The position numbers and the translations under genes were made by a program. DNA of 64,000 nucleotides, from positions 62,001-126,000 of the forward strand of contig NZ_JAYEZO010000002.1 in NCBI RefSeq assembly GCF_037031285.1, given 5' to 3'. Source of the DNA: Halobellus sp. LT62. Lineage in GTDB: Archaea > Halobacteriota > Halobacteria > Halobacteriales > Haloferacaceae. The notes under the pieces are model-generated. The model made no database searches and was not told the DNA's origin. It saw only the letters and a list, made by a program, of their open reading frames with translations. The stretch's first letter is position 1. The number at the start of each line of letters is the position of its first letter. Of this stretch, positions 1 to 64,000 are shown piece by piece.

Positions 1-1167
1 GCGACCGACAACGTCCGCCCCGGCGCGGGGCCGTTCTCGCTGACCGGCCAAGCGAACTCGATGGGGACGCGCGTGTGTTCCTCGAAGGGCACGTGGCCCG
101 GTCAGCGGCCCTTTGCGGACCCCGATCACCGCCGGACGGTCGCCGAGCACTGGGGCGTCTCCGCCGATCGCCTCCCCAACGACCCCGGCCCCGGTCCCGT
201 CGGCATTCTCGAATCCGAACCGGCGGCCGTCTGGACGGTCGCGACCAACCCGGCGGCGGGAATGCCCGATGCCGACGCGGCGCGCGAGCGACTGGCGGAC
301 ACCTTCCTCATCGCACAGGACGCCTTCCACACGGAGACGACCGAACTCGCCGACGTGGTCTTCCCGGCCACGACGTGGGGCGAGTCGGAGGGCACCACCA
401 CGAATATGGAGCGGACGATCTCCCGCGTCCGGGCGGCGACCGACGCCCCGAGCGGCGTCCGCTCGGACTCACAGCTTATCGCGACGGTCGGTTCACGGCT
501 GTTCCCGGAGCTGTTCCCGACGCGCGATCCCGATCCGGCGGCCGTTTTCGAGGAGTTCGCGGCGCTGACCGAAGGGACGATCGCGGACTGTTCGGGTATC
601 TCTCACGACGTCCTCGACGACGTCTATGCGATCCGCTGGCCCGCGTCCGATCCCGACGACGGCGGCGGCTACCGCTACTACGAGGAGCGCCCCGACGGCG
701 ACGAGGCGTGGTCGTTCCCGACGGCGACGGGTAACGCCCAGTTTTCGACCAGTCGACAGGGAGCGTTGCCGGAACCCACCGACGAGTCGTACCCGCTGAC
801 GCTCACGACGGCGCGCGAGGCCGACGGTTACAACACCGGCGTCCGTTCTCGCGGCGGCGAATCGGGCGAGCTGTGCGCGCGGATCCACCCGGACACGGTC
901 GCCGATCACGACGACGCGTGCGTCGACGGCCGGCTCTCGATCGTCTCGCGCCGCGCATCGGTGACGGCGACAGTCGACCGCGACGAGGCGGTCCCCGAGG
1001 GCGTGGTCTGGCTCCCGATCCACCACCCCGAAACGAACAGGCTGACGCTTCCGGACCGCGATCCCAAGTCGAAGGAACCGCACTTCAAACAGTGTGCGGT
1101 TCGGCTCGTTTCGTCCGATTCTGTGTCGACGCCGACCGCGTCGGCCGCGGGCCGCGCCGACGACTGA
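1..1167 (+). CDS. nasA: Assimilatory nitrate reductase, C-terminal part (5' end outside window)
   Basis: Partial gene: the frame is open from base 1, and 388 residues plus the stop lie in the window. It encodes the C-terminal half of a molybdopterin-bis(MGD) oxidoreductase. The opening residues GAGPFSLTGQANSMGTR match the conserved stretch of NasA-type nitrate reductases, and the last ~120 residues (PLTLTTAREADGYNTGVRSR onward) form the cofactor-binding molydop_binding domain. The enzyme reduces nitrate to nitrite in the cytoplasm for assimilation. The NarK-type transporter that follows on the same strand supports nitrate over other oxyanions as substrate. A formate dehydrogenase-like relative cannot be ruled out without the N-terminal half. 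No signal peptide can be judged because the start is missing. Confidence 0.85.
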   Translation, partial: ATDNVRPGAGPFSLTGQANSMGTRVCSSKGTWPGQRPFADPDHRRTVAEHWGVSADRLPNDPGPGPVGILESEPAAVWTVATNPAAGMPDADAARERLADTFLIAQDAFHTETTELADVVFPATTWGESEGTTTNMERTISRVRAATDAPSGVRSDSQLIATVGSRLFPELFPTRDPDPAAVFEEFAALTEGTIADCSGISHDVLDDVYAIRWPASDPDDGGGYRYYEERPDGDEAWSFPTATGNAQFSTSRQGALPEPTDESYPLTLTTAREADGYNTGVRSRGGESGELCARIHPDTVADHDDACVDGRLSIVSRRASVTATVDRDEAVPEGVVWLPIHHPETNRLTLPDRDPKSKEPHFKQCAVRLVSSDSVSTPTASAAGRADD

Positions 1168-1529
1168 CTGCCGTTTCCGTTTTCATTTCTCATCGCCCGG
1201 GATTGCGCGTTTCGGAGCGGTTGCGGCGAGCAAACGGCTCTTCTCCTCGGTGTGGCGTCGACAAAACGAAATATTTGTAATATACTGTATAGAAAAATAC
1301 AAATTGAAATCAAAACTGTATAATTACATTAATACACTCGGTACTAGATTGTATTCCTACCTAGTCCACCTAACACACTGTATTTGATAAGGAATACGCT
1401 TATCAGGCGGATAACGATCAATTGAATCGTGAATATGTGGGCAAACACTCACCTAGACTCGATTCAATCGCCTGAATGCGATGTTTCAATAAATAAAAGT
1501 GAAGATTTGGTTAGATCCGGGGCGCTGCT
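1168..1529. promoter_or_regulatory. AT-rich intergenic region before the nitrate transporter
   Basis: This 362-bp gap holds no credible gene. From about 1265 to 1505 it is far more AT-rich than its surroundings. A 9-bp inverted repeat, ATTGAATCG at 1421-1429 and CGATTCAAT at 1460-1468, lies upstream of a TATA-like run (AATAAATAAAAG, about 1489-1500) placed roughly 30 bp before the transporter ATG. That spacing fits a leaderless archaeal promoter with a possible operator upstream. The regulator is unknown. Confidence 0.5.
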
Positions 1530-2843
1530 ATGAGTCTGATCCGGATGACGAAGTACCGGACGCTGCTGCTCGCGACCGTCGGATTCAATTTCTCGTTTCT
1601 GATCTGGTTCTCCTTCGCGCCTTTCACCGGACCGATGGCCGAGGAGTTCGGGCTCTCGCTCGCGGAGATCGGAATCCTCGCCAGCGCCGCGATCTGGCTC
1701 GCGCCGTTCGGACGGATCCTCACTGGCTGGCTCTCCGATAAGTACGGCGCACCGACGGTCTTCGCCATCGTGTTGGGGTACGTCGGGGTCTTCTCGATGG
1801 CTTCGGCGTTCGCCCAGAGTTACGCGGTCTTCTTCATCGAACGACTCATCGTCGCAACGGCAGGAATCACGTTCGTCATCGGTATCCAGCACGTCTCCGA
1901 GTGGTTCGAAGAGGGAGAACTCGGCACGGCCGAGGGAATCTACGCCGGGATCGGCAACGCCGGGGCCGCGGGCGGCGCGCTCGTCCTCCCGCGCGTGTTC
2001 GGCGAGGGGTGGAGCGGACCATTGTTCCAGACGAACTGGCGGGCCGCGTTCTTCTACACCGGCGTCGTCTCGATCGTCTTGGCAGTCGCGTACTACGCGC
2101 TCGGTGAGGCCGCCAAGAGCGACGCAAAGCGGCAAGCGACGAAGGACAACGCGAGCTTCAGAGGCTGGTTCTACACCGCGACCCGGTACGGAACGGTCGT
2201 ACTCGCGCTGGCGTACGTAATGACGTTCGGCCTCGAACTGTCGATGAACGGCTGGCTCGCCACCTACTACCGCGAGGGGTTCGCGACGAACGACCTCGTG
2301 CTGGCCAGCACCTTCGCGGCGACGTTCTCGATCGCCGCGGGACTGCTCCGCCCGATCGGCGGCTACGTCAGCGACGTGCTGGCCCGTAACGAGAAGGACA
2401 TCCTTCCGTTCTTCACCGGGCGCTACCGCGAGCAGTGGACGTTCCTCACGCTGTGTTTCGTCGTCTGCTCGATGCTCGGAATGACCGCCGCCGGGCTCAC
2501 CGGCGAGGTGCTCATCGCGGTCGCGGCGGGCTTCCTCGTCGGCACCGGCTGTGCGCTGGCGGAGGGGTCGATCTTCGCGCAAGTCCCGGCGATGTTCCCC
2601 AACAGCTCCGGCGCGGTCGCGGGCGTCGTCGGCGGCGTCGGGACCGTCGGCGGCATCGTCTACCCGCTCGTCTACTCCGCGCAGTTCCTCCCGAACCTCC
2701 ATACCGGCTACTCGATCGTCGCCGCGTCGATGATCCCGATCGTCCTGTTGACGGCGTGGGTGTTCCAGCCGAAGATCGCGAGCGTCGCCAACGAGGACGG
2801 CTTTACGAGCGATCGTCGGACGACCGCTCCGGCGGACGACTGA
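1530..2843 (+). CDS. narK: NarK-family nitrate/nitrite transporter (MFS)
   Basis: A 437-residue major facilitator superfamily membrane protein with about 12 hydrophobic segments. It carries nitrate-porter-type glycine-rich signatures: [11 protein letters not shown] around residues 136-146 in the first half and [11 protein letters not shown] around 366-376 in the second. The motif [13 protein letters not shown] after helix 2 is the MFS loop 2-3 signature. The likely role is nitrate import (possibly nitrite exchange) at the cell membrane, feeding the nitrate reductase encoded just upstream. The start ATG follows an AT-rich promoter region by about 30 bp, consistent with its own leaderless transcript rather than read-through alone. 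Transport direction cannot be read from sequence. Confidence 0.88.
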
Positions 2844-2891
2844 CTGGAAAGAAGCGGGGCGACTGCCGCCCGTTCGTGCACAATCCACCAC

Positions 2892-2900
2892 CTATTTATT
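2892..2900 (+). promoter_or_regulatory. TATA-like box of purO
   Basis: CTATTTATT stands out in a GC-rich spacer and is centred about 27 bp before the purO ATG at 2923. This is the spacing expected for a haloarchaeal leaderless transcript. No Shine-Dalgarno sequence precedes the ATG. Confidence 0.55.
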
Positions 2901-2922
2901 CCGCTCTTGACCATCTTCGTGT

Positions 2923-3498
2923 ATGTATATCGGCCGATTCGTGATCGTTGCGCCCGATTTCGGCGCGTACCGCGTCTCCTCTCGATCGTTTCCGAACCGG
3001 CAGATCGTCGACCGCGACGGCACGCTGACGGTCGCGCCGACGCCGGACGCGCCCGAGAACGACAACCCCTACGTCTCCTACAACTGTGTCCGCGAGGGCG
3101 GCGATTCCGTCGTCGTCGGCAACGGCTCCCACGTCGACCCGATCGCCGAGAAGTTGGATCTCGGCTACCCCGCGCGCGACGCGCTCGCCTCGGCGCTGCT
3201 CGCGCTGGATTACGAGAAGGACGACTACGACACCCCCCGCGTCGCGGGCGTCGTCGGCGAGGAGTCGTACGTCGGTATCGTGCGCCGGGACGCGCTCCTC
3301 GTCGAGGCGGTCGACGAGCCCACGCTGGTCGCGACCTACGAGGAGGACGAGCCGACACCGATCGAGTTCGGCGCTGACGCCGGCGACCCGGCCGCCCTCG
3401 CCCGCGCGGCGTACGGCCTCGACTACGAGCACGCCGTCTGTGCCGCGGCCGTCACCTACGACGAGGGTGACGTCGACGTCGGTATCTACAACGGCTGA
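2923..3498 (+). CDS. purO: Archaeal IMP cyclohydrolase
   Basis: A 191-residue cytoplasmic enzyme of the archaeal PurO family, which closes the purine ring in the last step of IMP synthesis (FAICAR to IMP). The N-terminus [20 protein letters not shown] and the following SFPNRQI are the recognisable family signature, and the length fits the haloarchaeal members. PurO is unrelated to the cyclohydrolase half of bacterial PurH. The gene stands alone with a TATA-like box about 27 bp before the ATG, so it is probably transcribed without a leader. The next gene, a phosphoesterase on the same strand, starts 57 bp after the stop and has no evident purine link. Confidence 0.92.
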
Positions 3499-3555
3499 CA
3501 GCGGCGCGCCGCGGTCTCGCCCGCATTTTTTGTCTTCCGAGCCGTACCCTCGCGT

Positions 3556-4239
3556 ATGCAGGTCGCCGTCATCTCGGACATCCACGCGAACAAGGTCGCG
3601 CTCGACGCCGTCTTCGACGATATCACGCGCTCGTCGGGAGCGGACGGCGACGCGCCCGACGCGGTCGTCTGCGCGGGCGACGTCGTCGGCTACAACCCGT
3701 GGCCCGCCGAGTGCGTCGCGGCCGTGCGCGAACGGGAGATCCCGACCGTGATGGGCAACCACGACCGCGCGACGGCCGCGGACACGTCGTTCCGATTCAA
3801 TTCGATGGCCGCCGCGGGGGTGGAGTACGCCCGGCGCGAACTCGACGACGACGCGATCGCGTGGCTCTCGGCGCTTCCGGATACGAGAACTGTCCTCGAC
3901 GGGTCGATCAAACTGGTCCACGGTCACCCCGACGACCCCGACCGGTACACCTACCCCGAGGAGTTCTCGCCGTCGATGCTCGGCGATGAGGACGTGCTGG
4001 TGACAGGACACACCCACGTCCAAGGGCACGAGCGGTTCGAAGAAGGGATCGTGATGAACCCCGGCAGCGTCGGCCAGCCGCGCGACGGCGACCCGCGGGC
4101 GGCTTACGCCGTGGTCGATCTCGACGATCTGTCGGTCGACGAGCGGCGCGTCGAGTACGACGTCGACGTCGTCGCGGACGCCGTCGACGACGCCGGACTT
4201 CCCGAACGAATCGGAACGCGGCTGTACGATGGTCGGTGA
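3556..4239 (+). CDS. Calcineurin-like metallophosphoesterase (YfcE/MJ0936 type)
   Basis: A 227-residue cytoplasmic phosphoesterase. All dimetal-site motifs are visible in order: DIHAN (residues 9-13), GDVVGYNPWP (about 40-49), GNHDR (about 64-68), HGHPDDP (about 124-130) and GHTHVQGH (about 155-162). This pattern is typical of small YfcE/MJ0936-like enzymes acting on phosphodiesters or nucleotides. The physiological substrate is unknown. It follows purO on the same strand and converges on the aspartate kinase gene, with stops 30 bp apart. Confidence 0.85.
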   Translation: MQVAVISDIHANKVALDAVFDDITRSSGADGDAPDAVVCAGDVVGYNPWPAECVAAVREREIPTVMGNHDRATAADTSFRFNSMAAAGVEYARRELDDDAIAWLSALPDTRTVLDGSIKLVHGHPDDPDRYTYPEEFSPSMLGDEDVLVTGHTHVQGHERFEEGIVMNPGSVGQPRDGDPRAAYAVVDLDDLSVDERRVEYDVDVVADAVDDAGLPERIGTRLYDGR

Positions 4240-4268
4240 TCGGTGGCCTCGTTGGGCCGATACCCCGT

Positions 4269-5447
4269 TCAGAACTCGTCTTGGACGATTTCGAGCGTCT
4301 CCTCTCTGTCGTCCCACGCGACGAAGATCGCGACGGAGGTCGCGGAGGTGATGACGTCGTGGATGTTGATCCCGGCCTCGGCGATCGGCTGGACGATGTC
4401 CTGAATCACGCCGGGGCGGTTCGGAAGCTCCCCGCCGGTGACGCGGATGACGGCGATGTTGTCGTCGACGGTGACAGACGAGAGCGTCTGGTCGTCGACG
4501 ACCTTCTCGTGAAGCAGGTTCTCGGCCTCCTCGGCGCGGTCCTCGCCGACGTAGAAGGTCACCGAGTCCATCCCGGAGGCGACCGCGTCGATGTTGATCT
4601 CGGCCTCCCGAAGCGCTTGGGAGAGGTCCGCGAGGATGCCCGGGCTGTTCCGGATCGCGCGCCCCGCGACGGTGACGCAGACGAGCGGCTCGTCCTGCAT
4701 ATCGATGAGGTTCTGGAACTGCCCCTCGATGAGCGTCCCGCCGGTGAGTAAGTCGCCGTGTTGGTAGTGGACGACCCTGACGTCGAGGTCGTCGTCCTTG
4801 TACGACAGCGCCGACGGAGCGACCACTTCCGCGCCGCGAAACGAGAGGTTCCGCAGCTCGTCGACGGTGATTCGACCGACGTTTCGCGCGCCCTCGACGA
4901 CGCGGGGATCGCCGGTCATAACGCCCTCGACGTCGGTGACGATGACGACCTCGTCGGCGTCCATGTACCGACCGAGCATCACCGCGGTCGTGTCCGATCC
5001 GCCGCGGCCGAGCGTCGTGATCTCACCGTCGAGGTTCTGCGCAAGAAAGCCCGTGATGACCGGGACGACGTGATCGAGGTCCGCCGCGAGTTCGCCCGCG
5101 CGCCGCTGGGTCTCCTCGACGTGGACCTCGCCGAGATCGTTCGCGATGACCGGCCACTCGTCCGCGCCGGGTTCGACGAAGACGGCGTTGACGCCGCGTG
5201 CGGCGAGCGCGGCCTTGAGCATCCGGACGCTCGTTCGCTCGCCCATCGAGACGATCTCCGCGCGGTCGCGGTCCTCGGCGTCGAACTCGATCTCCTCTAA
5301 GAGTTCGTCGGTCGTATTGCCCATCGCACTCGCGACCACGGCGATCTCGTGACCCGCCTTGACCGCGGCGGCGATCGAGTCGGCGGCGCGGTTGATCCGA
5401 TCGCCGCTTCCGAGCGACGTCCCACCGAACTTGGCGACTACGCGCAC
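4269..5447 (-). CDS. lysC: Aspartate kinase
   Basis: A 392-residue aspartokinase, catalysing the first step from aspartate to lysine, methionine and threonine. The N-terminus RVVAKFGGTSLGSGDRINRA is the amino-acid-kinase signature; GRGGSDTTAVMLGRYMDADE (about residues 149-168) is the nucleotide/aspartate site. Two ACT domains occupy the last ~150 residues and would bind an end-product effector. The start is GTG at 5447, preceded by a good Shine-Dalgarno GGAGG (5455-5459, 7-nt spacing). A 20-codon reading frame (5438-5500) overlaps this start. Having an SD is unusual for a first gene here and points to translation downstream of that short frame. Confidence 0.93.
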   Translation of the reverse strand: MRVVAKFGGTSLGSGDRINRAADSIAAAVKAGHEIAVVASAMGNTTDELLEEIEFDAEDRDRAEIVSMGERTSVRMLKAALAARGVNAVFVEPGADEWPVIANDLGEVHVEETQRRAGELAADLDHVVPVITGFLAQNLDGEITTLGRGGSDTTAVMLGRYMDADEVVIVTDVEGVMTGDPRVVEGARNVGRITVDELRNLSFRGAEVVAPSALSYKDDDLDVRVVHYQHGDLLTGGTLIEGQFQNLIDMQDEPLVCVTVAGRAIRNSPGILADLSQALREAEINIDAVASGMDSVTFYVGEDRAEEAENLLHEKVVDDQTLSSVTVDDNIAVIRVTGGELPNRPGVIQDIVQPIAEAGINIHDVITSATSVAIFVAWDDREETLEIVQDEF

Positions 5448-5500
5448 GGTCGGGCCTCCTGTCGGCAGACGAGACTGAGCTGCGAGTGGTGCTCTGACAT
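5438..5500 (-). CDS. Short upstream ORF (20 codons) overlapping the lysC start
   Basis: ATG at 5500, TAG at 5440-5438, encoding MSEHHSQLSLVCRQEARPCA. A TATA-like ATTTTACA (5523-5530) lies about 27 bp before this ATG, so a transcript from it would begin at or near the ATG itself, making the short frame leaderless. The frame ends 10 nt inside lysC, whose GTG has its own Shine-Dalgarno. This suggests translational coupling or a leader-peptide arrangement. The peptide has no Lys or Thr and no Met beyond the start, so classical attenuation by pathway products is not indicated. It may be a chance ORF. Confidence 0.4.
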   Translation of the reverse strand: MSEHHSQLSLVCRQEARPCA

Positions 5501-5522
5501 AGCCGACCTTTACCGGGGGGAG

Positions 5523-5530
5523 TGTAAAAT
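5523..5530 (-). promoter_or_regulatory. TATA-like box upstream of lysC
   Basis: ATTTTACA on the minus strand, about 27 bp before the short ORF start at 5500 and about 80 bp before the lysC GTG. If used, lysC mRNA carries a leader of about 50 nt that contains the short ORF. Confidence 0.45.
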
Positions 5531-5676
5531 CTTGTCTCCCGTCTCAACCGTTGCCGAGTTTCTCCGCGACGTCGGCTCCGACAGAACGAGTCCGGGACTC
5601 GATCGTTCGACACGTCTCGTACCCGCCGTCGAAACTCCCGCGTCAGTTTAAGTTGTTGCCGCCCGAAGGTAGTGGT

Positions 5677-6291
5677 ATGGACGTCGAGGTCCGAGACGCG
5701 GTCGAGACGGACGCCGAGTCGCTCGGGGCCATCGTCGACCTCCCGGCCGACGTGCTCCGCAACGTCGTCCACGACCGGACGGTCCGCCTCGCGGTCGCAC
5801 CGCACCGCGATCCGGGGCCGCACGCGGACGTCGCCGCCGAACGCACTACCGACGTGGAACGGACTGACGCGGACGCCGATGCAGAACGGACTGACACGGA
5901 CCGCGCCGCCGACGAGACGGCCGATGTCGATGCAGCCGGCGAAGTTGGCGAGGCTACCGAAACTGACGAAGCCGCCCAACCCACCGCTGGCGAGACCGCC
6001 CACCCTGACGACGCTCCCGCCGACGAGTCCATCCGCGGTTTCGTCGCGTTCGACGTCGAAGACGGAACGGTCCACGTCACGCAACTGGCCGGCGACGCCG
6101 CGGTCGCCGAACGGCTGCTCGCCGAGCCGGTCCGATTCGCGGTCAACGAGGGATTTGATGTCGCGCTCGTCGTACCGGAGTCCGACAGGGAAATCACGTC
6201 TGCAGCCGAGGCCGCGGGCTTCGAGTTAGTCGGCCCGGGGCCGCGCTTCGGTGGTGAACCCACGACGAAATACCGGTTTTCCACCGAGTGA
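5677..6291 (+). CDS. GNAT-like protein with an acidic low-complexity insert
   Basis: A 204-residue protein. Its two halves, MDVEVRDAVETDAESLGAIV at the start and RGFVAFDVEDGTVHVTQLAG followed by FAVNEGFDVALVVPESDR near the end, read like beta-alpha units of a GNAT acetyltransferase fold. Between them, about residues 50-115 are a run of Asp, Glu, Thr and Ala with repeats such as ERTDADADAERTDTDRAADE. No clear acetyl-CoA pyrophosphate loop (Q/R-x-x-G-x-G/A) is visible, so activity is uncertain. The ATG at 5677 was chosen over an upstream in-frame start because homology-like sequence begins there. It converges on the PolD small-subunit gene. Confidence 0.65.
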   Translation: MDVEVRDAVETDAESLGAIVDLPADVLRNVVHDRTVRLAVAPHRDPGPHADVAAERTTDVERTDADADAERTDTDRAADETADVDAAGEVGEATETDEAAQPTAGETAHPDDAPADESIRGFVAFDVEDGTVHVTQLAGDAAVAERLLAEPVRFAVNEGFDVALVVPESDREITSAAEAAGFELVGPGPRFGGEPTTKYRFSTE

Positions 6292-6303
6292 GAACTCTCG
6301 GAA

Positions 6304-7977
6304 TCAAATGAATTTCCGCACGGTCATCTCGAGCGTGTCGAGGTCGAGGATCGGCGCGTGGCCGACGTCGGGGTCGATGTTGACCGACTTCTGGAAGTCG
6401 GTCTGGGCCTGCCAGCAGCCGGAGTTCACGGCGAGAACGTCGTGGTACTTCCCCCAGCCGAGCTTGTGCACGTGGCCGGTGTGGAACACGTCCGGAACCT
6501 CCTCCATCACCAGATAGTCCTTCTCCTCGGGCGCGAGACGCGTCTTCCCGCCGAACTGTGGCGCGACGTGACGCTTCTTCAGGAGCTGATACATCGCCTT
6601 GTGGGGGTCGTCGTAGCTCGCCTTCTCGGCGGGCAGCTCCGCGATGACCTCGTCGAGCGAAACGCCGTGGTACATCAGCACCTTCACGCCCTCGACGGTC
6701 ACGAACGACGGGTTTCCCGTAATTCGGGCGTCGTGAGCGCTCATGATGTCTCTGAGGTTCTCGTCGAATCCCGGTTGGGGCTCGGCGAGCCGGACGGCGT
6801 CGTGATTCCCCGGGATCATCAGAATCTCCATATCTCCGGGGACGTCCTTGAGATGCTCCGAAAACGTTTCGTACTGCTCGTAGATGTCGACGATGTCGAG
6901 TTCCTCGTCCTGATTCGGGTAGACGCCGACGCCCTCGACCATATCGCCGGCGATGAGCAGGTACTCCACGTGTTCGGCCTCTTCGGTGTGGAGCCAGTCG
7001 GCGAAGCGCCCCCACGCGTCGGCGACGAACTCCTGACTGCCGACGTGGACGTCGGAGATGAGCGCCGCCTGAACGTGTCTGTCCGCCGTGTTCGGCGTGT
7101 ACGTCCGCGGCACGTCCGGGAAGTGCATCGAGTCGACGAATATGATCCCCGCGTCGTCCGAGAGCGTGCCTTCGACAGCGATGCACTCGTCCAGTAGCAG
7201 TTCGTCGACCAGCTCGGCGAACCCCCGGTCTTTCATCACGAGGCAGGGGAACGTCCCGGTGGTGTCCTCCAACTCAACGAGCCAGTGACCGCTCTTCGTC
7301 GAGCGGACGTCGTTGACGAGGCCGATCATCGCCGCGTCGGTCCCACCGCTCATCGACTGGATGGCGTTGGCCGGCCGATGGTTCACTCGCCCGCGGAGCT
7401 GCTTCGAGAGCTTCTCGTAGCGGTCTCTGAACACCTTCACGAAATCGCCGTACTCGCCCGTCCCGGTGCTCTGGCCGGTCACGTCGCCGCTGACTTCCAG
7501 CGAGCGAAGCGAGGGATCGCGGGCGCGTGGTTCGACCGGTGTGTTCGGTTCAGGAGTTGTGCTCGATCCAGCCGTCGTGTTCGGTTCGGGGGTCGCATCC
7601 GGTTCAGGAGTCGAACTCGATTCGGTCGAACGACCGCCGCCAGACCCCTTCGTTTCCTGTGGAACTCCACTATCTTGATCCTCCGCAGTTTCCTCCGAAA
7701 TCGATCCCGTTTCTCCAGTCGAAACAGAGGGGTCTGACTGCGTCGGAATCTCGCTCTCGATTCCGTCGGGATCCGCTGCAGCCGACGGTTCGGCGAGCGC
7801 GCTCCGGACGTCCGCGGCCGTGATTCGGAGGGCGGTGTCGTCAACGGACTCGACGACCCGGCTGAGCGCTCGATCCGGGTTATCGGCGCTCGCGATGAGC
7901 GTCACGGCCTCCTGTTCGGCGTTGTATCCGCGCGCGGTGAGTTCCTGCACGATCCGAACCGGCGTCTCCAGGGGCAC
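6304..7977 (-). CDS. polD1: DNA polymerase D small subunit (DP1, exonuclease)
   Basis: A 557-residue subunit of the archaeal replicative D-family polymerase. Residues 1-60 form the DP2-binding/UBA-like region. About residues 65-160 are a disordered linker full of Pro, Thr, Ser and Glu (repeats like TPEPDATPEPNTT). An OB fold follows, then a calcineurin-like phosphoesterase domain with DVHVG, GDMVEGVG, PGNHD and TGHVHKLGW motifs, the Mre11-like 3'-5' proofreading site. Start is GTG at 7977. The partner DP2 is encoded at 30847-35091, about 23 kb away on the same strand. Divergent from the signal peptidase gene. Confidence 0.93.
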   Translation of the reverse strand: MPLETPVRIVQELTARGYNAEQEAVTLIASADNPDRALSRVVESVDDTALRITAADVRSALAEPSAAADPDGIESEIPTQSDPSVSTGETGSISEETAEDQDSGVPQETKGSGGGRSTESSSTPEPDATPEPNTTAGSSTTPEPNTPVEPRARDPSLRSLEVSGDVTGQSTGTGEYGDFVKVFRDRYEKLSKQLRGRVNHRPANAIQSMSGGTDAAMIGLVNDVRSTKSGHWLVELEDTTGTFPCLVMKDRGFAELVDELLLDECIAVEGTLSDDAGIIFVDSMHFPDVPRTYTPNTADRHVQAALISDVHVGSQEFVADAWGRFADWLHTEEAEHVEYLLIAGDMVEGVGVYPNQDEELDIVDIYEQYETFSEHLKDVPGDMEILMIPGNHDAVRLAEPQPGFDENLRDIMSAHDARITGNPSFVTVEGVKVLMYHGVSLDEVIAELPAEKASYDDPHKAMYQLLKKRHVAPQFGGKTRLAPEEKDYLVMEEVPDVFHTGHVHKLGWGKYHDVLAVNSGCWQAQTDFQKSVNIDPDVGHAPILDLDTLEMTVRKFI

Positions 7978-8088
7978 ACCGGCCGAACGCGGTAGCGGAA
8001 GAAAAACGTACTGAACGAGGGCATCACGGGTGACCTCCCGGCACCGTGGTCAGAAGGTTGAAACGCGGCGGCGCAGAACGTCCGGTAG

Positions 8089-9111
8089 ATGACGGACGAA
8101 GACGGGAACACGCCGGATCGTCCGGACGACGCGCCGCACGACGACGTGGCCCCGTCCGGTCGAGGGGACGTCGCCGACGACGGGGCGCAGCGCGACGAGA
8201 GCGCGGTTGAGAGCCCGGATCCGACGGACGCAGACGAACCAGTCGACGCACTGGGCGCAGGCGAAGCGGACGATGGAGACGAAGCGGCCGAAACCGGCGA
8301 AGCGTCCGACGCAGACGAACCGGCCGCGACCGACGATTCGACGGCGACCGACGATTCGACAGCAACCGACGACTCGATCCGCGATGCCGACGAGGACGAC
8401 CACATTCCCCCTAGCGTCGCCGCCTCCCGTCGGGAATCCCGCCGTCCTCGCCCCCAACCCGGAACCCGGGCATCCGACGGCGACGCGGGGTTCATTACGC
8501 GCTTTCGAACCGCACGCAGCGGTCCGCTCTTGTTCATCCGCGAGACGCTCTACAGCGCGCTCGCGGTCGTCGCCGTGGGGTTCCTGCTGTTCGCCATCAG
8601 CGGCGTCTGGCCGCCGATGGTCGCCGTCGAAAGCGGGAGTATGGAACCGGAGATGTACCGCGGCGATCTCATCTTCGTCACCGAGGAGCACCGCTTCACG
8701 CCGGACTACGCCTACGGCGACACCGGCGTCGTGACGGTCGAAATCGGCACTGAAGAGGGGTACCGGAGCTTCGGCGGCAACGGATCTGTCGTCATTTATG
8801 CGCCGCCCGGCCGCGCCGGATCGCCGATCATCCACCGGGCGCACTTACACGTCGAGGAGGGCGAAAACTGGTACGACCGGGCGGACCCGGCGCACATGCG
8901 CGCGGACAACTGCGGGGAGCTCCCGAACTGCCCCGCCCCGCACGCGGGGTTCATCACGAAAGGGGACGCCAACGGTCAGTACGATCAGGTCACGAGCGTC
9001 GCCGACACCGCGGGACCGGTTCGCCCCGAGTGGATCCGCGGCAGCGCGCGACTGCGTATCCCGTACTTGGGACACATCAGGCTCGAATTGGCCGGGGCGT
9101 TGGCCGGCTGA
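8089..9111 (+). CDS. sec11: Signal peptidase I, archaeal type (S26B)
   Basis: A 340-residue membrane-bound signal peptidase that removes Sec/Tat signal peptides. The catalytic serine lies in SGSM (Ser184), followed by a conserved His in IIHRAHLH (His249) and Asp in KGDANGQYD (Asp293/Asp299), the Ser-His-Asp arrangement of archaeal/ER-type enzymes rather than the bacterial Ser-Lys dyad. A hydrophobic segment (about residues 152-172) precedes the active site. Residues 1-135 are an unusually long acidic, repetitive N-terminal tail with three copies of ATDDST, presumably cytoplasmic. Divergent from the PolD small-subunit gene. Confidence 0.92.
   Translation: MTDEDGNTPDRPDDAPHDDVAPSGRGDVADDGAQRDESAVESPDPTDADEPVDALGAGEADDGDEAAETGEASDADEPAATDDSTATDDSTATDDSIRDADEDDHIPPSVAASRRESRRPRPQPGTRASDGDAGFITRFRTARSGPLLFIRETLYSALAVVAVGFLLFAISGVWPPMVAVESGSMEPEMYRGDLIFVTEEHRFTPDYAYGDTGVVTVEIGTEEGYRSFGGNGSVVIYAPPGRAGSPIIHRAHLHVEEGENWYDRADPAHMRADNCGELPNCPAPHAGFITKGDANGQYDQVTSVADTAGPVRPEWIRGSARLRIPYLGHIRLELAGALAG
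8326..8376 (+). repeat. 18-bp tandem repeat within the signal peptidase gene
   Basis: Two complete and one partial copy of an 18-bp unit (first copy 8326-8343, second 8344-8361, third from 8362) encode repeated ATDDST. Being a multiple of three, copy-number change keeps the frame. Confidence 0.8.
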
Positions 9112-9118
9112 ACCGAGG

Positions 9119-9823
9119 TTAGTCCAGCTCGTCGAGCGCCGCGGCGGCCTCCCGCGCCGCCGCGAGATGCTCCTTTGCGCGCCGCGGGTCGTCGGTCTCC
9201 TCGGCGAGTCGGGCGTGCCGCGTCAACGCGCCGAGCAGCGCCTCGCGGGCCCCCCGGTCGTCGGCGGACGCGGACGTGGCGTCGGCTGTCGGCGTCGACA
9301 GTCCGGTGTCTCGCGTCGGCGCGGGCCGCTCGGCGTCCTGTGGGGTCGATGGTTCGCCCCCGGCGTCGTCGGCGACGTCGGCCTGTGATCCCACCCCGGC
9401 TCCCCGCCCTGCCGTGGCCGCCTCCGGAGTCGCGGTCCGGGCCTCGTCGGCGACACCGACGCCGGATGCAGCACCGTCTGCGGCCGCTCCGCGTTCGTCG
9501 GAAGTCGTTTGCGCGTCCGGCCCCGGCTGCTGAGCCGCCGTCGCTTGCTCGTCCGCGGCTGCCTGTCTATCTGCCGCGGTCTGCCCGTCTCCCGCCTGCG
9601 CGTCGGCGTCGCCCTCGCCTGTGACGCGCTGGCAACTCGGACAGAACTCCTGGCCTTGGTAGCGAAAGATCGGCGACCCGCAGTCGTTGCAGTGTCGATT
9701 GGTCATCGTCGCGCCCTTCAACAGCAGCTCGCTCATCTGCTGGGTCTCCTTGCGCCGCTCCTCGTCTCGCTCGTACTTTTCGCGCAGTCGCTCTCGCTCC
9801 GCTTCCTCGTCGAAGTCGCTCAC
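9119..9823 (-). CDS. Sjogren's syndrome/scleroderma autoantigen 1 (p27)-like zinc-ribbon protein
   Basis: A 234-residue protein. An N-terminal charged helix (SDFDEEAERERLREKYERDE) and MSELLLKGATMTNRHCNDCG lead into a zinc ribbon, CNDCGSPIF then FCPSCQRV, diagnostic of the archaeal/eukaryotic p27 autoantigen family. A long Ala/Asp/Gln/Thr-rich disordered middle follows, and a C-terminal helical part (ALLGALTRHARLAEETDDPR) ends it. The function is not established. GTG at 9823 is preferred because family members begin at this SDFDEE helix; a GTG at 9889, abutting the upstream stop, would add 22 residues. It lies downstream of the DedA gene on the same strand. Confidence 0.75.
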   Translation of the reverse strand: MSDFDEEAERERLREKYERDEERRKETQQMSELLLKGATMTNRHCNDCGSPIFRYQGQEFCPSCQRVTGEGDADAQAGDGQTAADRQAAADEQATAAQQPGPDAQTTSDERGAAADGAASGVGVADEARTATPEAATAGRGAGVGSQADVADDAGGEPSTPQDAERPAPTRDTGLSTPTADATSASADDRGAREALLGALTRHARLAEETDDPRRAKEHLAAAREAAAALDELD

Positions 9824-9889
9824 GTCTGTTCCGAACGCGACCGACCTCGAAAAATCCTCCGCCGACGTGAAACGGATCTGGACGGCCAC

Positions 9890-10414
9890 TCAGAGCAGCG
9901 TGTCCGCGTACAGAAACAGTCCCGCGAGCGCGACCTCGAAGATCAGCGTGCCGACGGCCGACAGCGCGACGAACTGCCGATCGTCCATTTCGGCAAAGCC
10001 CGCGGGGACAGTGAGCATCCCGCGGGTGAAGAGCAGGGCGTTGCTCACGGGCACGACGATCGGGCCCCACTTCTCGAACCACCCGTCGAACCGGTCGAGT
10101 TTCGATTCGCTGATGCGAAACCACGACTTCGAGAGGAGGTATTCGCGACCGCCGCGCTGTGCCACCTTGAACAGCGCGTACTGGCCGAGCGTGGCTCCCA
10201 ACACGGCGACGGCGAGCACCGGAATCAGCGCGTCGCCGCCGAGAAGCAAGAGCGATCCCGGGACGATGAGCTCGCTCGGCATGAAGTACATCAGCATCGC
10301 GCCTTCGAGCACGAAGACGCCGAAGAGCGCGAGGTACGCCCATTCGGATTCCAAGAGTGCCGTCAGCCGGGGAGGCATCGCGTCGAGTTGGAGGACCAGT
10401 GGCGGCACGTGCAT
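9890..10414 (-). CDS. DedA-family (SNARE-associated/VTT domain) membrane protein
   Basis: A 174-residue integral membrane protein of the DedA superfamily. Typical features are an early re-entrant/hydrophobic stretch, MLMYFMPSELIVPGSLLLLG (about residues 40-59), the GATLGQYALFKVAQRGG glycine motif, and the late SNALLFTRGMLTVPAGFAEM segment matching the family's R-x3-P-x3-G signature. DedA proteins have been linked to lipid scrambling/undecaprenyl-phosphate recycling and membrane potential maintenance; the exact role in archaea is unknown. The ATG at 10414 gives a normal N-terminus; longer in-frame extension upstream overlaps hemB antisense and is not credible. The p27-like gene follows. Confidence 0.82.
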   Translation of the reverse strand: MHVPPLVLQLDAMPPRLTALLESEWAYLALFGVFVLEGAMLMYFMPSELIVPGSLLLLGGDALIPVLAVAVLGATLGQYALFKVAQRGGREYLLSKSWFRISESKLDRFDGWFEKWGPIVVPVSNALLFTRGMLTVPAGFAEMDDRQFVALSAVGTLIFEVALAGLFLYADTLL

Positions 10415-10523
10415 CAACTGTACCTTTTCGGGAGATTCACAAACGTATTTCGTTCGCGTTCGGAGAGGACCATACCGGCCGCGACTCCGATGCGATTTTT
10501 TCCACTGGCCCCGAAACCCCGGT

Positions 10524-11504
10524 ATGAACCTCACCGACCGGCCGCGACGGCTCCGACGCGACGGCATCAGGTCGCTCGTCAGCGAGACGGAACTGACCGC
10601 CCGAGACCTCGTCGCACCGGTCTTCGTCGACGCGACCACCGACGAGCGCGTGCCGATCGAGTCGATGCCGGGCCACGAACGCGTTCCCGTCTCTAATGCG
10701 GTCGACCGCGTCGAAGACGTGTTGGAGACGGGCGTCGAGGCGGTGATGGTGTTCGGGATTCCCGAGTCGAAAGACGAGCGCGGATCCCGCGCGTGGGCGC
10801 GAGACGGTGTCGTCCAAGCGGCCGTCCGGGACATCACGGCCGAAACCGACGCGTACGTGATCACCGACGTCTGTCTCTGCGAGTACACAAGCCACGGCCA
10901 CTGCGGCGTGCTCGAAGCCGACGCCGAGTCGGACCCGACGCTCACCGTCCGGAACGACCCGACGCTCGAACTGCTCGCGAAGACCGCGGTCTCGCACGCC
11001 GACGCGGGCGCGGATATGGTCGCCCCGAGTTCGATGACCGACGGGATGGTCGGGGCGATCCGCGCCCGCCTCGACGACGCCGACCACGAGGACGTTCCGA
11101 TCATGTCCTACGCGGCGAAGTACGAGAGCGCCTTCTACGGTCCCTTCCGCGACGCCGCCGACGGCGCGCCCGCGTTCGGCGACCGCCGTCACTACCAGAT
11201 GGACCCCGCAAACGGGCGCGAAGCACTCCGGGAGGTCGCACTCGACGTCGAACAGGGCGCGGACGTGCTGATGATCAAGCCCGCGCTCGCGTACCTCGAC
11301 GTCGTGCGCTCGGTCCGCGAGGCGTTCGACCACCCGGTCGCCGCGTACAACGTCTCCGGCGAGTACGCGATGATCCACGCCGCCGCGGAGAACGGCTGGC
11401 TCGACTTGGAGGGGGCGGCCCACGAATCGCTGCTCGCGATGAAACGCGCCGGAGCCGATCTCATCATCACGTACTTCGCCGAGGATCTCGCGGCGCGGCT
11501 CTGA
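10524..11504 (+). CDS. hemB: Delta-aminolevulinic acid dehydratase (porphobilinogen synthase)
   Basis: A 326-residue cytoplasmic enzyme that condenses two 5-aminolevulinate molecules to porphobilinogen. The N-terminus RPRRLRRDGIRSLVSETELT, the metal-site region DVCLCEYTSHGHCGVL (Cys-rich, zinc-type), the Schiff-base lysine segment MSYAAKYESAFYGPFRDA and MIKPALAYLDVVRSV are all family hallmarks. The three cysteine ligands indicate the zinc-dependent class. It belongs functionally with hemL, hemC, cobA and hemD at 16984-21944, from which it is separated by the ammonium transporter block. Start ATG chosen at 10524, where family similarity begins. Confidence 0.95.
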   Translation: MNLTDRPRRLRRDGIRSLVSETELTARDLVAPVFVDATTDERVPIESMPGHERVPVSNAVDRVEDVLETGVEAVMVFGIPESKDERGSRAWARDGVVQAAVRDITAETDAYVITDVCLCEYTSHGHCGVLEADAESDPTLTVRNDPTLELLAKTAVSHADAGADMVAPSSMTDGMVGAIRARLDDADHEDVPIMSYAAKYESAFYGPFRDAADGAPAFGDRRHYQMDPANGREALREVALDVEQGADVLMIKPALAYLDVVRSVREAFDHPVAAYNVSGEYAMIHAAAENGWLDLEGAAHESLLAMKRAGADLIITYFAEDLAARL

Positions 11505-11839
11505 TCGAACCCCCCCGATAGTCTCTCCCTCGCGGCCGACGTACCCGTCGTCACGAACCCTGCCGCGCGCAACCTGAAACAGCCGATTTGGCAGGAATTG
11601 CCTGAACGAATGTCCAATATCTGTGGAGTAACTGCAGCCTTTCCAACACTCTTCAACCTTAGTCACCTTATATTCTTACCTAAATTATACGAATGTCTGG
11701 ATAGACATAGGTATTTTAGACATATTCAACTCCAATCTTTATATATTTCCTCTCTTTGATCATCTCTCGTGATTCAATCCACGAAACACGTCGTATTTGG
11801 CGTATTGGTAGACAAACGTTTGGACAGTGAGGTGCTCGA
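11505..11839. promoter_or_regulatory. AT-rich regulatory region before the first amt-glnK unit
   Basis: A 335-bp gap with no credible gene. It becomes strongly AT-rich after 11630. A perfect 6-bp inverted repeat with 4-nt loop, ATGTCT (11693-11698) and AGACAT (11703-11708), is followed by another AGACAT at 11718-11723. A TATA-like CTTTATATATTT lies near 11735-11747. A Shine-Dalgarno GAGGTG (11829-11834) precedes the ATG at 11840 by 5 nt, so this mRNA has a leader. Confidence 0.5.
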
Positions 11840-13267
11840 ATGAGCACGCTCTTACAGGTGGATCCGACCACCGTCGCGAACGGGATCAACAACGTCTGGG
11901 TCCTCGTAGTCACGTTCCTGATCTTCTTCATGCAGCCGGGCTTCGCCCTGCTCGAATCCGGGCAGGTCCGCGCGAAGAACGTCGGCAACGTGCTGATGAA
12001 GAACATGACCGACTGGATCCTCGGGACGCTGGTGTACTTCATCGTCGGTGCCGCCGTCGTAGGCATCGTCGGCGGCCTCACCTCGGGCGGTGACATCGCC
12101 GGCGCGTTCGCCCACATCGGCGACTCGAACGCGTGGATCGGGTGGCTCTTCGGCGCGGTGTTCGCGATGACGGCGGCGACGATCGTCTCCGGCGCGGTCG
12201 CAGAACGGATGAACTTCGACGCCTACGTGCTCTTCACCGTCCTGATGGTGGCAATCATCTACCCCGTCGTGGTCGGCTTCACGTGGGGCGGCGGGCTCCT
12301 CTCCAGTAGCGGCTTCATCGGCGGGGCGCTCGGCGCGGGCTACCTCGACTTCGCCGGCGCGACCGTCGTCCACATGTGCGGCGGCGTTGCCGGCTTGGTC
12401 GCAGCCAAGATGGTCGGCGCGCGCAAGGGCCGCTACGACTCGAACGGTAACAGTCAGCCGATCCCGGGCCACTCGATGTTGCTCGCGGTCCTCGGAACGT
12501 TCATCCTCGCGTTCGGCTGGTACGGCTTCAACGTCGGCACGCAGGCGACGATCCTCGCGGTCGCCGACGACGGTACGCTCACGTTCATGGGCTCGGCGCT
12601 CGGTCGCGTCGCCCTCGTGACGACGCTCGGTATGAGCGCGGGCGGTGCGATGGCGATGCTCACTTCCGCGCGCTACCAAGGGAAGCCCGATCCGCTCTGG
12701 ACCGCGAACGGCATTCTCGCCGGGCTCGTTGCGGTCACGGGCGCGGTTCCCCACGTCACGTGGTGGGGCGGTGCGCTGCTCGGTGGACTGGGCGGTTTCC
12801 TCGTGCTTCCGGCGTTCCACTTCACCGTCGACAGACTGAAGATTGACGACGTCTGCGGCGTCTTCGCCGTCCACGGCGTCGCGGGCGCGGTCGGAACGGC
12901 GCTGATCCCGCTCTTCGCGGTCGGCGGCTTCGCGCTCAACCAGTTCGTGTTGCAGGTCGTCGGCGTCGTCGTGATCGCCCTGTGGACGGTCGTCGCCTCG
13001 GCGGTGGTCCTCGCGGTCATCGACGCGGTCGTCGGCCTCCGTGTGACCGAAGAAGAGGAGACCGAAGGCCTCGACGAGGGCGAACACGGCGTCTCGGTCT
13101 ACCCCGAGTTCGTGCCGAACGAGAGCCGTGACGGCACCGTCGCGGCCGACGGCGGCGAACTCCGTACTGACGGCGGGAGCGTTCTCCACGGAGACGTCTC
13201 CACTCCGGGAAGCGTCACCGACGGCGACGCAGCGGCTCCGGACGCGGAGGTGAGCGGCGATGAGTGA
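11840..13267 (+). CDS. amt: Ammonium transporter (Amt), copy 1
   Basis: A 475-residue Amt/Mep/Rh family channel for ammonium uptake, with 11 predicted membrane helices from [20 protein letters not shown] onward. Conserved pieces include [20 protein letters not shown] (first pore histidine in VVHM), [15 protein letters not shown] and [18 protein letters not shown] (second pore histidine in AVHG). The last ~70 residues form an acidic cytoplasmic tail. The PII gene starts 8 bp inside its end, the usual amt-glnK arrangement in which PII plugs the channel when nitrogen is plentiful. It is paralogous to the copy at 14156, with long stretches of identical DNA. Confidence 0.95.
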
Positions 13268-13619
13268 CTCGGAGACGCCGATCAAGATGGTGATGGCGTA
13301 CATCCGTCCGGACAAACTCGGCGACGTCAAACAGGCGCTCGCGGGTGCCGGCGCACCGTCGCTGACGGTGACGAACGTCTCCGGACGGGGCTCTCAGCCC
13401 GCGAAGAAGGGGCAGTGGCGCGGCGAGGAGTACACGGTCGACCTCCATCAGAAGGTAAAAATCGAATGCGTCGTCGCCGACATCCCCGCCGAAGACGTCG
13501 TCGAGGCGATCCAAGACGGCGCACAAACCGGTGAACCGGGCGACGGGAAGATTTTCGTCCTCCCGGTCGAGTCGGCCTCTCAGATCCGGACGGGCGCGAC
13601 GGGTCCCGACGCGGTCTGA
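13260..13619 (+). CDS. glnK: Nitrogen regulatory protein PII (GlnK), copy 1
   Basis: A 119-residue PII signal protein. The N-terminus [20 protein letters not shown], the T-loop region [20 protein letters not shown] with the tyrosine equivalent to Tyr51, and the C-terminal [18 protein letters not shown] are typical. PII trimers sense ATP/ADP and 2-oxoglutarate and bind the cognate Amt. Its ATG overlaps the amt stop by 8 bp, so translation is coupled. A central 155-bp stretch is almost identical to the second glnK (15571-15939). Confidence 0.95.
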
Positions 13620-14155
13620 TCGGGATAATCGTACGCCCGCATCGAATTCTCTCCGGACTCGTTCGGTCCACGGATACCGCCCTTTTCTCGTCCGTCCGAG
13701 CGAATTCGGCGTGGAGTCGTCGAAGCCGCTGGACCGCCAGTTTCGAGAGCCGCTCGACCTCGCGGTATCGACGCCTTTTGATCGTTTTGTGCCTCGTCTC
13801 GAGAGCGTCCCCGCGGATTCGGACCGGATCCTCTCCCACGAAACAGCCCGCGACCCGGAGCGCGCGCGCCTATTCCGCCCCGATCTATCTGATTAGTTAT
13901 ACTATGTCCGTCGAGTTACTCGGCAACATTTGTCCTCCTTCTTCGGATTTCTTCCCCTTATATTCCTTTAATCCCATAGTAACTTTGACAGACGTCTGAA
14001 TATCGAGGATAAATTTTACAAAATAAACGCTAAGTGTTTTAATACTCTATGTGGATAGAATCAGTCGAGATTCGCAAAACGAATCTGTCCAAAACTGACT
14101 AAATGATGTACGAACGTCCAAGCCAATTCGGTGCACCATCGACGAGAGGTAACGT
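13620..14155. promoter_or_regulatory. Regulatory region before the second amt-glnK unit
   Basis: A 536-bp gap without a credible gene. GC falls sharply after about 13895. It holds a perfect 10-bp palindrome CAGACGTCTG (13989-13998), a hairpin AGATTCG/CGAATCT with 5-nt loop (14068-14086), and several TATA-like stretches (around 14030-14045). A Shine-Dalgarno GAGAGGT (14144-14150) precedes the amt ATG by 5 nt. AGAC/GTCT half-sites recur in the region before the first unit. Confidence 0.5.
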
Positions 14156-15574
14156 ATGCTGAGTGCGGCGCTTCAATCGGACCTGTCCGCGGTCGTAGAG
14201 GGCGTGAATATGATGTGGGTCTTGACGGTCACGTTCCTGATCTTCTTCATGCACGCCGGGTTCGCGATGCTCGAAGCGGGCCAAGTCCGCTCGAAGAACG
14301 TCGCGAACCAGCTGACGAAGAACCTGCTCACGTGGAGCGTCGGCGTCATAGTGTTCTTCCTCGCTGGCGCGGCGATCTCGACGATCGTCGGCGGCGCGAC
14401 CGGCGGCGGCTCTTACTCCGTCGTCGGCGCGTTCACGGACCTCTACGCGCCCGAGTCGGGATCGGCTGGCGTCTGGGTCAACTGGCTCTTCGGCGCGGTG
14501 TTCGCGATGACGGCGGCGACGATCGTCTCCGGTGCGGTCGCCGGCCGCGCGAAACTCCGCGCGTACGTGAGTTACACGATTCTGCTCGCTGCGGTCATTT
14601 ACCCCGTGGTCACGGGCTTCACGTGGGGCGGCGGGTTCCTCGACGCGCTGGGGTTCTACGACTTCGCGGGCGGCGTGATCGTCCACGCGATGGGCGGTAT
14701 CGCCGGGCTCACCGCCGCGTGGATCATCGGCCCGCGCGTGAACCGCTTCAACGACGACGGCTCCGTGAACGTCATCCCCGGTCACTCGATGACGTTCGCC
14801 GTCCTCGGAACGCTCATCCTCGCGTTCGGCTGGTACGGTTTCAACGTCGGTACCTCGGCGTCGCCGCTGGCGCTCTCTGACTCGGGCGAAGTCGTCCTCG
14901 GTTCGTTCTCGACGGTCGGGCGCGTCGCGCTCGTGACGACGCTCGGAATGGCCGCCGGCGCGATCGGTGCCGCGGCGGTCGCGACGTACAAGACCGGCAA
15001 GGTCGACACGCTCTACGTCGCGAACGGCCTGCTCGCCGGGCTCGTCGGCGTCACTTCCGTCACCGACGTCATCGTCTGGCCCGGCGCGATCGCGATCGGC
15101 CTGCTCGCCGGCGCGCAGCTGCCGATCGTCTTCGAGTTCGTCGAGAAGCGCCTCAAGATCGACGACGTCTGCGCGGTCTTCCCCGTGCACGGCTCCGCCG
15201 GCGTCCTCGGCGCGCTCGCGTACCCGTTCGTCGCGACGGCGTTCTGGAACGGCAACGCGTCGTTCGTTTCGCTGGCGATCCCGCAGGTCGTCGGCGTCCT
15301 CGTGATCTCCGTCTGGACGTTCGCCGCCACGGCGCTCGTCTTCGGCGCGTTCCGCGCGGTCGGACAAGCACGCGTCTCCCAAGCGCACGAACTCGAAGGC
15401 CTCGATTCCTCCGAACACGGCGTCGACACCTACCCCGAGTTCGGCGGTCCCGATGACGCCGGCGCGCGCGTCGACGGCGGAGTGATCCGCTCCGACGGCG
15501 GCGTCGCCGACGTCTCCCCGAACTCGCACCGTGCCGAAACTGTTTCCGACGACGAAACCGAGAAAGACCTATGA
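14156..15574 (+). CDS. amt: Ammonium transporter (Amt), copy 2
   Basis: A 472-residue paralogue of the Amt at 11840. Pore elements are intact: [40 protein letters not shown] and [18 protein letters not shown], giving both pore histidines. About 11 membrane helices and an acidic C-terminal tail are present. One 51-bp DNA block (14482-14532) is identical to 12142-12192 in copy 1, while flanks differ, which fits an old tandem duplication with later sequence exchange. Its own promoter region and Shine-Dalgarno suggest separate regulation. The following glnK overlaps it by 4 bp. Confidence 0.95.
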
Positions 15575-15939
15575 GCGACACAGAATCCAACGATATCCCG
15601 ATCAAGATGGTACTGGCGTACATCCGTCCGGACAAGCTCTCGGACGTGAAACAGGGGCTCGCGGAGATCGGCGCACCGTCGCTGACGGTGACGAACGTCT
15701 CCGGACGGGGCTCTCAGCCCGCGAAGAAGGGGCAGTGGCGCGGCGAGGAGTACACGGTCGACCTCCATCAGAAGGTGAAGATCGAGTGCGTCGTCGCCGA
15801 TATCCCCGCCGAAGACGTCGTCGACGCCATCGCCGAGGCGGCCAACACCGGCGAGAAGGGCGACGGTAAGGTGTTCGTCCTCCCGGTCGAGTCGGCCCGA
15901 CAGATCCGGACGGGCAAGACCGGTCCGGACGCGGTATAG
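15571..15939 (+). CDS. glnK: Nitrogen regulatory protein PII (GlnK), copy 2
   Basis: A 122-residue PII protein with the same T-loop ([20 protein letters not shown]) and C-terminus ([20 protein letters not shown]) as copy 1. It starts with ATG overlapping the amt stop (ATGA). The 107-bp block 15670-15776 is identical to 13350-13456 in the first glnK, and the next ~48 bp differ at only four positions, whereas the 5' and 3' ends of the genes diverge. It probably partners the adjacent Amt, though heterotrimers with copy 1 are possible. Confidence 0.95.
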
Positions 15940-16048
15940 CGCGCGTCGCCCTCGCGACGCCGAATCGACGCTCGCGGATGCGATTCGGAGACACTTCGGG
16001 AGCGCTTCGGAGAGAAAAAGCAAAGACGACCCCTCGTTCTTTTTCGGT

Positions 16049-16906
16049 GTGCAACTGACGCCAGTGACCGCCGTCGGGCTCGTCGTCGCGCTCGCGGGGT
16101 TCACGCTCCTCGATCGAGCGCGACGAGCCCGCGACGGCCGACGCGCCGCCGATGGTGATGCTGCCGGTGCCGACAGTGCCGCTGGTGGCGATACTGCTGG
16201 TGCCGCTGGTGTCGCCGATGCGGCCGCCGCCCGACCGCTCGACCTCCGCGAACACGCGTGGAAGTGGGTGGTTCCGACGGCGCTGCTCGTCGTCGTCGCC
16301 GCTGAGGGCAACTCGCTGGCGTCGATCGGCTGGCGGGTCGACGCTCCCGTTCGCCTCCTCCAGCAGGTCGGCCTCGGCGTCCTCGTCCTCTCGGGGCTGA
16401 ACGTCCTCGCGGCACCGCTGTGGGCGCGCGTCGGTGACGGCGGCGAGAGCCTCACGGTGGGAATCGGCTCGTTCGCCTCCCTCTCGGTCCCCGAGCGGTT
16501 GTTTGTCGCGTTCACCGCTGGGGCGACCGAGGAGACGGCCTTCCACGGCTACGCGTTCGAACGGCTGTTGTCGCTCACCGGCAGCGTCCCGCTCGCCGGC
16601 GGCGTCGCCTTTCTGGCGTTCACGTTCGGCCACCTCGGCGACACGTGGGACCGCCACGCAGTGTTCCGGATCGCACAGCCCGCGCTGGTGACGACGCTCC
16701 TGTACCTCTGGTTCCGTTCGCTCCCGGCACTCATCGCGATTCACGCGCTGAACGACGCCCTGAGCCTCCTTCTCGCGGATCGATTTGCACCCGACGTCGA
16801 CGAGCAGGCCGCGTCCGGCGTCGACGAGCAGACCGCGTCCGGCGTCGCAGCCGACGCGGAGACCGGCCCGGGCGCGGCGACCCTCGATTGGCTCCGCGGC
16901 GAGTGA
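16049..16906 (+). CDS. CPBP-family intramembrane metalloprotease
   Basis: A 285-residue membrane protein with a CPBP (CAAX-processing/bacteriocin-protection, Rce1-like) domain. The motif EETAFHGY (Glu161-Glu162 first), then FTFGHLGD, and HALNDA near the end are the three conserved metal/catalytic motifs of the family. An N-terminal membrane helix is followed by an Ala/Asp-rich soluble linker (about residues 25-65). The C-terminal tail carries a short repeat, [16 protein letters not shown]. Start is GTG. The substrate is unknown. It sits between the PII gene and hemL with no obvious functional tie. Confidence 0.8.
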
Positions 16907-16983
16907 GCCCGAATCGAAGCGGGCTCGTCCGCCGGTCCGCGGAAGCGACAAGGATTTTGCACACCCCGGACGAAGCGGCGCGT

Positions 16984-18342
16984 ATGAGACACGACGAGTC
17001 GCGGGCGCTGTACGACAGAGCGCTTTCCGTGATCCCCGGCGGCGTCAACTCCTCGGTTCGGGCGACGCGGCCGTACCCGTTCTTCATCGAGCGCGGCGAC
17101 GGCGCGCACGTCGTCGACGCCGACGGCAACCGCTATCTCGATTACGTGATGGGCTACGGCCCGCTCCTGTACGGCCACGAGATGCCCGACCCGGTCCGTG
17201 CGGCCGTCCAATCGCACGCGTCGGAGGGGCCGATGTACGGCGCGCCGACGGAGGTCGAAGTCGACCTCGCGGAGTTCGTCGCCCGCCACGTCCCCTCCGT
17301 CGAGATGATCCGCTTCGTGAACTCGGGGACGGAGGCGACCGTCTCGGCCGTCCGGCTCGCGCGCGGCTACACCGGCCGCGACAAGATCGTCGTGATGCAG
17401 GGCGGCTACCACGGCGCGCAGGAGTCGACGCTCGTCGAGGGGAGCTTCGAGAACGCCCAGCCGAGTTCGCCGGGCATCCCCTCGTCGTTCGCAGAGCACA
17501 CCCTCCCGATCCCGTTCAACGACGCCGCGGCCGCAGAGCGCGTCTTCGAGGAATACGGCGACGAGATCGCGGCGGTGCTGACGGAGCCGATTCTGGCCAA
17601 CACTGGCATCGTCCACCCCGTCGACGGCTACCACGAGCGACTCCGCGAACTGACCGACGCCCACGGCGCGCTCTTGATCTTCGACGAGGTCATCACGGGC
17701 TTCCGCGTCGGCGGCCTCCAGTGCGCGCAGGGCAAATTCGACGTCACGCCCGACGTGACGACGTTCGGCAAGATCGTCGGCGGCGGCTTCCCGGTCGGTG
17801 CGATCGGCGGGAAGGCGGAGATCCTCGAAGGGTTCACGCCCGCGGGCGACGTCTTCCAGTCGGGCACCTTCTCGGGGCATCCGGTGACGATGGCCGCGGG
17901 CTACGAGTCGCTGAAATACGCCGCCGAGAACGACGTCTACGACAACGTGAACCGCCTCGGCGAGCGCCTTCGAGAGGGAATTTCGGACATCGTCGCCGAC
18001 CAAGCGCCCGCCTACACGGTCGTCGGCACCGACTCGATGTTCAAGACGGTCTTCACGCGCGAGGGGCCCGAAGCGACCGACGACACCGGGGCCGGCGACG
18101 CGACGGTCTGCGACGCCGGCTGCGTTCAGGACGAGTCGTGCGCGCGGTACGACTACTGCCCGAAGACGGGCGCGGACGTCGCCGACGCAGAGACCGAGCG
18201 CTGGGAGCGGATCTTCTGGCAGGAGATGAAAGAGCGGGGCATCTTCCTCACGGCGAATCAGTTCGAGTCGCAGTTCGTCTCCTACGCGCACACCGACGAG
18301 GATGTCGAGGAGACGCTCGAAGCGTACAAGGAAGCGCTCTAA
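16984..18342 (+). CDS. hemL: Glutamate-1-semialdehyde 2,1-aminomutase with a Cys-rich insert
   Basis: A 452-residue PLP enzyme converting glutamate-1-semialdehyde to 5-aminolevulinate. [20 protein letters not shown] near the N-terminus, [32 protein letters not shown] and [17 protein letters not shown] (PLP lysine in FGK) are family motifs. The protein is longer than the usual ~430 residues because of an insert near residues 370-400 holding four cysteines at 376, 380, 386 and 392 (C-x3-C-x5-C-x5-C), absent from typical bacterial HemL. This could bind zinc or a cluster or form a regulatory redox site. It heads the heme cluster that continues with hemC, cobA and hemD. Confidence 0.94.
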
Positions 18343-18408
18343 CACCGGTACTGCCCCATATCCGGGCTCGCCCCCGCCTTTTTGTACGATAGCGGCGAAA
18401 GGCCGCGT

Positions 18409-19110
18409 ATGAGCAGCCCTCCACACGACGAGCCGACGGACGACACCGACGACCCCGTCGACGACCCCAACGAGCCGACTGCCGGCCGAGACGACCCCGG
18501 AGGGGAAACGGACGACCCGTCGTCGACGCACGACCCCGGAATCGGCCGCCGCGAGACTCGCGAGTCCGGCGCGTCGAGCCCGGTCCGCGAGGACACCCGG
18601 CCGGGCCCTCGCGGCGACGACCCGTGGACCGGCACTGGCGGGACCGAATCGACCGGCGCGACCGGCGCGGCGACCTCGCAGTCGACCGCCGAGAAGGACT
18701 TCGACGACCCGATCGGCGGCTTGCTCCCCCGCGCGAGCGTCGATTCGCGGTGGTGGTACTGGATCGCGGCGATCCCGCTGTACGTCGTTCTCGGCGGCCT
18801 GCTCGCGATCCTGTTCGTCGGCGCGTTCCTCTTCGATCTCTTCCTCACCGGCGGCATTGCCACGATCTTCGGCGCGTTCATCGTCGTCCCCGTCTTGGGA
18901 CTGCTCGGCCTCGTGCTGTCGATTATGTACCCGATCGCGACGTACGTCGACGCGCGGGCCATCGCCGAGTCCGACGCCTCGTGGACGCCGGACCCGCTCG
19001 TCTGGGGGCTCGCGGCGCTCGCGACCGAGGTCCTCAGCGCGTTCACGCTCAGCGTCGTACTCGCGATCTACTACCTGTACAAGCGCCACGTCGCGGTCGG
19101 AACGCCCTGA
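18409..19110 (+). CDS. Haloarchaeal membrane protein with acidic N-terminal tail
   Basis: A 233-residue protein of unknown function. Residues 1-100 are a disordered, highly acidic tail (DEPTDDTDDPVDDPNEPT and similar). From about residue 115 two long hydrophobic stretches (WIAAIPLYVVLGGLLAILFV... and GAFIVVPVLGLLGLVLSIMY) and a third near 205-225 predict three or four membrane helices, ending in YYLYKRHVAVGTP. It lies between hemL and hemC on the same strand, which may mean no more than co-transcription. ATG at 18409 was chosen over an upstream TTG. Confidence 0.65.
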   Translation: MSSPPHDEPTDDTDDPVDDPNEPTAGRDDPGGETDDPSSTHDPGIGRRETRESGASSPVREDTRPGPRGDDPWTGTGGTESTGATGAATSQSTAEKDFDDPIGGLLPRASVDSRWWYWIAAIPLYVVLGGLLAILFVGAFLFDLFLTGGIATIFGAFIVVPVLGLLGLVLSIMYPIATYVDARAIAESDASWTPDPLVWGLAALATEVLSAFTLSVVLAIYYLYKRHVAVGTP

Positions 19111-19219
19111 ATCAGGGACGAAGTACGCCCGAATCCGCCGCCACGTCCGCTGGTGAGCGAGCGGCGTCGACGCGACGGAAGTGGTGGCCTTTTCACCCGT
19201 GGCCGCCGAGGATGCGTCA

Positions 19220-20320
19220 ATGACTACTCGCGGGACACTCCGACTGGCGACGCGGGGCTCGGATCTGGCGCTTCGGCAGGCGGCGATCGTCCGGGAGACG
19301 CTCGAAGACCGCCGGTTCGACGTCGAGCTCGTCGAAGTCGAGACGCGCGGCGACCAGATCAGAGACGAGCTCATCCACCGCCTCGGCAAGACCGGCGCGT
19401 TCGTCCGCGCGCTCGACGAGAAGGTGCTCGACGGCGAGGTCGACGCCGCGGTGCACTCGATGAAGGATATGCCCACCGAAGGGCCGAACGAACTCGTCGT
19501 CGCGGGCGTTCCGATGCGCGAGTCGGCCGCGGATCTGCTTCTCACGCCCGACGGAACCGAACTGAAGAACCTTCCCGCCGGTTCCGTCGTCGGCACTTCC
19601 TCGCTTCGACGGAAGGCACAGCTCCTCGCCGAGCGCCCCGACCTCGAAGTCGAACCGCTCCGCGGCAACGTCGATACGCGGATCGAGAAGCTGCTCGCGC
19701 CCGAACTGCAGGCCGAACACGAGCGGCGCGTCGACGCCGACCGCAACGAGGGCCCCGACAGCAAAGGCGACGAGGCAGTCGAGGAGTTCGATCAGTCGAT
19801 CGAGGAGTGGTTCGACGGCCTCGCGGAGATCGAGCGCCGCGCGCTCGAACGAGAGATCGACACCGAGTACGACGCCATTGTCCTCGCGGAGGCGGGACTC
19901 CGACGCACGGGCCTCTTGCACCACGTCGAGTACGCCCGGTTCGACCCCGCGACGTTCGTGCCCGCGCCCGGGCAGGGTGCCATCGCGATCACCGCCCGCG
20001 CCGATAGCGAGGCGACCGAGGAGATCCGATCTGCCGTCGATCACCCGCGGACACGTGTCGAAACGACCGCCGAGCGGACGGTGCTCGCGGAACTCGGCGG
20101 CGGCTGCATCGCGCCGATCGGCGTCCACGCGAAGCTGCAGGGCGAGTACGTCCACGTGAACGCGCGCGTGCTCTCCGCCGACGGCGAGGACGAGGTGGCC
20201 GCGAGCCGCGACCTCCCGGTCGACGATCACGCTAACGCCGCCGCGGCGTTCGCCGCCGACCTCGCAGAGCGCGGTGCCGACGACCTGATAGCCGCGGCGC
20301 GCGAAGCCGCGGAGGAGTGA
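19220..20320 (+). CDS. hemC: Hydroxymethylbilane synthase (porphobilinogen deaminase)
   Basis: A 366-residue enzyme that links four porphobilinogens into hydroxymethylbilane. LRLATRGSDLALRQAAIVRE, VHSMKDMPTEGPNELVVAGV, GTSSLRRKAQL and PLRGNVDTRIEKLL are family motifs, and the dipyrromethane cofactor cysteine is in LGGGCIAPIGVHAK. A charged insert (about residues 155-200, including DADRNEGPDSKGDEAVEEFD) lengthens it compared with the usual ~310 residues. The stop is directly followed by the start of cobA, indicating one transcript with cobA and hemD. Confidence 0.94.
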   Translation: MTTRGTLRLATRGSDLALRQAAIVRETLEDRRFDVELVEVETRGDQIRDELIHRLGKTGAFVRALDEKVLDGEVDAAVHSMKDMPTEGPNELVVAGVPMRESAADLLLTPDGTELKNLPAGSVVGTSSLRRKAQLLAERPDLEVEPLRGNVDTRIEKLLAPELQAEHERRVDADRNEGPDSKGDEAVEEFDQSIEEWFDGLAEIERRALEREIDTEYDAIVLAEAGLRRTGLLHHVEYARFDPATFVPAPGQGAIAITARADSEATEEIRSAVDHPRTRVETTAERTVLAELGGGCIAPIGVHAKLQGEYVHVNARVLSADGEDEVAASRDLPVDDHANAAAAFAADLAERGADDLIAAAREAAEE

Positions 20321-20322
20321 CG

Positions 20323-21180
20323 ATGGCTGAGGAAGATCCCGCCCCGATTGTCGACGCGGATTCGACCGACACTGCCGGGTCGACTGGACCGCCCGGCACC
20401 GTCTACCTCGTCGGGAGCGGCCCCGGCGACCCGGAACTGCTGACCGTCAAGGCGCGGCGTCTCCTCGACGAGGCTGACGTCGTGCTCCACGACAAGCTCC
20501 CCGGGCCGGAGATCCTCGATTCGATCCCCGAGGACAAGCGCGAGGACGTCGGCAAGCGCGCGGGCGGCGAGTGGACGCCGCAGGAGTACACGAATCGGCG
20601 ACTCGTCGAACTCGCTCGCGAGGGCAAGGACGTCGTCCGGCTGAAGGGCGGCGACCCGTTCGTCTTCGGCCGCGGCGGCGAGGAGATGGAACATCTCGCC
20701 AGCGAGGGTATCCCCTTCGAGGTCGTGCCCGGAATCACCTCCGCGATCGCGGGACCCGGAACCACCGGCATTCCGGTCACCCACCGCGATCACACCTCTT
20801 CGGTCTCCTTCGTCACGGGCCACGAGGATCCGACGAAGGAGGAATCGGCGGTCGATTGGGAAGCGCTTGCGGCGACCGGTGGGACGCTCGTGGTCCTGAT
20901 GGGCGTCGGCAAACTCCCGAAGTACACGCAGGCGCTGCGCGAGGCCGGGATGGATCCGGAGACGCCGGTCGCGCTGATCGAGCGCGCGACGTGGCCGGAG
21001 ATGCGCGTCGCGAGCGGAACCCTCGACGACATCGTCGACGTACGGGACAGAGAGGGGATCGAACCCCCCGCGATCACCGTCATCGGCGAGGTGGCGGCGA
21101 CCCGGGCGCGCGTCGTCGAGTTCCTGCGGAACCGCACTGGAACGGAGAAGCCGGCGGAATCGGAGGAGCCCGCGAAATGA
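20323..21180 (+). CDS. cobA: Uroporphyrinogen-III C-methyltransferase
   Basis: A 285-residue SAM-dependent methyltransferase that makes precorrin-2 from uroporphyrinogen III, the branch point for siroheme, cobalamin and, in archaea, heme via the siroheme route. GTVYLVGSGPGDPELLTVKA, VRLKGGDPFVFGRGGEEM and VVPGITSAIAGPGTTGIPVT are SUMT hallmarks. ATG at 20323 follows the hemC stop by 2 bp; a GTG at 20317 overlapping that stop is an alternative. The hemD start overlaps its stop (ATGA), so hemC-cobA-hemD are translationally linked. Confidence 0.93.
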   Translation: MAEEDPAPIVDADSTDTAGSTGPPGTVYLVGSGPGDPELLTVKARRLLDEADVVLHDKLPGPEILDSIPEDKREDVGKRAGGEWTPQEYTNRRLVELAREGKDVVRLKGGDPFVFGRGGEEMEHLASEGIPFEVVPGITSAIAGPGTTGIPVTHRDHTSSVSFVTGHEDPTKEESAVDWEALAATGGTLVVLMGVGKLPKYTQALREAGMDPETPVALIERATWPEMRVASGTLDDIVDVRDREGIEPPAITVIGEVAATRARVVEFLRNRTGTEKPAESEEPAK

Positions 21181-21944
21181 CCCGCGACGTCCACGTCGCG
21201 GTCTTCCGCCCGGATGACGAGCGGATGGCGGAGGCAGTCGAACTGCTCGAATCGCTCGGCGCGGTCCCCGTTCCCGATCCGATGCTCGAAGTCGAACCGA
21301 CGGGAGCGGTTCCGAACACCGGAAACGCGGGAGACGGCGCTTCCGTCGACCTCGTCGTCCTGACGAGCAAGACCGGCGTCGAGATTCTCGACAAGGCCGG
21401 ATGGACGCCGGGAACGGCCACGCTCGCCTGTATCGGGCCGCGGACCGCGGCCGCCGCGCGCGCCGCGGGCTGTACGGTCGACGCCGTCCCCGAGGAGTAC
21501 ACGTCGTCGGGACTCGTATCGACGCTCGAAGGCGTCGTCGACGGGATGCGCGTCGAAGTCGCACGCAGCGATCACGGCAGCGACGTGCTCCTCGACGGGC
21601 TTCGTGAGGTGGGCGCGAACGTGCACGAAACGGTCCTCTACCGGCTCGTCCGACCCGAGGGCTCCGGGCAGTCGACGGTGATGGCCGCCGGCGGCGACCT
21701 CGACGCCGTCTGCTTCACCTCGTCGCTCACCGTCGAGAACTTCCTCGCGGCCGCGGAGGAACGCGGCGTCCGCGAGGAGGCCGTCGCCGGCCTGAACCGC
21801 GCGGTCGTCGGCGTCATCGGCGCACCCACCCGAGAAACGGCCGAAAGCCACGGCATCCGCGTCGACGTCGTCCCCGACAACGCGACGTTCGACGAACTCG
21901 CTGCCGCCGCCGTCGAGGAAGCCGCGCCGACGTACCACGAGTGA
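21177..21944 (+). CDS. hemD: Uroporphyrinogen-III synthase
   Basis: A 255-residue enzyme closing hydroxymethylbilane to uroporphyrinogen III. HemD is poorly conserved, but the two-domain pattern is visible: VAVFRPDDERMAEAVELLES, VVLTSKTGVEILDK, LACIGPRTAAAARAAG, then VCFTSSLTVENFLAAAEERG and VVGVIGAPTRETAESHGI in the C-terminal half. Start ATG at 21177 overlaps the cobA stop, and context (hemC, cobA) strongly supports the call. Confidence 0.92.
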   Translation: MTRDVHVAVFRPDDERMAEAVELLESLGAVPVPDPMLEVEPTGAVPNTGNAGDGASVDLVVLTSKTGVEILDKAGWTPGTATLACIGPRTAAAARAAGCTVDAVPEEYTSSGLVSTLEGVVDGMRVEVARSDHGSDVLLDGLREVGANVHETVLYRLVRPEGSGQSTVMAAGGDLDAVCFTSSLTVENFLAAAEERGVREEAVAGLNRAVVGVIGAPTRETAESHGIRVDVVPDNATFDELAAAAVEEAAPTYHE

Positions 21945-22219
21945 AGAACCACGGACTATTGTTCGACAACTGACCCCCCCGACGATGGCGACTATACAAC
22001 TATCGGGGTGGGACTGGAAGGGGCCGCGCTCTCGACTCGGAGGGCTCGCTGCGGTCCTCATCGCTCACTACGTTCGATCTTGCGGTCCTTACTTCGCCTG
22101 CCTTCGTCGAGAGCTCGGGGGCTTCCGAGGGCGTCTACACACCACTCTCGCATCACACGCTACTGTCAACACACACGTACGGGCGTGGGTTTAAATCCGA
22201 GAGCGACTCAGGGCCGGGT
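21945..22219. other. Intergenic region with repeat-like sequence
   Basis: 275 bp between hemD and the DHH nuclease gene. About 22010-22125 has an odd pattern of short GC- and CT-rich words (for example GGACTGGAAGGGGCCGCG and CTTGCGGTCCTTACTTCGCC) that reads neither like coding DNA nor like a promoter, and resembles dispersed haloarchaeal intergenic repeats. A TATA-like TTTAAA (about 22190-22195) is about 27 bp before the next ATG. Confidence 0.35.
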
Positions 22220-23671
22220 ATGAGCGCGGACACGACGACGAGCGCCGACGGGCCGGTTCCCGAACTCCGCGAGCGGGCCGTCGCCTGCGCGGACCGGCTC
22301 AGAGACGCCGACCGCGTGCTGCTCGCGTCCCACATCGACGCCGACGGACTCACGAGCGCCGCCGTCGCCGCCGCGGCCCTCGAACGCGCGGGGATCCCGT
22401 TCGAGACCGTGTTCGCGAAACAACTCGACGAGAAAGAGGTCGCCCGGATCGCCGCGACCGACTACCGGACGGTGCTTTTCACCGACTTCGGGAGCGGCCA
22501 GTTGGACGTCATCGCGCCCTACGCGGCCGACGGCGCGTTCACGCCGGTTGTCGCCGACCACCACCAGCCAGCCGAACTGCCGGACGACCTCGACGAACCC
22601 GACCACCACCTGAATCCGCTGCTGTTCGGCCTCGACGGCGCGTCGGAACTCTCCGGGGCGGGCGCGAGCTACGTCCTCGCTCGCGCGCTCGAACCGTCAG
22701 ACGGCGACAACCGCGACCTCGCGGCGCTCGCCGTCGTCGGCGCGGTCGGCGATATGCAAGCAACGGACGGCGGCCTCTCCGGTGCGAATCAGGGCATCGT
22801 CGACGAGGGCGTCGCCGCGGGCGTCGTCGAGGAGGCGACCGATCTCCTCGTCTATGGGCGACAAACGCGACCGCTGCCGAAGTTCCTCGAATACGCCAGC
22901 GACGTCCGGATTCCGGGGATCACGAACGACGCCAACGGCGCGATCGAGTTCCTCTCGGAACTCGATTTGGACCTGAAGGAAGGCGGCGAGTGGCGTCGCT
23001 GGGTCGATCTCACGATGTCGGAGCGCCAGACCGTCGTGAGCGGCCTCCTGAAACGAGCAATCGCCTCGGGTGTCCCCGCGAGCCGGATCGACGCGCTCGT
23101 CGGGACGACCTACACGCTGACCGAGGAGGCCCCCGGAACCGAACTCCGAGACGTCAGCGAGTTCTCGACGCTCCTGAACGCGACGGCTCGGTACGAGCGC
23201 GCGGACGTCGGCCTCGCGGTCTGTCTCGGCGATCGAGAGGGCGCGCTCGACCGCGCTCGGACGCTGCTGAGAAACCACCGTCGCAACCTCTCTGAAGGCC
23301 TCCAGTGGGTGCAAAACGAGGGAACAACCGTCGAGGACAACGTCCAGTGGTTCGACGCCGAAACGAGGATCAGAGAGACCATCGTCGGCATCGTCGCCGG
23401 GATGGCGGTCGGCTCCTCGGGGATCCGCGGCGACGTTCCGATTCTCGCCTTCGCCGAGAAGTCCGACGAGGAGGTGAAGGTCAGCGCCCGCGGGACGCAC
23501 GCGCTCGTCCGTCAAGGGTTGGATCTCTCCACGGTGATGCGCGAGGCCTCGCGCGCCGTCGACGGCGACGGCGGCGGCCACAACGTCGCCGCGGGCGCGA
23601 CGATCCCGACCGGCTCACGCGAGGCGTTCGTCGCGGAAGCGGACCGGCTCGTCGGCGAACAGTTGTCGTAG
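22220..23671 (+). CDS. DHH-family phosphoesterase (archaeal RecJ-like nuclease)
   Basis: A 483-residue protein of the DHH/DHHA1 superfamily. The N-terminal motif HIDADG (His38 to Gly43), then LFTDFGSG and VADHHQ (the DHH motif) bind catalytic manganese. The C-terminal DHHA1 part includes GDGGGHNVAAGATIP. Archaeal relatives include the RecJ/GAN nuclease associated with GINS and the CMG helicase, which degrade single-stranded DNA or RNA; haloarchaea carry several paralogues, so which role this one has is uncertain. A TATA-like box sits about 27 bp before the ATG. Confidence 0.82.
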   Translation: MSADTTTSADGPVPELRERAVACADRLRDADRVLLASHIDADGLTSAAVAAAALERAGIPFETVFAKQLDEKEVARIAATDYRTVLFTDFGSGQLDVIAPYAADGAFTPVVADHHQPAELPDDLDEPDHHLNPLLFGLDGASELSGAGASYVLARALEPSDGDNRDLAALAVVGAVGDMQATDGGLSGANQGIVDEGVAAGVVEEATDLLVYGRQTRPLPKFLEYASDVRIPGITNDANGAIEFLSELDLDLKEGGEWRRWVDLTMSERQTVVSGLLKRAIASGVPASRIDALVGTTYTLTEEAPGTELRDVSEFSTLLNATARYERADVGLAVCLGDREGALDRARTLLRNHRRNLSEGLQWVQNEGTTVEDNVQWFDAETRIRETIVGIVAGMAVGSSGIRGDVPILAFAEKSDEEVKVSARGTHALVRQGLDLSTVMREASRAVDGDGGGHNVAAGATIPTGSREAFVAEADRLVGEQLS

Positions 23672-24403
23672 GTGAGGATGTGGCGTCTATTGGATGTTGA
23701 TATCGCTGAATTTGGTTTATGAAGTGGTAGGCGGTAGCGCTGTGTGCGCGTTCGATAGGTGGAAGTAGCTCTGTATCTACCGATTTTAGCCTCACGCGTC
23801 TTCGTGAGCGTCTCGTCAGTCTCGCGAAGCCTTGGCTGTTGAGACACGCGAAACTACTCCCGTGGTGTTCCGGAGAATTCGGTGAACCGCTTCAGAGTGT
23901 AGTCGATACACCGCTCCATTGTGTACGACGAATGAGTCTCGTTGTGAGCATCGTAACGCGGATCTGTCGAGTGCGAATCCCGACTGCGGTCTGATGCAGC
24001 ATTCGCCAGCAACTGCCCCGGGTGTTGCCGACGAGTGCTGCTGTCACGGCTGACACTCACTGCGGTATCGCATCGTCGAAATATCTCTCTCGTCGGCGGA
24101 CCACTCCTCATCCGTCTCGTCAGCGTTCAAATACGTGGGTAACACCTGTGAGCACTCCACCAACCCTTCCTCTCCACTCGGCTGGCCAACCGGCAGGTGA
24201 GATCAGAAGGAGACTCTCGAAGTAGATCTCGCTTTTCGATCAACCACAGCACGCTCTAAATGCCGCTAGTGTTGATAACGGCGTCAACGACGACGTAGCG
24301 CCCGACACGCGTTTATTCGATGATCGACGATTTCGCTGTCTCCTCTCTCGATATATCCTATGATGCTACATACAACACCAACGAATCGTTGACGGCGATC
24401 GTC
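23672..24403. other. 732-bp gene-poor gap
   Basis: Between two solid genes, GC is lower than in the flanks and codon pattern is weak on both strands. Several open stretches up to about 110 codons exist on the minus strand (23854-24111, 23512-23847) but lack archaeal coding bias and recognisable motifs. It may be decayed sequence of mobile or gene origin. No tRNA-like fold was recognised. Confidence 0.35.
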
Positions 24404-25210
24404 CTACTCGGCGATCTTTCGATAGAACGCCACCGAAAACACGGAGAAAAACCCCCCGAACAGGGTTCCGAGCACGAGTACGCCCACTCCAACGCCGGCG
24501 AGTACCGGGAGCGACGGCGCGGGCGCTGCGTTCCCCATCACAGACGTCGTCGTCCCCTGCGAGAGCAACGCCGACGCTCCGGCGAATCCGAGACCGGCGA
24601 GTGACCCCACAACGCCGGCGAGGAGCACGTAGCCGATCGTGCTCAGGAGATTTTCGCGAACGACGGCGATGCTCCGTTTGAGTCCCTCGACCGCGTCGCG
24701 ACCTTCGAGGACGATCGCCTGCCCGTAGAACTGCAGGAAGAACACGACGAGCAGGTACGCGAGGATTCCGATCGCGGCGACGACGCCGAGCGCGACGAGG
24801 ACCGCGAGGTTCGGTCCGCCGAACTGCCCGCTGCCGATGAGCAGGACGCTCCCCGCGATACCGGCGACGAAAGCGACCATTCCGAACGTGAAGTTCACGG
24901 CGAGGAGCACGAGATACGCGACGAGGATCGCCACGTAGTGGCGCTTCCCGCTTTCGAGGAACGTCGCGAACGAGGTCCGCCCGTCGAGCGCCTCGTCGGC
25001 CATCGCGAGCAGTCCGCCTTGGAAGAAGGGGATCGCCGCGATCGAAAGCAGTGAGACGAGCGCCGAGGCGACGCCGGCGAGGATCGGATTCACCGACTGC
25101 AGGAGCAGCACGGGTAGTTGGACGAGCATTACGACGAGTACCGGAACGAACAGTATCGGATTTCGAACGAGAGCGCCGGGGCTCTCTCGGAGGGCAGTCA
25201 GGACGGCCAT
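24404..25210 (-). CDS. Haloarchaeal integral membrane protein, unknown function
   Basis: A 268-residue protein with about six hydrophobic segments. It begins MAVLTALRESPGALVRNPIL, followed by membrane stretches near 20-60, 80-130 and 145-260. The pattern, including GGLLAMADEALDGRTSFATF and AIVLEGRDAVEGLKRSIAVV, resembles haloarchaeal proteins distantly related to the glycerophosphodiester phosphodiesterase membrane domain. No catalytic residues are seen. Function unknown. It is divergent from the DUF5783-like gene at 25320. Confidence 0.7.
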   Translation of the reverse strand: MAVLTALRESPGALVRNPILFVPVLVVMLVQLPVLLLQSVNPILAGVASALVSLLSIAAIPFFQGGLLAMADEALDGRTSFATFLESGKRHYVAILVAYLVLLAVNFTFGMVAFVAGIAGSVLLIGSGQFGGPNLAVLVALGVVAAIGILAYLLVVFFLQFYGQAIVLEGRDAVEGLKRSIAVVRENLLSTIGYVLLAGVVGSLAGLGFAGASALLSQGTTTSVMGNAAPAPSLPVLAGVGVGVLVLGTLFGGFFSVFSVAFYRKIAE

Positions 25211-25319
25211 ACGCTGACTGATCCGGGGAACGACATAAACCTACGCCGCACTCCTGATTCGCTGTCCGGACGCCCCGGGACGAAAACCGGTTTGTACCGT
25301 CGGCGGCGAACGCAGGAGT

Positions 25320-25643
25320 ATGACCGACTTCGATCCCGAGAAGTTCGAGGATAAATACGCCAACTACTTCCCCGAACTCCAGCGCGCGTACAAGAACGCC
25401 TTCGAGACGATGAACGACGCGTACGACTCCGAACTCGTCCACGCTATCGACCAGCAGATCCTCAACGAGTCCGAGCCGTTCTACGAGGACGGCGACTTCC
25501 GGATCGAACTCCCCGAGAATCCGACGGAACGACTGACCGCGGTCGTCGTCGACGACGAGAAGCTCTCCGGCGTGTTGGACGCGTACGTCGAGGAACTCCG
25601 CCGACAGCACCGTCGCGTGTTCGGGATGGACGCCGACGAGTGA
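25320..25643 (+). CDS. Small conserved haloarchaeal protein (DUF5783-like)
   Basis: A 107-residue acidic soluble protein, MTDFDPEKFEDKYANYFPEL at the start, then a helical region and LTAVVVDDEKLSGVLDAYVE near the end. The sequence reads like the conserved haloarchaeal family annotated DUF5783. No catalytic motif or metal site is visible. The function is unknown. It is followed on the same strand by the NifU-like gene 79 bp later. Confidence 0.75.
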   Translation: MTDFDPEKFEDKYANYFPELQRAYKNAFETMNDAYDSELVHAIDQQILNESEPFYEDGDFRIELPENPTERLTAVVVDDEKLSGVLDAYVEELRRQHRRVFGMDADE

Positions 25644-25721
25644 GGCTCGAATTTGTGAATCGACCGGCCCGCTCGTGGCGTGAACCAAAGGCCTAAGCCG
25701 ATTGACGCCCAAGCCGAGAGT

Positions 25722-26081
25722 ATGAGCACGGACGCTGCAGGCGGCGACGACGACCTGAAAGAGCGCGTCACGAACTTCCTGCGCCGGAACTTCCCGCAGA
25801 TTCAGATGCACGGCGGATCAGCGGCGATTCAGAACCTCGACCGCGAGAGCGGCGAGGTCACGATTATGCTCGGCGGCGCGTGTTCGGGCTGCGGTATCTC
25901 ACCGATGACGATTCAGGCGATCAAGAGCCGGATGGTCAAAGAGATCCCCGAGATCGAGATGGTCCACGCCGAAACCGGGATGGGCGGCGGTGGCCACGAC
26001 GACGGAATGGCTCCGTCGTTCCCCGGCGAGGAGAGCAGCGAGGACGCCGACAGCGACGAAGGTCCGCAGGCCCCGTTCTAA
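25722..26081 (+). CDS. NifU-like (NFU domain) iron-sulfur scaffold
   Basis: A 119-residue protein with an NFU domain: helix LKERVTNFLRRNFPQIQMHG, strand segment GEVTIMLGGAC and the cluster-binding CSGC motif (GACSGCGISPMTIQAIKSRM). NFU proteins hold and transfer Fe-S clusters in the cytoplasm. The C-terminal ~30 residues are a Gly/His/Asp-rich tail. ATG at 25722 was taken because the conserved region starts shortly after; an in-frame start 42 bp upstream is unlikely. Confidence 0.88.
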   Translation: MSTDAAGGDDDLKERVTNFLRRNFPQIQMHGGSAAIQNLDRESGEVTIMLGGACSGCGISPMTIQAIKSRMVKEIPEIEMVHAETGMGGGGHDDGMAPSFPGEESSEDADSDEGPQAPF

Positions 26082-26168
26082 CCGAAATTCGGTCCTTCGC
26101 CGGTTTTCGCGTTTCGCTGACGTCGCAGGACCGGTGGCTCTTTGACGTCGTCGATGAGATGTGAGAGT

Positions 26169-27728
26169 ATGACCACCGAATCACCCGAGAACGTTCTCTT
26201 CGTGGTGATGGACACGGTTCGGAAGGACCGGCTCACTCCCTACGGCTACGACCGTCCGACGACGCCGAATCTAGCAACCTTCGCCGAGGAGGCGACCGTC
26301 TTCGAGGAGGCAGTCGCGCCCGCGCCGTGGACACTCCCCGTGCACGCGTCGCTTTTCACCGGGATGTACCCCTCGCGGCACGGTGCGGATCAGGAGAACC
26401 CCTACTTGGAGGGCGTGACGACGCTCGCGGAAACGCTCTCGGCGGCGGGATACGACACCGCCTGTTACTCCTCGAACGCGTGGATCACGCCGTATACGCA
26501 CCTCACCGACGGCTTCGACGATCAGGACAACTTCTTCGAGGTGATGCCCGGCGAGTTCCTCTCGGGGCCGCTGGCCCGCGCGTGGAAGGCGATGAACGAC
26601 AACGAGGCGCTTCGGGCCGTCGCGGACAAACTCGTCAGCCTCGGCAACACCGCCCACGAGTACTTCGCGGGCGGCGGCAGCGCCGACTCGAAGACGCCCG
26701 CCGTGATCGACCGAACGAAGGCGTTCATCGAAGAGTCCGAAAAGTCGTTCGCGTTCATCAACCTGATGGACGCGCACCTGCCGTATCACCCGCCCGAGGA
26801 GTTCGCAGCGGAGTTCGCACCCGGCGTCGACTCGACCGACGTGTGTCAGAACTCCAAGGAGTACAACTCCGGTGCGCGCGAGATCGACGCCGACGAGTGG
26901 GCGGACATCCGCGGCCTGTACGACGCCGAAATCGCGCACATCGACGACCAGCTCGGGCGGCTGTTCGACTGGCTGAAGGCGGAGGGTCGCTGGGACGACA
27001 CGATGGTCGTCGTCTGCGCGGACCACGGGGAGCTACACGGCGAACACGACCTCTACGGGCACGAGTTCTGCCTGTACGACCCGCTCGTGAACGTCCCGCT
27101 GATGGTGAAACACCCCGAACTCGACGCCGATCGCCGCGAGGACCAGGTCGAACTGCTCGATCTGTACCACACCGTCCTCGACGCGCTCGACGTCGACGGC
27201 GGGACACCCGCCTCGTCCGGTGGCGACGTGGTCGCGCTCGATCGGACGCGCTCGCTCGTCTCCGATTCCTACCGCGAGTTCGCCGGCGTCGACGACGACA
27301 CCGACGCGGCCGGGCGTGACCCCGGAAAGCGCGGCGGCGGCGAGTACGCCTTCATCGAGTACTCCCGACCGGTCGTCGAACTGAACCAACTCGAGGAGAA
27401 GGCCGCCGACGCCGGGCTCACGATCCCGAGCGACTCGCGGTTTTACTCCCGAATGCGCGCCGCGCGCCGCACCGACGCCAAGTACGTCCGGATCGATCGG
27501 ATCGCCGACGAGGCCTACCGCCTCGACGACGACCCCGGCGAGACCGAGAACGTCGCGGGCGAGGGTGACCCGAGTATCGAGGACGTCGACGAGACGCTCG
27601 CGGACTTCGAGTCGGCGATCGGCGGCGCGTGGACCGACGCGCTCGACGACGACGTCGACGACGACACCGTCGACGAGATGGACGACGAGGCCCAAGAGCG
27701 GCTTCGAGACTTGGGGTATCTCGAATAG
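26169..27728 (+). CDS. Sulfatase-fold (alkaline phosphatase superfamily) hydrolase
   Basis: A 519-residue protein with the sulfatase N-terminal fold: metal-binding NVLFVVMDTVRKDRL (Asp15), the nucleophile loop PWTLPVHASLFTGMYPSRHG, and VVVCADHGELHGEHDLYGHE. The position where true sulfatases have Cys or Ser (C/S-x-P-x-R), later made formylglycine, holds Thr55 (T-L-P-V-H). It is therefore more likely a Thr-nucleophile phosphodiesterase or phosphotransferase, perhaps acting on membrane lipids or cell-surface glycans, than a classical sulfatase. No signal peptide is evident. Its stop codon lies within an 18-bp element repeated at the end of the PolD large-subunit gene. Confidence 0.82.
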   Translation: MTTESPENVLFVVMDTVRKDRLTPYGYDRPTTPNLATFAEEATVFEEAVAPAPWTLPVHASLFTGMYPSRHGADQENPYLEGVTTLAETLSAAGYDTACYSSNAWITPYTHLTDGFDDQDNFFEVMPGEFLSGPLARAWKAMNDNEALRAVADKLVSLGNTAHEYFAGGGSADSKTPAVIDRTKAFIEESEKSFAFINLMDAHLPYHPPEEFAAEFAPGVDSTDVCQNSKEYNSGAREIDADEWADIRGLYDAEIAHIDDQLGRLFDWLKAEGRWDDTMVVVCADHGELHGEHDLYGHEFCLYDPLVNVPLMVKHPELDADRREDQVELLDLYHTVLDALDVDGGTPASSGGDVVALDRTRSLVSDSYREFAGVDDDTDAAGRDPGKRGGGEYAFIEYSRPVVELNQLEEKAADAGLTIPSDSRFYSRMRAARRTDAKYVRIDRIADEAYRLDDDPGETENVAGEGDPSIEDVDETLADFESAIGGAWTDALDDDVDDDTVDEMDDEAQERLRDLGYLE

Positions 27729-27780
27729 ACCCACCTTTTTCCACGGAGGGGTCCTGCGGACCCCTCCGCGCAAAAACCTG
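27726..27780 (+). terminator. Terminator-like element at the sulfatase 3' end
   Basis: TAGACCCACCTTTTTCCA (27726-27743, beginning with the stop codon) is followed by an 11-bp perfect stem with a 3-nt loop (27744-27768) and then CAAAAACCTG (27771-27780). The T-run is typical of archaeal termination. The same order (18-bp element, hairpin-like GC block, CAAAAACCTG) occurs in inverted orientation at 30803-30849. Confidence 0.7.
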
Positions 27781-27969
27781 TCTTGCTGAGCGGAGCGAAG
27801 CAAGGCTCGTGAGACGCGGAGCGTCTCACGGCGGAGGGAAAAATGCCGAGCGTTCGGCCTTCGGCCTCACGCTCGGTGAATCGTGCGAACGGGGTTCGAA
27901 AGGACCCTCGTTCGCGCGAATGCCTCTGTGCGGCAGTAGGTACTTTGCACCGCGCGTTGACTGTGATCT
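27781..27969. repeat. Cluster of short inverted repeats
   Basis: Directly after the terminator-like element are several hairpins: CTTGCT..AGCAAG around 27783-27805, GTGAGACGC..GCGTCTCAC around 27809-27829, and CGAGCGT..ACGCTCG around 27847-27875 enclosing GGCCTTCGGCC. No gene is visible. The dense run of hairpins suggests a small haloarchaeal repeat element or transcript-end structure. Confidence 0.5.
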
Positions 27970-28056
27970 ATGACCAGTCGAGACGACGACGAGGACAGCG
28001 AAATCAACGAGACCCTCGACCGGCTCGTGGACTTCCTCGCGACGTATCTACCGTGA
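27970..28056 (+). CDS. Possible 28-residue protein
   Basis: ATG at 27970 to TGA at 28054-28056 encodes a 28-residue acidic peptide, MTSRDDDEDSEINETLDRLV followed by DFLATYLP. The acidic composition and amphipathic C-terminal half look like haloarchaeal protein rather than noise. It could be a real small protein or the remnant N-terminus of a longer gene. No family is recognised. Confidence 0.35.
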   Translation: MTSRDDDEDSEINETLDRLVDFLATYLP

Positions 28057-28357
28057 GATCGGTCTCCGCAAAGGAATCTCCCGAACCAACGAGTGACGCG
28101 CGGAAGGGGTCGAAAAACACGAAATATCCTGAACCCGGTATAAGTGGGTTATACGTTTAAGCTACAGAACGATACGGTTACGAGTCCTCTACTCACCTGT
28201 ATGCCACGCAGTACCCCAACCGACAATCGAAACAGGGCGACTGAACCGGAATTTTACCTCCCCGCCGGTGCCGGCGTGTCGTTCATCGCCAGTCGATTCG
28301 AGCGTGTCTGGGCGACGCTATTCAACCATCGCGTTGAACCATCGGGATAGATCTCTA
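28057..28357. promoter_or_regulatory. Promoter region of the DmdA-like gene
   Basis: 301 bp, lower in GC than average. AACCC..GGGTT arms around 28131-28149 enclose a TATA-like GGTATAA, followed by TTATACGTTTAAG (about 28148-28160). A 49-codon open stretch at 28201 lacks coding character and is not called. Confidence 0.35.
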
Positions 28358-29725
28358 ATGTCTAGAGAACAACACCAGCCGAACCATCCCAGCGTCGACC
28401 AATCGGATCGTACCATCCCCAGAAATCTCCGTCAAACAGGCGACGCAGACGTCGACCTCGTGATCTCGAACCGAGTCCGTAAGTCTCCGTTCTGGCACCT
28501 CTCCGTCGAGGAAGGCTGTCACGAGGCGACGGTGTACAACCATATGTATCACCCGCGGGCGTTCATCGACCCCGAAGACGGCGGTTCGAAAGCCGAGTAC
28601 GAACTGCTGGTCAACGACGTCGCGCTGTGGGACGTCGCGGTCGAGCGCCAGATTCGCGTCAAAGGGCCCGACGCCGAGGCGTTCGTCAACTACGTCATCA
28701 CGCGGGACGCGACCGACATCGAGCCGATGCGTGGCAAGTACGCCATCTGCTGCAACTATGACGGCGGTATTCTCAACGATTTCGTCCTGTTGCGACCCGA
28801 CGAGGACGAGTTCTGGTTCTCTATCGCCGACGCCGACCTGCTGCAGTGGTTGCAAGGGGTCACGGTCGGGAACGACTTCGAGGTCGATATCGACGAGATC
28901 GACGTCTCGCCGATGCAGGTCCAGGGCCCGAAATCGACCGACGTGATCGAGTCGCTCATCGATGACGCGGTCGAAGACGTCCCGTACTACGGACTGTTGG
29001 AAGCGACGATCAACGACGTCCCGGTACTGGTGAGCCAAACGGGCTTCTCCGGAGAGGCGGGATTCGAGATATACGTCCGCGAAGCGACGACGAACGCCGA
29101 AGCAGTGTGGAACCCGGTACTCGAAACAGTCAAAGACCACGGCGGGGCCGCGGGACCAGTAAACGGTCGTCGGCGGATCGCTGCCGGAATCCTGTCGTTG
29201 GGGCAGGATATGGACCACGAGACGTCGCCGTTCCAAGTCAATCTCGGCTATCAGGTGCCCGACGACAAGGACGCGGACTACGTCGGCAAAGCCGAACTGG
29301 AACGCCAGAAGGAAGCGATCGAGAACGGCGAGTTCCCGTTCACGCACAAACTGATCGGGCTGAAAATGGCAGGCGAACCGATTATGGAGTGGGCCTCGGA
29401 CTTCTGGCTCATCTCTGACCCGGAGACGGGGGAGGAATGCGGGTACCTGACGTCGGCGGGGTGGAACCCGGAGCTCGAGACCAATATCGGCCTCGGATTC
29501 GTGCCAGCGAAGAAACTGCAGGCCGCGACCGACGTTTCGCTCGACGACTCGATCTACGACGCGGACGTCGACATAGAGTTCGAGGTACACCTCCCGGACG
29601 AGTACGCTGCGGTGCCCGGCGAACCCGTATACGCGACGCTAGCGAAAGTTCCGTTCAAAGAGTCAGTCAATCCCAGCGCTCGCGAACAGGCCAAGATTCA
29701 CGCTAGGGACGATATGGACGATTGA
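28358..29725 (+). CDS. DMSP demethylase-like aminomethyltransferase (GcvT fold)
   Basis: A 455-residue GcvT/DmdA-fold protein, which binds tetrahydrofolate-type cofactors and moves one-carbon groups. It resembles bacterial DMSP demethylase DmdA more than glycine-cleavage GcvT: VYNHMYHPRAF, LWDVAVERQIRVKG, DVSPMQVQGPKSTDVI, SGEAGFEIYV and LSLGQDMDHETSPFQVNLGY match DmdA-like positions. The likely chemistry is methyl transfer from DMSP, a methylated amine or an O-methyl compound to a folate carrier. It is about 80 residues longer than marine DmdA, mostly at the ends. The next gene is a Bat-type regulator on the same strand. ATG at 28358 was chosen; upstream in-frame sequence is not protein-like. 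Confidence 0.75.
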   Translation: MSREQHQPNHPSVDQSDRTIPRNLRQTGDADVDLVISNRVRKSPFWHLSVEEGCHEATVYNHMYHPRAFIDPEDGGSKAEYELLVNDVALWDVAVERQIRVKGPDAEAFVNYVITRDATDIEPMRGKYAICCNYDGGILNDFVLLRPDEDEFWFSIADADLLQWLQGVTVGNDFEVDIDEIDVSPMQVQGPKSTDVIESLIDDAVEDVPYYGLLEATINDVPVLVSQTGFSGEAGFEIYVREATTNAEAVWNPVLETVKDHGGAAGPVNGRRRIAAGILSLGQDMDHETSPFQVNLGYQVPDDKDADYVGKAELERQKEAIENGEFPFTHKLIGLKMAGEPIMEWASDFWLISDPETGEECGYLTSAGWNPELETNIGLGFVPAKKLQAATDVSLDDSIYDADVDIEFEVHLPDEYAAVPGEPVYATLAKVPFKESVNPSAREQAKIHARDDMDD

Positions 29726-29866
29726 GAGTCGTTTCTCCGAGAACGAACTGTGACGAACGCAGCGATTTATGCCCAGATAATACGTATTGCAGGATAGATT
29801 TCACCGAGCGTCTCAAACGTGCTCACTTATACCGCTTAGTACACTAACACTCCAACCTACAGAACT

Positions 29867-30532
29867 ATGAGTGATATCAAAGCGGTCGTCCGAGCCAAGC
29901 ACCCTGATATAGTGCTCACAGGGGCAGTCACTCACGACCGAAGCTCGAAAGTCAAGTCGGTGTCAGAGGCGGGAACTGACCCGACGTCGGGGAAGTTCTT
30001 CTATCACATTGAATCGTCTGATTTCCGCCAATTCGAAGACGGATTACGGAATGACAGTACGATCGGCGAGTTCGAACGGGTCATCGAAACCAGAGACAAC
30101 AAGGCGATCTATAGCTTCGAGTACACAGACGAAGCGAAGATCCTCTCACCCGTAATTTCGGCCGCGAACGGTGTCATCCTCGATATGGAGAACGACGGAA
30201 GCGCGTGGATTCTCACAATATGGATGCCCGAGCGAACGGATCTGGTTCATCTCTGGGACTACGCGAAACAGAATGACGTCGATATCGATTTACTGCGCGT
30301 GAACGAGTACGATAGTTTAGGTAACACGGACGCTGGGCTGACCGATAGTCAGCGAGAAGCACTCCTCGTCGCGTTCGAAGCAGGGTATTTCAAAGAACCA
30401 CGGAGCGCAACTCTCGGCGAGGTCGCCGCTGATCTGGATATCTCTCAACCTGCTGCCAGTGGTCTTCTTCGACGTGGAATCCAGCGACTCATCATCTCGT
30501 CTCTGGTTGATGACAGTGAAAAGCCGGAGTGA
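29867..30532 (+). CDS. Bat-type HTH transcriptional regulator
   Basis: A 221-residue member of the haloarchaeal bacterio-opsin-activator family. Residues 1-155 form the N-terminal sensor-like region (FEYTDEAKILSPVISAANGV). The C-terminal ~60 residues carry the HTH_10 DNA-binding domain: LTDSQREALLVAFEAGYFKE then TLGEVAADLDISQPAASGLL. It probably controls the adjacent DmdA-like gene. GC content and codon use are clearly lower than in neighbouring housekeeping genes, a sign of transfer. Confidence 0.85.
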   Translation: MSDIKAVVRAKHPDIVLTGAVTHDRSSKVKSVSEAGTDPTSGKFFYHIESSDFRQFEDGLRNDSTIGEFERVIETRDNKAIYSFEYTDEAKILSPVISAANGVILDMENDGSAWILTIWMPERTDLVHLWDYAKQNDVDIDLLRVNEYDSLGNTDAGLTDSQREALLVAFEAGYFKEPRSATLGEVAADLDISQPAASGLLRRGIQRLIISSLVDDSEKPE

Positions 30533-30846
30533 TCACCGGCGACTCGGTGCCGTGCCGACGATGACACCCTGAGGGCACGACTCGCGTCTCCGTCAGCGTG
30601 GCGGTGTGTAGTCGAGTGAGTAGGTACCGGAGATACCTCGGGGAGCGCCCCGCGTTGTGCCGGTCAATACGCAGTGTCATCACTCAGCAAATTCGTCGTA
30701 ACTGAACGTGAAACCAACTTCGTCGACTCCTTACTGAGCGGTGGCTTCTAGGATCTCCTACCGCGAGCGAGGCCGAAGGCCGAGCGAGCGGCTTTTTCCC
30801 TCCAGGTTTTTGAACAGCGGGAACCCCCTGCTGGAAAAAGGTGGGT
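30533..30846. other. Intergenic region with inverted terminator-like element
   Basis: 314 bp, no credible gene. The right end (30803-30849) mirrors the element at 27726-27780: CAGGTTTTTG at 30803-30812 and TGGAAAAAGGTGGGTCTA at 30832-30849, enclosing a GC-rich block. It would act as the terminator of the PolD large-subunit gene read on the minus strand. A GGCC-GAA-GGCC hairpin lies near 30771-30781. Confidence 0.6.
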
Positions 30847-33800
30847 CTACATAAAGTCCGCAAACCCTGACTGCTTGTTTTTGTCGTTCTCGAAGACGGA
30901 TTCGAGGCTCTGTTCGAGCACTTCCAGCCGCTGTTTGGTGTACTCCCGACAGCCGAACTCCTCGGCGACGTGGATGGCGGTGTCCATGTACTTGTTCACC
31001 GAGCCCTTGTGCACTGTCAGGTTCACCCGCCCGCCGCACTCGCGGCAGTCGCCGGTGAGCGGCATCCGCCGGTACTTCTCGCCGCAGTCGAGACAGCGCG
31101 TCTCCTGTCTGGAGAAGGCCCGCAGATTGCCGATCAGATCGGGCAGGAAGTGGTACTCGATGACCCGCTCTGCGACGTCGGTCTCGTCGACCGCGCGGAG
31201 TTTCCGAGCGAGTTCGAGTTGGGCGTCCATCTTGTCCATCATCGAGCCGAGCGTCTTGTAGGCGGAGAGATCGGGACCGAGCGCGATGTCGGTCGTGTCG
31301 TGGGTGTGGTCGAAGCCGCGGTACTCGTCGTCGGTGCCGAGCGTGTCCTCGCCGAGTTGGATCAGTTCCTCGACGTCCTCGGGATCGTCGAGTTCGAGCG
31401 TCGCCTCGTAGAATTCTCTGGGATACTGCCGCACGATGTCCATATTGTGCGCCTCGTCGTCGATCTCGCTGGGATCGATGCGGGAGGACATCACGAGGGG
31501 GGCGTCCATCTGCCCACCACGCTTGTCGGGGAGATACTGCTTCGAGAAGTTCAGGAGGCCATCCATCAGCAGCATCACGCAATCTTCGTCGCCGTCACAC
31601 TGGCCGGTATATATTGAATTTGATAGGAGTGTGTGAGTGCCTTCGACGGTCAGGCAGTACGTGTGACTGACGTCACTTTCGATGTATTCGACGGTTTCGA
31701 CCGGATCGGTCGCGACACCACCGTCTGCACGCGCGCGATCCGCCCCCGCCTTCGCTCCACGTCGCTGGAATGGGGGATGAGGTGAAACCGGGAGCGAATC
31801 GCCGGGAGCGACCTGTGATGCCTCGACTTTCTCGACGCTTCCGTTCCACCGACAGAGTTCGTGGTCGGCTGTGACCGTTATCTCCCGACCGCTTCGGGTC
31901 TCAATTCGTACGAGATGCTCAGGTGCGACGTGTTTCGAGACCGCTTCGACCGGCTTCAGAACCTCCTCGCCGCCTTCGGTAATGGACGGGACGAACACGT
32001 CGCCGTCGAGTTCCTGCACGAGCGTCCCGAAGTCGTCCTCAGTCGGGTCTTCGAGGCGCGGTTCCACGAGATTACGGATCGGCCCGTAGTGCCAGTCGCC
32101 TGCCTCGTCCTCGAACCAGACCTTCGTCTCGGGATGGAAGCAGTTCCGACGCTTCGCGGCGTGGAAGTACGGATGCGCGTAGCCGACGGCGGCGGACGTG
32201 AAGCCGACGACGCGGCCGACGACCGCGGCGGACGTGTGCGGGGCCATCCCGAAGACGAGTTCGCCGACGAGTTCCTCCCGTTCTTCGACCTCGTAGAACG
32301 CGGGCAGTCCGTAGTACTGCTCTAAGAGATCGTCGACGAAGTCGGCGGTCTTGAGCATGTGTTCGGCCGCGCCGTCCGAGAGCACGATGTCCTGGACTTT
32401 CAGCTCGACCAGCTGATCGTCGAACTCCAGCGGTTCGCCGTCGATGTCGGTCTCATAACCCAGTTCGCGGAAGTCCGCGGCGGTCACGTCGAGTTCGGCC
32501 GGCCGGACCGCCGTGACGGGGAGGTCCGTCATATCGTAGCGGACCGTCCCGTCCTTGAACGACGTGACGCCGTTTTTCGCCCGGAGGACGCCCTTCTCCA
32601 TCGGTTCGGGCGTCTTATTCGCCGAGGTGAGACCCTTCACGCCCTTCAGGATGTCGTAGGCGGCCTCGCGCTCGCCCACCGTTTCGAGTGCGCGGCGGTA
32701 CTCTTCGCCGACGTCGACCGAGAACCAGTCGGGGCTCGTGACGTCGCGCTCGCAGCGGTCGCAGTACACGCGCCCGGATTCGTCGGGTTCGACGGTCTGG
32801 TCGCACTCCTTGCACTCGTAGTGGGGTTCGGTGTGGATGCCGCAGTCCGAGCAGGTCGTCCGGTAGGTGTGCGTGCCGCAATCCGGACAGACGCGGTCGC
32901 CGACGCGGACGTCGACGACGCCGCGACGGCCCCGCTCGTCTCTGTGCCGGGCGGCCTCGGCGACGTTACGCTGGTTGCCGCCGGACTCGCCGATCGGAAA
33001 GAGCGTGTGGACCGCGGGAGAGAGGTCTCGCGATTCGGACTTCTCGGGGCGGCCCATCCGGTTGCCGACGCGGGTCGGCGCGCGCTCGCGGATCTCGAAC
33101 GGCGCGACTTCGTTGACGGCTTTCACGGCGTTTTCGCCGTCGTCCCACTCGCGGGCTGACGGGGGGATGTCGCCCGGCTCCCACGTTCGTTCGAGTTCGC
33201 GGGGCCCCTCGCGCTCGACGAATCCGAGCGAGCGGACCAGCAAGCGCCATTCCGGAACCCGAATCGACTCCTCGCGTTGCGTGTGCTCGACGAGCAGGTG
33301 TTCGAGGATCTCGGCGATCGCCGCCGACTTCTCCAGTTCGAGGACCGTGCCGGTCCCACTCGCGGCGTCGCTGCCCTCATTTGCTGCGTCGTCGACCGTC
33401 GGACCGCCGGCCTCGTCGGAACCGGCCGCCAGCCCGCCGTCCGCCTCGGCGCTGACGACCCGTCCGGCCGCGACGGCGTCGGCGAGGTCCTCGAACTGGT
33501 CGACCGAGATGTCGTGCCACAGGTACGTGTAGTCCGGATGCAGCGGACAGTCGTAGTCGGTCGCCCACTCCGCCGCCTCCGTCGGCGTCGGCTGTTCGAG
33601 GTCGACCGCGGGGTCGTCCGCGAGCGCTTGGACCGGTCCCCCGGCGGCCTCGAAGTCCTGCACCCACCACTCGTAGACGTACGAGGCGGGCGCGAGCTGG
33701 TGGTTGTTCTCGACGAATTCCCCGAAATTGACGAGGTATTCGCCGAGATCGATGATCTTCTCGACCCCGTTTCTGATTTCGAGTGCTTCCTCGGGGTCGT

Positions 33801-35091
33801 CGATTCGGCGGACGTCGCCGTTGGCGAGGCGGACCGTCGGGCCCTCGATGGAGTCGACCGGGATGACGCCCGCGGCCTTGCCCGGCCGCTCGGTCTTGAT
33901 CTGCGTCCCGGTCGCGAGGAAGTCGTCGACGAGGTGCATCGTCGCCGGGTGGACGCCCGCGGTCGCGAAGCCGTGATTGCGCGCGCGCCCGTACCGGAGC
34001 CTGAACCCGCCCTCCGCGCTCGGGTGACCGAAGACGGGGCGACCGGCGATGAGGTCCCTAAGGTACTTCATCGACGGATCGAGCCGGGGCGGTCGGGCCG
34101 GTTCGTCGCCGGTCTCAAGGTGCTCGCTGTCGTCGCTCTCGGTGTCAGTGCCGCCCTCTCCGTCAGCGTCGCTGTCTTCGCCGTCCGCTTCTTCTCCGCT
34201 CGACGCGTCGATTTCGGCGTCGTCAGGGTCTGTCGCTTCGGCGTCTTCTTTGCCGATGGTGCCGTCGATGAGGTCCTGCAGCCACGGCCAGTCGACCTCG
34301 TCGAGGCCGCGGGTGTAGCGCTGGATCTTCGGCGCTTTCAGCGCGATTCCCTCCGCGAGCACGAGGCACATCCCGCCGCGGGCGGAGTTGGTGTCGACGC
34401 GTTCGAGGTCCCGGAAGCCCGAGACCTCCTCGTCGCCGGTGGCCTCGCCGTCGAGCATAATCGGCATGTGCTCGGCGATGAACTTCGTCTCCTTGTCCTT
34501 CGGCGAGTACTGGAGCCCCGTTTCCTTGTCGTAGAGGGCGACCTCCTCGGCGTAGCGCTCGACCTCTTTTCTCTGTGCCTCGTACTCCTCGATACCGAGC
34601 AGCGAGCGCGCGTAGTCGGCGACGAGCACCGACAGCGCTTGGGCGGTCCCGCCGGCCGAGCGGATCGGTCCCGCGTAGTAGACGTTCACGAACTCCGTCC
34701 CGTCGTCGTTTTCGAGGATTTCGACGCGGTCGATCCCCTCGATGGGGGCGGCGACGACACCCTCGGTGAGGAGCGCGACCGCCGTCCGCACCGCGCCCTC
34801 GACCTTCCCCGCGCGGCTGTCGTAGTCGCCGACCGTGCCTTCGACGAAGTCGGTGACGAGTTCGAGGGCGGCCTCCTCGCGGGACATCTGCCCTTCGAGT
34901 TCGCGGACGCGCTCGGCGACGCCGGGGATCCCGAGGATGTTTTCCACCCTGTCGGCCATGTCCCTCGCGACCGGAATCTCGACCTCGGGTTCGGGGTCGT
35001 AGCCCATTCCCTTCGCGCGCTCGGCGCGGTCGAACGCCTCGTCGAGCCGGGATTCGATCCGCTCGAAGTACCGCTCGTCCTCTTCGTACAC
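30847..35091 (-). CDS. polD2: DNA polymerase D large subunit (DP2) interrupted by a mini-intein
   Basis: 1414 residues before splicing. DP2 is the catalytic subunit of the archaeal replicative polymerase D. Zinc motifs CPDCGTHTYRTTCSDCG, CKEC and CDRC lie near residues 735-785, and CLDCGEKYRRMPLTGDCREC near the C-terminus. The catalytic core N-CDGDEDCVMLLMDGLLNFS is split by a 181-residue intein (residues 984-1164), leaving a spliced protein of 1233 residues. A long acidic insert (about 285-335) and a linker (about 555-595) are haloarchaeal additions. The extreme C-terminus QSGFADFM resembles a PCNA-binding PIP box. The PPC-domain gene is 2 bp upstream, likely the same transcript. Confidence 0.95.
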   Translation of the reverse strand: MYEEDERYFERIESRLDEAFDRAERAKGMGYDPEPEVEIPVARDMADRVENILGIPGVAERVRELEGQMSREEAALELVTDFVEGTVGDYDSRAGKVEGAVRTAVALLTEGVVAAPIEGIDRVEILENDDGTEFVNVYYAGPIRSAGGTAQALSVLVADYARSLLGIEEYEAQRKEVERYAEEVALYDKETGLQYSPKDKETKFIAEHMPIMLDGEATGDEEVSGFRDLERVDTNSARGGMCLVLAEGIALKAPKIQRYTRGLDEVDWPWLQDLIDGTIGKEDAEATDPDDAEIDASSGEEADGEDSDADGEGGTDTESDDSEHLETGDEPARPPRLDPSMKYLRDLIAGRPVFGHPSAEGGFRLRYGRARNHGFATAGVHPATMHLVDDFLATGTQIKTERPGKAAGVIPVDSIEGPTVRLANGDVRRIDDPEEALEIRNGVEKIIDLGEYLVNFGEFVENNHQLAPASYVYEWWVQDFEAAGGPVQALADDPAVDLEQPTPTEAAEWATDYDCPLHPDYTYLWHDISVDQFEDLADAVAAGRVVSAEADGGLAAGSDEAGGPTVDDAANEGSDAASGTGTVLELEKSAAIAEILEHLLVEHTQREESIRVPEWRLLVRSLGFVEREGPRELERTWEPGDIPPSAREWDDGENAVKAVNEVAPFEIRERAPTRVGNRMGRPEKSESRDLSPAVHTLFPIGESGGNQRNVAEAARHRDERGRRGVVDVRVGDRVCPDCGTHTYRTTCSDCGIHTEPHYECKECDQTVEPDESGRVYCDRCERDVTSPDWFSVDVGEEYRRALETVGEREAAYDILKGVKGLTSANKTPEPMEKGVLRAKNGVTSFKDGTVRYDMTDLPVTAVRPAELDVTAADFRELGYETDIDGEPLEFDDQLVELKVQDIVLSDGAAEHMLKTADFVDDLLEQYYGLPAFYEVEEREELVGELVFGMAPHTSAAVVGRVVGFTSAAVGYAHPYFHAAKRRNCFHPETKVWFEDEAGDWHYGPIRNLVEPRLEDPTEDDFGTLVQELDGDVFVPSITEGGEEVLKPVEAVSKHVAPEHLVRIETRSGREITVTADHELCRWNGSVEKVEASQVAPGDSLPVSPHPPFQRRGAKAGADRARADGGVATDPVETVEYIESDVSHTYCLTVEGTHTLLSNSIYTGQCDGDEDCVMLLMDGLLNFSKQYLPDKRGGQMDAPLVMSSRIDPSEIDDEAHNMDIVRQYPREFYEATLELDDPEDVEELIQLGEDTLGTDDEYRGFDHTHDTTDIALGPDLSAYKTLGSMMDKMDAQLELARKLRAVDETDVAERVIEYHFLPDLIGNLRAFSRQETRCLDCGEKYRRMPLTGDCRECGGRVNLTVHKGSVNKYMDTAIHVAEEFGCREYTKQRLEVLEQSLESVFENDKNKQSGFADFM
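31600..32142 (-). other. Mini-intein (181 residues) in the DP2 gene, C-terminal Gln
   Basis: On the minus strand this in-frame segment begins at Cys984 (CFHPETKVWFEDEAG, block A), has block B GREITVTADHELCRW, and ends with the block F-like SHTYCLTVEGTHTLL and SNSIYTGQ, then the +1 residue Cys1165 of CDGDED. There is no LAGLIDADG homing-endonuclease domain. The last intein residue is Gln, not the usual Asn, and the penultimate His is missing. Inteins at the same PolD site in other archaea, such as the Pyrococcus abyssi Pol II intein, are known to end in Gln and splice. The insertion lies at the catalytic aspartate motif, so splicing is required for function. Confidence 0.92.
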
Positions 35092-35093
35092 GG

Positions 35094-35513
35094 CTACAGC
35101 CAGAGGTCCAGATCGGTCACGTCGTCACGTTCCCGTTCGAGCGACTCGTCGAACGCGCGGAGGTAGACCTCGCCGGCGAAGACGGTCGCGGCGTTGAGAT
35201 GCCCCGCGAGCGCCTGTCCGCTGGGACGGGAGAGTATCGCGTGCGTGTGCGCGAAGCGCTCGCCGTCGAGGTCGGCGACGTTACCGACGCAGGCGGCGAC
35301 CTCCAGCGGTTCGTCGAACGTCACCGACTGGTACTCTTTGTCATCCTGATCGTAGAACCACACTTCGGCGTCCTGAACCGCGCCCATCGCCTGAAACCAC
35401 GCGGCGTCGATCCCCTCGAGATCGGCGAACTCCTCGATCTCCGTGCGCCAGTCGGCCCCCGTTTCGAGCCGAAGCAGAAACTCTCGGCTCGCGTCGACCT
35501 CGCGGTAGTGCAT
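35094..35513 (-). CDS. PPC (DUF296)-domain DNA-binding-like protein
   Basis: A 139-residue protein spanning one PPC/DUF296 domain, found in AT-hook proteins of plants and alone in bacteria and archaea. Motifs visible are EFLLRLETGADWRTEIEEFA, AAWFQAMGAVQDAEVWFYD, HTHAILSRPSGQALAGHLN (conserved histidines) and TVFAGEVYLRAFD. Archaeal members may bind zinc through the HxH histidines; no AT-hook is present. Function is unknown. ATG at 35513 preferred over a TTG at 35540. The DP2 gene starts 2 bp downstream, suggesting co-transcription. Confidence 0.82.
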   Translation of the reverse strand: MHYREVDASREFLLRLETGADWRTEIEEFADLEGIDAAWFQAMGAVQDAEVWFYDQDDKEYQSVTFDEPLEVAACVGNVADLDGERFAHTHAILSRPSGQALAGHLNAATVFAGEVYLRAFDESLERERDDVTDLDLWL

Positions 35514-35646
35514 ACCCTGTTGCTCGGGAGTCGCGGACAAAAATCATGCTGTCCCGACGGTGCGGCGTGAACTGCTGTCATCCTCGTGAGCCACGCCGGC
35601 GCTGCCGCTCGCACGTCGGCGTCGAAAAAATAGCCGAACCGCGTGC

Positions 35647-35814
35647 TTACGCCCAGTCTCGGAGCGACGGTGCTTCCGATACCCGCATCGAGAGCCACGC
35701 ATCATCGCGGGAAACGTCCGCGATAATGAACTCCGCCTGAGCGGGAGTGGAGTCCACCGAGGCCATCACCTCGGCGCGCGACGCGTCGGACACAGCCGTC
35801 GCATTCGGCGTCAT
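35647..35814 (-). CDS. Small conserved-looking haloarchaeal protein (55 residues)
   Basis: ATG at 35814, TAA at 35649-35647. The product reads MTPNATAVSDASRAEVMASV at its start and ends in ISMR-type strand sequence (AWLSMRVSEAPSLRDWA). The core FIIADVSRDDAWLSM is strongly protein-like and recalls a small family widespread in haloarchaea, though no function is known. It is acidic, soluble and lacks cysteines. The gene stands alone, with an AT-rich spacer upstream. An AT-rich stretch just before the ATG could hold its promoter. Confidence 0.65.
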   Translation of the reverse strand: MTPNATAVSDASRAEVMASVDSTPAQAEFIIADVSRDDAWLSMRVSEAPSLRDWA

Positions 35815-36172
35815 GTTTGTGAGTGTGTCTCATTCATACATAAACCCGTCGGATCGGAGCCGCCGTCGATCTGACGAATGTGCATAATTCTCACACAGAA
35901 ACAGACTATATCTGTGCATATTTGGGATTTTACGAGACGTATGGTCGGTAGAAACCGGCTGATCGTGCGAGTATGTACCAAGTATCACGACACATCTAGA
36001 CACACGGAAACGCATCCGATACTACGCGACTTTGCGGAAATCCACCAACCGTCGGAGAAGGTATCGTAGCGTTTGCAACTGACCGCTCATCCGACCGCAC
36101 GCTGTCGTGCGATCGAGTGGGTGAATACTTGCAAACGCTACTATAATTGCCGTATGACAACACACGGTAAGT
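35815..36172. promoter_or_regulatory. AT-rich region with a long inverted repeat before the hydroxyacid oxidase gene
   Basis: 358 bp without a gene. Perfect 13-bp inverted arms GTAGCGTTTGCAA (36066-36078) and TTGCAAACGCTAC (36129-36141) are 50 bp apart, centre to centre 63 bp (about six helical turns). The right arm ends where the TATA-like CTATAATT (36141-36148) begins, and the ATG follows at 36173. A protein bound at both arms would cover the BRE/TATA site and could loop the DNA. Confidence 0.6.
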
Positions 36173-37348
36173 ATGGCCGACGACCCACCGACACAGCCGG
36201 GAACGCGGCGGATGGCACGTGTGTTCACCGAGGGACGGGGCGGGGAGACGCCCGGGATTCCGATGAGCTACGAGGACCTCGAAGCCGCCGCACTGGACGC
36301 GCTCTCGCCCGAGGCGTACGACTACGTCGCCGGCGGCGCGGGCGGCGAGGACACGGTCGACCGGAACCGGGAGGCGTTCCGACGGTACCGCCTGCTTCCG
36401 CGAATGCTCCGCGACGTCGCCGAGCGCGACCTCTCGACGACCGTCTGCGGTACGGAGCTTCCACATCCCGTGATGCTCGCTCCGGTCGGCGTCCAATCGA
36501 TCATCCACGAGGAGGGCGAGCGCGCGACGGCTCGGGCGGCCGCGGAGTTGGGGATGGGGCTGATCGCCAGTTCCGCGGCGTCGACGACGATGGAGGACGT
36601 CCGCGCGGAACTCGACGACGCGCCGGGGTGGTTTCAGCTCTACTGGAGTTCGGATCACGACCTCGCGAGGAGTTTCGTCGATCGGGCGACGGACGCGGGA
36701 TACGAAGCCGTCGTCGTCACGCTCGATACGCCGATGCTCGCGTGGCGCGAGCGGGATATGCAGCGGGCCTACCTGCCCTTTCTCGACGGCGACGGCGTCG
36801 CGAACTACTTCTCGGATCCGACGTTTCGATCCCGCGTCGACGGCGACGTCGACGAGGACCCCGAGGCCGCCGTCGACGAGTTTCTGGACGTCTTCAGCGA
36901 TCCGACGCTGACGTGGGACGACTTCGCGTGGCTCTGTGAGTACAGCGATCTCCCGGTCGTCGCGAAAGGGATCCTCCACCCGGACGACGCCGAACGCGCG
37001 GTCGACGCCGGGGCGGCGGGCGTCGTCGTCTCCAACCACGGCGGCCGCCAAGTCGACGGTGCGGTGGCCGCCCTAGAGCAGCTTCCGGATGTCGTCGACG
37101 CCGTCGACGAGGAGGTCGACGTGGTCTTCGACAGCGGGATCCGCCGCGGCGCGGACGTGTTGAAAGCGCTCGCACTCGGTGCCGACGCCGTCCTCCTCGG
37201 CCGTCCGTACGTGTACGGGCTGGCTCTCGACGGCGCGTCCGGGGTCCGGGAGGTCTGTGCGAACCTCCTCGCTGACTTCGATCTGGCGCTCGGTTTGATC
37301 GGTCACGACGACGTGGCCGACGTCGACGAATCGGTGCTCGCCGACTGA
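36173..37348 (+). CDS. FMN-dependent alpha-hydroxyacid oxidase/dehydrogenase
   Basis: A 391-residue flavoprotein of the lactate oxidase/glycolate oxidase/L-lactate dehydrogenase (LldD) family, oxidising L-2-hydroxyacids such as lactate. FMN-barrel motifs: AYDYVAGGAGGEDTVDRNRE (N-terminus), PVMLAPVGVQSIIHEEGE, LPVVAKGILHPDDAERAVDA (active-site Lys) and VVSNHGGRQVDG with the catalytic His and the substrate Arg; then FDSGIRRGADVLKALALGAD and LGRPYVYGL bind phosphate. No signal peptide or quinone-interaction insert is obvious. The promoter carries a large inverted repeat overlapping the TATA region, so strong regulation, perhaps by substrate, is likely. Confidence 0.85.
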   Translation: MADDPPTQPGTRRMARVFTEGRGGETPGIPMSYEDLEAAALDALSPEAYDYVAGGAGGEDTVDRNREAFRRYRLLPRMLRDVAERDLSTTVCGTELPHPVMLAPVGVQSIIHEEGERATARAAAELGMGLIASSAASTTMEDVRAELDDAPGWFQLYWSSDHDLARSFVDRATDAGYEAVVVTLDTPMLAWRERDMQRAYLPFLDGDGVANYFSDPTFRSRVDGDVDEDPEAAVDEFLDVFSDPTLTWDDFAWLCEYSDLPVVAKGILHPDDAERAVDAGAAGVVVSNHGGRQVDGAVAALEQLPDVVDAVDEEVDVVFDSGIRRGADVLKALALGADAVLLGRPYVYGLALDGASGVREVCANLLADFDLALGLIGHDDVADVDESVLAD

Positions 37349-37449
37349 CGGGGGCTCGTCGTCCGGCGAGATCCGCCGCCGTCGAAACCGGATCTACGGG
37401 CTCCGGGGGCTTCAAAGAGTACAAGAGGTGTGACGCAGTACAACGCCGT

Positions 37450-38295
37450 ATGAACGTAGCCGACGCGATGACGCCCCGAGAGGACGTGGTCACTGTCGAA
37501 CTCCCGGGGACCCGCGACGACGTGTTGGAGTACCTCCAAGAACGCGGCTTTTCGTCCGTCCCCGTCGTCAAGCGGACCGACGGCCGCGAGGAGTACCGCG
37601 GCCTCGTCTCCCGCGAGGAGCTGATCGAGAGCCCCGACGAGGACCAACTCGCGGTGCTGATGCGTGACGTTCCGACCGTCACCGCCGACACCAGCGTCGA
37701 GGAGGCCGCCCACCTGATGCTCGATGCGGGAACGCGTCGCGTCCCCGTTGTCGACGGCGAACTCGAGGGCATCGTCACCGTCACCGACGTCGTGCGCGCG
37801 ATCGCCCGCGAGGAGGTCGACGTCGACGCCACCGCCGGCGACGTCGCGACGAAGGACGTGAACACGACGTACGACGCCACGCCGCTGCCGGTGGCTGAGC
37901 GCGAGATCTACTACGCGAACGTCCCCTATGCGGTCTGTCTCGACGACGAGGGGCGGATGAACGGCATCCTCACCGAGGTCGACATCATCGACGTCGCCCG
38001 CGTCGTCGAGGGCGAGGACGACACGGGCGATTCCTTCGCCGAACAGGACGACGAGTGGATGTGGGAGGGAATCAAGGCTATCGGGAGGCGCTACGTCCCG
38101 ACGCGGAACGTCGAGCTCCCGGCCGAGCCCGTCTCGACGTTCATGTCCGATGACCTCGTGACGGTCTCGACGCGCAAGTCCGTCGTCGAGGTCGCCCAGG
38201 CCCTGATCACCGAGGACATCGAGCAGATCCCGCTCGTCAGCGGCGACGAACTGATCGGCATCGTCCGCGACGTGGACTTACTGGAGGCGCTGTAG
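37450..38295 (+). CDS. CBS-domain protein (four CBS motifs)
   Basis: A 281-residue soluble protein consisting of two CBS pairs (Bateman modules). Recognisable units: VADAMTPREDVVTVELPGTR with SVPVVKR, VPTVTADTSVEEAAHLMLDA with RVPVVDGELEGIVTVTDVVR, a divergent third unit ending in GRMNGILTEVDIIDVA, and VSTFMSDDLVTVSTRKSVVE with QIPLVSGDELIGIVRDVDLL. CBS pairs bind adenine nucleotides and usually regulate a partner. Its stop is directly followed by the glyS ATG, so the two are co-transcribed; whether it regulates GlyRS is unknown. Confidence 0.87.
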   Translation: MNVADAMTPREDVVTVELPGTRDDVLEYLQERGFSSVPVVKRTDGREEYRGLVSREELIESPDEDQLAVLMRDVPTVTADTSVEEAAHLMLDAGTRRVPVVDGELEGIVTVTDVVRAIAREEVDVDATAGDVATKDVNTTYDATPLPVAEREIYYANVPYAVCLDDEGRMNGILTEVDIIDVARVVEGEDDTGDSFAEQDDEWMWEGIKAIGRRYVPTRNVELPAEPVSTFMSDDLVTVSTRKSVVEVAQALITEDIEQIPLVSGDELIGIVRDVDLLEAL

Positions 38296-40095
38296 ATGAG
38301 CGAGGAGCGAACGGAGGGCGAGCGGCTCGCCGAACTCGCGAAACGCCGCGGCTACTTCTTCGGCGCGAGCGGTGCGTACGGCGGCGCGGCCGGTTTCTAC
38401 ACCTTCGGCCCGCAAGGGGCGGCGCTGAAGTCGAACGTCGAGGACGCGTGGCGCGACCGCTTCACCGTTCAGGAGGGCAACTTCGAGATCGAAGCGCCGA
38501 CGATTATGCCCGAACCGGTGTTCGAGGCCTCCGGCCACCTCGACGGGTTCGACGATATGCTCGTCGAGTGTCCCGATTGCGGTACCTCCCACCGCGCGGA
38601 CCACCTCATCGAGGACAACACCGGTCTCGAAGACGCCGAATCGCTTCCGGTCTCGGAGGTCGAAGACCTGATTGCCGAACACGACCTCCAGTGTCCGAAC
38701 TGCGGCGGCCACCTCGCCGGAGAGCCGGTCGAGGACTTCAACCTGATGTTCGAGACGAATATCGGCCCGGGGTCGTCGACGCCGGGCTATCTCCGACCGG
38801 AGACGGCGCAGGGCATCTTCGTGGAGTTCCCGCGCATCAAGGAGTACGCGCGCAACAGCCTGCCGTTCGGCGCGACGCAGATCGGCCGCGCCTACCGCAA
38901 CGAGATCTCGCCGCGGAAGAGCATTGTCCGGACTCGGGAGTTCACCCAAGCGGAGTTAGAGCAGTTCGTCGACCCCGAGCGCGACGAACCGGATCTCGAC
39001 TCCGTGCGCGACGTCGAGGTCGTCCTGTATCCGGCGACCGAACAGGGGGCCGACGACGGCGAGTACGTCGAAACCACCGTCGGCGAGGCCGTCGACGAGG
39101 GCATCGTCGGCGACGCGTGGATCGGCTACTTCCTCGGAGTCGCCCAGGAGTGGTACGAGCGCGTCGGCGTCGATATGGACCGATTCCGCTTTCGACAACA
39201 TCTCGCGGGCGAGCGTGCCCACTACGCCGCGGACTGCTGGGACGCCGAGAGCGAGGTCGACGGCGACTGGATCGAGATCGCCGGCTTCGCCTATCGGGGC
39301 GACTACGACCTCTCGAAACACGGCGAGCACAGCGACGACGACTTCACGATCTTCCGGCAGTTCGACGAGCCGAAGAACGTCGAGAAGGCCGTCGCCGACC
39401 CGGATATGAGCGTGCTCGGACCCGAGTTCGGCGGGGCCGCCGCCGACGTGCAGTCGGCGCTCGAAGAACTGGCCGAGCGCGACCCCTCGGCGTTCGATAC
39501 GGAGGAGGTATCCGTCACGGTCGGCGGCGAGACGAAGACCGTCGACGCCGACGTGGCGAACTTCCGGATCGAGGAGCGGACGGTCTCGGGCGAGCACATC
39601 ACGCCGCACGTGATCGAACCCTCGTTCGGGGTCGATCGGACCGTCTACACGCTGCTCGCGCACGCGTACAACGAGGACGAGGTCGCCGGCGAGACGCGCT
39701 CGTTCCTCTCGCTGTCGCCGGCGGTCGCGCCGACGGACGTCGGTGTCTTCCCGCTGGTCTCGAACGTCGACGAGCTCGTCGATCGCGCCGAGGCGCTCGT
39801 CGAGGACCTTCGAGAGTCCGGGTTCAGCGTCGTCTACGACGACTCCGGCAGCATCGGTCGCCGCTACCGCCGGCAGGACGAGGTCGGCACCCCGTTCTGC
39901 GTCACCGTCGACCGCGACGGGCTGGAGGGCGACGATCCCGACAGCGTCACGATCCGCGAGCGCGACACCGCCCGCCAAGTCCGCGTGCCCCTCGAATCGC
40001 TGATCGAAGAGCTTCGCGCCGTCACGAGCGGCGACCGGTCGTTCGACGACCTCGTCGAGACGTACGACCTCGTCGAACCGGGCGCGGACGCGTAA
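38296..40095 (+). CDS. glyS: Glycyl-tRNA synthetase
   Basis: A 599-residue class II aminoacyl-tRNA synthetase of the alpha-2 (archaeal/eukaryotic) type. The early GYFFGASGAYGGAAGFYTFGP, motif 1 region FEIEAPTIMPEPVFEASGHL, motif 2 QIGRAYRNEISPRKSIVRTREFTQ-type segment (Arg-rich) and motif 3 PHVIEPSFGVDRTVYTLLAH are clear. A zinc-like pair CPDCGTSHRADH and CPNCGGHL lies near residues 91-138. The C-terminal anticodon-binding domain ends the protein. ATG follows the CBS gene stop with no gap. Confidence 0.96.
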   Translation: MSEERTEGERLAELAKRRGYFFGASGAYGGAAGFYTFGPQGAALKSNVEDAWRDRFTVQEGNFEIEAPTIMPEPVFEASGHLDGFDDMLVECPDCGTSHRADHLIEDNTGLEDAESLPVSEVEDLIAEHDLQCPNCGGHLAGEPVEDFNLMFETNIGPGSSTPGYLRPETAQGIFVEFPRIKEYARNSLPFGATQIGRAYRNEISPRKSIVRTREFTQAELEQFVDPERDEPDLDSVRDVEVVLYPATEQGADDGEYVETTVGEAVDEGIVGDAWIGYFLGVAQEWYERVGVDMDRFRFRQHLAGERAHYAADCWDAESEVDGDWIEIAGFAYRGDYDLSKHGEHSDDDFTIFRQFDEPKNVEKAVADPDMSVLGPEFGGAAADVQSALEELAERDPSAFDTEEVSVTVGGETKTVDADVANFRIEERTVSGEHITPHVIEPSFGVDRTVYTLLAHAYNEDEVAGETRSFLSLSPAVAPTDVGVFPLVSNVDELVDRAEALVEDLRESGFSVVYDDSGSIGRRYRRQDEVGTPFCVTVDRDGLEGDDPDSVTIRERDTARQVRVPLESLIEELRAVTSGDRSFDDLVETYDLVEPGADA

Positions 40096-40099
40096 GACG

Positions 40100-40753
40100 G
40101 TGCCCTCCGCGCAATCGAGTTCCGGTGTCCTCTCGAACGTCTCCGAGAGCGAACTCAAGCGTCGCCTCGTTCACGCGAGCGGGACCGGGCTTCCGCTGTT
40201 GTACGTCCTCGAGTTCGTCTCGTGGGACCAGTTCGGCCTCGTGATGCTCGTCTGTGCGGCCGCAGCGGCCGTCTTGGAGTTCTTCCGGCTGGTCGTCGGT
40301 CTCGACTGGGCGATCTACGACGAACTCACGCGCTCCTACGAGCAGACGAACGTCGCGGGCTACGCGCTGTATATGTTCAGCATCACCGCCGTCGTCCTCG
40401 TGTTCGCGCCGTACATCGCCGTTCCCGCCGCGCTGATGCTGACGATCGGCGATCCGGTCTCGGGGCTGCTCGGGACGACGCGCGCAGCCGACGAATCGAA
40501 GCGCCTCCGGACGCTTGGCGCGATGTTTGCGGTGTGTTTCGCCGTCTCTGCGCCGTTCCTCGTTCCCGCGGTGGGTACGGTCGTCGGCCTCGCGGCCGCC
40601 GTCGCGGCCGCCCTCGCCGCGACCGTCGCGGACGGCTTCAAGCCGGTCATCGCGGGCTACGTCGTCGACGATAACCTCTCGATCCCTCCCGCGGGCGCAC
40701 TCGCTGCCAGCGCCGTGCTCGCGGTTGCCGGCGCTGCGCCCGTCTTGGGCTGA
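40100..40753 (+). CDS. Dolichol kinase/CTP-dependent prenol kinase-like membrane protein
   Basis: A 217-residue membrane protein with about six hydrophobic segments, related to dolichol kinase and phytol kinase (SEC59/VTE5, phosphatidate cytidylyltransferase superfamily). SELKRRLVHASGTGLPLLYV at the N-terminus and LMLTIGDPVSGLLGTT in the middle are the recognisable motifs, the latter including the GD dipeptide; ATVADGFKPVIAGYVVDDNL near the end matches the family's last motif. It may phosphorylate dolichol or another polyprenol for lipid-linked glycan synthesis. Start is GTG, 4 bp after the glyS stop. Confidence 0.78.
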   Translation: MPSAQSSSGVLSNVSESELKRRLVHASGTGLPLLYVLEFVSWDQFGLVMLVCAAAAAVLEFFRLVVGLDWAIYDELTRSYEQTNVAGYALYMFSITAVVLVFAPYIAVPAALMLTIGDPVSGLLGTTRAADESKRLRTLGAMFAVCFAVSAPFLVPAVGTVVGLAAAVAAALAATVADGFKPVIAGYVVDDNLSIPPAGALAASAVLAVAGAAPVLG

Positions 40754-40819
40754 ACACCGGGATTCGCTGACGCCGATCCGACGCGATACTTTTTGTACGA
40801 TCACGACCAAGCGCGGTCC

Positions 40820-41305
40820 GTGACGGTCTACGAGAGCGACCTCCCGGGCGTCGGAAAGAAACACGAGATCGATTTACCGGACGGCACACAGCTCGTGGTC
40901 GTCACCCATAACGACGGGCGGCGAGAGGTGTTTCTGCGCGAGACGTCCGACAGCGACTCGGAGAAGCTGTTCGAGCTCCCCGACGACTTGGCGAGACAGA
41001 TCGGGACGATCTTGGAAGGGGCGTACTTTCAGCCGGTCCAATCGCAGAACATCGAGACGCTGCTCGGCGGTGACACGCTCTTAGAGTGGGTCGAGGTCGA
41101 CGCGGACTCACCGATCGTCGGCCAGACGCTCGGCGAGTCTGACCTCCGCGCGGAGACCGGCGCGTCGGTCGTCGCGATCGAACGGGGACAGGACGTGATC
41201 CCGTCGCCCGGTGGCGACACGACGATAGAGGCGGGCGACACGCTCGTCGTCGTCGGTACCCGTGCGAACTGTGCGGACTTCGAATCGCGCGTGACCAGTG
41301 CATAA
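40820..41305 (+). CDS. TrkA-C (RCK_C) domain protein, partner of the antiporter
   Basis: A 161-residue soluble protein. Residues 1-80 hold a small alpha/beta region (TQLVVVTHNDGRREVFLRET) and residues 85-160 a TrkA-C domain (DADSPIVGQTLGESDLRAET, then IEAGDTLVVVGTRANCADFE). Such proteins gate CPA2 antiporters and KefC-like channels in response to nucleotides or ions. The downstream antiporter ATG overlaps its stop by one base, so the two form a two-gene unit. GTG at 40820 chosen; a TATA-like TACTTTTT lies about 27 bp before it. Confidence 0.83.
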   Translation: MTVYESDLPGVGKKHEIDLPDGTQLVVVTHNDGRREVFLRETSDSDSEKLFELPDDLARQIGTILEGAYFQPVQSQNIETLLGGDTLLEWVEVDADSPIVGQTLGESDLRAETGASVVAIERGQDVIPSPGGDTTIEAGDTLVVVGTRANCADFESRVTSA

Positions 41306-42507
41306 TGGCGGCAGGGCTCTTCGAACTCGGACAGGTGTTCGCAGTTCTGGCAATCTCCGGAGCGCTCGCGCTCCGGATCGGCCTGTCGGTCATCCCGCTG
41401 TACGTGGTCGGTGGGATGCTCGCCGGTCCCTTCGTCGCCGGTCGGTTCGGTCTCCCGCACGTGCCCGAAAGCGAGATGCTCACGATCCTCGCGGAGGTCG
41501 GAATCGTCCTCTTGCTGTTCTTTCTGGGACTGGAGTTCAGCCTCGATCGACTGTTGGCCGCACGATCGCGAATCACCCGCGCGGGCGTCGTCGACGCCGC
41601 GATCAACCTCCCGCTCGGGATCGCGCTCGGTCTCGCACTCGGTTGGTCGATCGTCGAGGCGCTGCTGCTCGGCGGGATCGTCTACATCTCCTCGTCGGCG
41701 ATCATCACCAAGACGCTGATCGACCTCGGCTGGATCGCCAACGACGAGGCCGACCCGATCCTCGGGACGCTGGTCTTCGAGGACCTCTTTATTGCAATCT
41801 ATCTCGCGATCGTCGCCTCGCTCGTCCTCGGGGGAACCAGTGCGGGACTCAACGGCCTCGGGCGGTCGCTGGCGATCGCGTTCGGCTTCCTCGGTGCGCT
41901 ACTTTTGGCCGTCCAGTACGGCACGGCGTTCTTCTCTCGCGTCCTCGATGTCGCCGACACCGAGTCGTTCGTTCTCCGGGTACTGGGCGTGGTCGTTCCC
42001 ATCGCCGGATTCGCGCTGTCGATCGGCGTGAGCGAAGCGGTCGCGGCGTTTTTCGTCGGGATGGGCTTTTCGACCAGCGGGCACCGCGAGCGGATCGAAC
42101 GACAGCTCACGTCCGTCCGCGACGTCTTCGCCGCGGTCTTTTTCTTCTGGATCGGCGTCGGCACCGACCCGCGACTCCTCGTCGGCGTCGCCGTCCCGCT
42201 CGCGGCGGCCGTCCTGTTGACGACCCCGGCGAAACTGCTCTCGGGCTACGTCGGGGGTCGCGTCTACGACCTCTCGGAGCACCGTGCGCTCCGGGTCGGC
42301 ATCGGGCTGGTGCCGCGCGGGGAATTCTCGCTCGTCATCGCCGCGCTCGCAGCCGGCGGATCGACGACGGTAATGCAGGAGACGATCCCGGCGCTCGCCG
42401 TCGGCTACGTGCTCGTGATGAGCGTGTTCGGAACGCTGTTGATGCAGCGTTCGGACGCCGTCGAGAGCGTTCTCGCTCGATTTCTCCCCCTCGGTACCGA
42501 CGCCTGA
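41305..42507 (+). CDS. CPA2-family cation/proton antiporter (KefB/GerN-like)
   Basis: A 400-residue membrane antiporter with about 12-13 helices and no C-terminal TrkA domain, that part being supplied by the upstream gene. EVGIVLLLFFLGLEFSLDRL, SSSAIITKTLIDLGWIANDE, LGTLVFEDLFIAIYLAIVAS (acidic pair region) and LVPRGEFSLVIAALAAG are CPA2 signatures. It probably exchanges K+ or Na+ for protons at the cell membrane. The overlap of its ATG with the upstream stop implies coupled translation. Confidence 0.87.
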   Translation: MAAGLFELGQVFAVLAISGALALRIGLSVIPLYVVGGMLAGPFVAGRFGLPHVPESEMLTILAEVGIVLLLFFLGLEFSLDRLLAARSRITRAGVVDAAINLPLGIALGLALGWSIVEALLLGGIVYISSSAIITKTLIDLGWIANDEADPILGTLVFEDLFIAIYLAIVASLVLGGTSAGLNGLGRSLAIAFGFLGALLLAVQYGTAFFSRVLDVADTESFVLRVLGVVVPIAGFALSIGVSEAVAAFFVGMGFSTSGHRERIERQLTSVRDVFAAVFFFWIGVGTDPRLLVGVAVPLAAAVLLTTPAKLLSGYVGGRVYDLSEHRALRVGIGLVPRGEFSLVIAALAAGGSTTVMQETIPALAVGYVLVMSVFGTLLMQRSDAVESVLARFLPLGTDA

Positions 42508-42578
42508 CCACGGCGGGAAGCCCCGACAGAAATTCCGAGTTGTCCCAGATAGAGCGCGTTGACCGACCTCCGCACCGA

Positions 42579-42724
42579 CTACAATTTCAGCACGCTGTGG
42601 ATGTCGTTGCCGCCGAGGAGGTTCGTACGCCTCGTTGACCTTTTCCAGTGTATACTCCTGCGTGATTAGCTCGTCGAGCAGGTAGTCGTCGTCGATCGGC
42701 CGTCCAGCGGCGCTCTGTCTCGAA
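42579..42724 (-). pseudogene. Frameshifted C-terminal fragment of a zinc-type alcohol dehydrogenase
   Basis: On the minus strand, sequence up to 42622 reads GRPIDDDYLLDELITQEYTL then EKVNEAYE; after one extra base at 42621 the reading continues as LLGGNDIHSVLKL and stops at TAG 42581-42579. This is the characteristic C-terminus of medium-chain Zn/NAD alcohol dehydrogenases (D-x-LI-T, then L..VNEAY, then SVLKL). The rest of the gene is absent, so this is a decayed remnant. It starts about 72 bp from the 3' end of the antiporter gene. Confidence 0.7.
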
Positions 42725-42759
42725 AACGTTTAGTACGACGCGTCTGTTTCACACTCCTA

Positions 42760-42891
42760 ATGACGCGTCTCTCTCGGATGCGCACTCGCGCCCCGTCGAG
42801 AGTCGCGACTCCGTTCGCCTCGGCGCTTACTATTCCGATTTCCGCCGAGACGACCGACGCCGCGCGACGACCGCGACGACGGGCCCGTTAG
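42760..42891 (+). CDS. Arginine-rich leader-like ORF upstream of argG
   Basis: ATG at 42760, TAG at 42889-42891, 43 codons, 11 of them arginine; the last eight codons read R-R-P-R-R-R-A-R. It begins MTRLSRMRTRAPSRVATPFA. A TATA-like GTTTAGTA (42728-42735) lies about 28 bp before the ATG, fitting a leaderless transcript. A GC hairpin (42881-42895) straddles the stop codon. The position, just upstream of the arginine operon, suggests an arginine-sensing leader peptide, but such attenuation is not established in haloarchaea, and argG seems to have its own TATA box further down. The peptide could be a chance ORF. Confidence 0.5.
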   Translation: MTRLSRMRTRAPSRVATPFASALTIPISAETTDAARRPRRRAR

Positions 42892-42895
42892 GCCC
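42881..42895 (+). promoter_or_regulatory. Hairpin overlapping the leader ORF stop codon
   Basis: GGGCC (42881-42885), loop CGTTA, GGCCC (42891-42895): a perfect 5-bp GC stem. The TAG stop of the Arg-rich ORF lies in the loop and right arm, so a ribosome finishing or stalled on the Arg codons would prevent folding. No T-run follows, so it is not a standard archaeal terminator. Confidence 0.5.
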
Positions 42896-42991
42896 ACTAT
42901 TACCTCTCCCACTGTCGTATCGAATCAACTCACAAGCGAGTAGCGTCTCTATAGGCATTGCTGCGATTTAATTTCTAAACTTTAAACCGTG

Positions 42992-43000
42992 TATTTTATA
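42992..43000 (+). promoter_or_regulatory. TATA-like box and Shine-Dalgarno of argG
   Basis: TATTTTATA (42992-43000) is about 32 bp before the argG ATG at 43028. A second AT-rich word CTTTAAAC lies at about 42980-42987. GGAG at 43019-43022 is spaced 5 nt from the ATG. The in-frame ATG at 43004 is too close to the TATA box to be on the transcript, which decides for 43028. Confidence 0.55.
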
Positions 43001-43027
43001 CGGATGAGCGTTCGAATCGGAGATATA

Positions 43028-44245
43028 ATGACAAGCGTGGCACTCGCGTTCTCGGGCGGCCTCGACACGACAGTCTGCGTCTCGCTCCTGCAGGAGGAGT
43101 ACGGCTACGACGAAGTCGTCGGCGTCACCGTCGACGTGGGGCAACCCGAATCCGAGTTCGAGGAGGCACAGGAGACCGCCGACGCACACGGTCTCGACCT
43201 GCACGTCGTCGACGCGAAAGACGAGTTCGCGGATCTCTGTTTCGACTCCGTGCGCGCGAACGCGACGTATCAGGGCTACCCGCTCGGCACGGCGCTCGCG
43301 CGCCCGGTCATCGCGAACGCGATCCTCGACGTCGCCGAGGCGGAGGGCTGCGACGCCCTCGCGCACGGTTGCACCGGCAAAGGAAACGATCAGCTCCGCT
43401 TCGAGGTCGTCTGGCGCGCCTCCGACCTCGACGTGATCGCGCCCGTCCGCGAACTGGAACTCACCCGCGAGTGGGAGCAGCAGTACGCCGAGGACAACGA
43501 CCTCCCCGTCCAGTCGGGCAACTCCGGCGTCTGGTCGATCGACACCAACCTCTGGAGCCGCTCGGTCGAGGGCGGACAGCTCGAAGACCCCGGATACGTG
43601 CCCCCCGAGGACATCTACGAGTGGACCGACGACCCCGCGAACGCCACCGAGACAGAGGTAGTGGAAATCGCGTTCGAGGACGGTTACCCCGTCGCGCTCG
43701 ACGGCGAGGAGCTCTCGCCGCCGGAGCTCATCGCGGCGCTGAACGAGCAGGCCGGCAAACACGGCGTCGGCCGCACGGATATGATGGAAGACCGTATGCT
43801 CGGGCTGAAGGTCCGCGAGAACTACGAGCACCCGGCGGCGACGACGCTTCTCACCGCCCACGAGGCGCTCGAACAGCTCGTCCTCACGAAAGACGAGCGC
43901 GACTTCAAGCGCTCGATCGACGCCGAGTGGGCCCAGAAGAGCTACGAGGGCCTCGTCGATCACCCGCTCGTCGGTGCTCTGGAGGGTTTCATCGACGAGA
44001 CGCAGACGCGCGTCACCGGCACGGTGACGATCAAGTTCCAGGGCGGGCAGGCCCGCCCGGTCGCCCGCGATTCGGAGTACGCCGCCTACTCCGAGGACGC
44101 CGCGTCGTTCAACACCTCCGGCGTCGGCGACATCACCCAACAGGACGCGACCGGCGTCGCGAAGTACCACGGGTTCCAGTCGCGCCTCGCGAACGCCGCC
44201 ATCGACGCCGTCGAGGGCGACGCGGACGAAGGCGACTGGGAGTGA
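43028..44245 (+). CDS. argG: Argininosuccinate synthase
   Basis: A 405-residue enzyme joining citrulline and aspartate with ATP. The N-terminal VALAFSGGLDTTVCVSLLQE is the PP-loop (SGGLDT), followed by GCTGKGNDQLRFEV and NSGVWSIDTNLWSRSVEGG typical of the family. It is the first gene of a nine-gene arginine cluster in one direction; argH starts 4 bp later. The start at 43028 is chosen from TATA/SD spacing. An arginine-rich short ORF upstream may be its leader. Confidence 0.96.
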   Translation: MTSVALAFSGGLDTTVCVSLLQEEYGYDEVVGVTVDVGQPESEFEEAQETADAHGLDLHVVDAKDEFADLCFDSVRANATYQGYPLGTALARPVIANAILDVAEAEGCDALAHGCTGKGNDQLRFEVVWRASDLDVIAPVRELELTREWEQQYAEDNDLPVQSGNSGVWSIDTNLWSRSVEGGQLEDPGYVPPEDIYEWTDDPANATETEVVEIAFEDGYPVALDGEELSPPELIAALNEQAGKHGVGRTDMMEDRMLGLKVRENYEHPAATTLLTAHEALEQLVLTKDERDFKRSIDAEWAQKSYEGLVDHPLVGALEGFIDETQTRVTGTVTIKFQGGQARPVARDSEYAAYSEDAASFNTSGVGDITQQDATGVAKYHGFQSRLANAAIDAVEGDADEGDWE

Positions 44246-44248
44246 GCG

Positions 44249-45730
44249 ATGACGGGCGAGGGTGCTGACAACGGGGAAGAACGTTCGAGCGTCGTCCGCC
44301 GCGACCGCTTCAGCGGCGGCCCCGCCCGCGGCTTTATGTCCAGTCTCGCGGCCGACGAGCGCATCTTCGCCGCCGACCTCGCCGTCGACCGCGCGCACGT
44401 GGTGATGCTCGCCGAGCAGGATATCGTCGCTGACGACGTCGCCGGTGAGATTCTCGCCGCGCTCTCCGACGTCGAGTCCGCGGGCCACGGGGCGCTCCCC
44501 GACGGCGAGGACGTCCACGAGGCGATCGAGACGGCCGTCGTCGAGCGCGTCGGCCCCGACGGCGGCAAGATGCACACCGCGCGCAGCCGCAACGACGAGG
44601 TCGCCGCGTGCATCCGCTACCGCCTGCGCGAGGACCTGCTCGACGCGATCGAGGCGACGCTCGCGCTCCGCGAGGCGCTCGTCGAGGTCGCCGCCGAACA
44701 CGTCGACACCGTGATGCCCGGCTACACGCACCTCCAGCCCGCCCAGCCGACGACGGTCGCGCACTTCCTGCTCTCCTACGAGTCGGCGTTCGCCCGCGAC
44801 ACCGCGCGCCTGTTGGACGCCTACGGCCGGGCGAATCAGTCGCCGCTCGGCGCGGCCGCGTTCGCGGGCACGCCGTTCGACATCGACCGCGAACGCACGG
44901 CCGAGTTGCTCGGCTTCGAGGGCGTCGTCGCGAACTCGATGGACGCCTCCGCCGGTCGCGACTTCCTCGCGGAGTCGACGGCGGCGCTGACGACGCACGC
45001 GGCGACGCTCTCGGGCCTCGCGGAAGACCTCGTGATCTTCGCGAACAAGGGCTTCGTCGACCTCGCCGACGAGTACTCCTCGACGTCGTCGATTATGCCG
45101 CAGAAGGTCAATCCCGACACCCTCGAGCTCGTCCGCGCGGTCGCGGGCGACGCCGTCGGCGGCCTCTCCGGACTCCTCACGACGCTGAAAGGACTCCCGC
45201 GCGCGTACAACCGCGACCTCCAGCGCGCGACGCCGCACGCGTGGGAGACCGTCGACGCGGTCTCGGAGGCCACCGCGGTCGTCGCGGGCGCGGTCGCCAC
45301 CGCAGAGTGGCCCGAGGAGGCGCTCGAAGCGGCGGCCGGCGACGGCTTCTCGACGGCGACGGGTGTCGCCGACGCCCTGGCGATGGCGGGCGTGCCGTTC
45401 CGGACGGCCCACGAGGTGCTCGCGGCGGCGGCCGAGCGCGCCGACGGCGAGACGCCCGACCTCGCAACACTTGACGCGGTCGCAGCCGACGTGCTCGGCG
45501 AGTCCCTCTTCGAGTACGTGAGCCGCGAGCGCGTCGAAGCCGCGCTCGATCCCATCGAGAGCGTCGCCAGCCGCGATTCGCTCGGCGGCCCTGCTCCATC
45601 CGCAGTCGCCGCACAACTCGACGACGCCGGCACGGCGCTCGCCGCCGACCGCACGACCTACGACGATCGCACGACCGCGCTCGACGACGCCGCGGAGTCG
45701 CTGGAGGCGGAGGTGGAGGCGTATGCCTGA
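44249..45730 (+). CDS. argH: Argininosuccinate lyase
   Basis: A 493-residue fumarase/aspartase-superfamily enzyme cleaving argininosuccinate to arginine and fumarate. KMHTARSRNDEVAACIRYRL, VMPGYTHLQPAQPTTVAHFL and the superfamily signature SSTSSIMPQKVNPDTLELVR are all present. It lacks any fused acetyltransferase. Starts 4 bp after the argG stop, so both are on one transcript. An Ala/Asp-rich tail of about 30 residues ends the protein. Confidence 0.96.
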   Translation: MTGEGADNGEERSSVVRRDRFSGGPARGFMSSLAADERIFAADLAVDRAHVVMLAEQDIVADDVAGEILAALSDVESAGHGALPDGEDVHEAIETAVVERVGPDGGKMHTARSRNDEVAACIRYRLREDLLDAIEATLALREALVEVAAEHVDTVMPGYTHLQPAQPTTVAHFLLSYESAFARDTARLLDAYGRANQSPLGAAAFAGTPFDIDRERTAELLGFEGVVANSMDASAGRDFLAESTAALTTHAATLSGLAEDLVIFANKGFVDLADEYSSTSSIMPQKVNPDTLELVRAVAGDAVGGLSGLLTTLKGLPRAYNRDLQRATPHAWETVDAVSEATAVVAGAVATAEWPEEALEAAAGDGFSTATGVADALAMAGVPFRTAHEVLAAAAERADGETPDLATLDAVAADVLGESLFEYVSRERVEAALDPIESVASRDSLGGPAPSAVAAQLDDAGTALAADRTTYDDRTTALDDAAESLEAEVEAYA

Positions 45731-45934
45731 GCGTCCACCGGTCCCACCGTCACCACCGCGTCGGCGATCGCGGCCGCGACGGTCCCCTCCCGGGGACATT
45801 CATATATGAAATCAGACATAGATTTCACACGGGCGTATCCTTCGACTGTTCTGCGCCGTTAGTGGTTTCACTGCTCGGGTAATTTATCCGACAACTTCGA
45901 TGGGTTTAAGTCGCTTCCTCGCCCATCGATCGGT
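45731..45934. promoter_or_regulatory. Spacer between argH and lysW with hairpin and promoter
   Basis: A 6-bp stem GTCCCC/GGGGAC with 4-nt loop (45782-45797) lies after argH. TTTAAG (about 45905-45910) is placed 25-30 bp before the lysW ATG and may be its TATA box. An 18-codon ORF (45806-45862), MKSDIDFTRAYPSTVLRR, ends in Arg-Arg-stop; it is weak by itself. Confidence 0.4.
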
Positions 45935-46114
45935 ATGGCAGAGACCATCACCGCAGAAGACCCGCTGACCGGAGAAGAAATCGAGATCCCCGCCGACGTC
46001 GAGGTCGGCGAAATCGTCGACAGCCCCGCGACCGGCGCGGAGCTGGAGGTCGTCTCGGTCGACCCGATCACACTCGAAGAGGCCCCCGAGCTCGAAGAGG
46101 ACTGGGGCGAATAA
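45935..46114 (+). CDS. lysW: LysW/ArgW amino-group carrier protein lacking the zinc cysteines
   Basis: A 59-residue acidic carrier. The C-terminus APELEEDWGE is the diagnostic EDWGE motif, whose terminal Glu gamma-carboxyl is ligated to the amino group of glutamate (or 2-aminoadipate) by ArgX/LysX so that intermediates are processed while bound. VGEIVDSPATGAELEVVSVD aligns with VxCxxCGAELEV of normal LysW, but both cysteines of this pair, and the N-terminal pair, are replaced (there is no Cys in the protein). The fold would have to hold without zinc, maybe through salt-stabilised acidic packing. argX starts 1 bp after its stop. Confidence 0.88.
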   Translation: MAETITAEDPLTGEEIEIPADVEVGEIVDSPATGAELEVVSVDPITLEEAPELEEDWGE

Positions 46115-46115
46115 G

Positions 46116-46988
46116 ATGAAAGTTGGGCTGCTCTACTCCCGGATTCGGAAGGACGAAAAGCTCCTCCTCACGGAGCTCCGCGAGCGCGGCCACGAGGTGG
46201 AGAAGATCGACGTCCGGAAGGAGCAGTTCAACATCGCCGAACCGCCGGAATCGCTCGAGGGGGTCGACCTCGTCGTCGACCGCTGTCTGGCGACGAGTCG
46301 GAGCCTCTACACGACGCAGTTTTTGGACGCGTACGACATCCCGGTCGTCAACGGTGCCGAAACCGCCGACATTTGTGCCGACAAGGTGAAAAACAGCCTC
46401 GCGCTCGAACGCGCGGGCGTGCCGACGCCGAACACGGAGGTCGCCTACACCGTCGACTCCGCGATGGAGACCATCGAGGAGTTCGGCTACCCCTGCGTGA
46501 TCAAGCCCGTCGTGGGCTCGTGGGGTCGCCTGATGGCGAAAGTCGAATCGCCGTCGGCCGCCGAGGCCATCCTCGAACACAAGGCGACGCTCGGCCACTA
46601 CCAGCACAAGGTGTTCTACGTGCAGGAGTTCGTCGAGAAGCCCGGCCGCGACATCCGCGTGCTGGCCGTCGACGGCGATCCGGTCGCCGCGATGACGCGC
46701 TCGTCGGACCACTGGCTCACCAACGCCGCGAAGGGCGGCAAAGTGGCCGAGTTCGACCTCGACGACCGCGCCCGCGAGCTCGTCGAAGCCGCCTCCGACG
46801 CCGTCGGCGGCGGGCTGCTCGGCGTCGACCTGATGGAGACTGGTTCCGATTACACGGTCCACGAAGTAAACCACACCGTCGAGTTCAAGGCGCTGAACGA
46901 CGCGGTCGACGTCGACGTTCCCGCGACGGTCGTCGACTGGCTCGAATCGAAAGCCGAACAAGCCACCGGGACGGAAACAGCCGTATGA
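46116..46988 (+). CDS. argX: Glutamate-LysW ligase (ArgX/LysX)
   Basis: A 290-residue ATP-grasp ligase of the RimK/LysX family that attaches glutamate to the C-terminal Glu of LysW. MKVGLLYSRIRKDEKLLLTE, PCVIKPVVGSWGRLMAKVES (ATP-grasp glycine loop), FYVQEFVEKPGRDIRVLAVD and YTVHEVNHTVEFKALND (metal-binding) are family features. Presence inside an arginine operon with argG, argH and argF points to glutamate (ArgX role); use in lysine synthesis is less likely here since haloarchaea generally make lysine by another route and lysC is separate. Confidence 0.9.
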   Translation: MKVGLLYSRIRKDEKLLLTELRERGHEVEKIDVRKEQFNIAEPPESLEGVDLVVDRCLATSRSLYTTQFLDAYDIPVVNGAETADICADKVKNSLALERAGVPTPNTEVAYTVDSAMETIEEFGYPCVIKPVVGSWGRLMAKVESPSAAEAILEHKATLGHYQHKVFYVQEFVEKPGRDIRVLAVDGDPVAAMTRSSDHWLTNAAKGGKVAEFDLDDRARELVEAASDAVGGGLLGVDLMETGSDYTVHEVNHTVEFKALNDAVDVDVPATVVDWLESKAEQATGTETAV

Positions 46989-48061
46989 GTGGTGACGATT
47001 CACACGCGGACGCCGGGGACGACGCGGCCTACACCGCCGCCGTCGTCGGCGGCTCCGGATTCACCGGCGGCGAGCTCCTGCGCCTGCTGTATCAGCATCC
47101 CGAGTTCGACGTCGTGCAGGCGACGAGCAGATCGAAGGAGCGCAAGACCGTCGGCCACGTCCACCCGAACCTCCGCGAGATGGACCTCCGTTTCACCTCG
47201 CCGGAGGAACTCGAATCCGTCGACGCGCTCTTCGCGGCGACGCCGCACGGCGTCTCGATGGAGCACATCGACGAGTTTCAAGACGCTGCCGACACCGTCG
47301 TCGACCTCTCGGCGGACTTCCGCCTCGATACGGAGGAGCAGTACGACGAGTGGTACGACGGGCACGTCTGTCCCGAATACCTCGAAAAGTCGGAGTACGC
47401 CCTGCCCGAGATCAACCGCGAAAACCTCCCGGGGGCCGAACTCATCGCCTCCGGCGGCTGCAACGCCACCGCGACGATCCTCGGGCTGAAGCCGCTGTTC
47501 GACGCCGGCATTCTGGAGGGCGACGAGCAGGCCGTCGTCGACGTGAAGGTCGGTTCCTCGGAAGGCGGTGCGGGCGGCGGCGATGCCTCCAGCCACCCCG
47601 AGCGCTCGGGTATCGTGCGCCCGTACGCGCCGACCGGCCACCGCCACGAGGCCGAGATCGAGCAGTTCCTCGGGCTCTCGGTCTCGTTCACCGTTCACGC
47701 CGTGGATATGATCCGCGGTGCGAGCGCGACCTGTCACCTCTTCCCGAGCGCGCCCGTCTCGAAGGGTGACCTCTGGAAGGCCTACCGCGACGCCTACGCC
47801 GACGAGCCGTTTATGCGGACCGTCGCCGGCGGTGGCGGCGTCTACCGCTACCCCGAGCCGAAGGCCGTCGCCGGGACCAACTTCGGCGAAGTCGGCTTCG
47901 AGATCGACCCCGGAAATAGAAGACTGGTCGTCTTCTCGGCGATCGACAATATGATGAAAGGCTCGGCCGGACAGGCCGTCCACGCCGCGAACATCGCGCT
48001 CGGCATCGAGGAGACGGCTGGCTTGGAGTTCACGGGACTCCACCCCGTCGGCGCGCCCTGA
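46985..48061 (+). CDS. argC: LysW-gamma-glutamyl phosphate reductase (ArgC/LysY)
   Basis: A 358-residue NADPH-dependent reductase of the N-acetyl-gamma-glutamyl-phosphate reductase family. AAVVGGSGFTGGELLRLLYQ is the nucleotide fold start, and ASGGCNATATILGLKPLFD holds the catalytic cysteine. Later HRHEAEIEQFLGLSVSFTVH carries the conserved His. The N-terminus adds about 15 Asp-rich residues. ATGA overlap with argX indicates coupled translation. In this pathway the substrate is phosphorylated glutamate carried by LysW. Confidence 0.93.
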   Translation: MSGDDSHADAGDDAAYTAAVVGGSGFTGGELLRLLYQHPEFDVVQATSRSKERKTVGHVHPNLREMDLRFTSPEELESVDALFAATPHGVSMEHIDEFQDAADTVVDLSADFRLDTEEQYDEWYDGHVCPEYLEKSEYALPEINRENLPGAELIASGGCNATATILGLKPLFDAGILEGDEQAVVDVKVGSSEGGAGGGDASSHPERSGIVRPYAPTGHRHEAEIEQFLGLSVSFTVHAVDMIRGASATCHLFPSAPVSKGDLWKAYRDAYADEPFMRTVAGGGGVYRYPEPKAVAGTNFGEVGFEIDPGNRRLVVFSAIDNMMKGSAGQAVHAANIALGIEETAGLEFTGLHPVGAP

Positions 48062-48096
48062 CGACAATCGACTTACACGTACCACGACGTACACGT

Positions 48097-49092
48097 ATGA
48101 CCACCGAACCCACCACACACGACGATTCACGCGACGCCCGCCAGACGCAGCAGTTCGGACCCGAGGCGGCGCGACCGCTTCGCACCGACGGCGGCAGCGA
48201 GGAGTCGCTCCCGCCGGTCGTCGTGAAGGTCGGCGGCGCTCGCGCGGTCGACCCAGCGGGCGCGGTCGAGGACGTCGCCGAACTCGTCGAGCAGGGGAGG
48301 GAAGTCGTCGTCGTTCACGGCGGCTCGACCGCCGTCGACGACACGCTCGAAGAACTGGGCGAGGAGCCGACGTACGTCGAGACGCCCGGCGGCGTCGTCG
48401 GTCGCTTCACCGACGAACGTACGATGGAGGTGTTCTCGATGGTGATGCCCGGCAAGCTCAACACCGACCTCACGGTCACGCTCCGCGCTGCCGGTGTGGA
48501 CGCGCTCGGCCTCTCCGGCGTCGACGGCGGCCTCCTGACCGGCCCGCGCAAGTCGGCCGTTCGGGTCGTCGAGGACGGGAAAAAGAAAATCAAGCGCGGC
48601 GACCACTCCGGGAAGATCACGGGCGTCAACGGCGCGCTGCTGGAGACGCTGCTCGGCGACGGCTACACGCCGGTCGTCACCGTGCCGATGCTGGCCGACG
48701 ACGGCGTCGCGGTCAACGCCGACGCCGACCGCGCGGCGGCGGCCGTCGCCGGCGCGCTCGGCGCTGAACTGGTGGTCCTCACCGACGTTTCCGGCGTCTA
48801 CGCCGACCCCGACGACGCGTCGACGCTGATCGAATCGGTCGCGACTCCCGCGGAATTTGATACACTGACGGACGCCGCGGAGGGCTTTATGACGAAGAAA
48901 GTGATGGCGGCGAAGGAGGCGCTCGACGGCGGCGCGGTGACCGTCATCGTCGCCGACGCGAACGCCGACGACCCCATCATCGCGGCGCTTGACGGCGGCG
49001 GCACGCACATCCACGCCAGCGCGGTCGCCGATCCCGACGAGGGGACTGACGCCGAGGACAGTGACGCCGAGGAGACGGAGGTGACACAATGA
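48097..49092 (+). CDS. argB: LysW-glutamate kinase (ArgB/LysZ)
   Basis: A 331-residue amino-acid-kinase-family enzyme phosphorylating the gamma-carboxyl of LysW-bound glutamate. After about 40 disordered N-terminal residues, VVVKVGGARAVDPAGAVEDV starts the kinase domain; VVVVHGGSTAVDDTLEELGE binds the amino-acid side, and LVVLTDVSGVYADPDDASTL is the nucleotide site. A long acidic tail ends it. The argD ATG overlaps its stop by 4 bp. Confidence 0.92.
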   Translation: MTTEPTTHDDSRDARQTQQFGPEAARPLRTDGGSEESLPPVVVKVGGARAVDPAGAVEDVAELVEQGREVVVVHGGSTAVDDTLEELGEEPTYVETPGGVVGRFTDERTMEVFSMVMPGKLNTDLTVTLRAAGVDALGLSGVDGGLLTGPRKSAVRVVEDGKKKIKRGDHSGKITGVNGALLETLLGDGYTPVVTVPMLADDGVAVNADADRAAAAVAGALGAELVVLTDVSGVYADPDDASTLIESVATPAEFDTLTDAAEGFMTKKVMAAKEALDGGAVTVIVADANADDPIIAALDGGGTHIHASAVADPDEGTDAEDSDAEETEVTQ

Positions 49093-50228
49093 GCGGCGGC
49101 TTCGTCTTCTCCGAGAAACCGATTCAGATCGAGTCCGGCGACGGTGCGTACCTGTACGACACGAAGGGAACCGAGTACCTCGATTTCGGGGCCTCCTACG
49201 CCGTCACGCCGCTCGGACACTCGCATCCGGCCGTCACCGAGGCGATTCAGGAACAGGCCGAGACGCTGACCTACGTGCAGGCGTCGTACCCCGTCGAGGT
49301 CCGCACCGAACTGTACGAGAAGCTCGCGGCGCTCGCGCCCGGCGACATCGAGAACGTCTGGCTGTGTAACTCCGGGACCGAGGCCAACGAGGCGGCGATG
49401 AAGTTCGCCCGCGCGGCCACCGGCCGCTCGAAGATCGTCGCGACCAAGCGCGGCTTCCACGGTCGCACGATGGGCGCGCTCGCGATGACGTGGAAGGACA
49501 AGTACAAGAAGCCGTTCGAGCCGCTGGCCGGCGGCGTCGAGTTCGTCCCCTACGGCGACGGAGAAGCGCTCGCCGAAGCCGTCGACGACGAGACCGCGGC
49601 GTTCTTTGTAGAGCCCGTACAGGGAGAAGGCGGCATCCACCCCGCCACGACCGAGTACCTCCAGCACGCACGCGAGGTGACTGACGAAGCGGGCGCGGCG
49701 CTCGTCTTCGACGAGATCCAGACCGGCGTCGGACGCACCGGCAACCTCTGGGCCTGCGAGGGCGTCGGCGTCGAGCCCGACATCCTCACGTCGGCGAAGG
49801 GGATCGCGAACGGCCTGCCGCTCGGTGCGACCCTCGTGAAAGACTGGATCGCGGATAATCCCGGCGACCACGGGTCGACCTTTTCGGGGGGTCCCGTCGT
49901 CTGCGCCGCGGCGAACGCCACGCTCGATACGATCGTCGACGAGGACGTTCCCGCGCACGCCGCACACGTCGGCGAGTACCTGCGGAGCGAACTGGAGGCG
50001 GCTGCGGAGACCCACGACCTGCCCGTCCGCGAGGTGCGCGGTTCGGGGCTGATGATCGGTATTCAGATCAAGCGCGGCGCGAACCGCGTGCTGAAGAACC
50101 TCGCGCTCTCCGAGCAGGTGCTCGCGCTCCCGGCGGGTCGGACGGTCGTCCGCCTGCTCCCGCCGCTGACCATCGACGAGAGCCACGCCGACCAGTTCGT
50201 CGAGTCGTTCGCGGAGGTGCTGGGATGA
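49089..50228 (+). CDS. argD: LysW-ornithine/acetylornithine aminotransferase (ArgD/LysJ)
   Basis: A 379-residue class III PLP aminotransferase. YLDFGASYAVTPLGHSHPAV, LCNSGTEANEAAMKFARAAT, LVFDEIQTGVGRTGNLWACE and TSAKGIANGLPLGATLV (PLP lysine in AKG) are typical of ArgD. It transfers an amino group from glutamate to LysW-bound glutamate-semialdehyde. Overlaps both neighbours by 4 bp, so it is in the middle of a tightly coupled run argB-argD-argE. Confidence 0.94.
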   Translation: MSGGFVFSEKPIQIESGDGAYLYDTKGTEYLDFGASYAVTPLGHSHPAVTEAIQEQAETLTYVQASYPVEVRTELYEKLAALAPGDIENVWLCNSGTEANEAAMKFARAATGRSKIVATKRGFHGRTMGALAMTWKDKYKKPFEPLAGGVEFVPYGDGEALAEAVDDETAAFFVEPVQGEGGIHPATTEYLQHAREVTDEAGAALVFDEIQTGVGRTGNLWACEGVGVEPDILTSAKGIANGLPLGATLVKDWIADNPGDHGSTFSGGPVVCAAANATLDTIVDEDVPAHAAHVGEYLRSELEAAAETHDLPVREVRGSGLMIGIQIKRGANRVLKNLALSEQVLALPAGRTVVRLLPPLTIDESHADQFVESFAEVLG

Positions 50229-51373
50229 GCGCCGAACTCGACGACGAGGAGGTCGCCGACGGCGAGTCGGTCTCGGCGACCGAGGGAAACGCCGTCGGCT
50301 TCGGGATGAACCACGGCGTCTTCGACGTACAAGAGAATCTCACCGAGGGGCTGACCGAGGCGCAGACGCTCTTGGCGGATCTCGTCTCGATTCCCTCGCC
50401 GTCCGGCGAGGAGACCGCGGCCGCAGAACGCCTGAAGGCGTTCTTCGAGGCGCACGACCGCGAAGTGTGGATCGACGACGTCGGCAACGTCCGCGCGCCC
50501 GCCGACGACTCGGTGCTTCTCACTTCCCACATCGACACCGTCCCCGGCGACGTGCCGGTGAAGATCGAGAACGGCGTGCTCTGGGGTCGCGGGAGCGTCG
50601 ACGCCACGGGACCGCTCGCGTCGATGGCCGTCGCGGCCGTCGAGACGGGCGTCTCCTTCGTCGGCGTCGTCGGCGAGGAGACCAGTTCTCGCGGCTCGTG
50701 GCACCTCGTCGAAGACCGCGACGCGCCCGAGGCCGTCATCAACGGCGAGCCCTCCGGATGGGACGGAATTACGCTCGGCTACCGCGGCTTCCTCTCGGGG
50801 ACGTACGTCTCGACGAGTGAGTTGGGTCACTCCTCGCGTCCCGAGGACAACGCGATCCAGTCGGCCGTCAACTGGTGGTCGAGCGTCGCGGACTTCTTCG
50901 ACGAGGACGAGTCCGACGGCGTCTTCGACACCGTGACGACGAAGCCGGTCCGCTTCGACGGCGGGCCCACCGAGGACGGCCTCGCGGTCGAGGCGACCGT
51001 CGACGTGCAGTTCCGCGTCCCGCCGAAGTTCACCATCGACGACATCCGCGAGGTCGCGGAGGGTGAACTCACCCGCGGCGGCGTCCACTGGGAGAAGCCG
51101 ATCCCGCCGGTGATGACGAGCCCGCGCACCGAGGTCGCCCGCGCGTTCCGCGTCGCGATCCGGCAGGCCGGCGGGGAGCCGCGCTTGCTCAGAAAGACCG
51201 GCACCAGCGATATGAACATCTTCGCCGGCGCGTGGGACTGTCCGATGGCGACCTACGGCCCCGGCGATTCGGATCTGGACCACGCGCCGAACGAACACCT
51301 CGACCTCGCGGAGTACGACAGCGCGATCGACGTGCTCGTCGACGTCTGCGAGCGCCTTCAGAAGCAGGAGTGA
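50225..51373 (+). CDS. argE: LysW-ornithine hydrolase (ArgE/LysK)
   Basis: A 382-residue zinc-dependent M20-type deacylase releasing ornithine from LysW. Motifs: SIPSPSGEETAAAERLKAFF, VLLTSHIDTVPGDVPVKIEN (metal His in SHIDT), GVVGEETSSRGSWHL (catalytic Glu pair) and KTGTSDMNIFAGAWDCPMAT near the end. The KTGTSDMN stretch is characteristic of LysK-type enzymes. The N-terminus has about 35 acidic residues that include a DEEVADGES-like run. Stop is 6 bp before argF. Confidence 0.93.
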   Translation: MSAELDDEEVADGESVSATEGNAVGFGMNHGVFDVQENLTEGLTEAQTLLADLVSIPSPSGEETAAAERLKAFFEAHDREVWIDDVGNVRAPADDSVLLTSHIDTVPGDVPVKIENGVLWGRGSVDATGPLASMAVAAVETGVSFVGVVGEETSSRGSWHLVEDRDAPEAVINGEPSGWDGITLGYRGFLSGTYVSTSELGHSSRPEDNAIQSAVNWWSSVADFFDEDESDGVFDTVTTKPVRFDGGPTEDGLAVEATVDVQFRVPPKFTIDDIREVAEGELTRGGVHWEKPIPPVMTSPRTEVARAFRVAIRQAGGEPRLLRKTGTSDMNIFAGAWDCPMATYGPGDSDLDHAPNEHLDLAEYDSAIDVLVDVCERLQKQE

Positions 51374-51379
51374 GACAGG

Positions 51380-52279
51380 ATGCTCGAAACCGACCACTTC
51401 CTCGACATCGACGACCTGACGACCGACGAACTGCAGACCGTCCTCGACCGCGCGTCGGCGATCAAAGCCGGCGAGGACGACACGCGATTGCCCGATCAGA
51501 CGCTCGGGATGCTCTTCGAGAAGCCGAGCACCCGAACGCGGATCTCCTTCGAGACCGGGATGACTCAGCTCGGCGGGCACGCCATCTTCCTCGGTCCCGA
51601 GGACATCCAGCTCGGCCACGGCGAGCCGCTGTCTGACACCTCTCGCGTGCTCTCCCGGTACGTCGACGCCGTGATGGCGCGGCTGTTCGACCACGAGGAC
51701 CTGATCGAAATCGCCGAGTACGCCGACGTTCCAATCGTCAACGGCCTCACCGACGACGCGCACCCGTGTCAGACGCTCGCCGACCTGCTCACGATCAAGG
51801 AGGCCTTCGGCGGCTTCGACGACGTGCGGGTCGCGTGGGTCGGCGACGGCAACAACGTCGGCCAGTCGCTCGTGATCGGCGCGGCGATGGTCGGGCTGGA
51901 TCTGACGATCTCGACGCCGGAGACGTACGGAATGGCCGACGCGGTGCTCGAACAGGCCGCCGAATTGGGCCACGAGCCGACCGTCGTCGAGGACCCGAAA
52001 GACGCCGTCGACGACGCCGACGTCGTCTACACCGACGTCTGGATCTCGATGGGGCAGGAGGACCAGCGCCACGAGAAGCTCGCGGCCTTCGACGGGTATC
52101 AGGTGAATAAGCGGCTGCTCGCCGACTCCGACGCGCAGGTGATGCACTGTCTGCCCGCCCACCGCGGCGAGGAGATCACCGGCGACGTCTTAGAGTCCGA
52201 GCGCTCGCTCGTGTGGGACCAAGCGGAGAACCGCCTGCACGCCCAGAAGGGGCTGCTCGTCGAACTGCTCGACGCCTGA
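51380..52279 (+). CDS. argF: Ornithine carbamoyltransferase
   Basis: A 299-residue transcarbamylase converting ornithine and carbamoyl phosphate to citrulline. FEKPSTRTRISFETGMTQLG (carbamoyl phosphate loop STRT), LTDDAHPCQTLADLLTIKEA (HPCQ), DVWISMGQEDQRHEK and MHCLPAHRGEEIT (HCLP) all match. It closes the nine-gene cluster and supplies citrulline to ArgG. Confidence 0.97.
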   Translation: MLETDHFLDIDDLTTDELQTVLDRASAIKAGEDDTRLPDQTLGMLFEKPSTRTRISFETGMTQLGGHAIFLGPEDIQLGHGEPLSDTSRVLSRYVDAVMARLFDHEDLIEIAEYADVPIVNGLTDDAHPCQTLADLLTIKEAFGGFDDVRVAWVGDGNNVGQSLVIGAAMVGLDLTISTPETYGMADAVLEQAAELGHEPTVVEDPKDAVDDADVVYTDVWISMGQEDQRHEKLAAFDGYQVNKRLLADSDAQVMHCLPAHRGEEITGDVLESERSLVWDQAENRLHAQKGLLVELLDA

Positions 52280-52320
52280 GCTCCGACGCGACTCGAAGCG
52301 TCCGCGCTCCGCTTTTTGAG

Positions 52321-54396
52321 CTAGTCGTCCCTGCGGAGTCTGACCGCCGTCGCGAGCGCGACAGCGACGACGGCCGCGACCGTCACTCCCGGGCCGAAAC
52401 CGGGCGTTTCCGTGTCGGTCTGGTCGCCGTCGCCGCCCGCATTCTCGGTCACCGTCACGTCGATCGTTTCCGCGGTTTCGTTTCCGAGGCCGAACGCGTA
52501 GGTGCCGGGCTCGTCAAGTCTGATCGCCGTTTCGATCGTCGACGACTCGTTCGCGTCGAGTCTGACAGTCCGGGTCTCGATGGGATCGCCCGCACGGGTG
52601 AACGTGAGGTTCGTCTCGCCGGGGTAGTCGGCGTCGTTTCGAACGACTGCGGAGAGTCGGACCCACTCGCCGGCCGGCAGGTCGGTCCGGTTCGCGGTGA
52701 GGTTCGACGCACGCGCGGTCGCCGGCTCGCGGACTTCGACGCGGAGCGTCACGTCGCCGACGGAGACCGTGCGGACGCCGGTCCGCTCGAAGGTGTGTGC
52801 GAACGTCAGCGTGTCTGATTCCTCGGGGGCGAGCCGTCCCGACTGCGTCGACACCGACTCGTCGTCGACGTGGAGCGTCGCCTCGTAGTCCCCGCCACCC
52901 CCGACGTTGGTCGCGACCACGTCGACGCTGAGGCGCTCGCCGGGGACGAGGGTGAGTCCGTCGACGTCGACCGAGCGGTTTCGGTACGCGCCGGAGACGC
53001 GGGCCGAGTCCGGACCCGACGCGATCGCGTACGTGACCTGCGTCGGGATCGATCCCTCGCCGAACGCCTCGCGGTGTTGCGTGGCGTTCCACATCGCGGG
53101 CCGGTCCGTCGTGGTCGTGTACCGCTCTCCGAGTCGGGCGACGTCGTCGCCGCCGGCCGCCCGGAGAGACGCGCGGACGTCCGCCGCGTCGACCTCCCCA
53201 TCTCTGGCGTTCATCCGTCGGTAGACGTCTTGCAGCGACGCGTCGCCGTCGCTCGCCAGTCTGACCCGTCGGTCGAGTTCGCCAGCGACGAGCGCGCCGA
53301 CGTAGTAGTTCGCGTTCTGTCGCCAGGTGTCCGGCCGCGTCATCACCGAGCCGTCGTACTCGCCCTCCCCGTGCGCGATCCGCGAGCGGAACGTCTCGTA
53401 GTCGATCCGCTCCGCTTCGAGCGACAAGAGCGCGGCGTAGTAGACGGCGCTTGCCTCGGTGAACCATCGGGCGTCGTCGGCCGCGACGTACCCCTGTCGG
53501 GTGTGGACGTACTCGTGGAGCCAGACGTTGTTCGCCTCATCGAGGCGCTCGAAGTCGCGGACCCACACGTCGGCTCCGCCGGTGTGGAGGCCGCGGACGC
53601 CCCACTGCAGGCCGTCCGGCGTCGGCGCGGCGACGACGAAGACGGTCTCGTCGCGGTCGCCGACCCGAAGCCGGTCTGAAGCGTCCGAGAACGCCGCGAA
53701 CAACTCTTCCGGCGACTCTTCGAGGTCGGCCGCTTCGGGGACGATCAACCGGAACGTCTGCCCGTGTGCGGTGTGGGTGTACTCCTCGTGCGGTCCCAGA
53801 AAGCCGATCGTCGATCCGATCGCGCCCTCGTCGGTCACTGCCGATCGATCGAGGCCGACGTCGCCGCCGCCCGTCCACGACCAACTGTGGGACGATCCCG
53901 GCCGCGTGATGAGCGCCCACTCGCCGACGTCGACGAACGTCAGCCGACCGGGACCGCCGATCGGCCCGGTCTGCTCGACGGTGCGGTTGGCCGCCATCCG
54001 ATAGTCGATCGTCGGGCGCTCCGTGGAGCCGTCCCACTCGTAGGTCCGCCCTTCCTGTCGATCGAAACCAGACGCGGCGACGACGGTCGATTCCGGCGGG
54101 AGCGTCACCTCGAGGCCCCGGAGCTGATCCGGGAGCCGATAGCGGTGTGTGACGTCGTACACGCCGGGCTCGTCGGGGACGAGTCGAAGACGCTGCGTGA
54201 GTTCGACGTTCGAGTCCGACACCGACGTCCGATCGACGTCCGTCGAGGACACGGAATCCGCCGCCGTCGCACTCTGGCTGACGTCCGGCGTGCCGTCGGG
54301 CCCGAGCGTCGCCGCTCCCGCCGGAGCGAAACCGACGCTGCCGACGAGGACGAGCACTCCGACGAACAGGCACGCCTCCCGCAGCCCCCGGCCCAT
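52321..54396 (-). CDS. Secreted gluzincin-type metalloprotease with PGF-CTERM anchor
   Basis: A 691-residue exported protein. An N-terminal signal peptide (LREACLFVGVLVLVGSVGFA, cleavage after about residue 28) leads to an external domain. HEYVH (His294-His298) plus Glu314 in FTEASAVYY gives the HExxH..E gluzincin zinc site, related to M1/M61-like peptidases. Two CARF-like beta domains with DVVATNVGGGGDYEATLHVD and RLSAVVRNDADYPGETNLTF repeats follow. The C-terminus PGFGPGVTVAAVVAVALATA then RLRRDD is a PGF-CTERM tripartite signal, recognised by archaeosortase ArtA for lipid attachment. Substrates unknown. It is convergent with argF, with no link to arginine metabolism. Confidence 0.85.
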   Translation of the reverse strand: MGRGLREACLFVGVLVLVGSVGFAPAGAATLGPDGTPDVSQSATAADSVSSTDVDRTSVSDSNVELTQRLRLVPDEPGVYDVTHRYRLPDQLRGLEVTLPPESTVVAASGFDRQEGRTYEWDGSTERPTIDYRMAANRTVEQTGPIGGPGRLTFVDVGEWALITRPGSSHSWSWTGGGDVGLDRSAVTDEGAIGSTIGFLGPHEEYTHTAHGQTFRLIVPEAADLEESPEELFAAFSDASDRLRVGDRDETVFVVAAPTPDGLQWGVRGLHTGGADVWVRDFERLDEANNVWLHEYVHTRQGYVAADDARWFTEASAVYYAALLSLEAERIDYETFRSRIAHGEGEYDGSVMTRPDTWRQNANYYVGALVAGELDRRVRLASDGDASLQDVYRRMNARDGEVDAADVRASLRAAGGDDVARLGERYTTTTDRPAMWNATQHREAFGEGSIPTQVTYAIASGPDSARVSGAYRNRSVDVDGLTLVPGERLSVDVVATNVGGGGDYEATLHVDDESVSTQSGRLAPEESDTLTFAHTFERTGVRTVSVGDVTLRVEVREPATARASNLTANRTDLPAGEWVRLSAVVRNDADYPGETNLTFTRAGDPIETRTVRLDANESSTIETAIRLDEPGTYAFGLGNETAETIDVTVTENAGGDGDQTDTETPGFGPGVTVAAVVAVALATAVRLRRDD

Positions 54397-54472
54397 AGGA
54401 TGCCGTTGTACGTGAGCGTTATGAGCGTGCCGCCTCCGGTCAACGTGCCGCTTTTACCGCTCGATTTTTCGA

Positions 54473-54931
54473 CTACGTCCGCAGCGCCGCGTAGACGACG
54501 CCGAGCACCGCGCCGTAGACGACGTGCCCGACGAGGCTCATCACGTTCACGTTCGGCAGCGGCGGGTTCGCCGGCGATCCGACGGCCGAGAGCCAGACGG
54601 GCATCACGAGTACGGCGAGTACGACTCAGAGGACGACGCCGTAGCCGATGCCGAGGGCGACGGTGCTTCCCGTCGTCAGCCCAGACCGCGTCGCCGCGAC
54701 CGCGGCGAAGACAACACCCAGCACCGCGCCGTGAGCGACGTGGATCGCGAACCCCGCAGCGTCTCCAGAGAGGAAGTACATCGAGGTAATCGCGACCTCG
54801 ATGACGGGGCGCGTCTGCATCACCATCAGCGCTCCCATCACGATTCCGGCGACGATTCCGGCGACGACGCCGTACTGCCACGCCCGGTCTTCCGTCTGTA
54901 CTGCGCTCGTTGTGCTTGTTTCGGTTTCCAT
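54473..54931 (-). pseudogene. Membrane protein gene interrupted by an in-frame TGA
   Basis: The frame from ATG 54931 encodes METETSTTSAVQTEDRAWQY and three to four hydrophobic helices (VVAGIVAGIVMGALMVMQTR and others), then meets TGA at 54628-54626 (codon 102) in the middle of GYGVVL-stop-VVLAVLVMPVWLSAV. Past it the same frame continues with PPLPNVNVMSLVGHVVYGAV and LGVVYAALRT to TAG at 54475-54473. The distal part is clearly the same protein, probably with Trp (TGG) at the stop position. This is a nonsense mutation, a base-calling error, or a recently killed gene. The family resembles small DUF6789-like haloarchaeal membrane proteins; function unknown. Confidence 0.8.
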
Positions 54932-55094
54932 AAGCGAGACAACCGCTGCCTCCCGAATAATAGCATCTCGGGGGCGCGTTTGCGACGCACAAGACCGGAA
55001 GTGATATGTTGAATGATAGCGTATCTCAATGGAGGCCGGCCCGGACGCCTCGCGCGTCCGAGCCTTTTAATCGCAGGGGGGCCCAGAACTCACC

Positions 55095-57272
55095 GTGTCG
55101 ACGACCGACGAGTACGAGCGGTTCTTCCCCTACGAGGAGCCGTACCCGAACCAGCGCTCGGCGATGGCCGAGATCGCCGAGGCGCTCGACGACGAGCGCG
55201 ACGTCCTCTTAGAGGGCGCGCCGGGAACCGGCAAGACGCTCTCGGCGCTCGTGCCGGCGCTTTCGTACGCCCGCCGGACGGACAAGACGGTCGTCATCAC
55301 GACCAACGTCCACCAGCAGATGCGGCAGTTCGTCGCGGACGCCCGCGCGATCACGCGCGAGGAGCCGCTGCGGGCGGTCGTCTTCAAGGGTAAGTCGTCG
55401 ATGTGCCACATCGACGTCGAGTACCAGGAGTGCCAGACGCTGCGAGACACGACGCGGACGCTCGTCGAGAAGGAGGGCGAGCGCGCCGAACTGAACGATC
55501 AGGCCGAGGCGCTGCTCGATCGGATCCGCGAGGGCGCAGACGGCGCGGGCGAGGCGCGAAGCTCCGTGACCGACGAACTGGACGCGGTCGAATCCGAGCT
55601 CGAGGAGCTCCGCGACGGCAACGTCTGCGAGCACTACTACAACAACCTCACCGCGAGCAACGACGAGTTCTTCGAGTGGCTCTTCGACGACGTTCGAACG
55701 CCCGAGGAGATCTACGAGTACGCCGACGAGAAACAGCTCTGCGGGTACGAACTCCTGAAGGAGGGGATGGAAGCGGTCGATCTGGTCGTCTGCAACTATC
55801 ATCACCTCCTCGATCCGAACATCCGCGAGCAGTTCTTCCGGTGGCTGGGCCGCGAGCCCGAGGAGGTCGTCACCGTCTTCGACGAGGCCCACAACATCGA
55901 GTCGGCCGCGCGGGATCACGCCAGCCGCGCGCTCACGGAGAACACGCTCGAAGAGGCGCTCACGGAGCTCGACGACACCGACGACTCCCGCGCGGAGTCG
56001 GCCGAAAACGTTCTCTCGGCGTTTCTGGGCGCGTTGCGCGCGACGTACGACGACGCGCTCGGCTTCGGCGAGCGCGAGCAGGTCGCCGACGACTGGCACG
56101 ACCTCTCGATCGCGAACTCGGATCGAAGAGACGACCTGACGCTCGCCTTTCTCGACCGCTACGAGGGCCGCGGGATCGACACCGAGGTCGACCTCGCGCT
56201 GCAACTCGGGCGGACGCTCGATCGGGAGTACGAGGAGGCGTACAAGGAGGGACGCACGACGACGCGCTCGGAGTGTCAGACCCTGCAGGCCGCGGAGTTC
56301 ATCGCGGCGTGGATGGCCGACGGCGCGAAGCTCGGTCAGCATCCGATGTGCTCGGTGCGACGAGACGGCGGCACCGACGAGGTGTACGGCCGCGCGGAGC
56401 TGTACACGTGCATCCCGCGGGAAGTGACCGAGACGCTGTTCGCGGAGGTCCACGCCAGCGTCCTGATGTCGGCGACGCTGCGCCCGTTCGACGTCGCCGC
56501 CGACGTGCTGGGGCTCGACGATCCCGTGACGATGGCTTACGGGCTCGAATACCCGGAGGATCGCCGCCGGACGCTGGCGGTGGAGGCCCCCGCGCTGTTC
56601 AGCTCCGAGCGGTCGGACCCGCAGACGCAGGCGGCTATCGCGGACGTACTCACGGACGCGGCGCGCTTCACGCCGGGGAACACGCTCCTGTTTTTCCCCT
56701 CCTACGCCGAGGCCGAGCGCTACCACGACCGCCTGCGCGGCCGCGCGGAGGTGACGAGCGACCTGCTCCTCGACGGCTCGGACGTCGACACCGAATCGCT
56801 GCGGCAGTCGTTCGTCGCGAGCGACGACGCGACGCTCTTTACGTCTCTCTGGGGCACGCTCGCGGAGGGGGTGAGCTTCGACGGCGACGACGCGCGGACT
56901 GTCGCGGTCGTCGGCGTGCCGTACCCGCATCTCTCCGAGCGGATGGAGGCGATCCAAGACGCCTACGACCGCGCGTACGACGACCGCGAAGAGGCCGGCT
57001 GGCGCTACGCTGTCGAGATTCCGACGATCCGAAAGACCCGGCAGGCGCTCGGACGGGTGATCCGCGCCCCCGACGACTACGGCGTCAGGCTGCTCGTCGA
57101 CAAGCGCTACACCCAACAGAGCGTCGAGATGGGCAAATACGGCGTCAGAGAGAGCTTCCCGCGGGAGGAGCGGCTCGAACTCGTCGACGTCGCCCCCGGG
57201 AAACTGAAGTTCTCTATGTTGAACTTCTACGCCGACCTCGACGCCTATTCGGGCGAACCGCCGCGACCGTAG
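55095..57272 (+). CDS. XPD/Rad3/DinG-family ATP-dependent DNA helicase (Fe-S)
   Basis: A 725-residue superfamily 2 helicase. Walker A LLEGAPGTGKTLSALVPALS (about residues 38-57), DEAH box TVFDEAHNIESAARDHASRA and motif VI VIRAPDD/RKTRQALGRVIRAP are clear. Four cysteines, Cys104, Cys113, Cys178 and Cys216, lie between motifs I and II and are placed like the 4Fe-4S ligands of XPD. It unwinds DNA 5' to 3', likely in repair or recombination. GTG start at 55095. An Asp/Glu-rich coiled part lies between the second and third cysteine. Confidence 0.9.
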   Translation: MSTTDEYERFFPYEEPYPNQRSAMAEIAEALDDERDVLLEGAPGTGKTLSALVPALSYARRTDKTVVITTNVHQQMRQFVADARAITREEPLRAVVFKGKSSMCHIDVEYQECQTLRDTTRTLVEKEGERAELNDQAEALLDRIREGADGAGEARSSVTDELDAVESELEELRDGNVCEHYYNNLTASNDEFFEWLFDDVRTPEEIYEYADEKQLCGYELLKEGMEAVDLVVCNYHHLLDPNIREQFFRWLGREPEEVVTVFDEAHNIESAARDHASRALTENTLEEALTELDDTDDSRAESAENVLSAFLGALRATYDDALGFGEREQVADDWHDLSIANSDRRDDLTLAFLDRYEGRGIDTEVDLALQLGRTLDREYEEAYKEGRTTTRSECQTLQAAEFIAAWMADGAKLGQHPMCSVRRDGGTDEVYGRAELYTCIPREVTETLFAEVHASVLMSATLRPFDVAADVLGLDDPVTMAYGLEYPEDRRRTLAVEAPALFSSERSDPQTQAAIADVLTDAARFTPGNTLLFFPSYAEAERYHDRLRGRAEVTSDLLLDGSDVDTESLRQSFVASDDATLFTSLWGTLAEGVSFDGDDARTVAVVGVPYPHLSERMEAIQDAYDRAYDDREEAGWRYAVEIPTIRKTRQALGRVIRAPDDYGVRLLVDKRYTQQSVEMGKYGVRESFPREERLELVDVAPGKLKFSMLNFYADLDAYSGEPPRP

Positions 57273-57303
57273 GCGGGGATTGGTGCGTCCGGCGGACGGT
57301 TCC

Positions 57304-57843
57304 TCACCGCAGCGGAATCCGCGCGGCGGCCTCGCGGTACCGCGAGTCCCAGACGTGCAGTTCCGTCGCCGTCCATTCGATCGGATCGATCGAGGTTCGC
57401 CCGACGAGGTTGTCGGCGTCGTCGACGCGCCCGCCGCGGGCGAGCGTGACGTGCGGGACGTAGTCGTCGCCCTCGATTCCGGAAACAGTCCCGAACGACT
57501 CGCAGAGCCGGCGGTGCAGCGCCTGCAAGTCGTCGCTCTCGACCGCGAGGAAAACGACGGGTCCGGCTCCCCGTGTGGGCGTCTCGAAGTAGTCGAGGCC
57601 GGTCACGCGGAGGTCGATCCCGCCCGAGCCGCGCCGCTGTGTTGCGCCGTGCTGTCGGAGTAGCGGGCGAAGCCGCTCCCGCAGCCGGGGCAGCGAGTCG
57701 GCGTCGTCGTCGAGCGCGGTGTCGAAGCGCTTCGCGACGAGCGTGTGGCGCTCGCGGATCCGCTCGAAGCGCGAGAGCTCCGGGTGCAACTCGGCGGCGA
57801 CGCGCTTGAGCCCCCCCGGCACGGGGACGTTCAGACTGAACAC
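57304..57843 (-). CDS. 2H phosphoesterase (2'-5' RNA ligase/LigT-like)
   Basis: A 179-residue 2H-superfamily enzyme. Two H-x-T/S-type motifs are visible, RHTLVAKRF (HTL) and PHVTLARGG (HVTL), the usual pair that acts on 2'-5' or cyclic phosphodiester bonds in RNA ends. LDYFETPTRGAGPVVFLAVE lies between them. GTG at 57843 was chosen because VFSLNVPVPG begins the fold; a TTG at 57870 would add nine residues. Convergent with the helicase gene, stops about 30 bp apart. Substrate not known. Confidence 0.8.
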   Translation of the reverse strand: MFSLNVPVPGGLKRVAAELHPELSRFERIRERHTLVAKRFDTALDDDADSLPRLRERLRPLLRQHGATQRRGSGGIDLRVTGLDYFETPTRGAGPVVFLAVESDDLQALHRRLCESFGTVSGIEGDDYVPHVTLARGGRVDDADNLVGRTSIDPIEWTATELHVWDSRYREAAARIPLR

Positions 57844-57883
57844 GGATTGGGGTGCGCGCCCGGCGGACAAGAACGCTCGGACT

Positions 57884-58084
57884 TCAGATCCGATCGAGCA
57901 GCCAGAGTACGATGAGGACGATTATGACGAGTCCGAGGAGGGGACCCAAGACGCCGATCAGAAATCCGAAAGCCGTGTCGAGTATCTCGATCACGAGCCA
58001 AACGACAAGGAGTGCGAGGACGATCTTCAGGAGGTCCTCGACCTCCAGTGCGCCGCGGTCGGTGCCGGGTATCGGGAGACGCAT
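57884..58084 (-). CDS. Small two-helix membrane protein (66 residues)
   Basis: Starts MRLPIPGTDRGALEVEDLLK and continues in two hydrophobic stretches (IVLALLVVWLVIEILDTAFG and GLVIIVLIVLWLLDRI at the C-terminus). The pattern matches small haloarchaeal membrane proteins of unknown function. ATG at 58084 was chosen over upstream alternatives that precede non-protein-like sequence. Divergent from the SPFH-protein gene. Confidence 0.7.
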   Translation of the reverse strand: MRLPIPGTDRGALEVEDLLKIVLALLVVWLVIEILDTAFGFLIGVLGPLLGLVIIVLIVLWLLDRI

Positions 58085-58212
58085 AGGCGATCCCTCGTTT
58101 GCGACCCTGAAGTGCCTTCGGGTGAGTTCCCCCGCTCGATTGCGATCGCGCGCCCAAGGTCGATCTCTCATCCGCGGGACATCCTTAATGCCACAGCGTC
58201 ACAAGAACCGCT

Positions 58213-59397
58213 ATGGCCAACGTCTTCCGCGAACTCGGACGGCTCTCCACGCGCGGGTCGCCGGGATGGCTCCTCCCCGCCGCGGCCGTCGTCGCCGCCC
58301 TCCTCGCCGCCGGCGTCCTCTTCGGCGGCAACCCGATGGCCGTCGTCGGTCTCGTCGTCCTCGCGCTGGCGATCGCGGCCGTCTACAGCGCCGTCGAGAT
58401 CGTCGACGCCTACGACAAAGAGGCGCTGACGGTGTTCGGCGAGTACCGCAAACTGCTCGAACCAGGTATCAACTTCATCCCGCCGTTCGTCTCGCGAACG
58501 TACCCCTTCGATATGCGGACGCAGACGCTCGACGTTCCCAAGCAGGAGGCGATCACGCGCGACAACTCCCCGGTCACCGCCGACGCCGTCGTCTACATTC
58601 GCGTGATGGACGCCAAGCGGGCGTTCCTCGAAGTCGACGACTACACGCGGGCGGTCTCGAACCTCGCACAGACGACGCTGCGTGCGGTCCTCGGCGATAT
58701 GGAACTCGACGAGACGCTCTCCGAACGCGAGAAGATCAACCGCCGGATCAACGAGGAACTGGACGAACCGACCGACGAGTGGGGGATCCGCGTCGAGAGC
58801 GTCGAGGTCAGAAGCGTCAAACCCAGCGCGGTGGTCGAGAACGCGATGGAACAGCAGTCCTCCGCCGAACGTCGCCGGCGCGCGATGATCCTCGAAGCGC
58901 AGGGCGAGCGCCGCTCCGCCGTCGAGCGGGCCGAAGGCGAGAAGCAGTCGAACGTCATCCGCGCGCAGGGCGAAAAGCAGAGCCAGATACTCGAAGCGCA
59001 GGGTGACGCCATTTCGACGGTGTTGCGCGCGAAGTCCGCCGAGTCGATGGGCGAGCGCGCGATGATCGACCGCGGGTTCGACGCGCTCACCCGGATCGGC
59101 ACGTCGCCGTCGACGACGTACGTCCTCCCGCAGGAGTTGACGAGCCTCCTCGGGCGCTACGGCCGCGGACTCACCGGCGGTGCCGTCCAAGAGTCGGCCG
59201 GGCTGGAGAGCCTCGATTTCGACGCCGAGACGCGGGAACTCCTCGCTCTCGACGACGTCGACGAGATACTCGCGACGACCGACGGGATCGAGGGGATCGA
59301 CGCTGTCGGCGACCTCTCCGGGCGCGACGACGGCGAAGCGACCGCCGAGACCGACGTCGATCTGAACCTCGACGCGTCGTACGACTCGTCGAGATAG
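58213..59397 (+). CDS. SPFH/Band 7 (stomatin/prohibitin-like) membrane protein
   Basis: A 394-residue protein. Two or three hydrophobic stretches (about residues 18-62) anchor it, then the SPFH domain: DAYDKEALTVFGEYRKLLEP, GINFIPPFVSRTYPFDMRTQ, VTADAVVYIRVMDAKRAFLE and AVLGDMELDETLSEREKINR. A coiled coil rich in EAQGERR/AEGEKQS repeats (about residues 225-280) mediates oligomerisation, as in FtsH-regulating or membrane-microdomain scaffolds. An acidic tail ends it. Related small membrane gene follows at 59434. Confidence 0.88.
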   Translation: MANVFRELGRLSTRGSPGWLLPAAAVVAALLAAGVLFGGNPMAVVGLVVLALAIAAVYSAVEIVDAYDKEALTVFGEYRKLLEPGINFIPPFVSRTYPFDMRTQTLDVPKQEAITRDNSPVTADAVVYIRVMDAKRAFLEVDDYTRAVSNLAQTTLRAVLGDMELDETLSEREKINRRINEELDEPTDEWGIRVESVEVRSVKPSAVVENAMEQQSSAERRRRAMILEAQGERRSAVERAEGEKQSNVIRAQGEKQSQILEAQGDAISTVLRAKSAESMGERAMIDRGFDALTRIGTSPSTTYVLPQELTSLLGRYGRGLTGGAVQESAGLESLDFDAETRELLALDDVDEILATTDGIEGIDAVGDLSGRDDGEATAETDVDLNLDASYDSSR

Positions 59398-59433
59398 AAG
59401 CTGTTAGGTGGATGGATTCCGTCGGTCGCGACG

Positions 59434-59580
59434 ATGACAGCGCTGCTTCACCTCGGAGTCGAGCACCCGTCCGCACTGTGGCTCGTCGGCGTCGGGCTGC
59501 TCACGTTCGTCGCGGGACTACTCGTCAATCTCTACCGCTCCCGTCGATCGGACGGACCGCTCGACGCCGCGGATCGATAG
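59434..59580 (+). CDS. Small membrane protein (48 residues)
   Basis: ATG 59434 to TAG 59578-59580. MTALLHLGVEHPSALWLVGV then GLLTFVAGLLVNLYRSRRSD is one long hydrophobic helix followed by a positively charged and acidic tail, typical of small haloarchaeal membrane proteins. It follows the SPFH gene by 36 bp and is likely co-transcribed. Function unknown. Confidence 0.65.
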   Translation: MTALLHLGVEHPSALWLVGVGLLTFVAGLLVNLYRSRRSDGPLDAADR

Positions 59581-59610
59581 CGTCCGACTCGAACGCGTCG
59601 GCGTCGTGGG

Positions 59611-61740
59611 TCACTCTCCGGCGTCGTTGTTTACGTCGGCGGCTTCGCCGACCGGAACGCCGTCGAGCGGATCCGAACCCGGATCGACGCCCTCGTCGCT
59701 CTCGTCGAGGGCCTCGCCCTCGGCGATTCCGAATTCCCCCCTGAGCGAGCGGATCCGATCGCGGATGTCGGCCGCGAGCTCGAATTCGAGGTTGTCGGCG
59801 GCTTCTTGCATCCTGTCCTCCAGATACGCGATCTGCTCGCGCGCCTCCTCGGGGTCGTCGGGGTCGTCCGTCGCGGACGCGCTCTCTCGCTTCCCGCTGC
59901 CGGGCAGGTTCGTCTCGCCGACTTCCTTCTCGATCGTCTTCGGCTCGAAGCCGTGTTCCTCGTTGTACTCCTGTTGAATCCGGCGGCGGCGACGCGTCTC
60001 CTCGATCGCGGCGGCCATCGAGTCGGTGGTCTCGTCGGCGTAGAGAACGACCTCGCCCTCGACGTTTCGGGCCGCCCGGCCCATCGTCTGCACGAGCGTC
60101 GTCTCCGAGCGGAGGAAGCCCTCCTGATCGGCGTCGAGGATCGCGACGAGCGAGACTTCGGGAATGTCGAGGCCCTCCCGCAGGAGGTTGATCCCGACGA
60201 GCACGTCGATGTTCCCCAACCGGAGGTCACGGATCAGTTCGTGGCGCTCCAGCGTGTCGGTCTCGTCGTGCATGTACGCGACGGCAACGCCGGCCTCGTC
60301 GAGGTATTCCGTGAGGTCCTCGGCCATCCGCTTGGTCAGCGTCGTGACGAGCACGCGCTCCTCGCGCTCAATGCGCTCGTCGATGCGGTGCATCAGGTCG
60401 TCGACCTGCCCGGTCGCCGCGGCGATCTCGACTGCGGGGTCGACCAAGTGGGTCGGACGAACGATCTGTTCGACGATCTGCTCCGATTCCTCGCGCTCGT
60501 AATCGCCCGGCGTCGCCGACACGTACAGCGTCCGATCGGTCTTCTCCTCGAACTCCTCGAACGTCAGCGGACGGTTGTCGTAGGCCGTCGGGAGCCGGAA
60601 GCCGTTCTCGACCAACGAGTCCTTCCGGGACTTATCGCCCGCGAACTGCCCGCGGATCTGTGGTAACGTCTGGTGGGACTCGTCGACGACGGTGAGGAAG
60701 CCGTCGGGGAAGTAATCGAGCAGCGTGTAGGGGGCCTCGCCGGACTCGCGGTCGGACATATGAACCGAATAGTTCTCGATACCCGAGCAGTAGCCGGTCT
60801 CTCTGAGCATCTCGATGTCGAACGTCGTGCGCTCCTCGATGCGCTGGGCGGCGACGAGGTCGCCCTGCCGCTCGAAGTACTTCACGCGCTCTTCTTTCAG
60901 CTCCTCGATCTCCGAGATCGCCTCCTCTAACTGGTCTTCCGGAATCGAGTAGTGTTCTGCGGGGTGGACGAGGACGGCGGGTTCCTCGGAGACCACCTCG
61001 CCGGTGAGGGGGTCCAGTTTGGTGAGGCGGTCGATCTCGTCGCCCCAGAACTCGACGCGGACCGCGTAGCGGCCGTACATCGGGTACACCTCGACGGTGT
61101 CGCCGCGGACGCGGAAGGTCCCCTGCTGGAAGTCGACGTCGTTGCGCTCGTAGTTCAGGTCCACGAGCCGCGCGAGCAGTTCGTCGCGGTCGAGGCGGTC
61201 GTCGCGCTCGATCCGAAGCGCCATATCGGTGTAGTTCTTCGGGTCGCCGAGCCCGTAGATCGCCGAGACGCTCGCGACGACGATGACGTCGTCGCGGGTG
61301 AGAAGCGACCGCGTCGCCGAGTGCCGAAGCCGATCGATCTCCTCGTTTATCGACATGTCCTTGTCGATGTACGTGTCGGTCTGTTCGACGTACGCCTCGG
61401 GCTGGTAGTAGTCGTAGTAGGAGACGAAGTACTCGACGGCATTGTCCGGGAATAGGTTGCGAAACTCCTCGTAGAGCTGCGCGGCGAGCGTCTTGTTGTG
61501 CGCGAGAACGAGTGTCGGCTGCTGGAGCTCCTCGACGACCCACGAGACGGTGTTCGTCTTCCCCGATCCCGTCACGCCGAGTAGCGTCTGCTCGTCCATT
61601 CCGGACGCGTAGCCCTCGGCGAGCTGCTCGATTGCCTCGGGCTGGTCGCCCGCGGGATCGAAGGGGGCGTCGACGCGGAACTCTCGCTCGGCGGTCGGTC
61701 TGTCCGGCGAGAGCGGGCTCGATCCGGAGGTGTCGCTCAT
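59611..61740 (-). CDS. uvrB: Excinuclease ABC subunit B
   Basis: A 709-residue bacterial-type nucleotide-excision repair helicase-like protein; UvrABC is present in haloarchaea by transfer from bacteria. Walker [21 protein letters not shown] (about residues 53-72), the beta-hairpin region [20 protein letters not shown], motif [22 protein letters not shown] and motif [22 protein letters not shown] are present. A C-terminal UVR domain ([20 protein letters not shown]) binds UvrC. Acidic tail of about 35 residues. No damage-repair partner is in the window. Confidence 0.97.
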
Positions 61741-61836
61741 TGGGCGCTGTTGGGGGTACAGGCACTTGAGGCGGTCGGTCGGGTCGGCTTTGGAAACGAT
61801 CGATCGGCAAAAAAGAGGCTGTGTTTTCGCGACGTC

Positions 61837-62541
61837 CTAGACGGAGAGGTACTCCTCGACAGCGCCGGAGGATTCGATCTCCTCGGGCGTTCCCTGCTCG
61901 ACGACCCGCCCCGTTTCGAGGACGTAGCAGTAGTCAGCGACCGCGAGCGCGAGGTTCAGGTTCTGCTCGACGATGAGAACCGAGATCCCGCGGTTGTCAC
62001 GGATCCGCTTGAGCTGCTCGCCGATCTCGTGGACGATCGAGGGCTGGATCCCCTCTGATGGCTCATCGAGCAACAGGTGGCTCGGATCGGCGTTGAGCGC
62101 TCGGGCGATCGCCAGCTGCTGTTTCTGCCCACCGCTCAACGTGCCACCCTTCGCATCGGCCTTCTCTTCGAGTGCAGAGAAGTACTCGTAGATGTACTCT
62201 GGCACCTCCCCCTTTAGGAGCAACTGGTCGCCGCTCGCGCTCCCGAGACGGATGTTGTTCTCGACGGAGATTGCGCCGAAGATGTCCCGTGACTGTGGAA
62301 CGTAGCCGACGCCCCTCGCGGCCATCTCGAACGGCCGCAGCGTCGAGACGTTCTCGCCATCGAGGAAGACGTGACCTCCCTTGAGGTCGTTCAACCCCAT
62401 AATGCCCCGGAGAAGCGTTGTCTTCCCGACGCCGTTGCGACCGAGAACGGCGGCGATCTGGTCGGTTTCGACCTCGACGTCGACGTCCCAGACGACCGTG
62501 CTTTCGCCGTAGCCGATCTGGACGTCCGAGGCCCTAAGCAT
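61837..62541 (-). CDS. urtE: ABC transporter ATP-binding protein (UrtE/LivF-like)
   Basis: A 234-residue ATPase. MLRASDVQIGYGESTVVWDV at the N-terminus, Walker A LGRNGVGKTTLLRGIMGLND, Q-loop GYVPQSRDIFGAISVENNIR, signature LSGGQKQQLAIARALNADPS and Walker B LLLDEPSEGIQPSIV are complete. It is the last gene of a set with urtD and urtC upstream. Members of this group power urea (Urt) or branched-chain amino acid (Liv) import. The order C-D-E and the companion sequences favour urea. Start ATG at 62541; it overlaps urtD by 8 bp. Confidence 0.85.
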   Translation of the reverse strand: MLRASDVQIGYGESTVVWDVDVEVETDQIAAVLGRNGVGKTTLLRGIMGLNDLKGGHVFLDGENVSTLRPFEMAARGVGYVPQSRDIFGAISVENNIRLGSASGDQLLLKGEVPEYIYEYFSALEEKADAKGGTLSGGQKQQLAIARALNADPSHLLLDEPSEGIQPSIVHEIGEQLKRIRDNRGISVLIVEQNLNLALAVADYCYVLETGRVVEQGTPEEIESSGAVEEYLSV

Positions 62542-63298
62542 CGGCGGCCTCCCCGAGGTAGATCTGCTGTACTGTCTCGTCGTTCTCGATCTCATCGATC
62601 GTGCCGCTCGCGATGATCTCGCCGCGGTCGAGGACGGTGATGCTTTCGGAGACTTTTCTGATGAAATCCATATCGTGTTCGATGACGACTATCGCGACGT
62701 CCTCAGTCGATCTGATCTCCTTGATGAGGTCGACGGTGTCGTTGGTCTCGCCGACGCTGATCCCCGAAGTCGGCTCGTCGAGGAGCAGGAGTTCCGGCTC
62801 CGCGCCCACGGCCATCACGATCTCCAGCCACTGTTTCTCGCCGTGCGAGAGCGTTCCGACTATCGTGTCCTGTTTCTCGTGTAGGTTCGCGATCTCTAGC
62901 AGTTCCTCGATCCGATCGCGGATGTCGCTGTCGTCGTGCGTCCGCAGCAGCGTCCACGGTGACGACGCTCGCGATCGGAACGCCAACCGCATATTCTCGA
63001 GAACGGTCTCGTCCTCGTAGACGCTCGTGATCTGGTACTTGCGGATGATTCCCCGTTGGGCGCGCTCGTGCGGGGGGACGTCCGTGACGTCCTCGCCGTC
63101 GAACGTGATCGTGCCCGCGGTCGCCGAGAGCTTCCCGGTCAGGAGGTTCTGGAAGGTCGTCTTCCCGGCCCCGTTGGGACCGATCAGCGCCTTCGTCTCG
63201 TTCGGCTGGACCGTGAAATCAACGTCATTGACCGCAGTGAACTCACCGAAGCGCTTGGTGAGTCCTTCGGCCTGCAACAGCGGATCGGCGCTAGTCAT
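62534..63298 (-). CDS. urtD: ABC transporter ATP-binding protein (UrtD/LivG-like)
   Basis: A 254-residue ATPase. ETKALIGPNGAGKTTFQNLL is Walker A. The signature LSHGEKQWLEIVMAVGAEPE, with LSHG instead of LSGG, is diagnostic of UrtD-type proteins. Walker B is ELLLLDEPTSGISVGETNDT. It starts at ATG 63298 inside urtC and overlaps urtE by 8 bp, so the genes are tightly coupled. Confidence 0.86.
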   Translation of the reverse strand: MTSADPLLQAEGLTKRFGEFTAVNDVDFTVQPNETKALIGPNGAGKTTFQNLLTGKLSATAGTITFDGEDVTDVPPHERAQRGIIRKYQITSVYEDETVLENMRLAFRSRASSPWTLLRTHDDSDIRDRIEELLEIANLHEKQDTIVGTLSHGEKQWLEIVMAVGAEPELLLLDEPTSGISVGETNDTVDLIKEIRSTEDVAIVVIEHDMDFIRKVSESITVLDRGEIIASGTIDEIENDETVQQIYLGEAADA

Positions 63299-64000
63299 CG
63301 AGCTCACCTCCGGCACCGAGGTCGCTCCGCTTCGTGGATTGGAGGCTCGTCTGGATCCCCTCGACGGTATCGGAGAGGAGGCCGACAATTCCCCGCGGCG
63401 CGCCGATCACGACCGCGATGAAAAGCAGCGCGAGGCCCATCTCCCAGTAGTTGATCAGCACGTCGCTCAGCGTGGAGTTGAGGTACTGGATCAACAGCGC
63501 GCCGAAGACGGCCCCGATGAGAGTGCCGCGCCCGCCCACCGCGATCCAGATGACCACCTGCGTCGAGAGCACGAAACCGAGGAGGGGCGGGGAGACGAAG
63601 CCGTCGACCGTCGCGTACATACTGCCCGCCACGCCGGCCATCGCCCCGCTCAGCGTGAACACGATGAGCCGATACTGCTGGGTGTCGTAGCCGAAGAACT
63701 CCGTGCGCTCTTGATTGCCGCGGATCCCGCGCAGGACGCGGCCGAACGCCGAATCGACCAATAACCGCAGGAGGAGGTACGACCCGACGAGGACGCCGAG
63801 CGCGAGGTAGTAGCTCATCGTCGCCGTCAGCTCGAAGCCGACGACCTGGATCGACGGGATCCCGTAAATCCCGTTGAACCCGCCGAGGAAGCCGACGAAC
63901 TCCCCGGCGACGCTCTCGAAGATGATCGAGACGATGAGCGTCGTGATCGCGAAGTACGAGCCTTTCACGTCGGCGCTGAAGAGGAACCAGCCCAAGACGA
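63291..64000 (-). CDS. urtC: ABC transporter permease (UrtC/LivM-like), 5' part outside window
   Basis: Partial gene: its start lies beyond base 64000, and the frame is open through the edge. The visible ~236 residues include helices such as YFAITTLIVSIIFESVAGEF and the conserved VVIWIAVGGRGTLIGAVFGA, which matches UrtC of urea transporters, then LLIQYLNSTLSDVLINYWEM. It forms the membrane channel with a second permease (UrtB) likely encoded outside. A Ser/Gly-rich acidic tail ends it. The substrate, urea or branched-chain amino acids, cannot be settled without the binding protein. Confidence 0.85.
   Translation of the reverse strand, partial: VLGWFLFSADVKGSYFAITTLIVSIIFESVAGEFVGFLGGFNGIYGIPSIQVVGFELTATMSYYLALGVLVGSYLLLRLLVDSAFGRVLRGIRGNQERTEFFGYDTQQYRLIVFTLSGAMAGVAGSMYATVDGFVSPPLLGFVLSTQVVIWIAVGGRGTLIGAVFGALLIQYLNSTLSDVLINYWEMGLALLFIAVVIGAPRGIVGLLSDTVEGIQTSLQSTKRSDLGAGGELDD

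Follow-up and report, generated by a model that had tools for sequence, protein, structure and literature searches.

The arginine operon of Halobellus sp. LT62 is preceded by a 43-codon ORF whose stop codon lies inside a hairpin. The preliminary description of this locus had recognised the layout of an amino-acid-sensing leader peptide. We asked whether the ORF has such a function, or whether it is one of the Arg-rich frames that are common by chance in this GC-rich DNA. The window, that is, the whole stretch of 64,000 nucleotides that was analysed and to which all positions refer, was compared with the upstream regions of argG from other haloarchaea. From these comparisons, we consider it likely that the element is an arginine-sensing leader peptide gene, which would control the downstream arginine operon in cis via the position of the ribosome.

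Leader ORF, hairpin and promoters upstream of argG

The following features were located on the window.

42721..42735, + strand: P1, the BRE/TATA element of the leader ORF (CGAAAACGTTTAGTA), recognised by sequence; its spacing fits a leaderless transcript
42760..42891, + strand: Arg leader ORF, 43 codons from ATG to TAG; homologous leader ORFs lie before argG in most haloarchaea
42865..42882, + strand: terminal Arg run CGA CGA CCG CGA CGA CGG (RRPRRR), rich in the rare codon CGA
42881..42895, + strand: hairpin around the stop codon, GGGCC-CGTTA-GGCCC
42896..42913, + strand: G-free unstructured tract of 18 nt, directly 3' of the hairpin and mostly unpaired in folding
42966..42975, + strand: T-tract ATTTAATTTC, like the Haloferax intergenic termination motif (T stretch plus TC); putative function
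42984..43003, + strand: P2, the BRE/TATA region of argG (AAACCGTGTATTTTATACGG); argG is near-leaderless, and such a box is missing in 15 of 87 loci
43028..44245, + strand: argG, argininosuccinate synthase (NCBIfam), the first gene of the arg operon
44249..52279, + strand: rest of the arginine operon, with argH, the lysW/argW carrier and lysX/argX (NCBIfam), and argC, argB, argD, argE and argF (ORF translations and gene order)

The leader ORF at 42760-42891 translates as MTRLSRMRTRAPSRVATPFASALTIPISAETTDAARRPRRRAR. Eleven of its 43 codons are for Arg, six of them among the last eight, exactly as had been described before. The hairpin consists of the arms GGGCC (42881-42885) and GGCCC (42891-42895) with the loop CGTTA, and the TAG (42889-42891) starts in the loop and ends on the first base of the 3' arm, which bears out the earlier report of a 5-bp GC hairpin holding the stop codon. 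The TATA-like sequence TTTAGTA (42729-42735) is located 25-31 bp ahead of the leader ATG, and the argG start at 43028 lies 136 bp past the stop; both agree with the earlier figures of about 28 bp and about 130 bp, respectively. Homology to the congeners in blastn begins at 42718, that is, at P1.

The genes downstream of the leader are the haloarchaeal arginine operon, and the same arginine gene set is given for Haloferax (PMC8305020). The gene upstream of the leader (41305-42507) encodes a sodium/hydrogen exchanger-type antiporter (PF00999). Just upstream of P1, on the minus strand at 42587-42700, we observed a frameshifted remnant resembling the C-terminus of an alcohol/glucose dehydrogenase (containing DDYLLDELITQEYTLEKVNEAYE, and LLGGNDIHSVLKL before a stop). 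This remnant gave a weak Pfam match (PF16912, E 0.02), and similar DNA is present elsewhere in two congeners.

Among 91 aligned leaders, the sequence CGAAA/GGAAG together with TTTAATA was found at about -38 to -27 of the ATG. Judged by sequence, this is the promoter spacing of leaderless transcripts, which account for 72% of the protein-coding transcripts of Haloferax (PMC4983044). The region before argG has two layouts. A TATA box is present just before argG in 72 of 87 loci, 53 of which also have a T-tract upstream of the box. As the argG promoter is downstream of the hairpin in these 72 loci, readthrough from P1 cannot be the sole supply of argG mRNA there. The remaining 15 loci have neither the TATA box nor the T-tract, and the element is kept in them. 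With no TATA box for argG, the leader in these loci is probably part of the argG 5' UTR and shares the argG transcript. That argG has its own TATA-like box had been raised as an argument against a leader; the box is present in this genome, but its absence from 15 of 87 loci weakens the argument. Near the argG start, A and C strongly predominate in the 5' UTR of the TATA-less lineages (L076, L079, L081, L152, L158, L065, L203, L207 and others), for example GACAGACACACCACACGAG.

Conservation of the element in Halobacteria

We collected 121 haloarchaeal argG upstream regions, found via ArgG in whole genomes and named contigs, and searched them with a strict detector. It called for a perfect stem of at least 5 bp with a loop of 3-8 nt, an in-frame stop in the loop or the 3' arm, at least 3 Arg among the last 8 codons, and a location 60-230 nt upstream; these thresholds were chosen by us. 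The detector was positive in 87 of the 121 argG loci, all from one order of archaea and not phylogenetically independent. Control searches gave 5/121 on the antisense strand, 2/121 further upstream and 3/363 in dinucleotide shuffles. Several loci with an element clear by eye were missed (e.g. L023, L026, L029). A short ORF with an Arg run at its end was seen in nearly all of the 121 regions, and in most Halobacteria sampled the Arg ORF with its stop in a hairpin is located 70-220 nt upstream of argG; examples of leader tails, each followed by the stop, are MATRSTFATFAPLRAAAVRPRRRAL (Haloferax marisrubri), MTRTSRSTMLAADSEGSLRFSPRRRRPGRF (Haloarcula amylolytica) and MEGTRPTDARTLASAASLLLRRRVRRPGL (Halogranum amylolyticum). 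As a non-circular test, we anchored the search on the Arg-rich ORF alone, blind to the hairpin, and then determined the stem length at its stop. Among the 97 loci so anchored, 82 had a stem of at least 5 bp at the stop, compared to 5.8% with shuffled flanks.

The order has 16 families with argG, and the Arg run, the hairpin and the in-frame stop were present together in 13 of them; this recurrence supports the earlier reading of the layout as a leader peptide. The element was missing from the two small-genome assemblies of family f2, from f9 and f11, whose ArgG is more distant, and from those outgroups of the methanogen lineage that were examined. Degenerate argG leaders were seen in L190 (G101), L184, L197, L201 and L072 (Halonotius-like), where the Arg-rich stretch is kept and the stop and hairpin are displaced or missing.

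Whether the Arg codons or the open frame are lost in close relatives was a check proposed in the preliminary description. They are not: in eight congeners the frame is exactly 43 codons without indels, and the Arg run is kept while the rest drifts. Divergence among these congeners affects ∼27% of positions in codons 2-34 and ∼10% in the last 9 codons, which is about 3 times less, and dN/dS over the leader ORF is ∼1.06. The frame, the run and the hairpin are thus kept while the peptide drifts, as expected of a leader peptide but not of a small protein. The leader peptide matches no small-protein family in Pfam or NCBIfam, and no Rfam family matched the window at 42500-43100 with E up to 1.

An Arg-rich tail in GC-rich DNA is not special by itself. 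At least 4 Arg in a last-8 window were also found in 9/30 trpC and 6/30 leuA-like upstream regions, and it is the combination, position and conservation that count. We searched 2.04 Mb (63%) of this genome on both strands for short ATG ORFs with the stop inside a hairpin of at least 5 bp and no more than one G in the 14 nt that follow. This pattern occurred 19 times, and only the match at the argG locus has such an Arg run. Chance is excluded by this genome-wide count together with the detector controls and the hairpin-blind stem test. A crude scan of the same 2.04 Mb for run-bearing ORFs gave noise only, and the gene caller that was used missed the argG leader too. Elsewhere in this genome, at C1:320671, the stop of the ORF MTRGRFIRG is enclosed by TCGGGG-GTAA-CCCCGA, and an HMGL/leuA-like gene (C1:320717) has its Pfam match 46 nt downstream; the ORF has no Leu run and is probably due to chance.

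The choice of codons in the Arg run is also biased. CGA makes up 64% of the Arg codons in the last 8 leader codons and 22% in the rest of the leader. For comparison, its share is 8% in nine genes of the window and 3% in argG of 12 named haloarchaea, where CGC accounts for 70% of the Arg codons. Of 87 leaders, 70-72 have Arg at each of the positions -4, -5 and -7, and Arg reaches 41% in frame 0 compared to 17 and 12% in the other two frames. Biased regulatory codons are expected for sensitive attenuators, both from theory and from bacterial examples (PMC1183508). The CGA bias points to charged tRNA-Arg being sensed by codon reading. The reader of CGA, tRNA-Arg(UCG), was not among the 34 tRNAs in the scanned 63% of the genome.

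The stem sequence varies by lineage with the pairing and the in-frame stop kept, so that the stem covaries: GGGCC/GGCCC, GGCCC/GGGCC, CGGGC/GCCCG, GGGGC/GCCCC, GGGGTC/GACCCC and GACCCC/GGGGTC were all found. This covariation cannot be seen in an ungapped alignment of 46 stop-anchored segments, since the distance of the 5' arm from the stop varies by 1-3 nt. Where the stop in the loop has been lost (L056, L071, L022 and L026), the frame runs on to the next stop, immediately past the hairpin. In predicted folding, the hairpin forms alone with a mean pair probability of 0.92 and a median of -9.6 kcal/mol. We found no rival pairing of its 5' arm (mean 0.02) and no antiterminator structure, and in the consensus folding of the lineages without an argG TATA box the hairpin was the sole conserved helix.

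The content of G after the hairpin in the 87 loci was 2, 1 and 5% in successive 6-nt bins and ∼17-30% in the next 30 nt. The absence of a T-run after the hairpin had also been held against a leader. It is true that no U-run terminator directly follows the hairpin, but an 18-nt G-free A/C/U tract is found there instead, and some lineages have a T-tract ∼75-85 nt beyond the hairpin region, so that this argument too is weakened. Intergenic termination sites of Haloferax have a T-stretch-plus-TC motif, with a hairpin at most 10 nt upstream in 503 of 1,543 (PMC7237163).

Proposed attenuation and rival readings

From the conserved ORF with its promoter, the CGA bias, the stop within the hairpin, the covarying stem, the G-free tract and the drifting peptide, we infer that the leader is translated, that ribosomes stall on it and that termination is the output; the direction of the response is assumed from the biology. 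In the model, P1 would give a leaderless mRNA starting at or near the leader ATG, and a ribosome translating the leader would meet the run of mostly CGA codons just before the stop. When charged tRNA-Arg is ample, the ribosome would pass the run, terminate at the stop and depart. The hairpin, with the last codons as its 5' arm and the stop in its loop and 3' arm, could then close and leave the G-free tract bare. This state would favour the end of the transcript, probably via the termination nuclease aCPSF1/FttA acting at the tract or at the later T-tract. When charged tRNA-Arg is short, the ribosome would wait on CGA and cover the 5' arm and loop; no hairpin would form, and transcription would run into argG.

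As there is one hairpin without a rival structure, the ribosome itself is the simplest switch, and a termination factor might land on or cleave the RNA at the bare G-free tract. The ribosome and FttA have been proposed to compete for RNA polymerase (PMC11616081). The sensor part of this attenuator appears well supported by the comparisons, and the output is probably factor-dependent transcription termination. Attenuation is further suggested by the lineages that keep the element without an argG TATA box, and by a Phe-run leader, apparently independent, that the same haloarchaea have ahead of pheS. Against it stand the argG promoter downstream of the hairpin in most lineages, the lack of a T-run directly after the hairpin and of an antiterminator partner, which sets the element apart from bacterial trp-type attenuators, and the point that a ribosome held at one of the early Arg codons would mask the hairpin but leave the G-free tract exposed.

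The main rival to a termination output is a translational one, in which the arginine-sensing uORF and its hairpin gate the access or re-initiation of ribosomes at argG on the same mRNA, with no premature termination. The G-free tract could be of use not only to a termination factor but also to ribosomal subunits moving along the mRNA, and the TATA-less lineages (15/87) have an A/C-rich unstructured stretch of 50-220 nt from the leader stop to argG. In most lineages, however, argG has its own leaderless-spaced promoter, so the leader cannot affect the translation of that mRNA, and the element is equally conserved there; the argG start is also not visibly sequestered. We therefore regard a translational output as unlikely. 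Another reading, which we regard as quite improbable, is an arrest peptide: with abundant arginine, ribosomes would be halted at the stop codon by the nascent peptide in the tunnel instead of by the codons, as happens with the fungal arginine attenuator peptide. Such an arrest peptide would be consistent with the basic C-terminal tail being kept (RRPRRRAx or RRPGL before the stop) and with the stop being always in or beside the hairpin. The peptide, though, varies freely except for Arg/Pro, its residues -1 and -2 are dictated by the hairpin sequence, and selection at the codon level (CGA 64%) would be needless for an arrest peptide. No conserved arrest-peptide sequence was found, as the peptide outside the Arg run drifts with dN/dS ∼1.

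Strong local conservation upstream of argG across families would also be expected of a binding site, in RNA or DNA, for a regulatory protein that overlaps the short ORF by accident, with translation being irrelevant; the LEU element of Actinobacteria offers a precedent (PMC1262725). This is very improbable in view of the in-frame stop that follows the hairpin, the excess of Arg in frame 0, and the promoter of the ORF with the ATG at leaderless spacing. A fixed DNA operator was rejected, since the stems swap sequence between lineages and leave no fixed operator word. Finally, Arg-rich ORF tails being so common in this DNA, the ORF could be a chance occurrence, or it could be the gene of a small basic protein with a function of its own, located beside argG. 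We hold this to be extremely improbable. Chance is excluded as described above, and the small protein was rejected, as dN/dS is ∼1, the peptide drifts with no conserved residues outside the run, and no family is matched.

Phe-run ORFs before pheS and relation to known leader peptides

A 26-aa uORF before pheS is present in a table of H. volcanii uORFs (PMC4983044). In many Halobacteria checked (L343-L367), we found a short ORF ending in a Phe run 90-240 nt before pheS. Its tail is MRHGPDFPARGVDTQSTDIDGSVFFFRID before the stop in this genome (L361; pheS locus G000:C2:7642-8469, minus strand) and MAPESHVRASLETQPQRRRSGFGFFFAR or MPYEPRLGGIDGQPRRRHSDAGFDFFFAA before the stop elsewhere; endings of these ORFs include SVFFFRID and GFGFFFAR. 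At least 3 Phe in a last-8 window occurred in 14/30 pheS upstream regions, compared to 0/30 for both leuA-like genes and trpC. In the genus of the window, a GGGTCC immediately ahead of the run could base-pair with a GGACCC that follows the stop, but unlike at the Arg leader no G-free tract follows. Judged by sequence, this ORF is a probable Phe leader peptide, separate from the Arg leader. No cognate-run leaders were found before trpC, trpS, tyrS, trpE (where the flanks may not reach the operon start) or leuA-like genes; such runs are thus not a general trait of GC-rich upstream DNA.

The Arg element resembles the bacterial attenuators trpL, hisL, leuL and pheL/pheM, in which a short ORF before a biosynthetic operon carries a run of end-product codons just before its stop, synonymous codons are biased and formation of a hairpin depends on the ribosome; as in pheL/pheM, a Phe-run leader lies before a PheRS gene too. 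It differs in being archaeal, in having its own leaderless-spaced promoter, to which another is often added ahead of the first structural gene, and in having its stop inside a single hairpin with no antiterminator/terminator pair and no U-run right after the hairpin. Four features tested against the trp/his/leu type were found: a leader ORF before the operon of the same amino acid, a conserved cognate run with the rest drifting, a biased codon and a hairpin that a ribosome could block. Two were absent, namely a mutually exclusive antiterminator and a U-run directly after the hairpin. The element would thus appear to work in the manner of bacterial leader-peptide attenuators, but in a domain of life that is new for them.

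The Rho-dependent tnaC leader of E. coli is similar in that its stop lies beside a bare C-rich, G-poor stretch able to load a termination factor unless it is blocked by a ribosome located at the ORF end. On tnaC, ribosomes stall at the stop in high Trp and the catabolic operon is turned on, whereas the opposite response is expected for the Arg leader. To our knowledge archaea have no Rho, and the candidate factor for the Arg leader is aCPSF1/FttA. The fungal arginine attenuator peptide uORF (CPA1/arg-2) is likewise arginine-responsive and precedes an arginine-synthesis gene. It is an arrest peptide without an Arg run, while the haloarchaeal leader keeps its Arg codons and has a drifting peptide.

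Cognate codons in a run, close to a conserved RNA structure, also precede a biosynthetic gene in the actinobacterial LEU element. Its pseudoknot pairs with the leuA Shine-Dalgarno sequence, and the Leu codons were reported not to matter (PMC1262725); that mutations in the Leu run of such a similar-looking leader had no effect counts against attenuation. Unlike the LEU element, the Arg leader has no Shine-Dalgarno pairing. Short ORFs before haloarchaeal genes, sometimes with a second TSS for the main gene, are known from long 5' UTRs of H. volcanii (PMC4983044, Table 2). That table does not include argG, and the ORFs given in it all have a low pI and were not interpreted as amino-acid sensors.

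Leader-peptide systems were placed in Proteobacteria and Actinobacteria, with Firmicutes added, in a 2010 survey (PMC2965389), and a 2021 paper stated that no archaeal example of ribosome-read amino-acid leader control was known. In searches confined to open-access full texts, we found no report of amino-acid leader peptides in archaea. We put at about even the chance that haloarchaea have their own class of amino-acid-sensing leaders (Arg/argG and Phe/pheS), which would be the first ribosome-mediated attenuation known in Archaea, and that in the Arg version a single stop-containing hairpin and a G-free tract for aCPSF1/FttA-dependent termination replace the terminator/antiterminator pair. If this is true, attenuation read by the ribosome extends to the second prokaryotic domain, where it would rest on archaeal transcription and leaderless translation. 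This would also imply a working coupling of transcription and translation in haloarchaea, and would offer a ready in vivo test system for regulated termination dependent on aCPSF1/FttA.
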